The notes under the pieces are model-generated. The model did no database searches. It had not been told where the DNA came from and was given only the letters and a program-made list of their open reading frames with translations. A DNA stretch of 64,000 bases from Entomomonas sp. E2T0 (lineage in GTDB: Bacteria; Pseudomonadota; Gammaproteobacteria; Pseudomonadales; Pseudomonadaceae). Where the stretch lies: the NCBI RefSeq assembly GCF_025985425.1, contig NZ_CP094972.1:496001-560000 (forward strand), in the 5' to 3' direction. Positions within the stretch are counted from its first letter, which is position 1; each line of letters starts with the position of its first letter. Position numbers and translations under genes: made by a program. Below are positions 1 to 64,000 of the stretch, piece by piece.

Positions 1-1355
1 AAAAGGAATTAGCCACATTATTTGATGGTAAAAAACCTTATTCAATTACTACTAAATTAGGTTTCTCTGGTACTACTCATTTGAATATCCAATCACCCGC
101 TTTTGGTGAAAAAGAATTGCCAAATAATCCTAAAGTAAAAATTGTTTGGCAAGGGCTAGAATTATCTTCTGATATCACCAAAAACACTGTAAGCTCTACT
201 TTTTCAATGCCTAAATTTGTTTTCAAAGAGGGTAATGGTACTCTCTCAATTGAAAATATTAAGAGTCAAAGTAAAGGTGATCGCTTATTTGATAATGAGT
301 TAAACTTTGTATTAGCTAAAAACTTCAAAATGGATAGCGATGCAAGCATTGGCAAAATCACCTTTGATCTTTTAAATGACAGCCAACCTGTAAATATTCA
401 AATCAATAATATTACTAGTCAGATGAAAACTGACAGTAATAATTACACTGGTAACTTTGTAATTGAAAACGTTATAGCCAAAGCTGACCTTATTTCATTT
501 TCTACTGATAATATCAGCATGAATAGTGTAGTTAACGATCCATTCTGGATTTTAAGAAATAATCTAAAGGAAGCGGACTGGAATTCTAATGCAGCTGCAT
601 CAGCAAAGAATATTAAATTTAACTACCCTGAAAAAGCCACTCAAGTTGCACTTGATTACCATCAAGAACAACAATTAACTGATAATGACAACAAAATAGG
701 ATATCGTGAACTTTACAGAGCCTCCAATATCAATATTCAATTTCCTAGGTATGGTAACTTTATTAATGGTGGCGAATTAAGCTATCAAATTAATGGTTTA
801 CCAAAAGAGCAACTCTCTATTGCTTTTGCGAACTATATTGATTTTATCAAACACAGTTTTATGTCAAGTTTTAATAAAGGATTTGATAAATACAGCTCTG
901 GTGATAGTTATGCAATTATGCAGCAATATGAAAATAAATTGATGACTTCTGGACAAAATCTTGCTGTTGCTACTTTACAAAGTACACCCGACGTAATTGT
1001 TGACTTTAAATTACAAGGCAATAAGGGTGATGCTAATGTTAATTTTAAAGCTTCTTTAATTAAGCCAGATACCAGCACTACCAATATTCAACAGCTTGCT
1101 ATGGGAGCCTTACCACGAATAAACGCTAAGCTCTCAGTAAATGCTGCTGAATCACTTATTGATGCCGTAGCACAACAAGTTGAACTTGATGAAGAACAGT
1201 TAGTTGATTTAAAACATGAAGCTAAACAACGTTATCCCATTATTGATAGCAATGGTCAATACTCTGTAGAAGTGGAATTTAAAGACAATAGCTTCTACGT
1301 AAATGGCGAGCTTGACCCAACTTTTTTACAAAAATATTCACGTGAATTTAGATAA
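1..1355 (+). CDS. DUF945 (YdgA-like) family protein, 5'-truncated by window edge
   Basis: The reading frame is open from base 3 and clearly continues upstream of the window. Residues encoded before the TTG at 81 (ELATLFDGKKPYSITTKLGF) align with VVDSLFDNKQPLLITTNVGF in the next gene, so the TTG at 81 is not the start. The C-terminal part (LAVATLQSTPDVIVDFKLQG, then NGELDPTFLQ) parallels AVLQGTPSITAHALV and NGQPDPELQ of the downstream gene, so the two are tandem paralogues. The DUF945 family is a group of large, mostly beta-rich envelope proteins with an N-terminal membrane anchor and no agreed biochemical function. The anchor of this copy lies outside the window. The stop is 24 bp before the next start, so the two are probably co-transcribed. 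Confidence 0.8.
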   Translation, partial: KELATLFDGKKPYSITTKLGFSGTTHLNIQSPAFGEKELPNNPKVKIVWQGLELSSDITKNTVSSTFSMPKFVFKEGNGTLSIENIKSQSKGDRLFDNELNFVLAKNFKMDSDASIGKITFDLLNDSQPVNIQINNITSQMKTDSNNYTGNFVIENVIAKADLISFSTDNISMNSVVNDPFWILRNNLKEADWNSNAAASAKNIKFNYPEKATQVALDYHQEQQLTDNDNKIGYRELYRASNINIQFPRYGNFINGGELSYQINGLPKEQLSIAFANYIDFIKHSFMSSFNKGFDKYSSGDSYAIMQQYENKLMTSGQNLAVATLQSTPDVIVDFKLQGNKGDANVNFKASLIKPDTSTTNIQQLAMGALPRINAKLSVNAAESLIDAVAQQVELDEEQLVDLKHEAKQRYPIIDSNGQYSVEVEFKDNSFYVNGELDPTFLQKYSREFR

Positions 1356-1379
1356 TTTTAATATATAGGAGTATATACT

Positions 1380-2732
1380 TTGAATAAGGGTATTATTATT
1401 GGGGGGATTGTTGTTTTAGTAGGTGCTGCTAGCCCATATTTTTGTGGAAGCGCCATCGAAAGCAAATTTGATAATCAACTAAAAGAGTTTCAAGTTGCTT
1501 TAAAACAAATGGATCCTAGTTTAACATTAGAAAAAACCGAATACTCAAAAGGTTGGTTCTCATCTACTGCAAAAACAGTATTAACAATTGACCGCCAACA
1601 AATTCCACTAGAGCATAAAATTATACATGGCCCTTTTAGTTATTTTGGCTTAGGAAAAATACAAACTAACATTGTATTTAATGACCAGCAAAAACAAGTT
1701 GTTGACAGTTTATTTGATAATAAACAACCTTTATTAATCACTACTAATGTAGGTTTCTCTGGTTACAAATCTATCGAACTTTACTCTGCTGAAATTAACA
1801 ATAAGCCAGCCCCAACCGACCCTTCAACCACCATTAATTGGGGAGGGATGACAGGTAGCTTTAATCTCAATGGAGATCGTTTAATCACAGATGTTAACAT
1901 ACCAAAATTCTCACTTACAAATACTGATAAATCTATTGAGATACTTGGCTTTACCATAAAAGGTGATAGTGCTTATAGTAGCGATAAAAACAAATTTGAA
2001 GCTATTAACTGGACTGGAGATGCTACATTTAATATTGAAAAATTATTTGTACAATCTCCACAAGGAACATATAGCTCTAAAATTGCGCTCAATGCGGTTT
2101 CTACTGATGACAAAACTAATCTAGGTTATAACACTACCTTAAAATTCACTAATATTATAGTGCCTCAAGAGCTAGGTATTGCTACAGCAGATAGTGATCT
2201 AGTAGAGTTTGGTATCGGTTTTAATGGTATTCCTAAGAAGCCTTTCGTTGAGTTCATGAAGAAAATAGATGATATTCAACAACAAGGTAAAACACCCACA
2301 GATACTGAAGTAATGCGTTTAGGAGAAACTTTTGCTATCGCTGTATTACAAGGTACACCAAGCATTACAGCGCATGCGCTAGTTACTAGTAAACAAGGTG
2401 ATGCGAATATTAATGCAGAAGCTAAACTAGCAACAGCTGATACGGCAACTGACATGATGAGCCTACTAATGAATGGCATGAATCGCCTAGAAATTACTGT
2501 TGCACCGAGCTTCTCTGAAAGTTTATTAGATGAAGCCGTCAATAAAGATCAACTACCTATGAGTAAAGATGAATTTATTATGGGTATTACTGAGAAAAAC
2601 CGTTTTATTTTAAATAATGGTAAATTCTCTGGTAAGTTTGAATACAAACAAGGCCAATTCTACAGCAATGGTCAGCCTGACCCAGAGTTACAAGATAATA
2701 TGCATTATATGTTACCTAGAGGCATTTTCTAG
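1380..2732 (+). CDS. DUF945 (YdgA-like) family protein
   Basis: This is a complete 450-residue DUF945 protein. It starts with TTG at 1380, supported by an AGGAG ribosome binding site about 7 bp upstream and by a hydrophobic N-terminal segment (residues about 3-22, GIIIGGIVVLVGAAS) that acts as a signal anchor or signal peptide. The rest is hydrophilic and rich in alternating polar/hydrophobic residues, as expected of beta structure outside the cytoplasmic membrane. The EYSKGWFSSTAKT segment near residue 55 is typical of the family. It follows a paralogue and is followed by a strong hairpin, so it ends the transcription unit. The family role is unknown. Confidence 0.8.
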   Translation: MNKGIIIGGIVVLVGAASPYFCGSAIESKFDNQLKEFQVALKQMDPSLTLEKTEYSKGWFSSTAKTVLTIDRQQIPLEHKIIHGPFSYFGLGKIQTNIVFNDQQKQVVDSLFDNKQPLLITTNVGFSGYKSIELYSAEINNKPAPTDPSTTINWGGMTGSFNLNGDRLITDVNIPKFSLTNTDKSIEILGFTIKGDSAYSSDKNKFEAINWTGDATFNIEKLFVQSPQGTYSSKIALNAVSTDDKTNLGYNTTLKFTNIIVPQELGIATADSDLVEFGIGFNGIPKKPFVEFMKKIDDIQQQGKTPTDTEVMRLGETFAIAVLQGTPSITAHALVTSKQGDANINAEAKLATADTATDMMSLLMNGMNRLEITVAPSFSESLLDEAVNKDQLPMSKDEFIMGITEKNRFILNNGKFSGKFEYKQGQFYSNGQPDPELQDNMHYMLPRGIF

Positions 2733-2743
2733 TTTTCTTATTA

Positions 2744-2778
2744 TAGAGGCCGTAAAATAAGCGGCCTCTAATTTTATT
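2744..2778 (+). terminator. Terminator-like hairpin after the DUF945 pair
   Basis: A perfect 9-bp stem TAGAGGCCG / CGGCCTCTA (2744-2752 and 2762-2770) has a 9-nt loop and is followed by an AT-rich tail (ATTTTATTTA). It lies 11 bp after the stop codon. The tail is not a pure T run, but position and stem strength support a rho-independent terminator. Confidence 0.65.
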
Positions 2779-3041
2779 TATCCCCTCATCCTGCTTCTCT
2801 TCTTCCTTTTTAATCCACTATAAATACTCATAAATTAAGCTTTAATTAATTTAATTATCATATGATATTTCCTGTAAATAGAATGTTTCCTATTCATGTA
2901 CATTCATTACACTTATGGAAAGCATGGTATTACAAGGATGTACTGATGAAGTTATTTGGGAACCCCACAAGTAAAAGCAGGGAAGCTTACTTCTTCAGTT
3001 AACACTCTAATAAATCATTTCACTCATATCAGCTTCATTAT
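2779..3041. other. Gene-poor intergenic stretch before the vWA operon
   Basis: This stretch of the 404-bp gap holds no gene of normal size. It contains a mini reading frame (2946-3002) with a good ribosome binding site. That frame includes an imperfect hairpin, AAGTA-AA-AGC / GCT-TACTT (2969-2992, loop AGGGAA). The part from 2933 to 3000 is visibly less AT-rich than its surroundings. Nothing else recognisable is seen. Confidence 0.5.
2946..3002 (+). CDS. Possible 18-codon mini ORF (leader peptide or gene remnant)
   Basis: An ATG at 2946 follows AAGGA with a 7-nt spacer and opens a frame of 18 codons (MKLFGNPTSKSREAYFFS) ending in TAA. A second frame, ATG 2915 to TAA 2974 (19 residues), overlaps it. 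I do not recognise either peptide. The good ribosome binding site and local base composition are the only support. It may be a remnant of a lost gene or chance. Confidence 0.2.
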   Translation: MKLFGNPTSKSREAYFFS

Positions 3042-3070
3042 TTTTACAATTCTTTTACAATCTTATACAG
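3042..3070 (+). promoter_or_regulatory. Direct-repeat operator candidate upstream of the vWA-kinase-regulator operon
   Basis: TTTTACAA (3042-3049) is repeated exactly at 3053-3060 and approximately as TTATACAG at 3063-3070, giving 11- and 10-bp spacings. On the opposite strand the first two copies read GTAAA-N6-GTAAA. OmpR/PhoB-family regulators bind tandem direct repeats with this one-turn spacing (for example CpxR at GTAAA repeats). The operon just downstream encodes such a regulator (6042-6728), so autoregulation is a reasonable inference. The repeats sit about 70-95 bp before the first start codon. Confidence 0.45.
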
Positions 3071-3136
3071 ATAATAGACAACTCATTAAAATATAAACTA
3101 GATAATGGTACTATCATTACACACAGGAGTACCATC

Positions 3137-4465
3137 ATGAAACGAACACTATTTTCACTACTTGCTATCCCAGTATTGTCATTGATGACAATAGTGAATG
3201 CCAATGCTGCACCTAAAATTATTATTAAATCTGAGCTGGCTTCGCCTGTCGTATTAGAAAATGCTCAAGATAAAAACTATCTCAAAATCTCCTTAACCGG
3301 TTTCCCACTAGATGTAAAAAAACGCAGCCCTATTAATCTAGCATTAGTTATTGATCGCTCTACCTCAATGAGTGGTGATCGTATTGAGAAAGCTAGAGAT
3401 GCTGCAATTATGACAGTTAATATGCTTAGTAGCGAAGATACATTATCTGTTATTACCTACGATAGTTCTGCTGAAGTTATCATTCCAGCCACTAAAGTAA
3501 AAGATAAAGAAAAATTAATTGCTAAAATTAAGCAAAATATTAATCCTCGCGGTATGACTGCCCTATTTGCTGGTGTTAGCAAAGGTATCAACCAAGTTAA
3601 TAAACACCTTGATAAAGAACAGATTAACCGTATTATTTTATTATCTGATGGACAAGCTAATGTTGGCCCTACCTCTATCAAAGAACTTTCTGATTTAGCC
3701 AGAACTGCTGCTAAAAAAGGGATTACCATTAGTACTATAGGCATAGGTGAAGGTTATAATGAAGATTTAATGACAGCCATTGCAGGTTTTAGTGATGGTA
3801 ACCATACTTTCGTAGCCCATACAGCTGATTTAGAAAAAATCTTCACCAAAGAATTTAAAGATGTTATGTCAGTAGTTGCACAAGATGTAGAAGTTATTAT
3901 TAAAACTGCTGATGGTGTTAAACCTGTTCGTCTATTAGGTAGAGATGGTGAAATCACAGGTAACACTATTACTGTAAAACTAAATCAACTTTACTCTAAC
4001 CAAGAAAAATATGTATTACTTGAAGTTGTTCCTGCTAAAGGTTCAGCAGAACAACAAAAAGACTTAGCAGAAGTACAGGTTTCTTATAATAACCTTAGTA
4101 GTAAAAAACATGAAAATTATGATGAAAAAATAGCTGTTCGCTATAGCAAATCTGCTGATGTAGTAAAACAGGCTCAAGTAGATGAAATTGTTGTTGATTC
4201 AGCTATCCAAAAAGCAGCTATAGAAAATGAACGTGCTATTCAATTAATGGATCAAGGTAGAGTGGAAGAAGCTAAAATTGTCTTAAAAAACAATGCTACA
4301 CAAATGGAAGCTTTGCCTGTTTCTGCACCAGCAGCAAGAATGAAAGCTGATCAAAGCGCAGAGGCCAATAAACAACTATTCAATAGAGTAAGCACGGAAA
4401 GCAAAGCATCATCACGTAAGGCTATTAAAGAATCTAGTTATAAGATTCAGAAACAACAAAAGTAA
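3137..4465 (+). CDS. Secreted von Willebrand factor A (vWA) domain protein
   Basis: The protein has 442 residues. A signal peptide (residues 1-24 or 25, ending NANA) is followed by a vWA domain from about residue 65 to 245. The metal-ion-dependent adhesion site is complete: D73-x-S75-x-S77 (VIDRSTSMSG), T141 (RGMTALF) and D171 (LLSDGQ). After a beta-rich middle region, the C-terminus (about 345-442) is helical and charged, with NERAIQLMDQGRVEEAK resembling a TPR-like helix pair and a Lys/Ser-rich tail. An AGGAG ribosome binding site precedes the ATG. Metal-bound vWA domains usually mediate protein-protein contacts, so a periplasmic or surface interaction role is likely. It is the first gene of a set with a sensor kinase and response regulator, so it may be a sensory partner or accessory of that system (inference). 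Confidence 0.8.
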   Translation: MKRTLFSLLAIPVLSLMTIVNANAAPKIIIKSELASPVVLENAQDKNYLKISLTGFPLDVKKRSPINLALVIDRSTSMSGDRIEKARDAAIMTVNMLSSEDTLSVITYDSSAEVIIPATKVKDKEKLIAKIKQNINPRGMTALFAGVSKGINQVNKHLDKEQINRIILLSDGQANVGPTSIKELSDLARTAAKKGITISTIGIGEGYNEDLMTAIAGFSDGNHTFVAHTADLEKIFTKEFKDVMSVVAQDVEVIIKTADGVKPVRLLGRDGEITGNTITVKLNQLYSNQEKYVLLEVVPAKGSAEQQKDLAEVQVSYNNLSSKKHENYDEKIAVRYSKSADVVKQAQVDEIVVDSAIQKAAIENERAIQLMDQGRVEEAKIVLKNNATQMEALPVSAPAARMKADQSAEANKQLFNRVSTESKASSRKAIKESSYKIQKQQK

Positions 4466-4477
4466 TTAAATTATAAT

Positions 4478-4504
4478 ACCACTGATAGGCTAACTATCAG
4501 TGGT
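4478..4504 (+). promoter_or_regulatory. Intergenic hairpin inside the vWA-kinase operon
   Basis: A perfect 11-bp inverted repeat ACCACTGATAG / CTATCAGTGGT has a 5-nt loop (4489-4493). It fills the gap between the vWA stop and the kinase start and ends 11 bp before the ATG. No T run follows, so it is not a standard terminator. It could be an attenuating or mRNA-stabilising element that lowers kinase expression relative to the vWA protein. Confidence 0.5.
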
Positions 4505-4515
4505 AAGGGCTAGAG

Positions 4516-6039
4516 ATGACTATGAGTAATACACCTAAAAGTTATACTTTTTTCCTAATTATTAGCTTAATAATTTTTGGGTTAGTAGGTTATCTTGGTT
4601 TTCGTACTATCGAACACCAAGCGCTATTAAAACACTACCAAACTGAAGAAATAGCCCAAAGCCGTACCAATGAAGCAGATAAATTTATTAGAAACCAGCT
4701 TGATCAAAAAGCTACTCGTCTTGATGCAATTACTAACTTTCTACAACTTGATGACTACTCATTAAAACAATTTACTGATAATGACACAGACGTTGATAAT
4801 ATTTTTATTTTACAAAATAACCAGCTTACTTACCCTAACCAACAAACTGATTTACCCCAAAAGCAACAACAACTAATAACAGCTATTACACCTATTATTA
4901 ACGACCCTAATTCACTATATACACCAAGTATTACCAACGAAAAAATTAGACCTAACGCAGGTTGGTATATTAACTACAGTAATCAAACGCCCTTACTTAT
5001 ATACTGGTCTAGTAAAGATAATATTACTATTGGTTTCTGCATTTCCTATGTCAACTTATTAGCCGATGTAATCAATACTGCAAACCTTACTTATGACAAT
5101 GGTAGTTTAAAAATCACTGAAAATGATCGACTACTTTATCAAAGCACTACAGATATAAAAAACTTACAACTACTGGCTAATAAAAACTTAGCCTACCCCC
5201 TAACTAATTGGCAGATTAGTTACTATGGAGAACCTACCAGCACCCTAACCATCTATTTATGGGGTATGATAATTATCTTATTATTACTTATCTCTATTGG
5301 TTTTATTATGTTTAACCTCTATAGAGAATATATGCGTACAACACGCCAAGCGATGCAACAAGTTAACTTTGTTAGCCAAGTTTCCCATGAATTAAAAACA
5401 CCACTAACCAATATCACCCTTTATGCAGAATTATTAAAAGAAGAACAAGAAGAAGATAATACAGATCAACAAGCCTATACTGAAGTGATTATCAATGAGA
5501 GCCAACGTTTATCACGTTTAATACAAAATATTCTTAGTTTTACTAAAACGCCTAAAATACACTTAACCACTTTTAATCTAAGTAAAACACTTATTCAAAT
5601 CGCTCATACTTTCTCACCCTCTTTTACTAGTAAAGGAATAAGTTTAGTTCTAACTATTCCTGAGAATATCAAGGTTACTTCTGATATTGATCGTGTTACC
5701 CAAATTATCTGTAATTTTCTTAGCAATGCTGAAAAATATGCAGCTCAGGGAAAGCAAGTTGATCTAAATTTAACACCGCATACTAATTATATTGATATTC
5801 AAGTGCGTGATTATGGTAACGGCATAGCCAATAAAGAACATAAACTTATTTTTACACCCTTCTATCGTATTAAATCTACCATTACAGAAGGTGTTTCTGG
5901 TACAGGTATTGGACTAACCATTGCCAAACAACTAGCTACTAGCCTAAAAGCTGAAATTCTGATTACTAATACTAACCCTGGGGTATGTTTTACCTTACGA
6001 CTTTGGCAACTATCAAACTCACAAGGAACAGGTAATTAA
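4516..6039 (+). CDS. Membrane sensor histidine kinase
   Basis: The 507-residue protein has a transmembrane helix at about residues 11-29, a periplasmic sensing region of roughly 215 residues, and a second helix at about 244-268. The kinase core follows. The dimerisation/phosphoacceptor box is VSHELKTPL with His291. The N box is ICNFLSNAEKYA, the G1 box VRDYGNGIA, the F box FTPFYR and the G2 box GTGIGL. No HAMP or PAS domain is obvious. It should autophosphorylate at His291 and pass phosphate to the regulator encoded 2 bp downstream. An in-frame ATG at 4522 is an alternative start. The signal sensed is unknown; the neighbouring secreted vWA protein is a candidate partner. Confidence 0.85.
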   Translation: MTMSNTPKSYTFFLIISLIIFGLVGYLGFRTIEHQALLKHYQTEEIAQSRTNEADKFIRNQLDQKATRLDAITNFLQLDDYSLKQFTDNDTDVDNIFILQNNQLTYPNQQTDLPQKQQQLITAITPIINDPNSLYTPSITNEKIRPNAGWYINYSNQTPLLIYWSSKDNITIGFCISYVNLLADVINTANLTYDNGSLKITENDRLLYQSTTDIKNLQLLANKNLAYPLTNWQISYYGEPTSTLTIYLWGMIIILLLLISIGFIMFNLYREYMRTTRQAMQQVNFVSQVSHELKTPLTNITLYAELLKEEQEEDNTDQQAYTEVIINESQRLSRLIQNILSFTKTPKIHLTTFNLSKTLIQIAHTFSPSFTSKGISLVLTIPENIKVTSDIDRVTQIICNFLSNAEKYAAQGKQVDLNLTPHTNYIDIQVRDYGNGIANKEHKLIFTPFYRIKSTITEGVSGTGIGLTIAKQLATSLKAEILITNTNPGVCFTLRLWQLSNSQGTGN

Positions 6040-6041
6040 TA

Positions 6042-6728
6042 ATGAAAATTCTTATTGCTGAAGATGATCTTAATATTCGCCAAGGTTTAGAAAAAGCGTT
6101 AGCACGTGAGGGCTATACACTGATTACAGCTGAAAATGGTAAAATTGCATTAGAAAAATATCAGTTAGAAAAGCCAGACTTTATTATTCTCGATATTATG
6201 ATGCCAGAACTAGATGGCTATTCGGTATGTCGGGAAATTCGTAAAAACAATGAGCATATCCCTATTATATTTTTATCAGCTAAAGATGAAGAAATTGATC
6301 GAGTAGTTGGTTTAGAACTAGGCGCAGATGATTATATTAGTAAACCCTTCGGTATCCACGAAATAAGAGCCAGAATAAAAACTATTGCTCGTCGTTGTTT
6401 ACGTAATGCAACAGAAAAAACAGATAATCATTTTACCTTTGGTGACTTGATTGTTTATCCAAATGAACTTTGCGCAACGCGAGGTGAACAAAAGCTAGAG
6501 TTATCACTAAGAGAAATAAAAATTCTAGAATGCCTTTATGCTCATCGCAATCAAGTAGTAACCAGAGATATGTTATTTAATGCAGCATGGGGTTATGAAC
6601 ATATTCCCAATAGCCGTACTTTAGATCAGCATATTTCGCACTTAAGAAAAGCTATTGAATTAGATGCGAATAACCCACAACTTATAAGAACAGTACATGG
6701 TATGGGGTATAGATATCAAGAAAATTAA
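6042..6728 (+). CDS. OmpR/PhoB-family response regulator
   Basis: The 228-residue protein has an N-terminal receiver domain with the acidic pocket (AEDD, residues 7-9), phosphoacceptor Asp51 (ILDIMMPELDG) and Lys101 (ISKPFG). A C-terminal winged-helix DNA-binding domain (about 130-226) ends RTVHGMGYRYQ, the usual OmpR-family end. The start is 2 bp after the kinase stop, the standard layout for a cognate pair. Its target may include the direct repeats upstream of the operon. It resembles several OmpR-family regulators and cannot be assigned to a named system from sequence alone. Confidence 0.88.
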   Translation: MKILIAEDDLNIRQGLEKALAREGYTLITAENGKIALEKYQLEKPDFIILDIMMPELDGYSVCREIRKNNEHIPIIFLSAKDEEIDRVVGLELGADDYISKPFGIHEIRARIKTIARRCLRNATEKTDNHFTFGDLIVYPNELCATRGEQKLELSLREIKILECLYAHRNQVVTRDMLFNAAWGYEHIPNSRTLDQHISHLRKAIELDANNPQLIRTVHGMGYRYQEN

Positions 6729-6789
6729 ATAGTTATTTTTAAATTTAATAATTAATTAAAAATTTAATTCTATTTTAAGTATTAATTTA

Positions 6790-6795
6790 TATAAT
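6790..6795 (+). promoter_or_regulatory. Candidate -10 box for the small membrane-protein pair
   Basis: A perfect TATAAT lies in a very AT-rich gap. No convincing -35 is seen at 16-18 bp. Transcription from here would start near 6802. That leaves a usable leader before the ATG at 6836 but almost none before the ATG at 6812. Confidence 0.35.
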
Positions 6796-6835
6796 TGCCC
6801 TCCTTATTCTCATGGTAACAAAAGGTGCTCTCTTA

Positions 6836-7162
6836 ATGGGATTAATGTTTACTGGTATTGCTTTAAATCTACTAGGTGTTTTTTATACTTATTATTATGT
6901 TACTGAATTAAGCCCTAGCTCTGGTGCAGAAGGCTTTACACTAGTTGTATTAGCTTCTTGGTTACTATCACTCATTGGTGGTATTTTGGCAGCAATAGGT
7001 AAGCGTAAAATTGGCTCTATACTTGTAATTATAGGAAGTGCTATTTTTGTTCCACTTGGAATGGTAGCTATTTTTGGTGCAGTAAGAATAAAAGAACCTA
7101 CACAAATTGATTTAGAAAAACGACGCCAAGCTATAGCTAATCAACAGGATAATAATCAATGA
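6836..7162 (+). CDS. Small membrane protein, three predicted helices
   Basis: This 108-residue protein has hydrophobic segments at about residues 3-21, 34-54 and 60-83 and a charged C-terminal tail (LEKRRQAIANQQDNNQ) that probably faces the cytoplasm. I chose the ATG at 6836 because AAAGGTG lies 8 bp upstream. The earlier in-frame ATG at 6812 has no ribosome binding site and sits only about 17 bp after a -10-like box. The gene overlaps the next one by 4 bp (ATGA), so the two are translationally coupled and probably act together. I do not recognise the family. Confidence 0.65.
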   Translation: MGLMFTGIALNLLGVFYTYYYVTELSPSSGAEGFTLVVLASWLLSLIGGILAAIGKRKIGSILVIIGSAIFVPLGMVAIFGAVRIKEPTQIDLEKRRQAIANQQDNNQ

Positions 7163-7605
7163 CTAATACAACACAAGAAGATACTCAAGATAGCAACGTA
7201 TTTTATGCTCAAAAATATACTGGACTAAATATTGGAATTGCTATCCTTCTTATTATCGTAGGCTTTTTTGCTATCTCTATGACAGGTGCCAGTGGAGCAC
7301 CTATTGGCTTCGGTATATTATTTATTATTATCACTATGATGACTCATAACATGCATTATGTAATCATAGATAAAGACTATATTGCTATAAAACCTGCCCC
7401 TGCAAGAAGCAGAGTTAACATTCTATTTAGTGAAATTACTTCTGTAACTAAAGAGCCCAAAAAGATCACTATTTTTTATAAAATACATGGTGAACAAAAT
7501 GCTCAAGAAAAGAAAATAGTTATTGCTCTTAATATATTAGAAGAGTCTGAAAAACAAAGATTACTTACAGCACTTAATCAATGTTTTGGTGAAAAAATTA
7601 AGTAG
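7159..7605 (+). CDS. Membrane protein with two helices and a PH-like C-terminal region
   Basis: The protein has 148 residues. A short polar N-terminus is followed by two helices (about 22-41 and 47-65), then a soluble domain of about 80 residues. The pattern YVIIDKDYIAIKPAP followed by ILFSEITSVTKEPKKITI resembles the strand arrangement of bacterial PH-like domains that follow paired membrane helices. This is a resemblance only. It is coupled by a 4-bp overlap to the upstream small membrane protein. Function unknown. Confidence 0.65.
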   Translation: MTNTTQEDTQDSNVFYAQKYTGLNIGIAILLIIVGFFAISMTGASGAPIGFGILFIIITMMTHNMHYVIIDKDYIAIKPAPARSRVNILFSEITSVTKEPKKITIFYKIHGEQNAQEKKIVIALNILEESEKQRLLTALNQCFGEKIK

Positions 7606-7622
7606 CTTTTCATTTCATAACA

Positions 7623-7645
7623 AACCTCTATGAAAAGTAGAGGTT
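7623..7645 (+). terminator. Hairpin after the small membrane-protein pair
   Basis: A perfect 8-bp stem AACCTCTA / TAGAGGTT with a 7-nt loop starts 17 bp after the stop codon. No T run follows, so termination is plausible but not assured. Confidence 0.4.
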
Positions 7646-7760
7646 CTGCAATTACCTATTTCTGTTAAATAAAATAATCTTCTTTATAAAAAATAATGGC
7701 CATATTAGATTAACAGAAACATTAACCTAACACAGCCATTCTATATTTTATTTAATAAAA

Positions 7761-9656
7761 CTAAATAAAATCTTTTTCCCACAATACTTTAATTATCTGC
7801 TCTACCCCTTGCTCTATTGAAGTAGTTTGTGTATCAATAATAATATCAGCATCCAAAGGTTCATCATATTGGAATGAAATAGCTGGAATATTATCTTCAC
7901 TTGCCGCATAAAGCCCTTGTGGATCACGTTCCTTACAAGCTTCTAAAGAAGCTTTTACATACACGGTGATTAAACGATCACTGCCAATAATTGCTTTTGC
8001 TTGTTCTCGCCCTTCAGTATCAGGTGCAACAAAAGCAGCTAAGGCAATTAACCCTGCCTCATTAAATTGACGCGCCACATTAGCCGCGCGTAACCAGTTT
8101 TCACTACGCCCTGCACGGTCTTGTGGCAAGCCTTTATTTAAATCACGACGTAGGTTCTGACCATCCAGTACATAAACAGCACGACCACGATCAAATAAGC
8201 GACGTTCTACTCCATAGGCAAGTGTACTTTTACCTGCGCCAGATAGACCAGAGAATAAAATAGTAACAGGTTTTTGACCAAAACGTTGCACACGCTCAGC
8301 CACACTCACATGGGCATTATTACCATGACGATTAATACCACTGCCTGTAGGTGCAGCAATAATCATCCCAGCCCCCACTGTACCATTAGTTAAACGGTCA
8401 ACAATAATAAATGCACCCGTAGTACGATTTTGCTCATAGCCATCTAATGCTATAGGTGCATCTAATGCTACTTTTACTTTAGCAATTTCATTAAGTTTTA
8501 ATTCGCTCGCTGTTTTATGTTCTAAAGTATTTACATCAATACTATGTTCTATGGTGGCAATAGTCCCTGGAATATAACTAGTAGCACGTTTAATATCGTA
8601 CTTCTTACCTGGCCTCATTGGCTCTTCAGCCATCCACACTAACATTGCTTCAAAGCTATCCGTAACCTGTGGTACGGAATCAGCATGAACTAATAAATCA
8701 CCACGAGAAATATCAATTTCATCTTCTAAGGTTAAGGTAATCGCCTCACCAGGAATTGCCTGCTCTAATTCACCTGCAAAGGTTACTATCGATTTAACTC
8801 TACTAGACTTACCAGAAGGTAATACTAAAACCTCATCACCTTTACGCACAATACCACTGGCTAATGTCCCTGCAAAACCTCGGAAGTTTAAGTTAGGACG
8901 ATTAACATACTGTACAGGAAAACGTAAGTCGGTTAAATTACGATCTGCTGCAATTTCCACTGTCTCCAAAATTTCCATCAGTGATTTACCATCATACCAA
9001 GGTGTATGTTCACTATGGTTTACTACGTTGTCGCCTTTTAAAGCAGACATAGGCACAAAGTAAATTGCTTCACTATTAACATTAAGTTGCTTAGCAAACT
9101 CTAAGTAATCCGCTTTAATTTTTTCAAACACTGACTGATCGAAATGCATTAAATCCATTTTATTAATGGCGACCACTATATGTTTAATACCTAGTAAAGA
9201 GGCAATAAAGCTATGACGTCTTGTTTGAGTTTGTACACCGTGTCTAGCATCAATAAGAATAATCGCTAAATCACAGGTAGAAGCACCTGTTGCCATATTA
9301 CGGGTATATTGCTCATGACCAGGGGTGTCGGCAATAATAAATTTACGTTTAGCAGTACTAAAATAGCGATAAGCCACATCAATAGTAATGCCTTGCTCAC
9401 GTTCAGCTTGCAGACCATCTACTAATAAAGCCAAGTCCACATCATCACCTGTAGTACCTACTTTTTTAGAATCTTTGGTAATAGCTTCTAACTGATCTTC
9501 ATAGATCATTTTTGAGTCATGTAATAAACGACCAATTAAGGTACTTTTACCATCATCCACATTACCGCAGGTTAAAAAGCGCAGTAATTCTTTACGTTCG
9601 TGTTGCGCTAAGTAAGCCAAAATATCTTGGCTAATTAATTCTGATTGATGTGACAT
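7761..9656 (-). CDS. cysN: Bifunctional sulfate adenylyltransferase subunit 1 / adenylylsulfate kinase (CysNC fusion)
   Basis: CysN is the GTPase subunit that drives formation of adenosine phosphosulfate (APS), and the fused CysC domain phosphorylates APS to PAPS in assimilatory sulfate reduction. The start at 9656 (MSHQSELI) matches pseudomonad CysN and gives 631 residues. A longer in-frame extension lies entirely within cysD. GTPase motifs are GNVDDGKST (31-39), [17 protein letters not shown] and NKMDLM. The kinase domain begins at the second P-loop GLSGAGKST (470-478). The start is 1 bp after the cysD stop, so the two are translated from one mRNA. The fused arrangement is usual for pseudomonads, whereas enterics have separate cysN and cysC. 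Confidence 0.95.
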
Positions 9657-9657
9657 T

Positions 9658-10575
9658 TTAGAAATACCCCTGCCGTTTTTTCTCTTCCATCGACCCTGTA
9701 GCATCATGATCAATGACACGACCTTGCCGCTCTGACGTTTTGGTTAATAGCATTTCCTGAATAATCTCAGGTAATGTAGTCGCTGTGGATTCAACAGCCC
9801 CTGTCAATGGATAACAACCAAGGGTACGGAAACGTACCATTTTCTTTGTAATACTCGCTTTTTGTTCGTCTGTTAAATATTCAAGAATACGCTCATCATC
9901 GATCATAATAAGTGTACCGTTCATCGCAATAACATCACGTTCAGCAGCAAAATAAAGCGGAACTATGGGTATTTTCTCTAAATAGATATATTGCCAAATA
10001 TCTAATTCTGTCCAGTTTGATAAAGGGAATACGCGAATTGATTCACCTTTATTAATTTTACTGTTATAGATATTCCATAATTCAGGACGTTGGTTTTTAG
10101 GATCCCAACGGTGTTTGCTATCACGGAAGGAATAAACACGCTCTTTAGCACGTGATTTTTCTTCATCACGACGAGCACCACCAAAAGCAGCATCAAAGCC
10201 ATATTTATCCAAAGCTTGTTTTAGCCCTTGGGTTTTCATAATATCAGTGTGTTTCGCACTACCATGAGTAAAGGGATTAACATTTTGCGCAACACCATCA
10301 GGATTAATATGCACAAGTAAATCAAGATTCATTTCTTGAGTCATTTGGCTACGGAACTGATACATCTCCTGAAACTTCCAGCGAGTATCTACGTGTAATA
10401 CTGGGAAAGGCAATTTACCTGGAAAGAACGCTTTACGCGCTAAGTGCAACATTACTGCTGAGTCTTTACCTATCGAATAGAGCATAACAGGGTTATCAAA
10501 CTCTGCTGCTACTTCACGAATAATATGTATACTCTCAGCTTCTAATTGCTTTAAGTGAGTTAATTTATCAAGCAT
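9658..10575 (-). CDS. cysD: Sulfate adenylyltransferase subunit 2 (CysD)
   Basis: CysD is the catalytic ATP pyrophosphatase subunit that makes APS from ATP and sulfate, working with CysN. The PP-loop motif SIGKDS is at residues 34-39, and the C-terminus REGRVIDHD-like region ([20 protein letters not shown]) is typical. I chose the ATG at 10575, which gives 305 residues and the [16 protein letters not shown] start seen in pseudomonads. A GTG three codons upstream is possible. It is the first gene of the cysD-cysNC unit. An inverted repeat lies about 30 bp upstream. Confidence 0.94.
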
Positions 10576-10602
10576 GATTCTCACAACCTTATCTATATAG
10601 AT

Positions 10603-10628
10603 TGTTTACTTATTGAAAATGGTAAACA
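10603..10628 (-). promoter_or_regulatory. Inverted repeat in the cysD promoter region
   Basis: TGTTTAC (10603-10609) and GTAAACA (10622-10628) form a 7-bp dyad with a 12-bp spacer, just upstream of cysD. A -10-like TATAGA lies between the dyad and the gene on the minus strand. It could be a regulator site controlling sulfate activation genes (CysB is the usual regulator), but its sites are too degenerate to assign by eye. Confidence 0.3.
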
Positions 10629-10675
10629 CTCTATCATAGATTAAAGCTTTACTTTGAGAATAAAAACTTATTTAC

Positions 10676-11338
10676 TTATTCAAATATGGAATATATATTT
10701 TGTACTAATTTATTCGCTGAGAGTCTTTTTGCTCGCTCCCTTAAATCATAACCTCGTTGCTCACAGCTCTCATATATATCTTCTCTCTTATCTTTATAAT
10801 GCTTTTTCCACTTCGGTATACTGTATCCCTCTAAACTGTATGCATAAATTATAGCTATTGGATTTTCAGCTAATATAATTTCAGAAAGTATCGTTCTAGT
10901 TTTACTATAATAGGTTGTTCCTAGAGCTCTTGTATCTAAATAAGAAATTATGTAGTCCTTTTGAGGATCCATAAATACCAAGAAAGGCTCATAATGATAA
11001 TATCTATCATTAATTTTTAAATTAACCAACGCGCAATATAACCCCCTCTCCTTTGGCTTATCACTTTTAACAATACTCGGAGGAAAGTCGAATTTAGCAT
11101 CTATTATAGAAAATTTCTCACGATTCTTTTTTAATTCATTATCTAGTGCTTCAATAATCATTTGTTTTTGTTTATCAGTTAAATCTCTTTCATAAATAAT
11201 AATTTCTTTCTTTTCTACTGCTTGCTTAGTAGAATGTGGAAGTCTAATTGGTTCATTATTTATGCTTGGTCGTAGAACATCATCCCCATAGCAATTAAAA
11301 ATTAACATTAAAAATAATGCTATAAGTCTTTTTTTCAT
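10676..11338 (-). CDS. Hypothetical secreted protein
   Basis: The 220-residue protein starts with a short signal peptide (MKKRLIALFLMLIFNCYG). The Cys at 16 is not in a good lipobox because Asn precedes it, so I favour a periplasmic protein over a lipoprotein. The mature part is highly charged and Tyr-rich (for example NDRYYHYEPFLVFMD and LEGYSIPKWKKHYKDKRED). No family is recognised. Base composition is a little more AT-rich than the flanking metabolic genes, which fits an accessory gene. It sits alone between cysD and a Nif3-like gene on the same strand. Confidence 0.6.
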   Translation of the reverse strand: MKKRLIALFLMLIFNCYGDDVLRPSINNEPIRLPHSTKQAVEKKEIIIYERDLTDKQKQMIIEALDNELKKNREKFSIIDAKFDFPPSIVKSDKPKERGLYCALVNLKINDRYYHYEPFLVFMDPQKDYIISYLDTRALGTTYYSKTRTILSEIILAENPIAIIYAYSLEGYSIPKWKKHYKDKREDIYESCEQRGYDLRERAKRLSANKLVQNIYSIFE

Positions 11339-11357
11339 TTCTTTCTTTTTAAATTAA

Positions 11358-12116
11358 CTAGAAAGGATTATCAATATTGATAAACTGATGTTCTACATCA
11401 TGAAGCCTAGCAATATGTTCACCTAACGCTTTAACACCGTAACGCTCTGTTGCATGATGTCCTGCTGCAATAAAACTAATACCATTTTCTACAGCACTAT
11501 GAAAAGTTTGTTCAGAGGCTTCACCTGTTAAAAACAGATCAACACCCATAGCGGCTGCTTGATCAATATAACCTTGCCCACCGCCCGTACACCAACCTAT
11601 TTTTTGTACTGGTTTACCACTATCGACCACCATTGGCTTGCGATTTAATGCCTGCTCTACTTGCCCAGCAAATTCTGTCACAGATTGAGGCATAGCCAAG
11701 TGGCCTTGTAAACCTATGATAGTAGGATCATTCGGATTTAAGGTAGTGTCTATTGTAATACCTAGTATTTTAGCTAATTGTGCATTGTTACCCAACATGG
11801 GATGCACATCGAGAGGTAAATGATAAGCTAATAAACTTACATTATTATCTAATAATACTTTTATGCGATTACGTTTCATTCCCACAATGGTAGGTTCTTC
11901 ACCACGCCAAAAGTAACCATGATGGACAATAATAGCATCTGCTTGCTGCTCAATAGCTGCATCAATTAAAGCTTGGCTTGCTGTTACACCCGTAATTATT
12001 TTATTTATTTCTGGTTTACCTTCTACTTGTAAACCATTAGGACAATAGTCTTTGATTTGGTCACAACTTAGATAGTAATCAAGATATTGAACTAGCTGAG
12101 TCAGGGTAACAGCCAT
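11358..12116 (-). CDS. Nif3-like dinuclear metal centre protein (YbgI family)
   Basis: The 252-residue length is usual for the YbgI/Nif3 family, toroidal hexamers with a di-metal site. The family has been linked to GTP cyclohydrolase-type and hydrolase activities but has no settled role. Metal-ligand regions are seen: IIVHHGYFW near residue 67, LLAYHLPLDVH near residue 100 and the C-terminal AAGHHATERYG. The N-terminus SCDQIKDYCPNGLQVEG is a family hallmark. It follows pheA on the same strand with a weak hairpin between. Confidence 0.88.
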   Translation of the reverse strand: MAVTLTQLVQYLDYYLSCDQIKDYCPNGLQVEGKPEINKIITGVTASQALIDAAIEQQADAIIVHHGYFWRGEEPTIVGMKRNRIKVLLDNNVSLLAYHLPLDVHPMLGNNAQLAKILGITIDTTLNPNDPTIIGLQGHLAMPQSVTEFAGQVEQALNRKPMVVDSGKPVQKIGWCTGGGQGYIDQAAAMGVDLFLTGEASEQTFHSAVENGISFIAAGHHATERYGVKALGEHIARLHDVEHQFINIDNPF

Positions 12117-12141
12117 TTTACAGTCCTCTATAATAATAATC

Positions 12142-12171
12142 AGGCACTTACATTATACAATATAAGCGCCT
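12142..12171 (-). terminator. Weak hairpin between pheA and the Nif3-like gene
   Basis: AGGCACTTA and TAAGCGCCT pair over 8 of 9 positions with a 12-nt loop, 7 bp after the pheA stop. There is no long T run, so it may only partly separate the two genes. Confidence 0.3.
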
Positions 12172-12177
12172 AATGTC

Positions 12178-13275
12178 TTATAAAACTGCTTGAGGGTATG
12201 AGCCTAATACCTTTAAGCCTACACTACCTTTACCCATTTCTTCTAAAACAGCTTTAATCAATGGGTCATGATGATGGCCTGTAAAATCAATAAAAAATAC
12301 ATAGCTCCATTTGCTACTACGCGCAGGTCTCGTTTCAATACGGGTCAAGTCAATATTGTTTTTACGGAATGGTTCTAATAACTCGTGCAAAATACCTGGC
12401 TTATTATGGATAGAAACAATTATAGAGGTTTTGTCATCACCTGTAGGTGGTACTTCTTGATTGCCAATAATAAAGAAGCGGGTTGAGTTATCAGGACGAT
12501 CTTCTATTTTCTCATTTAAAATAGTTAGACCATATAAACTAGCCGCCATATCACCAGCAATAGCTGCACTATTCCATTCACTTTGGACACGTTTAGCCGC
12601 TTCAGCATTACTAGAAACAGCCACCCGCTCAACATTAGGATAATGCGCATCTAACCATTTGCGACATTGCGCGAGTGATTGTGCATGAGAATAAATACGT
12701 GTAATCCGATCTTGTTTAGTATTTTTACCCACTAATAAATGGTGATGAATACGTAACTCCACCTCACCACAAATTACTAAATCATGTTCTAAAAAACTAT
12801 CTAAAGTATGGCTTACTGCACCCTCGGTGGAGTTTTCGACAGGTACCACCCCAAAGTTTACCGCACCAGCCGCTACCTCTCTAAACACTTCATCAATAGC
12901 TGCCATTGGTTTACTTACCACAGCATTACCAAAATGTTTGATTGCTGCTGCTTGAGTAAACGTTCCTTCTGGGCCTAAATAAGCCACTCTTAATGGCTGC
13001 TCTAATGCTAGACAGGTAGACATTATTTCACGGAATAAACGAGCCATCTCTTCATTACTCAGAGGCCCTTTATTACGTTCCATAATATGTTTAAGCACAA
13101 AAGCTTCACGTTCTGGACGATAAAATACAGGTGACTCACCCTCAGCAAGATTAGCAGTTTTAACTCTTGCTACTTCTTGTGCACAGCGGGCACGATCGGA
13201 GATTAAATCGAGAATTTTCTCATCTAAACTATCAATCCGCACCCTTAGTGCTTGTAATTCTTGTTCTACTGCCAT
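12178..13275 (-). CDS. pheA: Bifunctional chorismate mutase / prephenate dehydratase (P-protein)
   Basis: PheA converts chorismate to prephenate and then to phenylpyruvate in phenylalanine synthesis. The 365-residue protein has an AroQ chorismate mutase domain (about 1-90, LRVRIDSLDEKILDLISDRA), a prephenate dehydratase domain (about 94-270, with VENSTEGAVSHTLD and the STRF motif) and a C-terminal ACT domain (GILHELLEPF, IETRPARSSKWSY) that gives feedback control by Phe. The start is 2 bp after serC, so they form an operon. Pseudomonads normally continue with hisC and tyrA; here a Nif3-like gene follows instead. Confidence 0.95.
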   Translation of the reverse strand: MAVEQELQALRVRIDSLDEKILDLISDRARCAQEVARVKTANLAEGESPVFYRPEREAFVLKHIMERNKGPLSNEEMARLFREIMSTCLALEQPLRVAYLGPEGTFTQAAAIKHFGNAVVSKPMAAIDEVFREVAAGAVNFGVVPVENSTEGAVSHTLDSFLEHDLVICGEVELRIHHHLLVGKNTKQDRITRIYSHAQSLAQCRKWLDAHYPNVERVAVSSNAEAAKRVQSEWNSAAIAGDMAASLYGLTILNEKIEDRPDNSTRFFIIGNQEVPPTGDDKTSIIVSIHNKPGILHELLEPFRKNNIDLTRIETRPARSSKWSYVFFIDFTGHHHDPLIKAVLEEMGKGSVGLKVLGSYPQAVL

Positions 13276-13277
13276 GT

Positions 13278-14363
13278 CTAACCATGCTCCTTCTCAAACG
13301 CTTTCATAAAGTCTACCAATGCTTGTACTGCATCTAAACCAACTGCGTTATAAATAGAAGCACGCATTCCGCCTACAGTACGGTGACCTTTTAAATTTAA
13401 TAGACCATTAGCATCTGCTTTTTCTAAAAACACTTTATCTAAACGTTCATCAATTAATCTAAAAGGGATATTCATCCAAGAACGGTTAGAAGGATTAATT
13501 GGGTTATTGTAGAATTCTGTGCTATCAATATAACCATAAAGCAAATCTTTCTTTTGCTCATTAATCTTTTTCATGGCATCCAAGCCACCTTGCTTTTTCA
13601 ACCATTTAAAGATTAATCCTGCAAGATACCAAGAGAATGTTGGTGGCGTGTTATACATAGAATCATTATCAGCCGCTACTTTATAATTCAACATTGTAGG
13701 GCAATCACTACGGGCATTGCCTAATAAGTCTTCACGAATAATTACTACCACTAAACCACTAGGGCCAATATTCTTTTGCGCGCCAGCATAAATCAAACCA
13801 AACTTAGACACATCAATAGGTTGTGATAGGATGTTAGAAGATAAGTCCGTGACCAATGGCACATCACCTACTTCAGGAATCCAATCAAACTCAACACCAT
13901 TAATAGTTTCATTAGCCGTGTAATGTACATAGGTAGCATCTTTAGAAAGCTGCCACTCATTTTGACCTGGAATAGCTAAGTAATTATATTCTTTACCACT
14001 AGCAGCCACATTTACTGCGGCAAAGCGAGAAGCCTCTTCAATGGCTTTCTTTGACCAAATACCTGTATCAATATAATCAGCTTTTTGATCATGACGCATT
14101 AAATTAAGAGGAATTTGTGCAAATTGCTGGCTTGCACCACCTTGCAAAAATAATACTTTATAATTATTAGGAATTAATAATAAATCACGTAAATCCTGCT
14201 CGGCCTCAGCAGCTACTGCGGTATAGTCAGCACCACGATGACTCATTTCCATAATCGACAAGCCTTTACCATGCCAATCTAATAATTCAGCTTGGGCTTG
14301 TTGTAAAACCTCTAAAGGTAATGCCGCTGGTCCTGCACAGAAATTATAAACTCGCTTAGTCAT
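13278..14363 (-). CDS. serC: Phosphoserine aminotransferase
   Basis: SerC is a PLP enzyme that makes phosphoserine from 3-phosphohydroxypyruvate and also acts in pyridoxine synthesis. The 361-residue length is standard. Family signatures are VYNFCAGPAALP at the N-terminus, the substrate-loop FLQGGASQQFAQIP and the PLP-lysine region YAGAQKNIGPSGL. It lies between gyrA and pheA on the same strand, the pseudomonad order. Together with serB further along in this window it covers two of the three steps of serine synthesis; serA is not in the window. Confidence 0.96.
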   Translation of the reverse strand: MTKRVYNFCAGPAALPLEVLQQAQAELLDWHGKGLSIMEMSHRGADYTAVAAEAEQDLRDLLLIPNNYKVLFLQGGASQQFAQIPLNLMRHDQKADYIDTGIWSKKAIEEASRFAAVNVAASGKEYNYLAIPGQNEWQLSKDATYVHYTANETINGVEFDWIPEVGDVPLVTDLSSNILSQPIDVSKFGLIYAGAQKNIGPSGLVVVIIREDLLGNARSDCPTMLNYKVAADNDSMYNTPPTFSWYLAGLIFKWLKKQGGLDAMKKINEQKKDLLYGYIDSTEFYNNPINPSNRSWMNIPFRLIDERLDKVFLEKADANGLLNLKGHRTVGGMRASIYNAVGLDAVQALVDFMKAFEKEHG

Positions 14364-14413
14364 GGCTTTATACTCAATCGATTTATGATCTTATTAATTT
14401 ACCACACTATTCA

Positions 14414-17107
14414 TTACTGAATAGTGGGATTATCTTCATCATTAGTTGCATTATTTTCAAGATCGACTTCATCTAAATCTTCTTCCGTTTCAGATGGCTC
14501 TTGAACACGCTCTAAACCTACTAAGGTTTCATCAGTAGATAGTTTAATTAAAGTAACACCCTGAGTATTACGTCCCATTGGGCGTATTTCATCTACACGG
14601 GTACGTACTAAAGTACCTTGGTCAGAAATTAACATAATTTCTTCACCATCTTGTACTTGTACAGCACCAACGATTTTACCATTACGATCACTGGTAATCA
14701 TGGAAATAACACCTTTACCACCACGTCCACGTAAAGGGTATTGGTCAATCGCTGTACGCTTACCGTAACCACGTTCAGAAGCAGTTAAGATATAGGCATT
14801 ATCTTCAGGGATAATCATTGCAATAACATGACTTCTGAATAACTCAATGCTGTTATCGTCTTCATTGTCTTCTTCGATAACTACTGCATTTTCGTCATCA
14901 TCACTGTTATCGTTTTCGCCTTCTTTCGGTAAGCGAATACCACGTACTCCTTTAGCAGTACGTCCCATTTCACGCACTTTTGACTCTTCAAAACGGATGA
15001 CTTTACCTTCATCAGTAAATAACATTACTTCACTATTACCATCAGTAATAGCGGCTGAAATTAGCACATCACCCTCTTTTAAACCAAGGGCAATTAAGCC
15101 GTTCTTACGGACTTTACTAAACTGTTCTAATGGGGTTTTCTTCACCGTACCATTGGCCGTTGCCATAAAGATAAAGCGACCTTCAGTAAACTCATCCACA
15201 GGCAACATGGTAGTAATTTTTTCACCCTCATCTAGTGGGATGATATTCACTAATGGACGGCCTCTTGCCGCACGAGAGGCTTCAGGAATTTCAAAAGTAC
15301 GTAAGGAATAAACTTTACCCTTACTAGAGAACAGTAATAAAGTAGCATGGCTATTCGCTACTAATAAATGCTCAATATAGTCTTCATCTTTCACACCCGT
15401 AGCTGATTTACCTTTACCACCACGACGTTGTGCTTGGTAAGAAGCTAATGGCTGTGATTTAGCATAACCACCATGAGAAATAGTGACTACACGCTCTTCT
15501 TCTGGAATAAGATCAGCAGTAGTTAAATCCATTTGTGAAGCGATAATTTCAGTACGACGTATATCACCAAATTCATCACGTATTTTTACTAATTCTTCAC
15601 GAATAACTTCCATTAAACGCTCAGGGATAGTTAAGATACGGATTAGCTCACCAATCTGCTCTAAAATCTCTTTGTATTCACCAATTAACTTTTCATGCTC
15701 TAAGCCTGTTAAACGGTGTAAACGTAAATCTAAAATAGCTTGTGCTTGTACAGGTGATAAGAAATACTTACCATCATGAATGCCATATTGCTCCTCCAAA
15801 TCATCTGGACGACAACTTTCAGCACCAGCACGCTCTACCATTGCTTGAATAGGACCAGCTTCCCAAGCAGTAGCTAATAATTTTTCTTTAGCTTCGGCAG
15901 GATTTGGTGATTTTTTAATCAATTCAATAATAGGATCAATATTAGCTAAAGCAACCGCCAAACCTTCAACAACATGGCCGCGCTCACGGGCTTTACGCAA
16001 CTCATAAATAGTACGACGAGTAACCACTTCACGACGATGGCGCACAAAGGCTTCCAACATCTCTTTGAGATTTAGAATTCTTGGTTGGCCATCTACTAAA
16101 GCAACTACGTTAATACCAAATACATTTTGTAATTGGGTTTGGGTATATAAGTTATTAATAATTACCTCTGGCATTTCGCCACGACGTAATTCAATAACTA
16201 TCCGCATACCATCTTTATCAGACTCATCACGTAGCTCACTGATACCCTCAATTTTCTTCTCTTTAACCAGCTCCGCAATTTTTTCAATTAAGCGAGCTTT
16301 GTTAACTTGATAAGGTAATTCAGTAACAACAATTTGTTCACGATTATTTTCAATGGGCTCAACATGTGTTTTAGCACGAATATAAACTCTACCACGCCCA
16401 GTGCGATAACCTTCAATAATGCCTGCACGGCCATTGATAATACCTGCTGTAGGAAAATCAGGGCCAGGAATATATTCCATTAATTGATCGATGGTTAAAT
16501 TTTCATCATCAATTAAAGCCAAACAACCATTGATTACTTCTGTTAGGTTATGTGGAGGGATATTGGTGGCCATACCCACAGCAATACCACTAGAACCATT
16601 CACCAATAAGGCTGGAATCTTAGTCGGTAATACCGCTGGAATTTTTAACGAGTCATCATAGTTAGGAACCCAATCAACTGTCTCTTTATCAAGATCAGCT
16701 AACATTTCATGGGTTAACTTCTGCATACGTATTTCGGTATAACGCATTGCAGCAGCTGAGTCACCATCTACTGAACCGAAGTTACCTTGCCCATCTACCA
16801 GCATATAACGCATCGAGAAAGGCTGAGCCATCCGCACAATGGTGTCATAAACAGCAGAGTCACCATGCGGGTGATACTTACCAATGACATCACCCACAAT
16901 ACGGGCAGATTTCATGTAAGGTTTATTCCAGTCATTGTTATTTTCGCTCATGGCAAATAACACACGTCTATGCACTGGTTTTAAACCATCACGCACATCA
17001 GGCAAAGCACGCCCAACAATAACGCTCATAGCATAGTCTAGGTATGACTGTTTAAGTTCATCTTCAATTCTGACGGGGAGAATTTCTTTGGCGATTTCAG
17101 TGCCCAT
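14414..17107 (-). CDS. gyrA: DNA gyrase subunit A
   Basis: GyrA is the breakage-reunion subunit of DNA gyrase. The 897-residue protein has the N-terminal topoisomerase core with the active-site tyrosine in [10 protein letters not shown] and the QRDR segment [14 protein letters not shown]. Ser84 and Asp88 there correspond to E. coli Ser83 and Asp87, the quinolone-sensitive residues. The C-terminal DNA-wrapping domain has the GyrA box QRRGGKG. An acidic insert (encoded about 14842-14921, many Asp/Glu/Asn) interrupts the C-terminal beta-pinwheel between GIRLPKEG and [10 protein letters not shown]. The gene has its own promoter after the gcvH terminator. Confidence 0.97.
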
Positions 17108-17154
17108 AAGAAGCCTGTTCCTTGTTTTGCGACAATCTACAGATTAAGCCTATT

Positions 17155-17163
17155 ATGATACCA
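17155..17163 (-). promoter_or_regulatory. Extended -10 promoter for gyrA
   Basis: On the minus strand the sequence reads TGGTATCAT, an extended -10 (TGn + TATCAT). A TTGTTT lies upstream at a somewhat short distance. Transcription would start near 17148, about 40 bp before the gyrA ATG. Confidence 0.45.
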
Positions 17164-17195
17164 CAAAACAGATAAACAAGCTGTATTTTGACAAT

Positions 17196-17224
17196 AAAAA
17201 TGCCTTAATTTTTAAGGCATTTTT
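17196..17224 (-). terminator. Rho-independent terminator after gcvH
   Basis: A 12-bp perfect stem AAAAATGCCTTA / TAAGGCATTTTT has a 5-nt loop and a T run on the minus strand. It separates the gcvTH unit from gyrA, and the symmetrical A/T flanks would also allow it to work on the plus strand. Confidence 0.85.
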
Positions 17225-17263
17225 ATAACAAGATAAAACAAATTAATAACTAGCTTTTACAGG

Positions 17264-17647
17264 CTATTCGCCTATCAGGTCTTGATAATCTTGAGCCTTT
17301 AATAATTGCTCAACTTCCACAATAGAAGCAGGTAATATTTTATATATCCATGCGGTATAAGGATCATCATTAATTAATTCTGGACTATCACTTAATTGCT
17401 CATTGACGTCAACGACTTTGCCTGCCACAGGTGCATAAATATCAGAGCTTGTTTTAACAGACTCTATCATACCAATTTGCTGTCCCTGTTGGTAATGCAT
17501 ACCATCTTCTGGTAGTTCTACAAATACGATATCCCCTAAAGAGTTTTGGGCATAATCAGTAATCCCTACCATTAAAATATCATCCTCTAACACCCCTACC
17601 CAAGAATGGCCTTCTGTATAACGTAAAATTTTAGGGATATTGCTCAT
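17264..17647 (-). CDS. gcvH: Glycine cleavage system H protein
   Basis: GcvH carries the lipoyl arm that shuttles the aminomethyl group among P, T and L proteins. The 127-residue protein has the lipoylation motif around Lys65 (GMIESVKTSSDIYAP) and the family start YTEGHSWV. It is 24 bp downstream of gcvT. A terminator follows, and gcvP is not adjacent, unlike the usual gcvT-gcvH-gcvP order. Confidence 0.95.
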   Translation of the reverse strand: MSNIPKILRYTEGHSWVGVLEDDILMVGITDYAQNSLGDIVFVELPEDGMHYQQGQQIGMIESVKTSSDIYAPVAGKVVDVNEQLSDSPELINDDPYTAWIYKILPASIVEVEQLLKAQDYQDLIGE

Positions 17648-17671
17648 GTTTAACCTATTCCTTTTAAATAA

Positions 17672-18754
17672 TTAAATTAAAATTTTACCATGCCAAACGA
17701 ATCGTGGGGGAACAACTCTTACAGGGCACCATTTGCCTTTAATCTCCACTTCAGCTCTTGCGCCTGTTTGAGTAGGTACTCGTGCCAAAGCAATACATTT
17801 GCCTAAAGTAGGTGAAAAATTAGTACTGGTAATAACACCTTCGCCCACATTTTCAATACGTACTAGCTGACCGTTATGTAAAGTGCCCCTTTCCTCAGAA
17901 ACAAGGCCAATTAACTTATTACGTAAGCCTGCCTGTAATTTATCTTCCAATGCAGCTCGACCAATAAATTGACGATCTTCTGGCTGCCAAGCAATCGTCC
18001 AATCCATATTGCATGATAAAGGGGATATTTCAGCATCCATATCTAATCCATACAAGCTATGGCCTGCCTCCAGACGGAGTGTATCTCTAGCTCGCATACC
18101 TATTGGCATAATACCAGCGCCTATTAGCTCTAACCATAACTGCTCAGCATCAGCTTTTGGCAATACAATTTCAACGCCATCTTCTCCCGTATAACCAGTG
18201 CGAGAGATAAACCAATCACCCACAAAACAACTATATAACGGTTTTAATTGAGCTAACTGATCTACATATTGTTTAGCTAACTGCTTTAATAACTTATTAA
18301 TTGCCTCTGGCCCTTGAATAGCGAGTACAGCCATATCTGATTGGAGACAAAAGTTCACATCAAAGTCACCTTTATACTGCTCCATCCAAGCAAGAATTTG
18401 CTCAGGAATACCCGCATTAAACATTAACCGATAACCATCTTTAGTTAAATAAACTAAAATATCATCAATAATGCCCGCTTGATCATTTAGCATAACGGAA
18501 TACAGTACACGACCTTGATCATTTAACAAAGACACATCATTAGCCAGTATATACTGTAAATATTGTTTAGCCTGCTTACCCGTCACATCAATAATCGTCA
18601 TAAAAGATACGTCAAACATTCCGCAATCTTTTCTAACTTGAAAATGCTCTTCTACCTGTGACCCAAAATGTAAAGGTAACTCCCATCCATTGAGTTCTGC
18701 CATTTCCGCCCCAAGAGCCAAATGCTGCTCATACAAAGGGGTATGCAATCCCAT
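17672..18754 (-). CDS. gcvT: Aminomethyltransferase (glycine cleavage T protein)
   Basis: GcvT transfers the methylene carbon from aminomethyl-lipoyl-GcvH to tetrahydrofolate. I chose the ATG at 18754 because AGGAG lies 5 bp upstream and the product then starts MGLHTPLYEQHLALGAEM, as in homologues (360 residues). An 18-codon upstream extension is possible but unsupported. The folate-binding GcvT fold is clear from KDCGMFDVSFM, SRTGYTGEDGVEI and GMRARDTLRLEAG. No glycine riboswitch is visible upstream. Confidence 0.93.
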   Translation of the reverse strand: MGLHTPLYEQHLALGAEMAELNGWELPLHFGSQVEEHFQVRKDCGMFDVSFMTIIDVTGKQAKQYLQYILANDVSLLNDQGRVLYSVMLNDQAGIIDDILVYLTKDGYRLMFNAGIPEQILAWMEQYKGDFDVNFCLQSDMAVLAIQGPEAINKLLKQLAKQYVDQLAQLKPLYSCFVGDWFISRTGYTGEDGVEIVLPKADAEQLWLELIGAGIMPIGMRARDTLRLEAGHSLYGLDMDAEISPLSCNMDWTIAWQPEDRQFIGRAALEDKLQAGLRNKLIGLVSEERGTLHNGQLVRIENVGEGVITSTNFSPTLGKCIALARVPTQTGARAEVEIKGKWCPVRVVPPRFVWHGKILI

Positions 18755-18832
18755 AAGTACTCCTTTTTTATTAACTGATAACTTACGCTGGGTAGATGAT
18801 GAGTTCATATATTATCTATATTATCTAACGAT

Positions 18833-18851
18833 TTCATATAAAATATATGAA
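18833..18851. repeat. Short perfect dyad upstream of gcvT
   Basis: TTCATATA and TATATGAA form an 8-bp perfect dyad with a 3-nt loop, between the cyaY stop and the gcvT start. It is entirely A/T-rich, so it may be a weak hairpin or chance; an operator role is possible. Confidence 0.25.
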
Positions 18852-18876
18852 TTTAAATCATGGTAACTACTAGCTA

Positions 18877-19215
18877 TTAGTCTCGCTGTACATCAAAATC
18901 AACTAGCTCACCTACTTGCTCTTTTATTAATCGTTGTAACAATTCATGAAATGGTTCATTACCATTGACTACCAACCAATCAGCAAGTTCTGCATTATAG
19001 TCTAAATGATAACCTCCAGACCTTGCAGCAACCCATAATTGGCGTAAAGCTGATTGCCTACTTAAAATAATTTGACTGCCATTTTCAAACTCTATGGTTA
19101 ATACACCATTCGCATTATCCATATCCACATCAAAATCTACAGTTTCTAATTTATCTTCAACCTGTTGTTGTAATTCATCAATACGTTGATGATATTCTGT
19201 CTCTTCTAGCATCAT
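18877..19215 (-). CDS. cyaY: Frataxin-like iron donor CyaY
   Basis: CyaY is the bacterial frataxin, which binds iron and modulates Fe-S cluster assembly by IscS. The 112-residue protein has an acidic first helix (EETEYHQRIDELQQQVEDKLE), the NGVLTIEFENGSQIILSRQ strands and the conserved RQLWVAARSGGYHLDY segment. A second ATG one codon later is an equally possible start; AGGTAG lies upstream of both. It is divergent from lptM-lysA, as in pseudomonads. Confidence 0.93.
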   Translation of the reverse strand: MMLEETEYHQRIDELQQQVEDKLETVDFDVDMDNANGVLTIEFENGSQIILSRQSALRQLWVAARSGGYHLDYNAELADWLVVNGNEPFHELLQRLIKEQVGELVDFDVQRD

Positions 19216-19339
19216 AAACAGCTACCTAGTAATAATATCTTGCCATTATATTAAACGAAAGCTAACACAACCAATAGTCAATCAGCTAATTGGTCGGTAT
19301 ACTTTTATATAATAAAAAGCTTAATCTGGAATTAATATA

Positions 19340-19564
19340 ATGAAACTATTACATTTACCTATTCTTATTGTACTTGCTTATGCATCTGTATTAATGGGCT
19401 GTGGTCAAAAAGGCCCTCTTTATCTACCTGAAAAGCAAACAGCGCCAGTAATTACCACTGAACCAGCACAAACTAATGATGCCAACTCACAAGCCACCAC
19501 AAAAACAGAGCATACAGAAGAAAGGCAAGCATCATCAGAAAGCACTAATGAGGCTGCGCAATAA
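19340..19564 (+). CDS. lptM: LPS-assembly-associated lipoprotein LptM (YifL/LppL)
   Basis: This 74-residue lipoprotein has a signal peptide ending in the lipobox LMGC, followed by the family motif GQKGPLYLP right after the lipidated Cys. LptM in E. coli associates with the LptDE outer-membrane LPS translocon and helps its disulfide maturation. The tail is low-complexity Thr/Glu/Ala/Ser. Its stop overlaps the lysA start by one base (TAATG), so it leads the lysA-dapF operon as in Pseudomonas. Confidence 0.88.
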   Translation: MKLLHLPILIVLAYASVLMGCGQKGPLYLPEKQTAPVITTEPAQTNDANSQATTKTEHTEERQASSESTNEAAQ

Positions 19565-20811
19565 TGTCAGTGTTTACCTACCAAAATAACCAATTGTATG
19601 CTGAACAAGTGGCTGTTACAGATATTGCCAAACAATTTGCTACACCAACTTATGTGTACTCAAAAAAACATATTGAGCAACAATTTAAAAGCTATCAAGA
19701 TGCCTTACAAGGTACCTCTCATTTAATTTGTTATGCTGTAAAGGCAAATTCTAATATTGCTGTACTCAATGTACTTGCCAAGTTAGGGGCAGGTTTTGAT
19801 ATTGTTTCTCGTGGCGAGTTAGAACGTGTTTTAGCTGCTGGTGGACAAGCGGATAAAATTGTCTTCTCTGGTGTTGGTAAAACAGTGGATGATATCCAAA
19901 GAGCATTACAAGTAGGTGTTCATTGTTTTAATGTTGAATCCACTAATGAACTAGACCGTATTCAGAAAATAGCAGCCGAAATGGGTAAAATCGCCCCTAT
20001 TTCTTTACGTATTAATCCTGATGTGGATGCTCAAACTCATCCCTATATCTCTACTGGGTTAAAAGAGAATAAATTTGGTATTGATATAGCTGAAGCTGAA
20101 TCAGTTTATGAATATGCTGCCACATTAAAAAACTTAAAGATTAAAGGAATTGACTGCCACATAGGCTCTCAATTAACGACTTTAGCACCTTTTCTAGATG
20201 CTTTAGATAGATTATTATTGTTAACTGATAAGCTAGCTAGCAAGGGTATTACTATTGAACACCTCGATTTAGGTGGTGGCTTAGGTGTACGTTATAATGA
20301 TGAACAACCTCCTCTAGCCAAAGATTACATTCAAGCAGTAAGAGAACGTTTAACAGGCCGCAACCTAGCTCTAGTATTTGAGCCTGGCCGTTATATTATT
20401 GCTAATGCTGGTATTTTAATAACTCAAGTGGAGTATTTAAAACATACTACCCATAAAAACTTTGCTATTGTTGATGCAGCCATGAATGACCTTATCCGAC
20501 CTGCGCTTTATGATGCATGGATGGATATTCAACCCGTTATCCAAAAACAAGGCCAAGCAACTAGCTATGACATAGTAGGCCCTGTATGTGAAACCAGTGA
20601 CTTCTTAGGTAAAGATCGCTCATTAAACATTGCCGAAGGTGACTTACTAGCAGTATGTTCAGCGGGGGCTTATGGCTTTGTAATGAGCTCTAACTATAAT
20701 ACACGTGGTAGAGCGGCTGAAGTAATGGTAGATGGTGATAAAGTATATCTTGTTCGTAAGCGCGAAACATTAGTCTCTCTTTATGCAGACGAGTACTTAT
20801 TACCCAATTAA
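19564..20811 (+). CDS. lysA: Diaminopimelate decarboxylase
   Basis: LysA is a PLP enzyme that decarboxylates meso-diaminopimelate to lysine, the last step of lysine synthesis. The 415-residue length is normal. PLP-lysine is Lys60 in ICYAVKANSN. Further signatures are GGGLGVRY, EPGRYIIANAG and GPVCETSDFLG, with the C-terminal AGAYGFVMSSNYN. The ATG shares a base with the lptM stop. The next gene, dapF, makes its substrate. Confidence 0.96.
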   Translation: MSVFTYQNNQLYAEQVAVTDIAKQFATPTYVYSKKHIEQQFKSYQDALQGTSHLICYAVKANSNIAVLNVLAKLGAGFDIVSRGELERVLAAGGQADKIVFSGVGKTVDDIQRALQVGVHCFNVESTNELDRIQKIAAEMGKIAPISLRINPDVDAQTHPYISTGLKENKFGIDIAEAESVYEYAATLKNLKIKGIDCHIGSQLTTLAPFLDALDRLLLLTDKLASKGITIEHLDLGGGLGVRYNDEQPPLAKDYIQAVRERLTGRNLALVFEPGRYIIANAGILITQVEYLKHTTHKNFAIVDAAMNDLIRPALYDAWMDIQPVIQKQGQATSYDIVGPVCETSDFLGKDRSLNIAEGDLLAVCSAGAYGFVMSSNYNTRGRAAEVMVDGDKVYLVRKRETLVSLYADEYLLPN

Positions 20812-20820
20812 GGAGTAAGC

Positions 20821-21651
20821 ATGTTTTTACATTTTACAAAAATGCACGGACTAGGTAATGACTTTATGGTCATTGACCTCGTCACGCAACATGCCCATAT
20901 TACGCCTAAACAAGTTAAACACTGGGGTAATCGTCATACAGGTATTGGTTTTGACCAGCTACTGATTGTTGAACCACCTAGTAAGCCCGATGTTGATTTT
21001 AGTTACCGTATATTTAATTCTGATGGTTCAGAAGTTGAACAATGTGGTAATGGTGCGCGCTGCTTTGCTATTTTTGTTCGCAATAAACGCTTAACAGCTA
21101 AAAAACATATTATTGTAGAAACTAGTAGTGGCATTATTGAACTACATGTTTTGCCAGATCACCAAGTTAAAGTAAACATGGGAAAAGCTCGCTTTGTTCC
21201 AAAAGAAATTCCTTTTTTAGCAGAACAACAAGCTAATATTTACCCATTAACTGTTGAAGAGCAGACTGTTGATATATCTGCAGTATCCATGGGTAACCCC
21301 CATGCAGTTATTCGTACTGATAATTTAGAAACTGCTCCCGTACAAACTGTAGGTCCAAAAATTGAACATCATCCCCTTTTCCCTAATCGTGTTAATGTGG
21401 GTTTTATAGAAGTTACTGACCGTCACCATGCTAAATTACGTGTATGGGAACGTGGTGCAGGTGAAACTCAAGCGTGTGGCACTGGTGCTTGTGCTGCTGC
21501 TGTAACAGCCATTCAAAATAATTGGATGGAGTCACCTGTGCACTTACAATTACTAGGAGGCAAATTAACCATTGAGTGGAATGGTGGTGATACTCCTGTT
21601 TTTATGACAGGCAATGCCGTAAGCGTTTATGAAGGAAAGATACAATTATGA
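20821..21651 (+). CDS. dapF: Diaminopimelate epimerase
   Basis: DapF interconverts LL- and meso-diaminopimelate, supplying lysine and peptidoglycan synthesis. The 276-residue protein carries both catalytic cysteines: Cys75 in EQCGNGARC and Cys219 in [13 protein letters not shown] ribosome binding site lies in the 9-bp gap after lysA. The stop overlaps the next start by 4 bp. Confidence 0.96.
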
Positions 21652-22328
21652 GTCAACCTACTCCATCAGAACAAACTTCAAATGAATTAACAGCTGAAGC
21701 TGTTGCAGAGTATATTAGACAACATCCTGACTTTTTTATTAAACATGATGATGTATTACAAACCATACGCATTCGCCATGAATCAGGTAAAGCCATTTCT
21801 TTAATTGAACACCAACTTAATCGGTTACGTTCTCGCAATCAAGAATTGCAAAAACAACTCAATCAATTACTAGAAATGGCGAGAGAGAATGACCGTCTCT
21901 TTGAAAAGGCTCGACGCTTAACACTTGAGTTATTAGAAGCAGCTTCACTTGAAAGCTTAGTTGCTACTCTTGAGGACAGTTTAAGACATGATTTTAAAAT
22001 AGAAAAAGTTAGCTTTATTCTCTTTAGCGAAAGCACTCTACCTGCTGGTCGCTTTTGTAAACTTGAAGAAGCACAAACCAAATTAGGTAGTTTAATTAAT
22101 ACAGATAAAATTACCACAGGCCAATTTAGAGATAATGCACTAGAGTTTTTATTTGGTAGTGATCACAACGTTCACTCTGCCGCATTAGTTCCCCTCAGAA
22201 ATAATAATACACTGGGATTATTAGCATTAGGCAGTAGTGATCAATATCGCTATCAAAGAGAGACTGGAACTATTTTCTTACAACAAATCAGCGATATTCT
22301 TTGTCGTATCCTACCTCGTTTATTATAG
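21648..22328 (+). CDS. DUF484 family protein
   Basis: The 226-residue protein has the DUF484 N-terminus [13 protein letters not shown], then a coiled-coil stretch (about residues 45-85, [18 protein letters not shown]) and a GAF-like C-terminal half ending in a hydrophobic dimer-like tail. DUF484 genes sit between dapF and xerC in pseudomonads and enterics and have no established function. The 4-bp overlap with dapF and 8-bp gap to xerC show operon coupling. Confidence 0.88.
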
Positions 22329-22336
22329 GATCAATA

Positions 22337-23245
22337 ATGCAAGTTGCTTTAGAGAACTATTTAAGACATTTGCAAACTGAACGACAAGTTTCATCACATA
22401 CACTTGCTGGTTATCAACGCGACTTACAAAAAATAATAGTCCTTTGTGAAGCAAATAATGTTAATAACTGGGCAGATTTAACTACTCATCAAGTTCGCTT
22501 ATTTATTAGTAAACTTCATAAGCAAGGATTATCTGCACGCAGTTTAGGACGATTACTCTCTTCATTGCGTGGACTCTATCGCTACCTTATTAAAGAGCAG
22601 TTATGTAGCAAAGACCCTAGCACAGGCATTACACCACCAAAAACAGAAAAACGTTTACCTAAGTTATTAGATATAGATCGCACACAACAATTATTAGATA
22701 CTCCTATAGCAAGTAGTGATAACGAATTTATAAATTGTCGTGACCATGCCATGTTAGAGCTATTCTATTCTTCAGGATTACGTCTTTCTGAACTAGTCAA
22801 CCTAACACTCACTGAGTTAGACTTAAACAATAATAGTGTTCGTGTGTTAGGTAAAGGTAATAAAACTCGAGAGCTCCCCGTAGGCACAAAGGCAAAAGAA
22901 GCATTAACTGCTTGGCTATCAATTCGCTTACAAGGCAATCCTAAAGATGATTTTGTATTTATTAGCCAACGCGGCACAAAACTAACCCCAAGAGCTGTTG
23001 AATTGCGTGTACAACAAGCAGGTGCTAAAGGTTTAGGACAACATTTACACCCACATATGTTACGCCATAGCTTTGCTAGCCATCTTTTAGAGTCATCTCA
23101 AGATTTACGTGCAGTGCAAGAATTATTAGGTCATGCTGATATATCTACCACACAAATTTATACCCACTTAAACTTCCAACATTTAGCTGCTGTATATGAT
23201 CAGGCGCACCCTCGTGCTCACCATAAAAACAAAAATAAGTCTTAA
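22337..23245 (+). CDS. xerC: Tyrosine recombinase XerC
   Basis: XerC with XerD resolves chromosome dimers at dif. I chose the ATG at 22337 ([12 protein letters not shown]), which has AGGAT upstream and gives 302 residues. An upstream extension overlaps DUF484 and is not supported. The catalytic set is complete: Arg149 (SSGLRLSEL), Lys173, His240 and Arg243 ([11 protein letters not shown]), His266 (LGHADIS) and nucleophile Tyr275 (TTQIYTH). It ends the lptM-lysA-dapF-DUF484-xerC cluster. The position in this conserved cluster separates it from XerD and from phage integrases. Confidence 0.95.
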
Positions 23246-23379
23246 ACCTAAAGGCTAATAGTTTACTGAACAAACGCTGATATCATGTTTTATAGTTTTA
23301 ATAATAAAAAAGTATCGTTGAACGATTAATTAACTAACCTGTCTATTGGGTAAATACAAAATTATTTGAGGGGATCAAA

Positions 23380-23661
23380 ATGAAAAACTTAATTATTATT
23401 ACACTTGCACTTATGGTTATTGGTTGCGCATCTAACAGCAAAGATTCAACAACAGCAAACCATAATCTTTGTGACATTAATTTGAATAAAATTGCTAACT
23501 ACAGCGCACAGTTTTCCATGACTACTGGTGAACCAGAAAATAGTCAATTAAAAGCATTACATGCAAAAGCAAAAGAGTATAAAGAAGCGGGTGATACTAA
23601 AAACTGTATTGCAACATCAGAACAAGCTCTATCTATTATTGCTCAGCATAGCAGCAAGTAA
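23380..23661 (+). CDS. Small lipoprotein, paralogue of the downstream small secreted protein
   Basis: This 93-residue protein starts with a lipoprotein signal peptide and lipobox VIGC (Cys16). The mature part shares a repeated plan with the gene at 23922: NLC-x4-LNKIA-x-Y, a short loop, then a helix ending KNCIA-x-x-EQAL. Two conserved cysteines (in NLC and KNC) could form a disulfide in the periplasm. A strong GAGGGG ribosome binding site precedes the ATG. I do not recognise the family, and no function can be given. Confidence 0.7.
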   Translation: MKNLIIITLALMVIGCASNSKDSTTANHNLCDINLNKIANYSAQFSMTTGEPENSQLKALHAKAKEYKEAGDTKNCIATSEQALSIIAQHSSK

Positions 23662-23745
23662 TAACTAACTGTCTTTTTTTAAATTAACTATCCATTAAGT
23701 AATTTCACAACTACTTTATAATAATAAAAATATTCACTTAGCAAA

Positions 23746-23772
23746 TGGAAAGCTTTTATTTAAAGCTTTCCA
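23746..23772 (+). terminator. Hairpin between the two small paralogues
   Basis: A perfect 11-bp stem TGGAAAGCTTT / AAAGCTTTCCA has a 5-nt loop, about 85 bp after the lipoprotein stop. No T run follows, so termination is uncertain. Confidence 0.4.
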
Positions 23773-23846
23773 AAACTAAGATCACTTATTAAATTTATAA
23801 TTTTTTCTGTATCCATTAGTTAGTCAGAATATAAATTAGAAAAAAA

Positions 23847-23878
23847 CCTTTATAGGAAAAATAACTTTCCTACAAAGG
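23847..23878 (+). promoter_or_regulatory. Hairpin in the leader of the second small paralogue
   Basis: CCTTTATAGGAAA and TTTCCTACAAAGG pair over 12 of 13 positions with a 6-nt loop. It ends 43 bp before the ATG at 23922. It could stabilise or regulate the mRNA, or be an operator dyad. Confidence 0.35.
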
Positions 23879-23921
23879 GATGGAATCTATTTAACTAAAA
23901 ACTACATAAGAGGTAACTATT

Positions 23922-24182
23922 ATGAAAACAATCACTGTTTTTATGCTATCTGTGTTAATGTCAACAATTGCTTTTGCAGATTCAAATCTATGCAGCAATA
24001 ACTTGAATAAAATTGCTCGCTATAAAGCGACTGATGCACTTACCATGGGTTCCCCTGGCAAAGAACGCGTTCATGAATTACGTACTCAAGCAGAAGAATA
24101 TCAAAAACAAGGTGATATCAAGAATTGTATTGCTTCAACAGAACAAGCATTACTTATCTTAAAACAACATACTAGTAAATAA
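23922..24182 (+). CDS. Small secreted protein, paralogue of the upstream lipoprotein
   Basis: The protein has 86 residues. It carries a classical signal peptide (MKTITVFMLSVLMSTIAFA, cleaved before DSNLC) in place of the lipoprotein signal of its neighbour. The mature 67 residues align with the paralogue throughout: NLCSNNLNKIARYKA, then DIKNCIASTEQALLIL and a final QHTSK matching QHSSK. Two Cys are conserved. The pair looks like a tandem duplication in which one copy stays membrane-anchored and the other is free in the periplasm. Function unknown. Confidence 0.7.
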   Translation: MKTITVFMLSVLMSTIAFADSNLCSNNLNKIARYKATDALTMGSPGKERVHELRTQAEEYQKQGDIKNCIASTEQALLILKQHTSK

Positions 24183-24187
24183 AGTAC

Positions 24188-24207
24188 AGGCACTTAAAAA
24201 AGTGCCT
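24188..24207. terminator. Bidirectional terminator between the small secreted protein and the OprD porin
   Basis: The 8-bp stem AGGCACTT / AAGTGCCT has a 4-nt loop, lies 6 bp after the plus-strand stop and covers the porin stop codon on the minus strand. Confidence 0.55.
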
Positions 24208-25567
24208 TACTTATTGCTAACAGATCAAATGGATATTGGGTAATTATTCTTACTTCATCAAAGTCTCTTAATGGTGAGTTATTTTCTGTACGGTGCTTGC
24301 CATAACGCACATGAAATGACAAACCTTTCGCCTTACCAGACTGCACTACATATTTGGTTTCAGCATTATATTCCCAATGCTTATATTTATAACCAACATA
24401 AGAAGCCGTATTTTTGGCATTATTATGACTATAATCAGCATCCCAACCTTTTACATAACGGGTGGTAAAACTTAGCCCTGGAATGCCCCAATTAGTAAAG
24501 TTATAGTCATAACGTACTTGTGCAGATTTTTCATTGGCCGCATCAAAGTCATTGTACATTGAAGCATTAACTAACCATTTATAAGAATACTCACCAGGAT
24601 AAGCACCCTCAAAAGGCATTGCTTGATTACCATTAGACTGTTGATAAGCTAAAGTAAATTTATGTACATCATAGGTTAATGACGTTTTTAACCCCCATGT
24701 TGTATTATTAATACGCCCAGCTTTATCATTACCACTTGCCAATGTACGATAAACATTACCCGTAGTAGACCATGCTATCTTTGGATTAAATGGTCGGTTA
24801 TAAGTAACCTCTGCATAATGTTGACGATAAACATCTTTAAAATCTGATCCATAATAAATTAGACTTAAACCATCAATTGGCCGATAAGTAACCCCTGCAT
24901 ATTTAATATTTCTAGCACGTACTAATTCACCTGTTTGCGGATTAACTGCTAACAGATTCCAAAAGCCAATATCCCCAGTATGATGAGAGGAGGTTCTAGC
25001 ATTTTTAGCGGTAAAATAACCCGCTTCAAAAACGGCTTTATCAAATTCATTACTAATTAACTGAAAACCAGTAGATGTTTGTGGCCAAAGACGGTTATTA
25101 GCAGTACCAAATATAGGGTTCTCTGGATACATATCACCATATTTTAGAACTGTTTTAGATATTCTCATTTTAACTGAAGCATTAACACGACCATAACCAT
25201 GTTTAGGGTCATTTCCATTCTTATAGGGTACTAATCCTATACCTCCCCCAGCCTGACCTTTACCGCTATCAAGACGCTGTGCCATAAATCCTTGTACATC
25301 TAAACCAAAGCCTACTGTTCCCTGTGTAAACCCCGAAGAATAGTCCAACATAATGCCATGAGCCCATTCTTTAGCATAATTTTGCTTACTACTTGGCTCA
25401 TTGAGGAAATTTCTGTAGAAATAAAAATTTTTATATAACCCTTTAAATTGGGAATCTTCGAGGAAACCATTAGCATCTTGTTGACTTTGTACAGCTTGTG
25501 CTGGGCTTATAACTCCCATGCCCAAAACAATACCTATAGTAGCCATAGGCAATATAGCTTTTATCAT
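24194..25567 (-). CDS. OprD-family outer-membrane porin
   Basis: The 457-residue protein has a signal peptide (about 1-25, ending PAQA) and then the OprD-family start GFLEDSQFKGLYKNFYFYRN. The body has alternating beta-strand residues with many Tyr/Trp/Asn, ending in a terminal Phe (AISKALF), as needed for outer-membrane insertion. OprD porins form substrate-selective channels for amino acids, aromatic acids or sugars. The substrate cannot be told from sequence. It stands alone with no co-transcribed catabolic genes. Confidence 0.88.
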   Translation of the reverse strand: MIKAILPMATIGIVLGMGVISPAQAVQSQQDANGFLEDSQFKGLYKNFYFYRNFLNEPSSKQNYAKEWAHGIMLDYSSGFTQGTVGFGLDVQGFMAQRLDSGKGQAGGGIGLVPYKNGNDPKHGYGRVNASVKMRISKTVLKYGDMYPENPIFGTANNRLWPQTSTGFQLISNEFDKAVFEAGYFTAKNARTSSHHTGDIGFWNLLAVNPQTGELVRARNIKYAGVTYRPIDGLSLIYYGSDFKDVYRQHYAEVTYNRPFNPKIAWSTTGNVYRTLASGNDKAGRINNTTWGLKTSLTYDVHKFTLAYQQSNGNQAMPFEGAYPGEYSYKWLVNASMYNDFDAANEKSAQVRYDYNFTNWGIPGLSFTTRYVKGWDADYSHNNAKNTASYVGYKYKHWEYNAETKYVVQSGKAKGLSFHVRYGKHRTENNSPLRDFDEVRIITQYPFDLLAISKALF

Positions 25568-25676
25568 CGTTTAACCTTTTTTATTTTTGTTAAATTTAAT
25601 TATTTTTGAAACTTTAGCTTACACAAAAAGACTTATTAAGTATAGATCCTTTTCTATTAGATTAATCTATAAGCAT

Positions 25677-25704
25677 AAAAAAACCCACCAAATGGTGGGT
25701 TTTT
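25677..25704 (-). terminator. Rho-independent terminator of groESL
   Basis: The stem ACCCACC / GGTGGGT has a 4-nt loop, flanked by A and T runs. It lies about 25 bp after the groEL stop on the minus strand. Confidence 0.88.
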
Positions 25705-25728
25705 GCAGATAGCTTAGTGAGCTAATGA

Positions 25729-27375
<1,647 letters not shown>

Positions 27376-27409
27376 TTATATTTTCCTCGAATCTTATAAA
27401 ACCGTTAAA

Positions 27410-27703
27410 TTATTTTTCAATAACAGCAAGAATTTCGTTCTCACCCATAATAAGTAAGTCTTCACCATCTACTTTAATGGTGTTACTACCAGAATATGGA
27501 CCAAACACAACTTTATCGCCAACGTTAACAGCAACTGCACGAACTTCACCATTATCTAAAACTCGGCCTGTACCTACAGCTACTACTTCACCTTGGTTTG
27601 GTTTTTCAGCCGCTGAACCTGGTAATACGATACCACCAGCAGTCTTTGTCTCTTCTTCGCTACGGCGAATGACAACACGGTCATGCAATGGACGAAGTTT
27701 CAT
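27410..27703 (-). CDS. groES: 10-kDa co-chaperonin GroES
   Basis: GroES is the heptameric lid of the GroEL chamber. The start at 27703 ([14 protein letters not shown]) gives the standard 97 residues. A 7-codon upstream extension is unsupported. The mobile loop ([19 protein letters not shown]) and C-terminal [15 protein letters not shown] are typical. AGGAG lies about 10 bp upstream of the ATG. A heat-shock promoter is visible upstream. Confidence 0.97.
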
Positions 27704-27812
27704 ATCCAAAATTCTCCTGAACAAATTATTACTTTTTAAAATGAAAAATACCGTTATCAGTCATTTAACCAATAATGGCGACTAAATAAAAATACCCAGT
27801 TCATAAAAACTA

Positions 27813-27828
27813 AGTATTAAAGAATACT
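27813..27828 (-). promoter_or_regulatory. Hairpin at the 5' end of the groESL leader
   Basis: AGTATT and AATACT form a 6-bp dyad with a 4-nt loop, just downstream of the predicted start of the groESL transcript. The remaining leader to the groES ATG is about 110 nt and AT-rich. It may protect the mRNA 5' end; a temperature-sensing role is conceivable but not shown. Confidence 0.3.
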
Positions 27829-27836
27829 GATCAATT

Positions 27837-27867
27837 AAATAAGGGCAAAAAAAAATAATTCAAGGGG
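27837..27867 (-). promoter_or_regulatory. Sigma-32 (RpoH) heat-shock promoter of groESL
   Basis: On the minus strand CCCCTTGAA (27867-27859) is followed by 13 bp and then CCCTTATTT (27845-27837). The sigma-32 consensus is CTTGAA, 13-15 bp, CCCCATnT, and the E. coli groE promoter has the same -35 and spacing. The -35 is perfect and the -10 departs at two positions. It lies in the fxsA-groES gap, so groESL can be heat-induced independently of fxsA. Confidence 0.75.
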
Positions 27868-27882
27868 TAATGTATTATTTTT

Positions 27883-28320
27883 TTATTTATCTTTTCTTTC
27901 CCACTCACCTTCAATGATATCTGGCTTATGTTGTTGATTACCATTAGTAGAACCATAGGCCTGTTGAGCTTTTGTGCTATATTTCACTAACAGTTTTTTA
28001 GCAAGCTGTATAAATAACCCTCTGCTTGCAGGAATAACTAACAATATCCCAACCACATTACCTAATAAGCCAGGTAAGAATAATAGCCCACCCCCTAGAC
28101 CTAAAAGCATACCATTCATCATTTCCCCATCAGGGGTTTCCCCTTGATTTACCTTTTGACGAATGCTCATTAATGTGGCAAGCCCTGCTAATCGTAAAAT
28201 TAATACACCTAAAATAGTAGTGGCTAAAATAATAAAAAGTGTTAAACCAATACCTAGAAATCTACCTGCTACAACTAATAGCACTATCTCAATAATAAAA
28301 TATATACCAAAAAAACGCAT
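27883..28320 (-). CDS. fxsA: FxsA family membrane protein
   Basis: The 145-residue protein has helices at about residues 5-22 and 25-45 and a further pair near 70-100 with the Gly-rich MNGMLLGLGGGLLFLPG segment typical of FxsA. E. coli FxsA overproduction relieves phage T7 exclusion by plasmid F; its normal role is unknown. The C-terminus is charged (IIEGEWERKDK). It sits directly upstream of groESL, as in pseudomonads. Confidence 0.88.
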   Translation of the reverse strand: MRFFGIYFIIEIVLLVVAGRFLGIGLTLFIILATTILGVLILRLAGLATLMSIRQKVNQGETPDGEMMNGMLLGLGGGLLFLPGLLGNVVGILLVIPASRGLFIQLAKKLLVKYSTKAQQAYGSTNGNQQHKPDIIEGEWERKDK

Positions 28321-28564
28321 ACCAACCTCTATCTAGTGCTATAACTTATCCTTTTTATACCATAACCATACTATGCCATATACTTAATAACACGAATATA
28401 TAAATATTTAAAATTACCTAAAAACACATTACAAAATTTTAAAATTAACTTATTAACGTTATATTGTTTTACATAATAAACAACCTATGTACTAAACCAT
28501 TATTGCTATTATAAGTCCAAAATAATCATCTTAAACTTTAAGTCCACATTAAATGGAGAGTTAT

Positions 28565-29395
28565 ATGCTAAGTAAAACAATAACTTTAAATAATGGTATA
28601 AAAATGCCTATTATTGGTTCGGGTACTTGGCCTTTACTAGGTAATGAATGTACTCGTACTGTCACCACTGCCATTGAACAAGGCTTTAGACTGATCGATA
28701 CAGCTGCCAAGTACAGTAACGAACAAGCTGTTGGCAAGGGTATCAAACAATCCAAAGTAGCTAGAGAGGAATTGTTTATTACCAGTAAGCTTCGTGGTAG
28801 CGCCCATGGTTATCAAAACACTATCAAAGCATTCCAACAAACCCTTAGAGACTTACAACTAGAGTATTTAGATCTGTATCTAATCCATTGGCCATTACCT
28901 AGCAAAGATCTTTATGTCGAAACATGGAAAGCTATAGCTACTCTTTATAATCAAGGACTTATTAGAGCTATTGGAGTTTCTAACTTCAAAATAGCGCATT
29001 TAGGCCGTATTATTGATGAAACAGGTGTTATTCCAGCAGTAGACCAAATTCAGCTTAGCCCTTATTTACCTCAAGAGGAAACTCGCTTATGGCTGGCTAA
29101 ATATAATATCGTTTGCCAAGCATGGAGCCCACTAGGCAGGGGAACAGATTTACTCAATACAAGTGTTATTACCAAAATTGCTGCTAAACACAATAAAACA
29201 CCAGCTCAAGTTGTTTTACGTTGGCATATACAATTGGGTAATAGCATTATCCCTAAATCTTCTAACCCAAAACGTATACAAGAAAATCTAAATCTTTTTG
29301 ATTTTGAATTAGACAAAGAGGATATGGTTTTAATATCTACATTAGATAGACATATAAAACCCAAGCAAGATCCTGATACCTATATGGAAGAATAG
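28565..29395 (+). CDS. Aldo/keto reductase (AKR5-like)
   Basis: This NADPH-dependent carbonyl reductase has the full catalytic tetrad: Asp45 and Tyr50 (DTAAKYSNE), Lys75 (ITSKL) and His108 (LIHWP). The NADPH-binding IIPKSSNPKRIQENL is near the C-terminus. I chose the ATG at 28565 (MLSKTITLNNG, 276 residues) because GGAG lies 6 bp upstream; an in-frame ATG at 28553 overlaps that site. The closest well-known relatives are 2,5-diketo-gluconate and methylglyoxal reductases, but the substrate cannot be read from sequence. Confidence 0.88.
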   Translation: MLSKTITLNNGIKMPIIGSGTWPLLGNECTRTVTTAIEQGFRLIDTAAKYSNEQAVGKGIKQSKVAREELFITSKLRGSAHGYQNTIKAFQQTLRDLQLEYLDLYLIHWPLPSKDLYVETWKAIATLYNQGLIRAIGVSNFKIAHLGRIIDETGVIPAVDQIQLSPYLPQEETRLWLAKYNIVCQAWSPLGRGTDLLNTSVITKIAAKHNKTPAQVVLRWHIQLGNSIIPKSSNPKRIQENLNLFDFELDKEDMVLISTLDRHIKPKQDPDTYMEE

Positions 29396-29409
29396 AATTT
29401 CTCTTGAGA

Positions 29410-29443
29410 TTAGCCATCTATGTCTAAAGCACTAGATGGCTAA
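29410..29443. terminator. Convergent terminator between the aldo/keto reductase and murJ
   Basis: A perfect 11-bp stem TTAGCCATCTA / TAGATGGCTAA has a 12-nt loop, then CTTTTAA on the plus strand. It lies between two convergent genes and ends 3 bp before the murJ stop. Confidence 0.6.
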
Positions 29444-29446
29444 CTT

Positions 29447-31018
29447 TTAATCAGAAGCTGTTTGCCTAAAATGTTTTGGTCTCATACCAAATATTCCCAA
29501 GGCAGCAAAAAATACCACTATGCCTGCAATTACTAGAATACTCATTTCTAATACACGTTTTTTCCAGCCCCAAGCAAACCATTCAATTGAGGGTACATTA
29601 AGCCAATAGATAAGCGCAGCCATTACTGCACAAGCTGCAACTAATCTTAAAATAAATAATCGCCAACCTGCACTTGGCATATAAACGCCAGCCTTACGAA
29701 GCCCCCACAATAATAACCATGTATTTAGTACGGAAGATAAGGAAGTAGCTAAAGCCAAGCCAACATGCTGTAAAGGCCAAATAAGAACTAAATTAAATCC
29801 CATATTGGCAACCATACAAACAATAGCTATCTTAACAGGTGTTTTTAAATCTTGACGGGCAAAGTAACCAGGTGCCAATACCTTAATTAACATAAATGTT
29901 AAAACACCTAGAGAGTAAGCTTGTAGCGCCATAGCTGATTGCTCAACCGCATAATCTGTCATCTTGCCATAATTATAAAGCGTAGCAATTAATGGCTCTG
30001 CTAATAAACCTAAAGCCAATGCAGCAGGAACGCCTACTAATAAAACCATTCTAATCGCCCAATCTAAGGTTGCAGAAAATGCCTTGGGATCTTCCCCTGC
30101 ATGTTGCCTTGATAAGCTTGGCAAAATAACAGTACCAATGGCAATACCAAAAGCACCTAATGGTAGTTCAGATAATCGATCTGCATAATAAAGCCAAGAA
30201 ACACTACCTTCCCGTAGGAAAGAAGCTAAAATTGTATCTAACAATAAGTTAATTTGGCTAACAGAAACACTTAATAAAGCAGGTAGCATTAATAACAAAA
30301 TCCGCCTTACCCCCTCATCTTTATGCAACCTAGGACGAGGTAATAATTTTATTTTTACTAAAAAAGGTAATTGGAAAAGAAACTGTGCAACACCTGCAAT
30401 AAAAACACCCCATGCTAAAGCCATTACAGGCTCTTTGAAATAAGGTGACATTAATATAGTTGCCGCAATCATACTAATATTTAAAAATACAGGGGTTACA
30501 GCGGGTACTGCAAACTTACCATAACTATTTAAAATACCGCTACAAAACGCAGTTAAAGAAATCAGCATTAAATAAGGAAAAGTAATCCGCAGTAACTCCC
30601 CTGCTAATTCCATTTTATAAGGATCATTATAGAAGCCTGGTGCAAACACCATCATAATATAAGGCGCAAAAATCACTCCAAATACAGTGATACCAGAGAG
30701 CACTAATCCCAACGCCCCCATAGTGCGGTCAACCAATAATTTAACTTCATCTAAACTACGCTTGGTACGATACTCTGAAAGAACAGGAACAAAAGCCTGT
30801 GCAAAAGCACCCTCAGCAAATAAGCGACGTAAAAAATTAGGAATGCGAAAAGCAACAAAAAAAGCATCGGCAGCAGAATTGGAACCAAAATAACGAGCAA
30901 CCACAATATCGCGCACCATCCCTAGAACACGAGATAATAGTGTCATCAAACTTACAATAATACTGGAACGCAATAAACCACTGCTTTTTGCTTTTTGTGG
31001 TACCTGTTCTGTTGTCAT
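29447..31018 (-). CDS. murJ: Lipid II flippase MurJ
   Basis: MurJ flips lipid II across the inner membrane for peptidoglycan synthesis. The 523-residue, very hydrophobic protein has about 14 helices and the family start SSIIVSLMTLLSRVLGMVRDI. It continues with RIPNFLRRLFAEGAFAQAFVPV, including the conserved arginines of the central cavity. It is divergent from rpsT, the usual gammaproteobacterial pairing. Confidence 0.95.
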   Translation of the reverse strand: MTTEQVPQKAKSSGLLRSSIIVSLMTLLSRVLGMVRDIVVARYFGSNSAADAFFVAFRIPNFLRRLFAEGAFAQAFVPVLSEYRTKRSLDEVKLLVDRTMGALGLVLSGITVFGVIFAPYIMMVFAPGFYNDPYKMELAGELLRITFPYLMLISLTAFCSGILNSYGKFAVPAVTPVFLNISMIAATILMSPYFKEPVMALAWGVFIAGVAQFLFQLPFLVKIKLLPRPRLHKDEGVRRILLLMLPALLSVSVSQINLLLDTILASFLREGSVSWLYYADRLSELPLGAFGIAIGTVILPSLSRQHAGEDPKAFSATLDWAIRMVLLVGVPAALALGLLAEPLIATLYNYGKMTDYAVEQSAMALQAYSLGVLTFMLIKVLAPGYFARQDLKTPVKIAIVCMVANMGFNLVLIWPLQHVGLALATSLSSVLNTWLLLWGLRKAGVYMPSAGWRLFILRLVAACAVMAALIYWLNVPSIEWFAWGWKKRVLEMSILVIAGIVVFFAALGIFGMRPKHFRQTASD

Positions 31019-31203
31019 AATAGAAATTTGTTCCTAGAAATACCTTAAAAATAGGTTTATCATCAAGTTACTTTTTATAGCTAAAGCCAATTAGAGGCGC
31101 AAAGTTTAAGAAGGTTCTTTACACACAGCAAACTTTATTTAATCGCTAACTTGGGTTATATTAACCCATGCTTTAAGCATTTATAATAGTCAGGACAAAA
31201 TGC

Positions 31204-31232
31204 TTGACATTACCCTATAAAAGAGGCAATAT
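31204..31232 (+). promoter_or_regulatory. Promoter of rpsT
   Basis: A perfect -35 TTGACA (31204-31209) and a -10-like CAATAT (31227-31232) are 17 bp apart. A GC-rich stretch (TGCCGCCC) follows the -10, the kind of discriminator seen at ppGpp-repressed ribosomal promoters. Confidence 0.55.
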
Positions 31233-31278
31233 TGCCGCCCTTAATTTTATTAATCAAGTTTTTTCGAGGAGTTGAAAG

Positions 31279-31548
31279 GTGGCAAATACCCCTTCCGCAA
31301 AAAAACGCGCAAGACAAGCTGAAAAGCAACGCGCTCACAATGCCAGCTTGCGCTCTATGGTTCGTACTTATATCAAGAACGTAGTTAAAGCTTTAGAAAC
31401 TAAAGATTTAGAGAAATCTAAAGCCGCTTATGAAAAAGCAGTTCCTGTTATTGATCGTATTGCTGACAAAGGTATTATCAGTAAGAATAAAGCTGCGCGT
31501 CATAAGAGCCGTTTAAACGCGCACTTAAAAGCATTAAGCGCTGCTTAA
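31279..31548 (+). CDS. rpsT: 30S ribosomal protein S20
   Basis: S20 binds 16S rRNA early in 30S assembly. The 89-residue protein starts with GTG ([20 protein letters not shown]), with an AGGAG site upstream. The rare start codon is in line with rpsT in enterics, where a non-AUG start is part of translational autoregulation. It is basic and all-helical, with its own promoter and terminator. Confidence 0.97.
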
Positions 31549-31567
31549 TCTTTAAAAAAGATTTAAA

Positions 31568-31600
31568 ACAAAACCGACTTAATTGTCGGTTTTGTTGTTT
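31568..31600 (+). terminator. Rho-independent terminator of rpsT
   Basis: An 11-bp stem built on AAAACCGAC / GTCGGTTTT has a 6-nt loop and is followed by a T-rich tail, 20 bp after the stop. Confidence 0.85.
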
Positions 31601-31622
31601 TTAAAAATATTATTTAAGTGTA

Positions 31623-32111
31623 TTACTCCATAATAGGTAAACTTAATGTTTCCTTAAGCTCCTCCATTACAATATAGCTTTTAGATTCCCTGACATGAGG
31701 TAATTTTAATAAAATATCTCCTAACAACTTACGATAAGAGGCCATTTCCGAAATACGTGCTTTTAGTAAATAGTCAAAATCTCCTGATACCAAATGACAC
31801 TCCTGCACTTGAGGTAATTTGATAACAGCTTTTCTAAACTCTTCAAAAATATCACCTGACTTGTAAGAAAGGTTAATTTCCACAAAAACCAAAAGATTAG
31901 ATTTTAAATGTTTTGGATTAAGTTGAGCATGGTAACCTAGTATTACTTTTTCCCTTTCTAATCTTCTCACTCTTTCTGTACAGGGTGTTGTAGATAACCC
32001 TACTCTTTCCCCAAGTTCTGTAAAAGGGATACGCCCTTCTTGTTGCAATATCTTTAAGATATGTCGATCAATTTTATCCAAATCTCGCCGACTCTCTTTT
32101 TGTGTTCTCAT
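31623..32111 (-). CDS. dadR: Lrp/AsnC-family regulator DadR
   Basis: DadR activates alanine catabolic genes in response to L-alanine in Pseudomonas. The start at 32111 (MRTQKESRRDLDKIDRHIL) gives 162 residues, the length of pseudomonad DadR; a GTG four codons upstream has no ribosome binding site. The N-terminal helix-turn-helix is TELGERVGLSTTPCTERVRR and the C-terminal RAM ligand domain includes ECHLVSGDFDYLLKAR. It is divergent from dadA, its likely target, with a 144-bp shared control region. Confidence 0.9.
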   Translation of the reverse strand: MRTQKESRRDLDKIDRHILKILQQEGRIPFTELGERVGLSTTPCTERVRRLEREKVILGYHAQLNPKHLKSNLLVFVEINLSYKSGDIFEEFRKAVIKLPQVQECHLVSGDFDYLLKARISEMASYRKLLGDILLKLPHVRESKSYIVMEELKETLSLPIME

Positions 32112-32182
32112 CACAATATCCACTATTTATATTAATAAATACCATAATAAACGCTAAATATTATTAATCAAACAGAAAAATA

Positions 32183-32209
32183 AACTAGATAATTCACTAT
32201 ATACTAGTT
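32183..32209. promoter_or_regulatory. Dyad in the dadR-dadA control region
   Basis: AACTAG (32183-32188) and CTAGTT (32204-32209) form a 6-bp dyad with a 15-bp spacer, overlapping a TATACT that may be a dadA -10. Lrp-family proteins bind degenerate dyads in such regions, so it is a candidate DadR site. Confidence 0.3.
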
Positions 32210-32255
32210 ATTAATCTTGTTTATAAAAATAACTATTGATATTAAGAGGTAGTTT

Positions 32256-33512
32256 ATGCGGGTACTTATATTGGGTAGCGGAGTTACTGGTACAACACTC
32301 GCCTATTATCTTGCCAAAAAAGGAATGCAAGTTACTGTAGTAGATCGTCAATCAGGCCCAGCTTTAGAAACAAGCTATGGTAATGCTGGACAAATCTCTC
32401 CAGGGTATGCCTCTCCATGGGCTGCCCCAGGAATACCTTTCAAAGCACTAAAATGGCTGCCTCAAAGACACGCACCATTAGCAATTCATGCTACAACTGA
32501 TTCACTACAGTACCGTTGGATGATGCAGATGCTACGTAACTGTACAGCAAGTCGCTATGCAATTAACAAAGAGCGAATGGTGCGCCTTTCTGAATATAGC
32601 CGTGATTGCTTAGATCAGTTACGTAATGAGACAGGTCTAACCTATGAAGAAAGAACATTAGGTACTACCCAGCTCTTTCGCACTCAACAACAATTAGATG
32701 CCTCAGCCAAAGACATCAAAGTGTTAAAAGAGTCCGGTGTACCTTATGAAGTATTAGACCGAGCAGGTATTGTGCAGGTAGAACCTGCACTAGCTCCAGT
32801 AGTTGACAAACTCACGGGGGCCTTACGGTTACCCTATGATGAAACAGGTGATTGTTATTTATTTACCACACGTATTGCTAATATGGCAAAAGACCTAGGT
32901 GTTGAATTTAAATTTAATAGCATTATTGATCGACTGCATATTAGCAATAATATTATTAATGGAGTATGGATTGATGGTGAACTTGTTCAAGCAGATCGTT
33001 ATGTCTTATGTTTAGGTAGCTATACACCAAAGTTTTTAGCTTCTGTAGGAATTTATGTACCCATTTATCCATTAAAAGGCTATTCACTAACAATACCTAT
33101 TACCAATGCTGAAATGTCGCCTGTTTCTACTATTTTGGATGAAACTTACAAAGTAGCCATCACCCGTTTTGATAATCGAATTCGTGTAGGTGGTATGGCT
33201 GAAATATCTGGTTTTGATTTATCCCTCAATCCTAGACGACGAGAAACCTTAAAAATGGTTACTCAAGACCTCTACCCACAAGGTGGAGATATTACTAAAG
33301 CCGAGTTTTGGACCGGTTTGAGACCAGCTACTCCAGATGGAACTCCAATTATTGGTGAAACTCTTATCAAAAATCTTTATCTAAACACAGGACATGGAAC
33401 CTTAGGTTGGACAATGGCTGCTGGTTCTGGTCGCTACTTAAGTGATATATTAGCAGGCCAGAAGCCCGAAATTAGCACCGAAGGTTTTGATATTTCACGC
33501 TATAAAAAATAA
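32256..33512 (+). CDS. dadA: D-amino acid dehydrogenase small subunit
   Basis: DadA is an FAD enzyme at the inner membrane that oxidises D-alanine to pyruvate and passes electrons to quinone. The 418-residue protein starts with the dinucleotide fold [16 protein letters not shown] and has the family segments [19 protein letters not shown] and the C-terminal [15 protein letters not shown]. An AGAGGT ribosome binding site precedes the ATG. With RidA and alanine racemase it forms the L-alanine to pyruvate route. Confidence 0.95.
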
Positions 33513-33524
33513 TTAGGAGTTATT

Positions 33525-33878
33525 ATGTCAATTAAACGTCTACATGCTAATAAACGCATGAGCCAAGTAGTTATTCATAATGGTCTAGCTTATCTTTCAG
33601 GCCAAGTTTGTGAAGATGTACAAGGTGATATTGAAAAACAAACTAAAGAAACCTTAGCCGCTATTGAAAAATTGTTAGGTGAAGCAGGCACCGACAAAAC
33701 ACGAATTCTTTCAGCCACTATTTATTTAAAAGATATTGAAAAAGACTTTGAAAATATGAATCGTGTTTGGGATACATGGCTACCTGAAGGTGTTACTCCA
33801 GCAAGAGCCACTGTTGAAGCAAAAATGTGTGAACCTGAGCTATTAATTGAAATTAGTATAGTCGCCACATTACCTTAA
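33525..33878 (+). CDS. RidA family enamine/imine deaminase
   Basis: The 117-residue RidA-fold protein lies 12 bp after dadA. Family members hydrolyse reactive enamine/imine intermediates. Here 2-iminopropanoate released during D-alanine oxidation is the likely substrate, since this gene has the same position in Pseudomonas dad clusters. The substrate-binding Arg is seen in GVTPARATVEA, and the C-terminal CEPELLIEISIVA is typical. Confidence 0.9.
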   Translation: MSIKRLHANKRMSQVVIHNGLAYLSGQVCEDVQGDIEKQTKETLAAIEKLLGEAGTDKTRILSATIYLKDIEKDFENMNRVWDTWLPEGVTPARATVEAKMCEPELLIEISIVATLP

Positions 33879-33887
33879 TGTATAGTG

Positions 33888-33908
33888 AGCTATCACTTTG
33901 TGATAGCT
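33888..33908 (+). promoter_or_regulatory. Hairpin between ridA and alanine racemase
   Basis: A perfect 9-bp stem AGCTATCAC / GTGATAGCT has a 3-nt loop, 9 bp after the RidA stop. There is no T run, so it may tune expression or block 3' decay inside the operon. Confidence 0.4.
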
Positions 33909-33954
33909 AATAACCTTTATTGATCCTCTTATTAAATATAATTGAGAACTAATC

Positions 33955-35025
33955 ATGCGTCCTGCTCAAGCTATTATTGATCTTAAAGCCCTTTGCTATA
34001 ACTACCAATTAGCTCGCTCTATTTCTGGCTCTAAAGCCATTGCTGTTATTAAAGCAGATGCTTATGGTCACGGAGCTGTGCAATGTGCAAAAGCATTAGA
34101 AAAAGAGGCTAATGCTTTTGCTGTAGCTTGTATAGAAGAAGCTTTGGAATTAAGAGAAGCAGGTATTCTGAATCCTATTCTATTATTAGAAGGTTTCTTT
34201 GAAGAAAGTGAATTAGCATTAATAGATAAATTTGATTTATGGGTAGTTATTCACTCCCACTGGCAAATTGCTGCTATTGAAAAAGCATCTTTAAGCAAAC
34301 CATTAAATATATTTCTTAAAATGGATTCAGGCATGCATCGAGTAGGTTTCTTTCCAGAACACTATAAGGCTGCTTACCAAAAACTTTTGACAACAAATAA
34401 AGTAGCTAAGATCACCTTAATGACTCATTTTGCTCGCTCTGATGAGCTAGACACTGATTATACGAAACAACAACTAACAACATTTCAACAAATCTCCAAA
34501 ACATTAAATGCAGAAACCTGCCTATGTAATTCGCCAACCTTATTAGCCTATCCTGAACTGGCTACTGATTGGGTACGCCCTGGGATTATGCTCTACGGTT
34601 CTTCACCTTTCAATCAACCACAATCACCAGCAGATCAATTAACGCCTGTGATGACCTTACAATCAAAAATTATTGCTACACGAGAGCTACCTATGGGAGA
34701 ACCAATAGGTTATGGTGGTCGTTTTATTACTAACAAGCCCATGCGCATAGGTATAGTAGCAATGGGTTATGCTGATGGTTACCCCCGCCATGCACCTAAC
34801 GATACTCCTGTACTACTAGAAGGAAAAAAAACTAGACTAATTGGTCGAGTTTCTATGGATATGCTGACAATCGATTTAACAGATCATCCTAATGCAGGTG
34901 TTGGCAGTCAAGTGGAGTTATGGGGGAAAAATATTTTAGCCAGTGATATAGCAAAACTTGCTGATACAATTTCCTATCAATTGTTTTGCAACGTTAAACG
35001 GGTGCCTAGACTATTTACCTACTAG
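33955..35025 (+). CDS. dadX: Alanine racemase (catabolic DadX type)
   Basis: This PLP racemase interconverts L- and D-alanine. The 356-residue protein has the PLP Lys33 in AVIKADAYGHG and the second catalytic base Tyr253 in EPIGYGGRF. Its place after dadA and ridA indicates the catabolic isozyme DadX, but sequence alone does not exclude that it also supplies D-Ala for the cell wall if it is the only racemase. No signal peptide is seen. Confidence 0.9.
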   Translation: MRPAQAIIDLKALCYNYQLARSISGSKAIAVIKADAYGHGAVQCAKALEKEANAFAVACIEEALELREAGILNPILLLEGFFEESELALIDKFDLWVVIHSHWQIAAIEKASLSKPLNIFLKMDSGMHRVGFFPEHYKAAYQKLLTTNKVAKITLMTHFARSDELDTDYTKQQLTTFQQISKTLNAETCLCNSPTLLAYPELATDWVRPGIMLYGSSPFNQPQSPADQLTPVMTLQSKIIATRELPMGEPIGYGGRFITNKPMRIGIVAMGYADGYPRHAPNDTPVLLEGKKTRLIGRVSMDMLTIDLTDHPNAGVGSQVELWGKNILASDIAKLADTISYQLFCNVKRVPRLFTY

Positions 35026-35088
35026 CCCAAATAGCAACAACTGTGCATAATAAAAAAGGATTTTTTACAGGCAAAGGGCTCGCTAAAG

Positions 35089-38000
35089 ATGAAGCAGACG
35101 TGGTACATTTTTTTACTTTTATTACTTAGCTTTACACTACCAAGTTTTGCAGCTCCTGCTGCAACTAACGCTAATGAGGCAACCAATGCTGTATCTACCA
35201 CAACTATTCAACAAGCAATTGATGACTTACCAGCCAAAAAATTACCTGAAAATGAAGCAACTGTAGCCAAATCAAACCTTGAACAAGCCTTACAATTTGC
35301 AAAAAATCGTGACGAATCTGAATCTAAAATTGCCAGCCTAAAAAATCAACTTGCCGATGCTCCTGCTAAGTCCAATACTTATCGTCAACAACTAGAAGAA
35401 CTTACGGCCAATCCTGCTAAAACCATTCGTGATATAGAACCCAAGATGAGTGATGCTGAATTACAGCAGCGTCAGAGTGATAACAATACACAAATTACTA
35501 ATTGGCAAATAGAATTAACTAATGCCAATAATACTATTCAACAACTACAAACACGTCCAGAACAAACACAGTCACAAATTAGTACTTTACAAGCCCGTCT
35601 GCAAGAAATAGCAGATCAACTAAAAATTACCCAAACAGATGCTGTTAAGCTTAAGCTTCAAGCAGAACAAGCCGCTATTAATGCACAGATTAATTTAATA
35701 AACCAAGAACTTGCTGGTAGCAGCGTATTACAAGATTACTCAACTAGTTCACGCAACTTGCTTACTGAACGAATTAATAGATTGGAGCAAGAAAACCTAC
35801 AACTACAAAATATTATTAATGCTCGTAGACAAGCTGCAACAGAAAAAACTGTGCAAGATTTAGCACAACATCAAGGCAACCAAACAGACACATTATTAAG
35901 TCAAGAAAGCGAAACCAACCTTAAACTTTCTGAATACCTTTTAAAAAGTAATAATCGCTTAAATGAAATCAGTCAACTCAATCAAACAACCAAACAACAA
36001 TTAAATAAAACACAAAAAATTGAAGAAACATTAAAAGAACAAAGCCTTGCATTAAAAAATAGTATTGCTCTCTCTAGAATTTTATATCAACAAAAGCAGG
36101 TATTACCAACGCCAATAGAGGATAATCTAGCTAATGAAATAGCCAACTTACGCATATACCAGTTCCAACTTAACGAACAACAAGAACAATTTATTAGTCC
36201 AAGTAACTATGTAAATAGATTACTCGCTAATAATACAGATGTTAATGATGATTTACGGCAAAAGCTACTTGAACTCGCTAGAACTCGCCAGCAATTATTT
36301 AGCCAATTACAATATTCTTTAAATAGCTTAACTACTGAGGCCATTAATCTACAGTTAACTAAACAACAACTACAAAAAAAAGTATCACAGATTTCTGATG
36401 ATATAGATGAAAAAATGTTCTGGCTACCCAGTAATTCAACGTTAGGATGGAACTGGCTAAAACAAGTACCAAGTCGTTTAAAAGAAGAACTTAGCTCTAT
36501 TTCTTGGCAGCAAACGCTAACAGACTTAGGGCGAGGGCTGATTGATAGACCTTGGATATTTGCTCCTGTTGTCTTCTTTATTATATTACTACTTTGGAAA
36601 CGCTGTTATTTATCAGCCAGAATAGAATCGCTTAACAAAGAAGTAGGCAATGTAAGGCATGACTCACAACTCCATACCCCATTAGTTATCCTATTTAATA
36701 TTTTACTTGCCCTTCCTGTGGCTTTAGTGCTTGCTTTAGGAGGAATTGCACTATTATTAGACGGGCAAGGAATGAATATTGCCTATGGCAAGACATTATT
36801 AGAATTAGCATTAGGTTGGATGTTTTTCTATACAACATATCGACTATTATCACCTAATAATGTAGCAATGACTCACTTCAATTGGAGTGAACGACAAGTA
36901 GCCACAATGCGCAAACAGATCGTTCAAATAGGTGCTTTATCACTCGTTTTAATGTCTGTCGTTACCATTGCTAGTCAACAGTTAGGCAATTTAGCCAATG
37001 ATGTTTTAGGTATTATTATCGTTGTTATTTGTTACCTTTTAATGGCCTTGATAATTGCTCGTACTGTTTTTTCAAAAAAAGCCAGATGTTACTTTAATAC
37101 TATCCGCTGGATTATGGCTATTGCTATTGTTTCACTACCTATCATTCTTATGATTGCAACTATTGCAGGTTATTACTATACCGCTCTACGATTAACTGAC
37201 CGTCTAATAGATACCCTCTACGCATTATTAATATGGGTAGTATCTGAGGCAGTATTAGTTCGTGGACTAAGCGTAGCTGCCCGTCGTATAGCTTTCCAAC
37301 GTGCATTAGAGAAACGAAAAAATAAAGCAGAAACCAAAGAAGGTGAAGAAGAAATAATTGAAGAGCCTGTATTAGATATTCAAGAAATTAACCAACAATC
37401 ATTACGCCTCATCCGCTTAGGTTTATTTGTTGCTTTTGGTTTTACACTATACTGGATATGGTCAGATGTTTTGGCAGTATTCTCTTACTTAGACACTATT
37501 ACACTATATCAGTATATCGGGGCAGATGGCGCGACTTTAGTTCCTTTAACACTAAAAGCATTTATTATGGCTATTGTTATAGCAATCGTAAGCGTCGTAT
37601 TAACCCGTAACCTCCCTGGTTTACTTGAAGTCACTGTATTATCTCGTCTCAATCTAGAACGGGGTATTTCTTATGCCACTACTACCTTACTGACTTATAT
37701 CATCATCGCTGTTGGCTTCTCTCTAACATTGGGCCTATTAGGTGTTAGTTGGAATAAATTACAATGGTTAGTTGCTGCACTTTCAGTAGGGTTAGGTTTT
37801 GGATTACAAGAAATCTTTAAAAACTTTGTATCAGGTATTATTCTACTTTTTGAACGCCCTGTTCGGATTGGCGATAGAATCACAGTAGGAGGTGTTACGG
37901 GTACAGTAAATCGTATTCAAATCCGTGCTACCCGCGTAACAGATGGTGACCGTAAAGAGGTTATTATTCCTAATACCACCTTTGCAACAGGTCAACTTAT

Positions 38001-38370
38001 TAACTGGACACTTACCGATACCATTACCCGTATTACCCTTAAAATTGGGGTTGGTTATGACTCAGATATAGATAGGGTTAAAGAACTACTATTACAAATT
38101 GCTCAAAATAACTCTCGCGTAATTCAAGACCCAGGCCCCTCTGTTTCTTTTGTAAACTTTGGTGCCGACACTCTAGACCTTGAATTAACCATGTTAGTTA
38201 ATGAAATAGCAGATCGTGGTGCAGCCACTGATGAAATTAATCGTCAAATACTCACCCTATTTAGAGCAGAAAATATTGATATTCCTTATCATCAAGTTGA
38301 TGTAACACTCAAAAATAGTGAAGGTAAAGAGTTAACACTAACAGAACCTCAACAAAAAAAGAAACTATAG
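35089..38370 (+). CDS. MscK-type large mechanosensitive channel
   Basis: The 1093-residue protein has a signal peptide (about 1-22). A long periplasmic coiled-coil region, rich in Gln/Asn/Leu heptads, runs to about residue 450. Around ten helices follow from about 485. The C-terminal MscS core includes VAALSVGLGFGLQEIFKNF (pore helix TM3 with its Gly/Ala packing), then FERPVRIGDRITVGG and PNTTFATGQLINW. The size and layout match the MscK/KefA group, which opens under membrane tension to release ions in hypo-osmotic shock and in E. coli depends on external K+. The ribosome binding site is weak. MscM/YjeP-type proteins share this layout. Confidence 0.88.
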   Translation: MKQTWYIFLLLLLSFTLPSFAAPAATNANEATNAVSTTTIQQAIDDLPAKKLPENEATVAKSNLEQALQFAKNRDESESKIASLKNQLADAPAKSNTYRQQLEELTANPAKTIRDIEPKMSDAELQQRQSDNNTQITNWQIELTNANNTIQQLQTRPEQTQSQISTLQARLQEIADQLKITQTDAVKLKLQAEQAAINAQINLINQELAGSSVLQDYSTSSRNLLTERINRLEQENLQLQNIINARRQAATEKTVQDLAQHQGNQTDTLLSQESETNLKLSEYLLKSNNRLNEISQLNQTTKQQLNKTQKIEETLKEQSLALKNSIALSRILYQQKQVLPTPIEDNLANEIANLRIYQFQLNEQQEQFISPSNYVNRLLANNTDVNDDLRQKLLELARTRQQLFSQLQYSLNSLTTEAINLQLTKQQLQKKVSQISDDIDEKMFWLPSNSTLGWNWLKQVPSRLKEELSSISWQQTLTDLGRGLIDRPWIFAPVVFFIILLLWKRCYLSARIESLNKEVGNVRHDSQLHTPLVILFNILLALPVALVLALGGIALLLDGQGMNIAYGKTLLELALGWMFFYTTYRLLSPNNVAMTHFNWSERQVATMRKQIVQIGALSLVLMSVVTIASQQLGNLANDVLGIIIVVICYLLMALIIARTVFSKKARCYFNTIRWIMAIAIVSLPIILMIATIAGYYYTALRLTDRLIDTLYALLIWVVSEAVLVRGLSVAARRIAFQRALEKRKNKAETKEGEEEIIEEPVLDIQEINQQSLRLIRLGLFVAFGFTLYWIWSDVLAVFSYLDTITLYQYIGADGATLVPLTLKAFIMAIVIAIVSVVLTRNLPGLLEVTVLSRLNLERGISYATTTLLTYIIIAVGFSLTLGLLGVSWNKLQWLVAALSVGLGFGLQEIFKNFVSGIILLFERPVRIGDRITVGGVTGTVNRIQIRATRVTDGDRKEVIIPNTTFATGQLINWTLTDTITRITLKIGVGYDSDIDRVKELLLQIAQNNSRVIQDPGPSVSFVNFGADTLDLELTMLVNEIADRGAATDEINRQILTLFRAENIDIPYHQVDVTLKNSEGKELTLTEPQQKKKL

Positions 38371-38382
38371 AGAAATCATAAC

Positions 38383-38408
38383 AACTTGGTAGTGTTAACT
38401 ACCAAGTT
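38383..38408. terminator. Convergent hairpin between the MscK-type gene and tag
   Basis: A perfect 10-bp stem AACTTGGTAG / CTACCAAGTT has a 6-nt loop, starts 13 bp after the channel stop and reaches the tag stop codon on the other strand. There is no long T run on either side. Confidence 0.5.
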
Positions 38409-38976
38409 ACTTATTCAATTTGTCTATTATTTTCTTATAACTAAAGCAATCTGTAATATGATCCATCACCATACCTGTAGCTTGCATATAAGCATAACAA
38501 ATAGTTGAACCTACAAAAGTAAAACCTGCTTTCTTTAATGCCTTACTCATAGCATCTGACTCTGTAGTGGTAGCAGGTATTTCTTCCATTTTTTTAAAAT
38601 GGTTTATTTTTGGTTTTCCACCAACAAACGACCAAATAAATTGCACTGGTTCTTCAAGCTTTAACCAAGCAATCGCATTTTTACGAGCGGCATTGACCTT
38701 TAATCGATTACGGATAATACCTTTATCTTGTAATAACTGCTCAATATAATCATCAGACATTGCCGCTATTTTATGTGGATCAAAATTAAATAATACCTGT
38801 CTATAACGTTCTCGTTTCTTTAATACTGTTATCCATGAAAGTCCTGCTTGAAATCCTTCTAATAGCAACATTTCAAATAAGTGTTTCTCATCATAACAAG
38901 GTATTCCCCACTCCTTATCATGGTAGGCTATATATTCAGCATCAGTACCACACCAATAGCAACGCTGTTTACTCAT
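38407..38976 (-). CDS. tag: DNA-3-methyladenine glycosylase I
   Basis: Tag excises 3-methyladenine from alkylated DNA. The 189-residue protein has the zinc ligands expected of Tag: Cys6 and His19 (RCYWCGTD, YIAYHDKEWG) and a C-terminal His and Cys (MDHITDC). The LLLEGFQAGLSWITVLKKRE helix-hairpin-helix region and SKALKKAGFTFVGSTICYAYMQ are typical. It is a single-gene unit between two plus-strand genes. Confidence 0.93.
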   Translation of the reverse strand: MSKQRCYWCGTDAEYIAYHDKEWGIPCYDEKHLFEMLLLEGFQAGLSWITVLKKRERYRQVLFNFDPHKIAAMSDDYIEQLLQDKGIIRNRLKVNAARKNAIAWLKLEEPVQFIWSFVGGKPKINHFKKMEEIPATTTESDAMSKALKKAGFTFVGSTICYAYMQATGMVMDHITDCFSYKKIIDKLNK

Positions 38977-39083
38977 TAAAATACCCCTTTAACACGCAAT
39001 AAACCTTATTAAAAATAGCTCACTAAAGATATTTTTTTACAGTTACTTTATACTTTATCTTTTTTATTACTAGCCATTTTACA

Positions 39084-40493
39084 ATGAATAATCAGTTAAA
39101 CATAAAGTCGCTTATTTATACAGCCTGTCTATTATTAATATTGCCTAATTTTATTTTTGTTCTTGCAACTTATTGGACTGGCGATAATCGATCAATTTTT
39201 AATATTGATTATTTACTCCCTTTTATCTGTCTTATTTTTCATAACCGAGTAATAAGAGCAACAGGTATTATATTATTTATATTTATTTTTCTGATTGATA
39301 TCTTACTGATTGTATTACAACACTATCCTGGCTTTCATTTTAGAGACAGCCTTTATTTAATTAGTTTTATTTTTTCAGGTCCTAAAATCTTTCTTGTTTA
39401 TGCAACAGTAGTTGTTGCTATTATTGCTATAGAGTCTGCTATCTTATGGCAATTCACTAAGAAGATAACTAGTAATAACCTATTAACAGTTACATTAATA
39501 CTCGTTTTAGGTACTACCACTTCTTACTTTATAGAGCAAAGCAATGGACAGCAAATGGATATCTATCACACACCATTTGCCAGCAGTAATACGATTTATT
39601 TTATAAAAAACCAAGAAGCAAGCTTTTCAAATTTATTAGGTGGTGATTTATTAGAACCAAGCCCCTATTACCATGCTACCACACCATGGACAAATGCCAT
39701 TCAACAACACCAACCTTTAAATAAAAAAATTCTTTTAATTGTCGTCGAATCATGGGGACAACCCTTAAATCAAACTATTCAGGAAGATATTTTAAAAAAT
39801 CTAAAAGCCAAAACTAATTCTTTCGATTATTTAAATCAAGGTAATTTTTTATTCCGTGGTTTTACTGTTGAAGGAGAACTACGAGAACTCTGTCAACTCT
39901 ATCCCTCTACAGTGGATCTTTACCAGATAAAAACTGGCTTCCAAAATTGTATGCCTCATATACTAAATAAACTGGGTTATGAAACACAGGCAATTCATGG
40001 CGGTAGTAGTACTATTTATGGTAGAAAAAAATGGTATCCTAAAGCGGGATTTAAAACCCATACTTTTCAAGAAGAGTTAAACAAACCAGTTAACTGCATA
40101 CCCTTTGATGGTATCTGTGATTGGGATATTTTACCCTTTCTTAAACAATCCTTTGCTCAAGATAAAAAACTCTTTAATTATTGGTTAACATTAACTGCAC
40201 ACTATGCCTATTATCAACATGATATTCATAATGAGCGGTTTAATTGTGCCATTTATAACGTATCAGCAACAGGAGACGCTTGTCGCAACCTTAAGTTACA
40301 AGCACAATTTTTTGATTATATTGCAGAGTTTATTACCTCACCAGAAATGCAAGGTGTCGAAGTTATTATTGTAGGAGATCATCCACCACCATTGTTTAAA
40401 GCTAGTGAAATAGCACTATTTAAAACTAAAGAGATGCAAGATGGCAAAGTTGGTTGGGTACATTTCAAAATAAAAGATAAAATTTCACAATAA
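39084..40493 (+). CDS. Membrane-bound sulfatase-fold (alkaline phosphatase superfamily) enzyme
   Basis: The 469-residue protein has about five N-terminal helices (within residues 8-150), then a catalytic domain of the sulfatase/phosphoethanolamine- or LTA-synthase-like superfamily. Metal and nucleophile regions are VVESWGQP (Glu222), GFTVEGELREL with candidate nucleophile Thr261, and VGDHPPP near residue 430. Cys pairs in the external domain (ELCQLYP, FQNCMPH, NCIPFDGICDW) suggest disulfides. It probably transfers a phospho-alcohol group to an envelope glycan or lipid, with substrate unknown. It stands alone, followed by a long gene-free stretch. Confidence 0.75.
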   Translation: MNNQLNIKSLIYTACLLLILPNFIFVLATYWTGDNRSIFNIDYLLPFICLIFHNRVIRATGIILFIFIFLIDILLIVLQHYPGFHFRDSLYLISFIFSGPKIFLVYATVVVAIIAIESAILWQFTKKITSNNLLTVTLILVLGTTTSYFIEQSNGQQMDIYHTPFASSNTIYFIKNQEASFSNLLGGDLLEPSPYYHATTPWTNAIQQHQPLNKKILLIVVESWGQPLNQTIQEDILKNLKAKTNSFDYLNQGNFLFRGFTVEGELRELCQLYPSTVDLYQIKTGFQNCMPHILNKLGYETQAIHGGSSTIYGRKKWYPKAGFKTHTFQEELNKPVNCIPFDGICDWDILPFLKQSFAQDKKLFNYWLTLTAHYAYYQHDIHNERFNCAIYNVSATGDACRNLKLQAQFFDYIAEFITSPEMQGVEVIIVGDHPPPLFKASEIALFKTKEMQDGKVGWVHFKIKDKISQ

Positions 40494-40512
40494 TATTTGA
40501 TAAATAAAAAAA

Positions 40513-40551
40513 GGCATAAACGATTTAATGGCAAAAATAATCGTTTATGCC
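40513..40551 (-). terminator. Strong minus-strand terminator with no upstream minus-strand gene
   Basis: GGCATAAACGATT (40513-40525) and AATCGTTTATGCC (40539-40551) form a perfect 13-bp stem with a 13-nt loop. Read on the minus strand the hairpin is followed by a run of seven T, a textbook rho-independent terminator. On the plus strand there is no T run after it. It follows the plus-strand sulfatase gene but points the other way, so it may end an unannotated minus-strand RNA. Confidence 0.65.
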
Positions 40552-41388
40552 CAAATGGCAACCTAATTCATTAGGTGATTATTAATCTCTCTGAATATCA
40601 TTTCCTAAAATTTTATTTTGATTTTGAATAAAAATTAAAAAGGACTGCTAAACCTTAATTTTTTAACAAAGCGTTTCTATAGCAACTAAATCCTTATCCG
40701 CTAAAAATAATTTAAATATAGATATGTAATATGAATATAGCTCTAACTTTACTTCTTAAAATCTATAAAAAATAAAAATCAAACACACAACACAAAGTGC
40801 TAAACCATATATAAAGAATATTAGTAACTCAACCTATCCATTTACTAACCTACACCTCTACTACTGGAGATTCCTTCCCCTTCCTTAGTTATTAAAAACA
40901 TACTAAAAATTAATAAACGTCAAATACAAAACGAGTGTTAAAAAATCATTAACTTCAAAAATGTATTTTATTTACATTGCTAATTAAAACAAGCAATACC
41001 TTCTTCTTAAATCTTTAAGAATTCAGAACAATAACTTAAATATAGAAACAACATTATATAACAAAATTACTTATATTCTTTTAGCATATTAACATAAGTT
41101 TTTTTTATATGTGATTAATATATTCTATAATACTAATACAATCCATTAATAACAGCATTCCTTTTTATTACAAAGCCTTATATACATTATCGCGCAGCAT
41201 TTATACTGTGCTTAAACCACATCCATATATAACTTTTTCTTATTAATAAAAAGAAAACTCCTTTAATTTTTTAATTATGGTAAAAAATAGTCAGCCTTTA
41301 GAATTATTCTTTTGTCTAACAACCTAATTATTTAGCTATACAATAAGTAAAATCGATATTATGCAAAATACGTATATCATATACACTA
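40552..41388. other. Gene-free stretch of about 0.84 kb before gltB
   Basis: No protein gene is supported on either strand and the sequence is extremely AT-rich. A small dyad ACCTAAT / ATTAGGT (40561-40576) sits next to the minus-strand terminator. A slightly richer segment around 40860-40885 (ACTGGAGATTCCTTCCCC) and one near 41190 (ATCGCGCAGC) stand out. The terminator orientation makes a minus-strand small RNA from this stretch possible. Confidence 0.5.
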
Positions 41389-41417
41389 TTTGCATATTGT
41401 AAAAATAAACATATAAT
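41389..41417 (+). promoter_or_regulatory. Promoter of gltBD
   Basis: TTTGCA (41389-41394) and a perfect TATAAT (41412-41417) are 17 bp apart, followed by ACACGCCC. Transcription would begin near 41424, giving a leader of about 100 nt before gltB. Confidence 0.6.
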
Positions 41418-41425
41418 ACACGCCC

Positions 41426-41461
41426 TTTATTCAAAAACCTTAAAGATAAGTTTTGAATAAA
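41426..41461 (+). promoter_or_regulatory. Hairpin at the 5' end of the gltBD leader
   Basis: TTTATTCAAAA (41426-41436) and TTTTGAATAAA (41451-41461) form a perfect 11-bp stem, with CTT/AAG extending it past a 2-nt bulge. It begins within a few bases of the predicted transcription start, so it would cap the mRNA; it could also serve as a DNA operator dyad. Confidence 0.45.
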
Positions 41462-41523
41462 ATACATTATAAAAATATCTAGCTATTAAGCATTAACGAT
41501 TGAACTACCTGATGGGAATTACT

Positions 41524-44500
41524 ATGAATACAGGTTTATATTATCCAGACCAGTTTAAAGATAACTGTGGCTTCGGCTTGATTGCACATATGCAAGGTAC
41601 GGCTAGTCACCATCTTTTAAAAACTGCCATTCAAGCACTTACTTGCATGACCCATCGTGGTGGCATTAATGCTGACGGAAAAACAGGCGATGGCTGTGGT
41701 CTATTACTTCAAAAACCTGATTCTTTCTTCCGCATAATCGCAAAAGAACAATTTCAAGCAGACTTACCCGAACAATATGCTGTAGGCATGGTATTTTTAA
41801 GTCCTGATGAAGAAAAAGCTAATACTGCCAAAGAACAACTTAACCAACAAATTACAGCTAATGGTTTAAAACTTATTGGTTGGCGTGAAGTTCCTACAGA
41901 CTCTTCAGTACTAGGTCCATTAGCATTAGAAAGAATGCCTCGTATTGAACAAGTTTTTGTGACAGGAGATGGGCTCTCTGATCAGGCTTTTGCCATTAAA
42001 CTATTCTTTGTGCGCCGACGAGCTGAAATAGCTTTAAAAGATGATAGTGATTTTTATGTATGTAGCCTATCGGGCAAAAACATCATCTACAAAGGTTTAA
42101 TGATGCCTGCTGATCTTGAGCAATTTTACCCTGATTTAGGCGATGAGCGTATGGCTACGGCTATTTGTGTATTCCACCAACGCTTTTCCACTAACACAAT
42201 GCCAAGATGGCGTTTAGCACAACCTTTTCGTTTTCTTGCCCATAATGGTGAAATTAACACCATTACGGGAAATCGTAATTGGGCTCTTTCTCGTCGTAAA
42301 AAGTTTGCTAACCCTTTATTACCTAATTTACAAGAATTAGAACCACTAATTGACTGTTCAGGCTCAGACTCTGCCAGCATGGATAATATGCTAGAACTCT
42401 TAGTCACAGGCGGTATGGATTTATTCCGTGGTTTAAGAATGATGATTCCACCAGCATGGCAGAATGTGGAAACCATTGATGCTGACTTACGTAGTTTCTA
42501 TGAATTTAACTCTATTCATATGGAGCCTTGGGATGGCCCAGCAGGTGTAGTATTAACTGATGGTCGTCATGCCGTTTGTCTACTAGATAGAAATGGTCTA
42601 CGTCCTGCCCGTTGGGTAACTACTAAAAATGGTTATATCACTTTAGCCTCTGAAGTAGGTGTATGGGATTATGATCAAAAAGATGTATTAGCTAAAGGCC
42701 GTGTAAGTCCAGGACAGATTTTAGCCGTTGATACTCATACAGGTGAAATGCTCAACACCGAACAAATTGATAACCGCTTAAAAGTTAGACACCCTTACAA
42801 ACAGTGGCTAAAACAAAATGCTTTACGCATTCAAGCAACATTGAATGAGAGCCAACAAGGTGATGCTAGCTATTCAGGAGAACAGCTAGCACAATACATG
42901 AAAATGTTCCAAGTAACTTTTGAGGAACGTGACCAAGTATTGCGCCCACTAGCAGAACAAGGCCAAGAGGCGGTAGGCTCAATGGGTGACGATACACCAA
43001 TGGCTGTCTTATCTCAGCGTGTTCGTTCAGTATACGATTATTTTCGCCAGCAGTTTGCACAGGTGACTAATCCCCCTATTGACCCTTTACGTGAAGAAAT
43101 CGTAATGTCATTAGAAACCTGTTTAGGCCCTGAGTATAATATCTATGAAGAAGCACCAGAACATGCCAATCGGGCTATTTTAACCAGCCCTATTATTTCT
43201 CCTGCAAAATGGCAAACTATCCTTAATATGCAACGTGAGGGATTTGCTAAAGAGATCATTGATCTTAACTATGACCCTGCTATTGGTTTAGAAGCGGCCA
43301 TCAAAAAAGTGGTAGAACAGGCAGAACAAGCCGTTAGAAATGGTAAAAGCCAGCTAATTCTTTCTGACCGTAACATTGCTGCTAACAAACTACCTATTCA
43401 TGCTGCATTAGCAGTAGGGGCTGTACAACATCATATGATAGCTACAGGCTTACGTTGTGAATGTAATATTCTGGTAGAAACAGCAACAGCCCGTGATCCT
43501 CATCAATTTGCTGTACTCATAGGCTTTGGTGCTAGTGTAGTTTATCCTTACCTAGCTTATGAAGTATTAGCAGATCTAGCAAGAACAGGCGAAGTAGTAG
43601 GGGATATATACGAGATATTTAAATATTATCGTAAAGGCATCTCTAAAGGCCTTAAGAAAATTCTTTCTAAAATGGGTATATCTACTATTTCCTCTTACCG
43701 TGGAGCACAGCTTTTTGAGGCAGTAGGTTTATCTTCTGAAATAACTAACCTTTGTTTTCGTGGTGTACCAAGCCGTATTGAAGGTGCTCGTTTTATTGAT
43801 TTAGAAGCTGAACAAAAACTACTAGCTAGCGAAGCATGGGATAGTCGTAAAACTATCCAAAAAGGTGGTTTACTGAAATTTATCTACAATGGTGAATACC
43901 ACGCTTACAATCCTGATGTAGTACAACTCTTACAAGAAGCTGTACAAACAAATAACTATGCAAAATTCAAAGAGTATGCGCAAGCAGTAGACACTCGCCC
44001 AGTTTCTATGATTCGTGACTTATTTAAGGTTAAAGCAGTTAATACACCTTTACCATTAGATAAGGTTGAACCTATTGGCGCCATTCTAAAACGTTTTGAT
44101 TCTGCGGGCATTTCATTGGGTGCATTATCACCAGAAGCACATGAAGCCTTAGCTGAAGCTATGAATCGTCTAGGTGCACGTTCTAACTCAGGTGAAGGTG
44201 GAGAGGACCCTGCTCGCTATGGCACCATTAGAATGTCTAAAATCAAGCAAGTTGCCACAGGTCGTTTTGGTGTTACACCAGAATATTTAGTTAATGCTGA
44301 AGTTTTACAGATTAAAATTGCCCAAGGTGCTAAACCTGGTGAAGGTGGACAGTTACCTGGTGGTAAAGTTAATGGCTTAATTGCTCGTTTACGTTATGCC
44401 GTTCCTGGCGTAACGTTAATTTCACCTCCTCCTCATCATGATATTTATTCTATTGAGGATTTGGCACAGCTAATCTTTGACCTTAAACAAGTCAATCCAC

Positions 44501-45969
44501 AGGCCTTAGTATCAGTTAAATTAGTGGCTGAAGCAGGCGTAGGAACTATTGCCGCAGGTGTAGCAAAAGCTTACGCTGATTTAATCACTATCTCTGGTTA
44601 TGATGGTGGTACAGGTGCCTCCCCTATTAGCTCTATCAAATATGCAGGGGCACCTTGGGAATTAGGCTTAGCAGAAACTCACCAAACATTACGTGGTAAT
44701 GATCTACGTGGCAAAGTCAGAGTACAAACTGACGGTGGTTTAAAAACAGGTTTAGATGTCATTAAAGCAGCTATTTTAGGTGCTGAAAGCTTTGGCTTTG
44801 GTACCGCACCAATGATCGCATTAGGTTGTAAATACTTACGTATTTGCCACCTTAACAATTGTGCTACAGGTGTTGCCACTCAAAATAATCGTCTTCGTAA
44901 AGAACATTTTATTGGCACAGTTGAAATGGTCACCAACTTCTTCCAATTTATTGCTGAAGATACTCGTGAATGGTTGGCTAAGTTAGGCGTAGCTAGTTTA
45001 GAAGAAATTATTGGTCGCACTGATTTATTAGAAGTTTTATCAGGTGAAACAGATAAACAAGCTAACTTAGATCTATCACCCTTACTAGCCAATAGCCAAA
45101 TTAAAGATAAACCACAGTATTGTGAAGTAGCAAATAATCCGCCATTTGATAAAGGATTATTAGCAGAACGCATGGTAGAAATGGCGATGCCTGCCATTGA
45201 ATCACTCTCTGGTGGCGAGTTTGAACTCAACATTTGTAACTGTGATCGCTCCATAGGTGCCAGAGTATCTGGTGAGGTTGCAAAACTACATGGCAACCAA
45301 GGCATGTCACAAAATCCTATTACCTTCCGCTTCACAGGTACAGCTGGACAAAGTTTTGGGGTGTGGAATGCTGGCGGTTTACATCTGCATTTAGAAGGGG
45401 ATGCTAACGACTATGTGGGTAAAGGTATGACAGGGGGTAAGATTGTGATTACTCCACCAAAAGATAGTACGCTAAAAACCCAAGAGTCAGCTATTGTAGG
45501 TAATACTTGTTTATATGGTGCTACAGGAGGAAAACTCTTTATAGCAGGTACAGCAGGTGAACGCTTTGGTGTACGTAATTCTGGTGCTCATGCTGTTGTT
45601 GAAGGAACAGGCGATCACTGCTGTGAATATATGACAGGTGGTTTTATCTGTGTATTAGGAAAAACAGGTTATAACTTTGGTTCAGGTATGACAGGTGGCT
45701 TTGCCTATGTATTAGATCTAGACCGTACTTTTGTGGATTTAGTGAATCATGATCTTGTTGAAATTCAACGAATCAGCAAAGAAACGATGGAAGCCTATCG
45801 CAACCATTTACAAAGTGTATTAGATGAGTATGTGGATGAAACAGACAGTGCTTGGGGTAAAGAGATAGCCGATAACTTAGATGATTACATCCGTAGTTTT
45901 TGGTTAGTAAAACCTAAAGCAGCCAATTTAAAAATGCTATTAAGCAGCACCCGTGCGAATCCACAATAA
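41524..45969 (+). CDS. gltB: Glutamate synthase (NADPH) large subunit
   Basis: GltB takes the amide of glutamine and transfers it to 2-oxoglutarate. The start at 41524 ([19 protein letters not shown]) gives 1481 residues, the pseudomonad length; a TTG eight codons upstream is unlikely. The class II glutaminase nucleophile is Cys15, exposed after propeptide removal. The FMN/2-oxoglutarate domain has [17 protein letters not shown], and the 3Fe-4S cysteines are in [16 protein letters not shown]. The C-terminal GXGXG beta-helix domain has repeated Gly patterns ([15 protein letters not shown]). It pairs with gltD downstream. Confidence 0.97.
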
Positions 45970-46036
45970 TAGACTAAAGTGAATGGTTAATACTGCTCAC
46001 CGTAATTACTACCGCCCAGCGGTAACGAGGTTGTAA

Positions 46037-47458
<1,422 letters not shown>

Positions 47459-47467
47459 TTTGAAAAA

Positions 47468-47496
47468 AGGGCAATTTTTTATTGCCCTGATTTTTT
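47468..47496. terminator. Terminator of gltBD, convergent with ubiC
   Basis: The stem AGGGCAAT / ATTGCCCT has a 5-nt loop and is followed by GATTTTTT on the plus strand, with a run of A on the other side, so it can work in both directions. It overlaps the ubiC stop. Confidence 0.85.
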
Positions 47497-48033
47497 AATC
47501 TCTAATTTTTGCCAAAAAGCAGGCAAAAATATCTCTTGTACAATCACATTGACTTCTTCATTAATAAAACTTGACCACCTTCCCCATAAATTTTGAAACT
47601 GATGAGTTGTTGGTAATAACTCAACAGGATAACGCGTTGCCTCAAGGGGGGTTCTTTGAAAAGTCTTATCAATAAATAATATAGAGCCTAATGATTTTTC
47701 ACCAATATTGGTTAAATCGTATTGATCATTTTTTAAATCAGTTTGTAAAGCAACACTACGCGCATAAACCCAAGGTTCACCACCACCCTTTAAAAAAACC
47801 TCTCTTACCCAACCTTTTTTATCAATAGGTGCTGCAAGCTTTTGGTATTCATCTGGACGTAATATCTGCCATTCTTCTAGCAATACTTCAATAGAAAATT
47901 GTTGTTGACTAACTGTTGTTAACCTTTGAGTAAGAGAATCTTCATTAAATAGCCAATCAGCTTCCTGCTCTGTTAGTTGCTCATATAATTTTGATTGGGT
48001 ACGCCATTTAATAGCTAATAGATTATTTTTCAT
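47479..48033 (-). CDS. ubiC: Chorismate--pyruvate lyase
   Basis: UbiC makes 4-hydroxybenzoate from chorismate, the first step of ubiquinone synthesis. From the ATG at 48033 the product has 184 residues, close to pseudomonad UbiC. Family signatures are SLTQRLTTVSQQQFS, WVREVFLKGGGEPWVYARSV, SLGSILFIDKTFQRTPLE and the final LPAFW. The start has no clear ribosome binding site; an upstream in-frame ATG at 48075 would add a hydrophobic stretch not expected in this cytosolic enzyme. Unlike many relatives, ubiA does not follow. Confidence 0.85.
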   Translation of the reverse strand: MKNNLLAIKWRTQSKLYEQLTEQEADWLFNEDSLTQRLTTVSQQQFSIEVLLEEWQILRPDEYQKLAAPIDKKGWVREVFLKGGGEPWVYARSVALQTDLKNDQYDLTNIGEKSLGSILFIDKTFQRTPLEATRYPVELLPTTHQFQNLWGRWSSFINEEVNVIVQEIFLPAFWQKLEIKKSGQ

Positions 48034-48333
48034 AATTAATTTTATTGTGAAGCAGGTAATAAACGACAATAACATTGAGTATTTTACAATACATACCCAA
48101 CAACGATAGGAGTGCTTCAGTGATTTTTAGATTACTGGTCTTATAAATAGTTTCTAACTGATGATATGGATACCACAAACTACTATTAATAAGACTACCC
48201 CTCAAAATTATAATAATTATTTAGTTATATTAAAATTAATTTCTTCATCCTATCTCAAGCCATCTTATTATTTCTACTTATAAGGTATAAAATAGATAAA
48301 TTCTGGATTTGTATTTTTAGGATATTAATAATC

Positions 48334-49449
48334 ATGCGGCAAATAGTTTCCCAAACCAAACGCTGGGTTATAAAAATAGGTAGTTCTTTACTGACTGCTA
48401 ATGGTAAAGGACTAGATCCCCATGCTATGCAAGGTTGGGTTGAACAAATGGTTGCTCTACGAAACCAGGGTATTGAACTTATCTTAGTTTCATCTGGTGC
48501 TGTAGCTGCAGGAATGAGTAAACTAGGTTGGGAAACCCGCCCTAAAGAAATGCATCAACTGCAAGCAGCAGCAGCTATTGGTCAAATGGTTTTAGTACAA
48601 GCGTGGGAGAACTGTTTTGATCAATTTAACTGCCAAGCAGCACAGATTCTATTAACTCATGATGACCTATCTGACCGTAAACGTTATTTAAATGCCCGTA
48701 GTACGCTAAGAGCTTTAATCGATTTAGCTATTATTCCTGTTATTAATGAAAACGATACAGTAGTCACTGATGAAATTCGTTTTGGTGATAACGATACTTT
48801 AGCAGCGTTAGTAGCTAATCTAGTAGAAGCAGATTTATTGGTTATTCTCACTGATCGCGATGGTATGTTTAATGCCGATCCCCGCAATAATCCAAATGCA
48901 CAGTTAATCTATGAAGCGAAAGCCAACGATCCTAGTTTAGATGAAGTAGCAGGCGGTGCAGGAAACTTAGGTCGTGGTGGTATGCAAACTAAACTAAGAG
49001 CAGCTCGTTTTGCCGCTCGTTCTGGCACAAACACTATTATTATTGGCGGCACAATCCCCCAAGTAATTACTAGATTACAACAAGGCGAACGTATAGGAAC
49101 ACTATTAACACCTGATCAATCACCCATTGCTGCTCGTAAACAATGGTTAGCAGGCCAACTACAGGTTAAAGGCAAAATAACTCTAGATAACGGTGCTGTA
49201 ACCGCACTCACACAATACCAAAAAAGTTTACTACCTGTAGGCGTAAAAAATATAGAAGGTGATTTTAGACGAGGTGAGATGGTTGCCTGTATTAATTTAG
49301 AAGGTATAGAAATCGCCAGAGGACTCATTAACTACAATGCTTCCGAAGCACAAAAAATCATTGGTCTAAGCTCAGATGAAATAACAAAGGTTTTAGGTTT
49401 TATCAATGAACCAGAACTTATTCATAAAGATAACTTAATTATTAATTAG
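48334..49449 (+). CDS. proB: Glutamate 5-kinase
   Basis: ProB phosphorylates glutamate in the first step of proline synthesis and is feedback-inhibited by proline. The 371-residue protein has the amino-acid kinase domain ([47 protein letters not shown] split over two blocks, GRGGMQTKL) and a C-terminal PUA domain (about 275-355, [11 protein letters not shown]). An AGGAT lies about 11 bp upstream. The 300-bp gap before it holds only short frames I do not trust. proA is not adjacent. Confidence 0.95.
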
Positions 49450-49453
49450 AAAA

Positions 49454-49894
49454 ATGGGACATCATATTCAAGGCATTATTAGTAAATCTGACAATATTAA
49501 TGCCTTTGCGCGATACTATTCTTTAAAGAAGCGTATTTCATTAAGCCAAGGTTTTTCTTTACTCATGTTGAGTGAGGATGATTTAGATTCTTTTATTTTT
49601 TCTGCTAATTATGATCTATATGATATTAATGGCCTATCTGATAAATTAGTTGAAATACTATCTCATTATTCCTTACAAGCCCCTATCGCTTATATTGCAA
49701 CGGACTATTTTGGTGGCACGGGCAGTCAAGCGGCAATAGCTTTTGCAAATGGAAATATTATCCTACCTCCACAATGCGCTGAAATCGGGGTAATCAATCA
49801 AGCACTAAAACTTATAGGCGTAATTTCTAATAATATTATTGACGAGTTTGACACATTAAACCTAGGTCAATATCGTCATATGGATGAAGATTAA
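49454..49894 (+). CDS. Hypothetical protein downstream of proB
   Basis: The 146-residue protein starts 4 bp after proB and overlaps the convergent folK by 4 bp. It has no signal peptide or membrane helix and begins MGHHIQGIISKSDNINAF. The middle (IAYIATDYFGGTGSQAAIAFANG) looks like a compact globular core. No ribosome binding site is evident, so it may rely on coupling to proB. I do not recognise the family or function. Confidence 0.6.
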   Translation: MGHHIQGIISKSDNINAFARYYSLKKRISLSQGFSLLMLSEDDLDSFIFSANYDLYDINGLSDKLVEILSHYSLQAPIAYIATDYFGGTGSQAAIAFANGNIILPPQCAEIGVINQALKLIGVISNNIIDEFDTLNLGQYRHMDED

Positions 49895-50376
49895 CTTGAT
49901 AGTCTCTTCAAGTTTTGCGAAGGACAATCAGCCAGTAAGTCAGCCACTACTCTGCCATCTGGCAAACAAATATTAGGGGCTATTTCTAATAAAGGCATTA
50001 ACACAAAGGAACGTAAAGCCATTTGGGGATGAGGTATTATTAAACGTTCTGTATTAATTTTTTGATTACCATAAAGAATTATATCTAAATCTAAGGTTCT
50101 AGCACCCCATCGCTCTTTACGTTCTCTGCCATGCTCATTTTCAATTTGTTGCAATTGATCTAATAAGGCTTCTGGCGTTAACACCGTTTCTAAACAAGCA
50201 ACAGCATTAATATATTGAGGCTGCCCCTCTAATAATGAATCACTTATATACAATGAAGACTGACTAACAAGCTTAATATCAGGTAAATTAGCTAATGCAT
50301 TTAACGCTGTAATCAACTGGGTAACTGGATCTTGTAAATTACTACCTAAACCAATATAAACAAGTTGTTTAGTCAA
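49891..50376 (-). CDS. folK: 2-amino-4-hydroxy-6-hydroxymethyldihydropteridine pyrophosphokinase
   Basis: FolK transfers pyrophosphate from ATP to the pterin in folate synthesis. I place the start at a TTG at 50376, which has AGAGGG 6 bp upstream and gives 161 residues beginning MTKQLVYIGLGSN, matching family length. The alternative start 25 codons upstream lies inside pcnB. The HPPK signature RWGARTLDLDIILYG and substrate motif IPHPQMALRSFVL are clear. It overlaps the pcnB end by 8 bp, so translation is coupled. folB/folP are not nearby. Confidence 0.9.
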   Translation of the reverse strand: MTKQLVYIGLGSNLQDPVTQLITALNALANLPDIKLVSQSSLYISDSLLEGQPQYINAVACLETVLTPEALLDQLQQIENEHGRERKERWGARTLDLDIILYGNQKINTERLIIPHPQMALRSFVLMPLLEIAPNICLPDGRVVADLLADCPSQNLKRLSS

Positions 50377-51742
50377 TTTTTCCCTCTGCTTTATTCTTTG
50401 CCTTAGACTTATAGTGATAACGCTTTCTACGACTTGGCTTTTTATCTCCATTTACTTGACGAATCATTGTTCGTCTTTGCTGATCATCGGCTTGTTGGTA
50501 ACATGTCCACCACTTGCCTAAACCTGCTGTATCCTCTCCTACTGACTCCCTCAACAATAGAAAATCATAGCCTGCACGAAAACGAGGATGTACTAATAAG
50601 GCATCTGCTTTTTTACCTTGTCTTCTGGTCAATCTAATTTGTGCTTCCCAAATCTCACGTATAGGGATACCAAAGCGTTTAGGAATAGTCGTATATTTAC
50701 TTTGCTCAGCAATTAACTCATTAGCTAAATCATGTAAATCCAATAGGTTAGGCAAATTTTCAGAAATTGGTTTTTCTAAATGCTCTAATAATACTGGCCA
50801 CAATAAACTAGCATATAAAAAGGCTGGATTAACTGTTTTTCCACTATTTAATCTATCATCTGTATTAATCAAAGCCTGCCGAATAAACTTTTCTGCTTGT
50901 GGTGATTTATCTAAAGCCTTAGCAGTTAGGGGAAATAAATAACTAAATAAATTATATTGGCAAAGCAGTGTGAATATTTTTACTGCATTACCTGATAAAA
51001 ATAACTTTAATACCTCATCAAATAACCTAGCAGCAGGAATATCCCCCAATAAATAAGATAACTGATTAAGTGGTTGCTCAGTTTCTGAAGCTATAGAAAA
51101 GTCTAACTTTACCATAAATCTTATGGCCCGTAACATTCTTACAGGATCTTCTTGATAACGTTTTTGTGGATTTCCAATTAAACGAATTACTTTACTATTA
51201 ATATCTTCCAAACCATTTACATGATCTAAAACTTGTTTTTTTACAATATCATAATAAAATGCATTAATCGTAAAGTCTCGTCGTGTTGCATCTTGCTCAA
51301 TTGTTCCATAGACATTATCACGCAATATGCGGCCACTACTGTGTTGCGCAGCGTCTGTCGCAATATCATCTTTACTGTGAGGACCTCTAAAAGTTGCTAC
51401 CTCTATGGTTTCTTTTCCCCAAAAAACATGAACTAACTTAAAGCGACGCCCAATTACTCTGGAATTACGAAAAATTTTCTTAACCTGTTCAGGTGTTGCA
51501 TTAGTTGCCACATCAAAATCTTTCGGACGTAAACTCAGTAACAAATCACGTATACAACCACCTACTAAATAAGCCTCATAACCTTCTTTATGAAGTTTTT
51601 TAATGGTTTCTAAGGCATTTTTACTAATGTGCTCTTGTTCCAATGTATATTTCTTTTTGGATGGTAATTGTTGAGAACCACCTGATGCTTTATCAGAACG
51701 CTTAAACAAGCCATCTACAGATTTGAATATTTTTTTCAACAT
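50369..51742 (-). CDS. pcnB: Poly(A) polymerase I
   Basis: PcnB adds 3' poly(A) tails that promote RNA decay. The 457-residue protein has the class II nucleotidyltransferase core VGGCIRDLLLSLRPKDFDVAT, the FRNSRVIGRRFKLVHV block and RRDFTINAFYYD. A basic C-terminal tail (KPSRRKRYHYKSKAKNKAEG) is typical of PcnB and separates it from CCA-adding enzymes. It is upstream of and coupled to folK, the standard gammaproteobacterial pair. Confidence 0.94.
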   Translation of the reverse strand: MLKKIFKSVDGLFKRSDKASGGSQQLPSKKKYTLEQEHISKNALETIKKLHKEGYEAYLVGGCIRDLLLSLRPKDFDVATNATPEQVKKIFRNSRVIGRRFKLVHVFWGKETIEVATFRGPHSKDDIATDAAQHSSGRILRDNVYGTIEQDATRRDFTINAFYYDIVKKQVLDHVNGLEDINSKVIRLIGNPQKRYQEDPVRMLRAIRFMVKLDFSIASETEQPLNQLSYLLGDIPAARLFDEVLKLFLSGNAVKIFTLLCQYNLFSYLFPLTAKALDKSPQAEKFIRQALINTDDRLNSGKTVNPAFLYASLLWPVLLEHLEKPISENLPNLLDLHDLANELIAEQSKYTTIPKRFGIPIREIWEAQIRLTRRQGKKADALLVHPRFRAGYDFLLLRESVGEDTAGLGKWWTCYQQADDQQRRTMIRQVNGDKKPSRRKRYHYKSKAKNKAEGKID

Positions 51743-52038
51743 AAAAGATTAATACACTATATTTTGAATAAGTTTGAATAACAGAGACAACTACTAAATA
51801 CCTCATTTATATAAATTAGACTATGAAAATAACAAGTTATAATCTAAAAAAAGTTTGCTTATAGTCAACTAGTTATTTAAATTTCATACTTTTTTCACAA
51901 TTTAAACAAATAACTATCGATAATTATAGCAATACACTGTATAAATATATATTAATTTGAGTTAAGCTATACAAATAAAATCATTTGCAAGATATTGTAT
52001 AGAGCTTGGGCTACTTATTTAGTAGATTAGTACTGCTT
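51743..52038. other. Gene-free stretch between divergent pcnB and the diiron protein
   Basis: About 300 bp of AT-rich sequence holds no protein gene or RNA gene that I can recognise. It should contain the pcnB promoter on the minus strand, but no clear -35/-10 pair stands out. Confidence 0.4.
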
Positions 52039-52080
52039 TTGACTTGTGTCATAACCTCTACTCGAGTAAATGATTAAATA
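52039..52080 (+). promoter_or_regulatory. FNR/ANR-like class II promoter of the diiron protein gene
   Basis: TTGACTTGTGTCAT (52039-52052) matches the FNR/ANR dyad TTGAC-N4-GTCAA at 9 of 10 informative positions. A -10-like TAAATA lies at 52075-52080. A start near 52087 would place the centre of the dyad at about -41.5, the position used for activation by FNR-type regulators. A 10-bp palindrome TACTCGAGTA (52059-52068) lies between. No good sigma-70 -10 sits 16-18 bp after TTGACT, arguing that this hexamer is not a simple -35. Confidence 0.55.
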
Positions 52081-52105
52081 ATGAGACATTTTTAGAGGGT
52101 ATCTC

Positions 52106-52894
52106 ATGCGACGCGATCCGATTACTTTATTTGATAATGGCACCCATAAGTGTGTCTGTTTTGATAACCTTGTTACAGGTGGTGGTGTACAGTCTAATCA
52201 GTTTGTGATTTTAGACGGTGACCAAGCTATCCTTCTTGATCCAGGTGGAGATTTAACATATACCACTTTAACATTAGAGATTGCTAAGCATTTAGCCCTT
52301 AAAGATTTGACTTATATCTTTGCATCTCACCAAGACCCCGATATTGTGGCATCTTTAGATAAATGGTTATTACATACCAATGCTCGGGTTATCTGCTCTA
52401 AATTATGGGCTCGTTTCTTACCTCACTTAGTGGCCAACTATCTTTCAAATAGCCATGGCATTAATACTTATGAGCGTATTATCCAATTACCTGATGCTGG
52501 CGGTGCCATTCCTTTAGGCGATAGTAAGTTAATGGCTGTTCCTGCGCATTTCTTACACTCTGAAGGTAATTTCCAAATCTATGATCCTGTGAGTAAAATT
52601 TTATTCTCTGGTGACCTAGGCGCATCTATTGTAGATGATGCAGAGCCTATTACAAACTTTGAAGAACATTTACCAAACATGCTTGGCTTCCACCAACGTT
52701 ATATGATTAGTAACAAAATTGGTCGCTATTGGGCAAACATGGTTCGTGGTTTAGATATTGAAATGATGGTTCCACAACATGGCCGTCCATTTAAAGGCAA
52801 AGAAATGGTTAATAAGTTTATCAATTGGTTTGAAAACTTAGAGTGTGGTGTGGACTTAATCACTCAACAAAACTATGTTCTACCAAAAATATAG
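52106..52894 (+). CDS. ODP-like diiron metallo-beta-lactamase-fold protein
   Basis: The 262-residue protein has the metallo-beta-lactamase fold. Its metal motif is SHQDPDIVASL, in the style of flavodiiron and oxygen-binding diiron proteins (ODP), not the hydrolase HxHxDH. Further likely ligands are in PAHFLHSEGNF, FSGDLGA and a C-terminal VPQHGRPF. Such domains bind O2 or NO, or reduce them with a redox partner; no flavodoxin domain is fused here. An AGAGGG site precedes the ATG. An FNR-like site upstream fits a role under low oxygen or nitric oxide (inference). Confidence 0.75.
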   Translation: MRRDPITLFDNGTHKCVCFDNLVTGGGVQSNQFVILDGDQAILLDPGGDLTYTTLTLEIAKHLALKDLTYIFASHQDPDIVASLDKWLLHTNARVICSKLWARFLPHLVANYLSNSHGINTYERIIQLPDAGGAIPLGDSKLMAVPAHFLHSEGNFQIYDPVSKILFSGDLGASIVDDAEPITNFEEHLPNMLGFHQRYMISNKIGRYWANMVRGLDIEMMVPQHGRPFKGKEMVNKFINWFENLECGVDLITQQNYVLPKI

Positions 52895-52910
52895 TTAAAC
52901 CCAATATAAA

Positions 52911-52938
52911 AAAGCTGCTTAAATAAGCAGCTTTTTTA
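52911..52938. terminator. Bidirectional terminator after the diiron protein gene
   Basis: The stem AAAGCTGCTT / AAGCAGCTTT has a 4-nt loop, flanked by A and T runs, between convergent genes. Confidence 0.88.
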
Positions 52939-52942
52939 TTAC

Positions 52943-54466
52943 CTATAATTTATTATTGCGCATATTTCTTAGTTGTTTTTCAAGTACTTCTGCATAAGGC
53001 TCTAACACTCGCTCAATACAGAATGTATCTGCTGGATTAGCTAATCCTCTAATCTTAGCTAAAATCTCTACCCTCTCATCACCTGCCACAGACTGATCCA
53101 TTAATAATAGATTACGACTATGGTCAACAAGCGACCGAGCTAATTTTACAGTCGTATTATCTAATAACTCTTGGGGTGTTAAACCTAATAAATCAGTTCC
53201 CTGTGCCAGAGCTATTTGTAGCAATAACGTGATATTTGTATCCGCCAATTCAACTTGTAACTCATGGCTTAAACCACGCATTAATTCACCACAACATATC
53301 GCATGTGTTAAATAAGTATCTGTATCATTACCACGCCCATGAAACAATACTAAACTACTACCATCATTTAATGTATGTATTTCACCCTTATAGATACGTA
53401 CGGTTTGATCTAAACAATCACGATAACGTTGTAATAAATTAATTAATCGCTCTTTAGATAATAATTTTAACTTATCCTGTCCACCTAACCGTATATACAA
53501 TACTGCAGTTTGTGTAGGTTGTTGCATAGTCACACCACTTTCTAATTCTTCTTTATCTGCTGGCACTGAATCACTAATAATAGGTATATCTGCCTCAGCA
53601 ATGACTGAGCGATCAAAACTGGCAATCTCATCAAGAAAAGCCCGATCAAAATTACTATCTGTTAATTCATCTTCAGTTTGTCTAATATTAATCAGATCAT
53701 GTTCAACCACCTCAATAGGTTCAGGCTCTAACTCTGGTTCAATAAATTGCGCATAATATGCTTCAATATCTTCAACAGCAATTAATTTAGCTTGTAACTC
53801 TCTAGCTAAATCACCTATTTCATCTTGTCGATCGCTGGCAGGTACAGGCATAACAGGATCTCTTACCCATTCTCGTAATTGAGTAACCGGTGTAGTAATT
53901 TTACGACCTAATCTAAATATAAAAATTAATACAATAACCAGTAAAATACCTGCAATAATAATGGCACGCTCAACACTCACCACCCAAGGCAATTGAAATT
54001 GCTGATGATTTAATCTTAAACGTAATTCAACATCTGGCTGCTTTTGGATAGCTAACCTTTCTTTATACAAATCTGTTTTATTGGTGTGAGAAAATTGTTT
54101 TAGACCAGCCCGAAACAATTCATTACCTTCACCATCATAAATCCCCACATCGGCAACCAATGGATTTTTAGCTAGTGATCCTAACAAAATATTCAGCCCC
54201 AACTTATCATCAATGGCTAATAACTCTGCTGCCCTTTCTGCAGTCTGAGTTAATAAACTTTGTCCCACTGCATCCGCTTGTTGACGCATAGAAAGCTTAA
54301 ATTGATCATTAACTAGCCAAGCATAAACACCAAAGGCAATAGCTAACACTAGCAAGCATTGAATAATCAAACTAGCAACAAGAGAAACTCGTTTTTGTCG
54401 TATTGTTTGGTTGGAATATAAAAAAAGATTGTCTTTTTTAGCATGTTGTTGCTGTTTCACAAGCAA
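52943..54466 (-). CDS. Smp-like membrane protein with HAMP and degenerate cyclase-like domain
   Basis: The 507-residue protein has helix 1 at about 28-50, a periplasmic region of about 110 residues (VGIYDGEGNELFRAG, sensor-like), helix 2 at about 166-186 and a HAMP-like segment (RKITTPVTQLREWV to DEIGDLARELQ). An acidic linker (about 240-310) follows. The C-terminal region (about 319-480) resembles a class III nucleotide cyclase fold. There the first metal Asp is replaced by Arg326 (AVLYIRLGG) while Asp368 (LNDGSSLVLF) remains, so catalysis is unlikely. It is divergent from serB, the position of smp/ytjB in other gammaproteobacteria. Function unknown. Confidence 0.7.
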   Translation of the reverse strand: MLVKQQQHAKKDNLFLYSNQTIRQKRVSLVASLIIQCLLVLAIAFGVYAWLVNDQFKLSMRQQADAVGQSLLTQTAERAAELLAIDDKLGLNILLGSLAKNPLVADVGIYDGEGNELFRAGLKQFSHTNKTDLYKERLAIQKQPDVELRLRLNHQQFQLPWVVSVERAIIIAGILLVIVLIFIFRLGRKITTPVTQLREWVRDPVMPVPASDRQDEIGDLARELQAKLIAVEDIEAYYAQFIEPELEPEPIEVVEHDLINIRQTEDELTDSNFDRAFLDEIASFDRSVIAEADIPIISDSVPADKEELESGVTMQQPTQTAVLYIRLGGQDKLKLLSKERLINLLQRYRDCLDQTVRIYKGEIHTLNDGSSLVLFHGRGNDTDTYLTHAICCGELMRGLSHELQVELADTNITLLLQIALAQGTDLLGLTPQELLDNTTVKLARSLVDHSRNLLLMDQSVAGDERVEILAKIRGLANPADTFCIERVLEPYAEVLEKQLRNMRNNKL

Positions 54467-54579
54467 AACTCTTTTAAAAATAGGAATATATTAGTATAAC
54501 TAGCGTTTTTTTTTGGGGAAAGCCCTTAAACAAGTTAAAATAGTAAAAATTTGTGCTTTACAGTGTTGGAGATTGTAGA

Positions 54580-55800
54580 TTGCGTGAAATTATTTTAATT
54601 AATATTACTGGAGAAGACCGTCCTGGGCTTACTGCAGCAATTACTGGTGTGTTAGCTGCTGGAGGCGCACAAATTCTTGATATTGGCCAAGCCGTGATTC
54701 ATAACACGTTATCTTTCGGCATTTTAGTAGAACTTCCTGATAATAGTGACTCTAATGTGCTCAAAGATGTATTATTCTGTGGCTATGAACTCGATCAACA
54801 GGTACGTTTTACACCTATTTCTGAACAAGATTACCAAGTATGGGTGGCTGGACAAGGCAAACCCCGTCATCTTGTAACTTTATTAACGCGCAAAGTTACT
54901 GCCGAACAATTATGCAGAGTTAGTACTATTACAGCTGCACATAATCTTAATATTGATCATATCGACCGCTTATCTGGTCGCATTCCCTTAGGTACTGCAC
55001 CAGAAAATAGTAAAGGTTGTATTGAATTTTCAGTACGTGGTGATGCAAATATCAGTGCATTAAAAGCTGAATTTCTAAAGGTTGGTGCGGAGCTGGGTGT
55101 TGATATTGCTTTCCAACAAGACAGTATTTATCGCCGTAATCGTCGCTTAGCTGTATTTGATATGGACTCAACACTTATTGAAGCAGAAGTTATTGACGAA
55201 TTAGCCAAAGCTGCAGGTGTCGGCGACCAAGTCTCTGCCATTACTGAACGGGCAATGCGTGGGGAAATTGATTTTAAAGAAAGCTTTAAAGAACGTTTAG
55301 CATTACTCAAAGGCTTATCTGAATCTGTGTTAGAGGAAATTGCAGATAATCTTCCACTTACTGAAGGTGCAGAAAATTTATTTGATGAGCTTAAAAAGTT
55401 AGGTTACAGAACAGCAATTCTTTCTGGTGGTTTTAGTTACTTTGCTAATAAATTACAGCAAAAACTAGGCATTGATTATGTTTATGCCAATGAACTACAA
55501 ATAGTAGATGGAAAATTAACGGGTGTAGCTATTGAACCTATTGTAGATGCTCAAAGAAAAGCAGACCTGTTAAAAGATTTAGCTCTAAAAGAAAACATTA
55601 GTTTAGAACAAACTATTGCAGTTGGCGATGGTGCAAATGATTTACCTATGCTTGGTATTGCAGGGCTAGGCGTTGCTTTCAGAGCCAAGCCTCTGGTTAA
55701 ACAATCTGCTAAACAAGCTATTTCTACCTTAGGGTTAGATGGTATTTTATATTTATTAGGTTATCGTGACAGAGAAGCTCAAGAGCAGCCTATTAATTAA
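54580..55800 (+). CDS. serB: Phosphoserine phosphatase with N-terminal ACT domains
   Basis: SerB hydrolyses phosphoserine to serine. I choose a TTG at 54580, which follows GGAG by 8 bp and gives 406 residues beginning MREIILINITGEDRPGLT, as in pseudomonads; a GTG nine codons upstream is unlikely. Two ACT-like domains occupy about 1-180. HAD motif I is FDMDSTLIE (Asp194, Asp196), motif II ILSGGFSYF and motif III VGDGANDLPML. It is divergent from the smp-like gene. Confidence 0.94.
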   Translation: MREIILINITGEDRPGLTAAITGVLAAGGAQILDIGQAVIHNTLSFGILVELPDNSDSNVLKDVLFCGYELDQQVRFTPISEQDYQVWVAGQGKPRHLVTLLTRKVTAEQLCRVSTITAAHNLNIDHIDRLSGRIPLGTAPENSKGCIEFSVRGDANISALKAEFLKVGAELGVDIAFQQDSIYRRNRRLAVFDMDSTLIEAEVIDELAKAAGVGDQVSAITERAMRGEIDFKESFKERLALLKGLSESVLEEIADNLPLTEGAENLFDELKKLGYRTAILSGGFSYFANKLQQKLGIDYVYANELQIVDGKLTGVAIEPIVDAQRKADLLKDLALKENISLEQTIAVGDGANDLPMLGIAGLGVAFRAKPLVKQSAKQAISTLGLDGILYLLGYRDREAQEQPIN

Positions 55801-56062
55801 TAAAATAAATCTCGCTATTTAACAGGAATCTTCAAGATAATTGCTAATCCTATAAATAACAAGATAAAGTTGTATGTTGTTTTGCAATACCATTGTAGAA
55901 TACTTATCCATTATTCTACCGTGATTGTGAGTTTTACGAGTAAGTTGGTTACCCCGAATGTATCGCATGATTAGTATTAAATACACTTGTTTACCTAACA
56001 GTCTATTTACTAATCCACTCACGTTAATAATTAAACTATTGCCGTGAAAACAGGAGCTTTCA

Positions 56063-57901
56063 ATGCCTGACTATCGTTCCAAAACATCCACCCAAGGCCG
56101 TAATATGGCGGGTGCTCGTTCCCTATGGCGTGCCACAGGGATGAAAGATGATGACTTCAATAAGCCAATTATTGCTGTCGCCAACTCATTTACTCAATTT
56201 GTTCCAGGGCATGTTCATCTAAAAGACCTTGGACAACTGGTCGCTCGTGAAATTGAGAAAGCAGGTGGTGTCGCTAAAGAATTTAATACCATTGCTGTTG
56301 ATGATGGTATCGCAATGGGGCATGATGGTATGCTCTACTCTCTACCAAGCCGAGAAATTATTGCCGACTCAGTAGAATACATGGTAAATGCACATTGTGC
56401 AGATGCCCTAGTATGCATCTCTAACTGCGATAAAATTACTCCTGGCATGTTAATGGCTGCTTTACGTCTTAATATTCCAGTAGTTTTTGTTTCTGGTGGC
56501 CCAATGGAGGCTGGTAAAACCAAGTTAGCAGACCATAATCTAGACTTAATTGATGCCATGGTAATTGCGGCTGATGATAACTATTCAGATGAACAAGTGG
56601 CGGAATATGAACGTAGCGCCTGCCCTACCTGTGGCTCTTGCTCTGGGATGTTTACAGCCAACTCCATGAACTGTTTAACAGAAGCACTCGGTTTATCACT
56701 ACCTGGCAATGGCACTACACTAGCAACCCATGCTGATCGTAAACAGCTTTTTGTTAATGCAGCCCATCTAATCGTAGACCTTTGTAAACGTTATTACGAA
56801 CAGAATGATAGCTCTGTATTACCACGTAATGTCGCTTCATTAGCTGCTTTCAAAAATGCCATGACACTTGATATTGCCATGGGCGGCTCTACCAATACTA
56901 TTTTACATTTACTAGCTGTTGCCCAAGAGGGCGAAGTTGCTTTTGATATGAAAGTCATTGATGAACTTTCTCGTCAAGTACCTCAACTTTGTAAAGTTGC
57001 TCCCAATGTACAAAAGTATCATATCGAAGATGTACATCGTGCTGGTGGTATTTTTAGTATTCTAGGTCAATTAGCTAAAGCAAAATTAATAGATACTTCT
57101 GTTAACACAGTACATAGTAAAACCTTAGCTGACGCTATTGCTCAATGGGATATCAGCCAAACTGACGATGAAACTGTTCATACATTCTTTAAAGCAGGCC
57201 CTGCTGGCATTCGCACAGAACAAGCTTTTAGTCAATCAACCCGTTGGCCTAGCCTTGATTTAGATCGCGCTAATGGTTGTATCCGTGATCTTGAACATGC
57301 TTATTCTAAAGACGGTGGGCTAGCTGTGCTATATGGCAATCTTGCGGAAGACGGCTGCGTAGTTAAAACAGCGGGGGTAGATGATTCTATCCTACGTTTT
57401 GAAGGAACAGCTCATGTATTTGAAAGCCAAGATGCTGCTGTTAAAGGTATTTTAGCTGATGAAATAAAAGCTGGTGACGTAGTAGTTATTCGCTATGAGG
57501 GTCCTCGTGGTGGCCCAGGTATGCAAGAAATGCTTTACCCAACCAGTTACCTCAAATCAAAAGGTTTAGGTAAGCAATGCGCTTTATTAACTGATGGTCG
57601 TTTCTCTGGCGGCACATCTGGCTTATCCATAGGACATGTCTCACCAGAAGCCGCCTCAGGTGGCAATATTGGTCTTGTACAAAACGGTGATAAGATATTA
57701 ATTGATATTCCTAACCGCTCTATCCAACTACTTGTTAGCGACGAAGAGTTAGCTAATCGTCGTGCTGTACAACAACAAAAGGGTTGGAAACCTGCTGCTC
57801 CTAGAGCAAGAAAAGTAAGTACAGCGCTTAAAGCTTATGCTTTATTAGCGACCAGTGCAGATAAAGGCGCTGTACGCAATAAACAACTACTAGATAATTA
57901 A
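56063..57901 (+). CDS. ilvD: Dihydroxy-acid dehydratase
   Basis: IlvD makes 2-oxo acids for valine, isoleucine, leucine and pantothenate synthesis. The 612-residue protein has the Fe-S ligands [12 protein letters not shown] and [18 protein letters not shown], then GLSLPGNGT and the C-terminal [28 protein letters not shown] site precedes the ATG. It is a single-gene unit with a 260-bp upstream gap and a terminator after. Confidence 0.97.
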
Positions 57902-57909
57902 TTTAATAC

Positions 57910-57939
57910 AACCATCCTATATCAAGGTATAGGATGGTT
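57910..57939. terminator. Convergent terminator between ilvD and the DUF192 gene
   Basis: A perfect 12-bp stem AACCATCCTATA / TATAGGATGGTT has a 6-nt loop, 8 bp after the ilvD stop and overlapping the DUF192 stop. The T tail is short. Confidence 0.7.
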
Positions 57940-58371
57940 TATTCCCTCAACCAGCATACCAATGCTAATTCTCTGCTCACTAAACCAACCTTGCGGTACT
58001 TCTAAAGCATACCTAATAGGCTGCATTGCACACACATGACTAAGGCTCTCTGGCTGTAATTGCTCAATTTGCAAAACTCGATAATGTTTATCAATAAAAG
58101 CCAGTGATAATGGAACATAGGTATTCTTCATCCAAAAACAAGGCATTGAATCTTCATCTAAATAAAACAACATACCTTGTCCCGCTTCCAGACTTTTACG
58201 AAACATTAACCCTTGTTGACGCTGCTTATCCGTAACAGCTAATTCTGCCTGTAACTGCACCCCATTAATTGTTAATAAATGCTTATCAAAAGTAAGCTGT
58301 TTATTATCTGCTACTACTATTTGTGATATGTTTCCAAGAACAATAATCAACAAATACTTTACTAATTTCAT
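57922..58371 (-). CDS. DUF192 family secreted protein
   Basis: The 149-residue protein has a signal peptide (about 1-21, MKLVKYLLIIVLGNISQIVVA) and a single DUF192 domain with its signatures QGLMFRKSLEAGQGMLFYLD, CFWMKNTYVPLSLAFID and ALEVPQGWF. The family is a small beta-barrel fold with unknown role. It is divergent from hflK. Confidence 0.85.
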   Translation of the reverse strand: MKLVKYLLIIVLGNISQIVVADNKQLTFDKHLLTINGVQLQAELAVTDKQRQQGLMFRKSLEAGQGMLFYLDEDSMPCFWMKNTYVPLSLAFIDKHYRVLQIEQLQPESLSHVCAMQPIRYALEVPQGWFSEQRISIGMLVEGINHPIP

Positions 58372-58450
58372 TACTTATCAATCCTATTATCATTTATAAA
58401 TTATTATAAAACATACTTTGCAATAAATTTCGGCAATATAATAGCTATTT

Positions 58451-58459
58451 TGATATAAT
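58451..58459 (+). promoter_or_regulatory. Extended -10 promoter upstream of hflK
   Basis: TGATATAAT is a perfect extended -10 (TGn + TATAAT). Transcription would start near 58466, about 65 bp before the hflK ATG. No strong -35 is seen, which is common for extended -10 promoters. Confidence 0.45.
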
Positions 58460-58531
58460 TCATTCTTTTAAATATGTTCTTTCATGCCATAATAAACAAC
58501 TATTGGCATTAATTATATTTTGGGAGGAATT

Positions 58532-59761
58532 ATGGCTTGGAATGAGCCTGGTAATTCAAATAACAACGATAATGATAAAGACAAAAATCGCGATCAAGAT
58601 CCTTGGGGCAAACCACCTAAAAACAATGGCGGTAACGAAGGACCTCCAGATCTTGATGAGGCTTTACGTAAAGTCAAAGATTCTTTTAACAAATTCTTAG
58701 GCGGTAAAAAACCTTCAAATAATAACTCAGGTAGAAATAATGGTGGTGGCGACTTTGCAATCCCCATACTCCCTATTGTCTTGATTATTATTGTAGTTAT
58801 TGTAGGATTTTGGCTTTCTAAGGCAATCTATGTAGTAGACCAACAAGAAGAAGCTGTTATTTTACGTTTTGGTAAATACCACGATACTGTCAAACCTGGC
58901 TTACATATCTATTTTCCTCCTATAGATACTAAGTTTCAAGTCAATGTAACAGCAGAACGTTCCTACAGCAAGCATGGTCAAATGTTAACCAGTGATGAGA
59001 ATATTGTTGAAATTCCACTCACTGTTCAATATCGTATTATTGATTTAGAAAAATTCGTTCTAAAAAATGATGCACCTGAGCAAAGTTTAGAAAATGCTAC
59101 TGATAGTGCATTAAGGCAAGTAGCTGGCTCAACTAATATGGATGATATCCTTACCAGTGGCCGTGAAAAAATGGCGGGTGATATTCAAGAAGAATTAACT
59201 AAAATGCTTGAAAAATATGAAACAGGCATACAAGTGACTCAAGTTAATATCCAAAGTGCCACCGCACCATCTGATGTTCAATCTGCTTTCGATGATGTAA
59301 TTCGTGCCCGTGAAGAGCAACAAAAACTAAAGAACGAGGCGGAAACCTATCAAAATGGTATTGTTCCTGATGCTCGAGGTGAAGCAGCACGTATTGAGAA
59401 ACAATCTACTGGTTATCGTGAAGCTATTGTAGATAGAGCAACAGGGGAAGCTATTCGCTTTGAAAAACTACTGGAGGCCTATCAACAGGCACCAAAAGTA
59501 ACTAGAGAACGTATGTACCTTGAAACTATTCAAGAAATACTAACAAAAACGAGTAAAATCCTAGTCACAAGTAAAGATGGACAAAGCCAATTGCTTTATC
59601 TTCCTATAGATAAATTAATGAATAATCAGCAAGCTGTACCAGCCAATAACTCTGCTACTAATAGTAATTTTAGTACTGGTATCAACTCATATACTCCAAC
59701 TACTGATAGTAGTAACCAAAGACCTAGTACTACAGATTCAAGAACAAGAGGGAACCGTTAA
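58532..59761 (+). CDS. hflK: FtsH protease modulator HflK
   Basis: HflK and HflC form a large SPFH-domain cage around FtsH in the inner membrane and modulate its proteolysis. I chose the ATG at 58532 (MAWNEPG), which has GGAGG upstream; the frame is open four codons earlier. The 409-residue protein has an Asn/Gly-rich cytoplasmic start, one helix (about 70-90, IPILPIVLIIIVVIVGFWL), an SPFH domain and a coiled-coil, with a low-complexity Ser/Thr/Asn tail. The stop overlaps hflC by one base. Confidence 0.93.
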   Translation: MAWNEPGNSNNNDNDKDKNRDQDPWGKPPKNNGGNEGPPDLDEALRKVKDSFNKFLGGKKPSNNNSGRNNGGGDFAIPILPIVLIIIVVIVGFWLSKAIYVVDQQEEAVILRFGKYHDTVKPGLHIYFPPIDTKFQVNVTAERSYSKHGQMLTSDENIVEIPLTVQYRIIDLEKFVLKNDAPEQSLENATDSALRQVAGSTNMDDILTSGREKMAGDIQEELTKMLEKYETGIQVTQVNIQSATAPSDVQSAFDDVIRAREEQQKLKNEAETYQNGIVPDARGEAARIEKQSTGYREAIVDRATGEAIRFEKLLEAYQQAPKVTRERMYLETIQEILTKTSKILVTSKDGQSQLLYLPIDKLMNNQQAVPANNSATNSNFSTGINSYTPTTDSSNQRPSTTDSRTRGNR

Positions 59762-60669
59762 TGAGTAATAAACTACTTTTTCCTTTAGTCATTGTCTTGC
59801 TACTTGTTATTTTTGGCTGGAGTTCGCTTTATATTGTTTTACAAACGCAAAAAGGCATTTTATTGCGCTTTGGAGAAATAGAACAATCTAATTTAGAACC
59901 AGGTTTACATTTTAAATGGCCTGTAATTAATAAAGTTAAACTTTTTGATGGTCGTTTATTAACCTTAGAAACACCTAATGTGCGTTTTCTTACTAAAGAA
60001 AAGAAATCTGTTATGGTAGATGCGTACGCTCGTTGGAGAGTTTCTAATCCAGAAATTTTCTACACCAGCGTACGTGGTGAAAAAGCGATTGCTGATGAGC
60101 GTTTAGGCCGTCGTTTAGATGCCGCATTACGTAATCAATTTGGTAATAAAACCCTTAACGAATTGGTTAATGAATCTGGCGAGCTAACAGACACAAACAG
60201 TAAATCTGCCAGCGGTCGAAATGAAGTAATGGCACAAGTAACAGACTCTCTTAACAAAATGGCTCAAAAAGAACTAGGTATTGAAGTAGTTGATGTAAGA
60301 ATTAAAGCCATTGATCTACCTAAAGAAGTTTATGACAGTGTATTCGCTAGAATGCGTACTGAGCGTGAACGTGAAGCTCAAAAATATCGTGCAGAAGGAC
60401 GTGAGGCTGCTGAAAGAATTCGTGCAGAAGCAGATCGTCAAAAACAAGTTATTTTAGCAGAAGCTTATCGTAATGCTGAGGAAGTACGCGGTGAGGGTGA
60501 TGCAGAAGCAGCAACTATTTATGCTAAAGCTTACTCCAAAGCACCAGAATTCTATAACTTCTATCGTAGCTTACAAGCCTATCGTGAAAGCTTTAAAGAT
60601 AAAAACGATGTGCTAGTCCTTGATCCCAACTCCGATTTCTTCCGCTACTTACAGAAAGTTAGCGAATAA
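59761..60669 (+). CDS. hflC: FtsH protease modulator HflC
   Basis: HflC is the partner of HflK. The 302-residue protein has an N-terminal helix (about 5-27), an SPFH domain (GILLRFGEIEQSNLEPGLHFK), a long charged coiled-coil (RTEREREAQKYRAEGREAAE) and the C-terminal FYRSLQAYRESF and DPNSDFFRYL. The TAATG overlap with hflK couples their translation. In pseudomonads hisZ and purA follow; here recC follows after a terminator. Confidence 0.95.
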   Translation: MSNKLLFPLVIVLLLVIFGWSSLYIVLQTQKGILLRFGEIEQSNLEPGLHFKWPVINKVKLFDGRLLTLETPNVRFLTKEKKSVMVDAYARWRVSNPEIFYTSVRGEKAIADERLGRRLDAALRNQFGNKTLNELVNESGELTDTNSKSASGRNEVMAQVTDSLNKMAQKELGIEVVDVRIKAIDLPKEVYDSVFARMRTEREREAQKYRAEGREAAERIRAEADRQKQVILAEAYRNAEEVRGEGDAEAATIYAKAYSKAPEFYNFYRSLQAYRESFKDKNDVLVLDPNSDFFRYLQKVSE

Positions 60670-60674
60670 TCAAC

Positions 60675-60709
60675 AAGGGGGTGTAAAATACCCCCTTATT
60701 TATTTCTAT
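60675..60709 (+). terminator. Rho-independent terminator of hflKC
   Basis: A perfect 8-bp stem AAGGGGGT / ACCCCCTT has a 7-nt loop and is followed by ATTTATTTCT, 5 bp after the hflC stop. Confidence 0.75.
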
Positions 60710-60725
60710 CTATTGGAGGCCACCA

Positions 60726-63700
60726 TTGCAGTCAGGTTTAATGATTGTACATGGCAATCACCTTGAACAACTAAGAAATCTTGCTGTAAGTTGGATGCAA
60801 GAACATCCATTACCCCCTTTAGAACCAGAAGTCATTTTGGTACAAAGTAATGGTATTGCTCAATGGCTAAAACTAGCACTGGCTGAAGATCCTATTAATG
60901 ATGGCTGTGGCATAGCAGCCGCTATTAATATCCAACTACCTTCACGTTTTTTATGGCAAACCTATCGTGCTGTATTAGGTGAAAAGGCTGTAGCCAAACA
61001 ATCACCTTTAGATAAAGAACCACTTACATGGCGCCTACTTAGACTACTACCACAATGCCTGAATAATCACCTATTCACTACCTTAAAACAATTCCTTGCA
61101 GATGATATTGATCAACGCAAACATTACCAACTAGCAGAACAACTAGCCGACTTATTGGACCAATACCAAGTTTATCGTTCTGATTGGCTACAAGACTGGT
61201 TACAAGGCAAAGATCAACTAAAAAATGTACATGGTAAAATAACACCCGTTCCCCAAGAACAACTCTGGCAACCTGCACTATGGCGACTCTTACTCGAAGA
61301 TTTAGGTGAAGAAGTCATGCAAGGCAGCCGTGCAGGTGTACATCAACACTTTATTGAATATTGCCAACAACTTACCAAAGCACCTAAAGGTCTACCAAAG
61401 CGTATTAGTATTTTTGGTATTTCAGCATTACCTGCACAAATGGTTGAGGCACTAGCTATTTTAGCTAAATTTACCCAAGTAATGCTCTATGTACACAACC
61501 CCTGTCGTTATCATTGGTTAGATATTATTGAAGGTAAACAACTATTACACCATGAATATCGTCGCCAAAAAAAGAAAGTTAATAAACTACAAATCCAAGA
61601 CCTTCACCAACATGGTCATCCTTTACTGGCAGCTTGGGGGAAACAAGGGCGTGACTATATAAACTTACTCGATAGCTACGACGATCCAGAAAGTTACCAA
61701 CAACGTTTTGGGATTATCAATGAAGGCAAAATTGACCTCTATGAAGCCCCTAATACCAATACCTTATTAGGGCAACTACAGGATGATATTCTTGAGTTAA
61801 GAGCACTACCAGAAACTCGCAAACAATGGCCACCTATAAATCTTGAACAAGATCATTCAATTCGCTTCCATATTGCCCATAGCCCACAACGTGAAGTAGA
61901 AATCTTACAAGACCAATTGCTAGACTTATTTAACAATGATAAATCATTACTTCCCCGAGACATCATTGTTATGGTACCCAATATTGACCAATATACCCCC
62001 TTTATTCAAGCAACCTTTGGCAAAATTGATAAACAAGATAAACGCTATATCCCCTTTACCCTTTCTGATCGCGGTAAAAGAAAAGTAGAACCATTACTTA
62101 TAGCACTGGAATATCTTCTACAACTACCTGATAGCCGATTTGCTGTTACTGATATATTAGATCTACTAGATGTACCAGCCATTCGTAATCGTTTTAATTG
62201 GCGGGAACAAGACTTACCTATCCTTCATCGCTGGATACATCAAGCTGGTATTCGTTGGGGACTAGATGCAGAACAAAGACATAACCTTGGCCTACCAACA
62301 ACAATGGAACAAAATAGTTGGTTCTTTGGTTTACGTCGTATGCTACTAGGATACGCCATTGGTAATAGCGATACTAACTGGCAAACTATTCAACCCTTTG
62401 ATGAAATTGGTGGTAATCAAGCCACTCTTATTGGTTCACTTGCCCAATTTATTGCTGTACTGGATGATATCCAACAGAAACTATCACAAAATTTATTACC
62501 TATTGAATGGGCAACCCTTCTTAGACAGCTGCTAGAGTTACTATTTGAACCTAGCAATGAAAAAGAACAAGAACTATTAACCGAACTAGCTAATCTACTG
62601 GATGATTGGTTAACCCTTTGTGAAGAAGCAAACCTAAATGAACAGTTACCACTAACCATTGTCAGAGAAGCTTGGCTAACAGGTATAGATAACGAACGTT
62701 TTACACAAAATTTTATTGCAGGTTCAGTCAGTTTTTGTACGCTAATGCCTATGCGAGCCATTCCTTTTAAAATTATTTGCTTATTAGGCATGAATGATGG
62801 TGACTACCCTCGCCCTTCAACTCATCTTGATTTTGATCTGATGGCAAAAGATTATAGGCCTGGCGATCGCTCTAGAAGAGAGGATGATCGTTATTTACTG
62901 TTAGAAGCCTTACTATCAGCCCGTAATCGCTTGTACATTAGCTGGATAGGCCGCAATATTCGTGACAATAGTGAACGCCCACCCTCTGTTTTAATTGGAC
63001 AACTAAGAGACCACTTATCTAGCGGCTGGCAATTAGCTAATAGCAAAGACTTACTACATGCTCTAACCCAAACACATGCATTACAACCTTTCAGCCGTCG
63101 TTATTTTCACAATGATAATAACTGGTTTAGCTATGCACAAGAATGGGCTGGATTATACCAAGAAAACCATACATTAACTGATGAGCAAAAACTTGCTATC
63201 TTTCCTGCCGATACGCCACTTACTATAGAACAACTTACCAGTTTTCTTAAACACCCTGTTCGTTACTTCTTTAACCAACGCTTAAAAGTCTCTTTTAACC
63301 AAACTAGAGAATTTATGGAAGATAATGAACCTTTTTCCCTAAATGGTTTACAACGCTATCAAATAACTGAGCAGCTACTAAAAAACTGCCTCATTTATAA
63401 TCAAAATGAACAACTGACACAACAGATTTTAAGCAATAATATTGATAACCTACAACGTAGTGGACAACTCCCTATGGCAGGATTCGGGCAACAACTTGGT
63501 TTAGAACTTATTAACCAATTAACACCCTTGCTAGAACAACATCGCTTACTGATAGCACCTTATCAACAAATAACAGCTCCATTGCCTATTAACTATCAAT
63601 ACCAAGATATTCATTTACAAAGCTGGTTAAATAATCTTTATCAAATAAATGATGAAAACTTATTAAACTGTTTTACCTTACCTAACACCTTGCTTAATGG

Positions 63701-64000
63701 TAAAGATTATAAGTGGCAACAGCTAATCGCCCCTTGGGTTATACAACTAGCTGCTAATAGTTGCAATATACCGCTACAAACGCTTGTGCTAGGTTTAGAT
63801 TGCTATATATCCTTAGCCCCCATGAATCCTCAACAAGCTACTCCTTTACTTAACTCACTGCTCACCAGTTGCCAACAAGGAATGCAACAACCTCTTCCTG
63901 TTGCTATTAAAACTGCCTTTACCCTATTATCTAAAAACAACTTAGACTTAGTTCAAACAGCTTATGAAGGTACAGAATATACACTAGGTGAGTGCCAACA
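60726..64000 (+). CDS. recC: Exodeoxyribonuclease V gamma subunit RecC, 3'-truncated by window edge
   Basis: RecC recognises Chi and splits the DNA strands in the RecBCD helicase-nuclease that repairs double-strand breaks. The frame opens at a TTG at 60726 with GGAGG 6 bp upstream (MQSGLMIVHGNHLEQL) and is still open at the window end, with 1091 codons visible. RecC signatures include VILVQSNGIAQWLKLALAED, ISIFGISALPAQMVEALAIL, HSPQREVEILQDQLLDLF, and CTLMPMRAIPFKIICLLGMN then DRSRREDDRYLLLEALLSAR. About 30-60 residues should lie beyond the window. recB and recD are expected downstream but not seen. An ATG at 60741 is an alternative start. Confidence 0.93.
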   Translation, partial: MQSGLMIVHGNHLEQLRNLAVSWMQEHPLPPLEPEVILVQSNGIAQWLKLALAEDPINDGCGIAAAINIQLPSRFLWQTYRAVLGEKAVAKQSPLDKEPLTWRLLRLLPQCLNNHLFTTLKQFLADDIDQRKHYQLAEQLADLLDQYQVYRSDWLQDWLQGKDQLKNVHGKITPVPQEQLWQPALWRLLLEDLGEEVMQGSRAGVHQHFIEYCQQLTKAPKGLPKRISIFGISALPAQMVEALAILAKFTQVMLYVHNPCRYHWLDIIEGKQLLHHEYRRQKKKVNKLQIQDLHQHGHPLLAAWGKQGRDYINLLDSYDDPESYQQRFGIINEGKIDLYEAPNTNTLLGQLQDDILELRALPETRKQWPPINLEQDHSIRFHIAHSPQREVEILQDQLLDLFNNDKSLLPRDIIVMVPNIDQYTPFIQATFGKIDKQDKRYIPFTLSDRGKRKVEPLLIALEYLLQLPDSRFAVTDILDLLDVPAIRNRFNWREQDLPILHRWIHQAGIRWGLDAEQRHNLGLPTTMEQNSWFFGLRRMLLGYAIGNSDTNWQTIQPFDEIGGNQATLIGSLAQFIAVLDDIQQKLSQNLLPIEWATLLRQLLELLFEPSNEKEQELLTELANLLDDWLTLCEEANLNEQLPLTIVREAWLTGIDNERFTQNFIAGSVSFCTLMPMRAIPFKIICLLGMNDGDYPRPSTHLDFDLMAKDYRPGDRSRREDDRYLLLEALLSARNRLYISWIGRNIRDNSERPPSVLIGQLRDHLSSGWQLANSKDLLHALTQTHALQPFSRRYFHNDNNWFSYAQEWAGLYQENHTLTDEQKLAIFPADTPLTIEQLTSFLKHPVRYFFNQRLKVSFNQTREFMEDNEPFSLNGLQRYQITEQLLKNCLIYNQNEQLTQQILSNNIDNLQRSGQLPMAGFGQQLGLELINQLTPLLEQHRLLIAPYQQITAPLPINYQYQDIHLQSWLNNLYQINDENLLNCFTLPNTLLNGKDYKWQQLIAPWVIQLAANSCNIPLQTLVLGLDCYISLAPMNPQQATPLLNSLLTSCQQGMQQPLPVAIKTAFTLLSKNNLDLVQTAYEGTEYTLGECQ

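Follow-up and report, generated by a model that had tools for sequence, protein, structure and literature searches.

The stretch of DNA analysed here (64,000 nucleotides, hereafter the window) carries a gene of the ODP family, whose product is of the metallo-beta-lactamase (MBL) fold, preceded by an Anr/FNR-type box, a spacer, a -10 element and a Shine-Dalgarno-like sequence, and followed by a terminator-like hairpin (Table 1). The box, TTGACTTGTGTCAT, departs from TTGAYnnnnRTCAA by one mismatch. If TAAATA is taken as the -10 element, transcription would start at 52087 and the centre of the box (52045.5) would fall at -41.5, the class II position, a placement that derives from the position of the -10 only. 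Given the hairpin 3' of the coding sequence, the gene is probably monocistronic and forms a predicted single-gene transcription unit. Convergent with it, on the reverse strand, positions 52943-54466 encode a 507-residue membrane protein whose match to PF10144 (SMP_2/YtjB-like N-terminus) stays below threshold.

Table 1. Features of the ODP locus, in positions of the window
Feature	Position	Strand	Basis or remark
Anr/FNR-type box TTGACTTGTGTCAT	52039..52052	+	read from sequence; kept upstream of orthologues
Spacer, 22 nt, box to -10	52053..52074	+	length conserved, sequence not
Palindrome TACTCGAGTA, within spacer	52059-52068	+	read from sequence; not conserved
-10 element TAAATA	52075..52080	+	family consensus TAAGnT, same spacing
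AGAGGG, Shine-Dalgarno-like, ahead of ATG 52106	52093..52098	+	read from sequence
ODP-family MBL-fold gene, 262 aa, ATG at 52106	52106..52894	+	ORF, profile match
Terminator-like hairpin AAAAGCTGCTTA-AA-TAAGCAGCTTTT with T run	52910..52940	+	read directly from sequence

Conservation of the box and its spacing

Taken as a single match, the box barely rises above chance: if one mismatch is allowed, 19 matches occur in the window and 11.4 +/- 2.9 in shuffled sequence, and perfect boxes number 25 per strand genome-wide, against 28 for a reversed control pattern. A regulon prediction from the genome-wide perfect boxes was dropped, since they show no excess over the control. What argues for a genuine Anr box is that the box, its spacing and the -10 are conserved together upstream of orthologues. 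The family sample comprised 198 genomes, 113 of them with an ODP gene; named genomes, in part the same ones, supplied 80 loci. Among 90 distinct orthologue upstream regions, 87 contain the box with at most one mismatch, against 0.63 expected from shuffles that keep base composition and not dinucleotides, and in most cases 22 nt separate the box from a TAAGnT -10 that is likewise conserved. Where a box with two or fewer mismatches is present (89 regions), TTGA and TCA vary in two cases only, the spacer columns are near random, and positions 23-28 counted from the box read TAAGnT (of 89, T 80, A 77, A 63, G 56, T 64). Thinning to less than 60% identity leaves the box in 39 of 42 regions.

The pattern extends to further genera of the family (18 of 19 upstream regions, 0.2 expected) and to other families, where the box is present in 11 of 29 ODP upstream regions (0.4 expected) and is combined with TAnnnT at 21-23 nt in 10 of the 29 (0.02 expected); about two thirds of the other-family regions are without it, which counts against the proposed Anr activation. 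Within the window's genus, three of the four genomes read have the box, the gene lying beside pcnB-folK. In the fourth, a Ventosimonas MAG (L031/L003) whose protein is 88% identical, no box stands in class II position, and the best site within 500 nt of that ODP gene lies ~253 nt upstream, which also counts against the proposal.

The preliminary description had read an FNR/ANR site with one mismatch at class II distance from TAAATA, and both the site and the 22-nt distance hold up, the dyad being kept upstream of orthologues. Its suggestion that the intervening palindrome TACTCGAGTA may serve a second regulator does not: the palindrome is broken even in sister species, reading TACTCAAGTA in one that is 98% identical and TATTCTGATA in one that is 90% identical, and was rejected as such a site. 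A perfect 10-nt palindrome of any kind occurs in 4 of 104 spacers; two of the four match each other, and none resembles TACTCGAGTA.

Anr and the relation to PA4348

A Pfam profile search of the genome reports two CRP/FNR-type proteins over the cut-offs, one Anr and one CRP/Vfr-like protein, with no other protein of FNR type passing the family cut-offs; two weaker HTH matches fall below cut-off. The presence of an fnr/anr gene, which the preliminary description had proposed to check, is thereby settled. Anr (L136 5541-6296) contains a C-x2-C-x5-C motif plus one further Cys, and its recognition helix reads VETVSR. Its gene adjoins hemN, a classic Anr target, with a perfect box ~72 nt before the hemN start. 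With one Anr, no second FNR-type protein over cut-off and hemN adjacent to anr behind a perfect box, Anr is the likely reader of TTGACTTGTGTCAT.

In P. aeruginosa PA7, the corresponding gene (L089) encodes a 70% identical protein and closes the order olsA - olsB - acyl-CoA dehydrogenase-like - ODP. In PAO1 numbering, olsA is PA4351 and olsB is PA4350 (PMC11631085; PMC11279095), and PA4348 appears in the literature as a metallo-beta-lactamase-domain protein of unknown function (PMC7035377). As the PA7 order matches PA4351 to PA4348, we take PA4348 to be the P. aeruginosa ODP orthologue, on the basis of gene order and this published description. PA4348 is listed in the Anr regulon in PMC8087004, which cites Trunk et al. 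2010, and again in the Anr-regulon table of PMC13086522. Its mRNA was unchanged under peptide 1018 and so does not follow other Anr targets in every condition (PMC8087004), a point against the proposed Anr activation. Its array signal was 47.7-fold lower in a rubredoxin reductase mutant of P. aeruginosa (PMC12431658). The regulation is thus already known in a relative, and the window gene is a well-supported new instance of a known pairing of Anr with an ODP gene. Among open-licence papers, we found none that joins the Anr regulation of PA4348 to the ODP family, a link that gives PA4348-type Anr targets a testable activity. Elsewhere, in Denitrificimonas and three MAGs (L034, L061, L062, L095), a gene resembling bacteriohemerythrin, another type of O2-binding protein, lies near the ODP gene, up to ~2.3 kb upstream.

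The ODP-family product

Pfam analysis assigns the product to PF19583 (ODP; E 3e-72, 243 bits vs a cut-off of 27.2, profile positions 1-194 of 194). Full-length matches are also returned with the solved oxygen-binding diiron proteins 6qrq and 6qnm (E 4e-62 and 1.5e-56), which share with the window protein the motifs HQDPD, AHFxHS, FSGDxGA and PQHG, in agreement with the earlier proposal of an oxygen-binding-type diiron protein of MBL fold. All 138 sequences compared have H75, D77, D79, H148, H151, D170 and H225; the HxDxD metal motif noted beforehand corresponds to H75, D77 and D79, and alignment leaves none of the ligands missing. The probable metal positions are H75, D77, D79, H151, D170 and H225. 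Apart from the palindrome, the earlier reading of site and product was largely right.

No flavodoxin domain is present in the 262-residue ORF, which stops after the MBL domain and is followed by the terminator-like hairpin, so that the product appears to be a stand-alone ODP. In the genome, no rubredoxin match was obtained, the sole chemoreceptor (MCP) is PilJ-like and clusters with PilG-, PilH- and PilI-like proteins, and the search reports one haem-copper oxidase, of quinol-oxidase size. The lack of a rubredoxin match and the presence of only a PilJ-like receptor speak against a reductase of flavodiiron type or a part in flagellar oxygen taxis and make a free-standing binder of O2 or NO seem the likelier role. 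Two long open frames (L137, L139) considered as ODP fusions were rejected because the ODP has an ATG start of its own and the N-terminal extension runs antisense to the genes next to it. In several gammaproteobacterial genomes, G026:C39, G514 and G298 among them, ODP is present in two to four paralogous copies, and for some of these the identity to the window protein is as low as 36-46%.

Proposed function and comparison with known systems

Starting from the site, its spacing and conservation, the protein family, the conserved metal positions and the presence of Anr, all established here, we consider it likely that the gene is an Anr-activated, low-oxygen single-gene unit whose stand-alone ODP most probably binds residual O2, perhaps NO. 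When oxygen falls, Anr would regain its [4Fe-4S] cluster, dimerise and bind TTGACTTGTGTCAT; from -41.5 it would touch RNA polymerase as a class II activator, compensating for the missing -35. Anr binding and activation at this promoter are what we infer from the sequence. In the product, an MBL fold with no flavodoxin or rubredoxin part would house a two-iron site of flavodiiron type. As a working hypothesis for what it does with O2 or NO, the protein might serve microoxic cells as a soluble sensor, a scavenger or a small store of oxygen by binding residual O2, perhaps NO. That relatives across the family keep this promoter suggests a protein whose function is tied to expression at low oxygen.

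A different reading, which we regard as unlikely yet deserving some weight, makes the ODP a flavodiiron-type O2 or NO reductase supplied with electrons by separate redox proteins. Flavodiiron proteins have an HxExD motif followed by His, and an H-x18-D spacing; the latter is reproduced by H151-x18-D170, so that the metal positions are of flavodiiron type, and a weak flavorubredoxin match in NCBIfam (E 8e-5) points the same way, as does the lower PA4348 signal in the rubredoxin reductase mutant. However, the 262-residue protein is without a flavodoxin domain, the genome is without a rubredoxin match, D79 is followed by Ile, Val or in one case Cys, not by His, among the sequences listed, and the solved relatives carry the name of oxygen-binding proteins.

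Less probable still is that the ODP might be a sensor signalling to the pil-chp twitching-motility receptor, by analogy with Treponema denticola, where ODP is a chemotaxis oxygen sensor genetically coupled to its receptor (PMC7666581). The one receptor kept in this genome is indeed PilJ-like, but the ODP gene lies ~170 kb from pil-chp, and its neighbours are not chemosensory across the family. That the box is a chance match, conserved through the coding constraint of the upstream gene, is very improbable. Single matches are near chance, and many Pseudomonas have a box that runs into the last codons of the upstream ORF (PA7: ...LGLDPGQ*). Yet its reading frame differs between loci, and it lies across the stop codon in some and beyond it or in intergenic DNA in others, at a fixed distance from a -10, for which reason coding constraint was rejected as the source of conservation; it is also kept in the window's genus despite a different neighbour, and PA4348 is a published Anr-regulon gene.

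The low-oxygen, Anr-activated O2 binder that we favour has counterparts among known systems. The promoter resembles class II FNR/Anr promoters in its centre at -41.5, its -10 and the lack of any required -35 match, the single mismatch in the box being the only difference seen. The PA4348/PA7 copy has the same Anr box, whereas the window gene differs in its pcnB-folK neighbours, in a box ending in T and not G, and in an A+T-rich promoter. With flavodiiron proteins the window protein shares the di-iron site in an MBL fold (H-x-D-x-D ... H-x18-D ... H), and it differs from them in that it lacks a flavodoxin domain, has HxDxD where they have HxExD, and carries Ile/Val at the position of the next His; unlike in the flavodiiron setting, its genome gives no rubredoxin match. 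The T. denticola ODP, a member of the 6qrq/6qnm family, is receptor-coupled, while the window gene has no linked chemoreceptor. As a model for the proposed role of ODP as an O2 binder we take Mhr, the Anr-regulated hemerythrin of P. aeruginosa. We tentatively extend the comparison to an old Anr/FNR-ODP pairing across gammaproteobacterial families, in which ODP, where flagellar chemotaxis or rubredoxin is absent, might act like Mhr as a free-standing microoxic binder of O2 (or NO).
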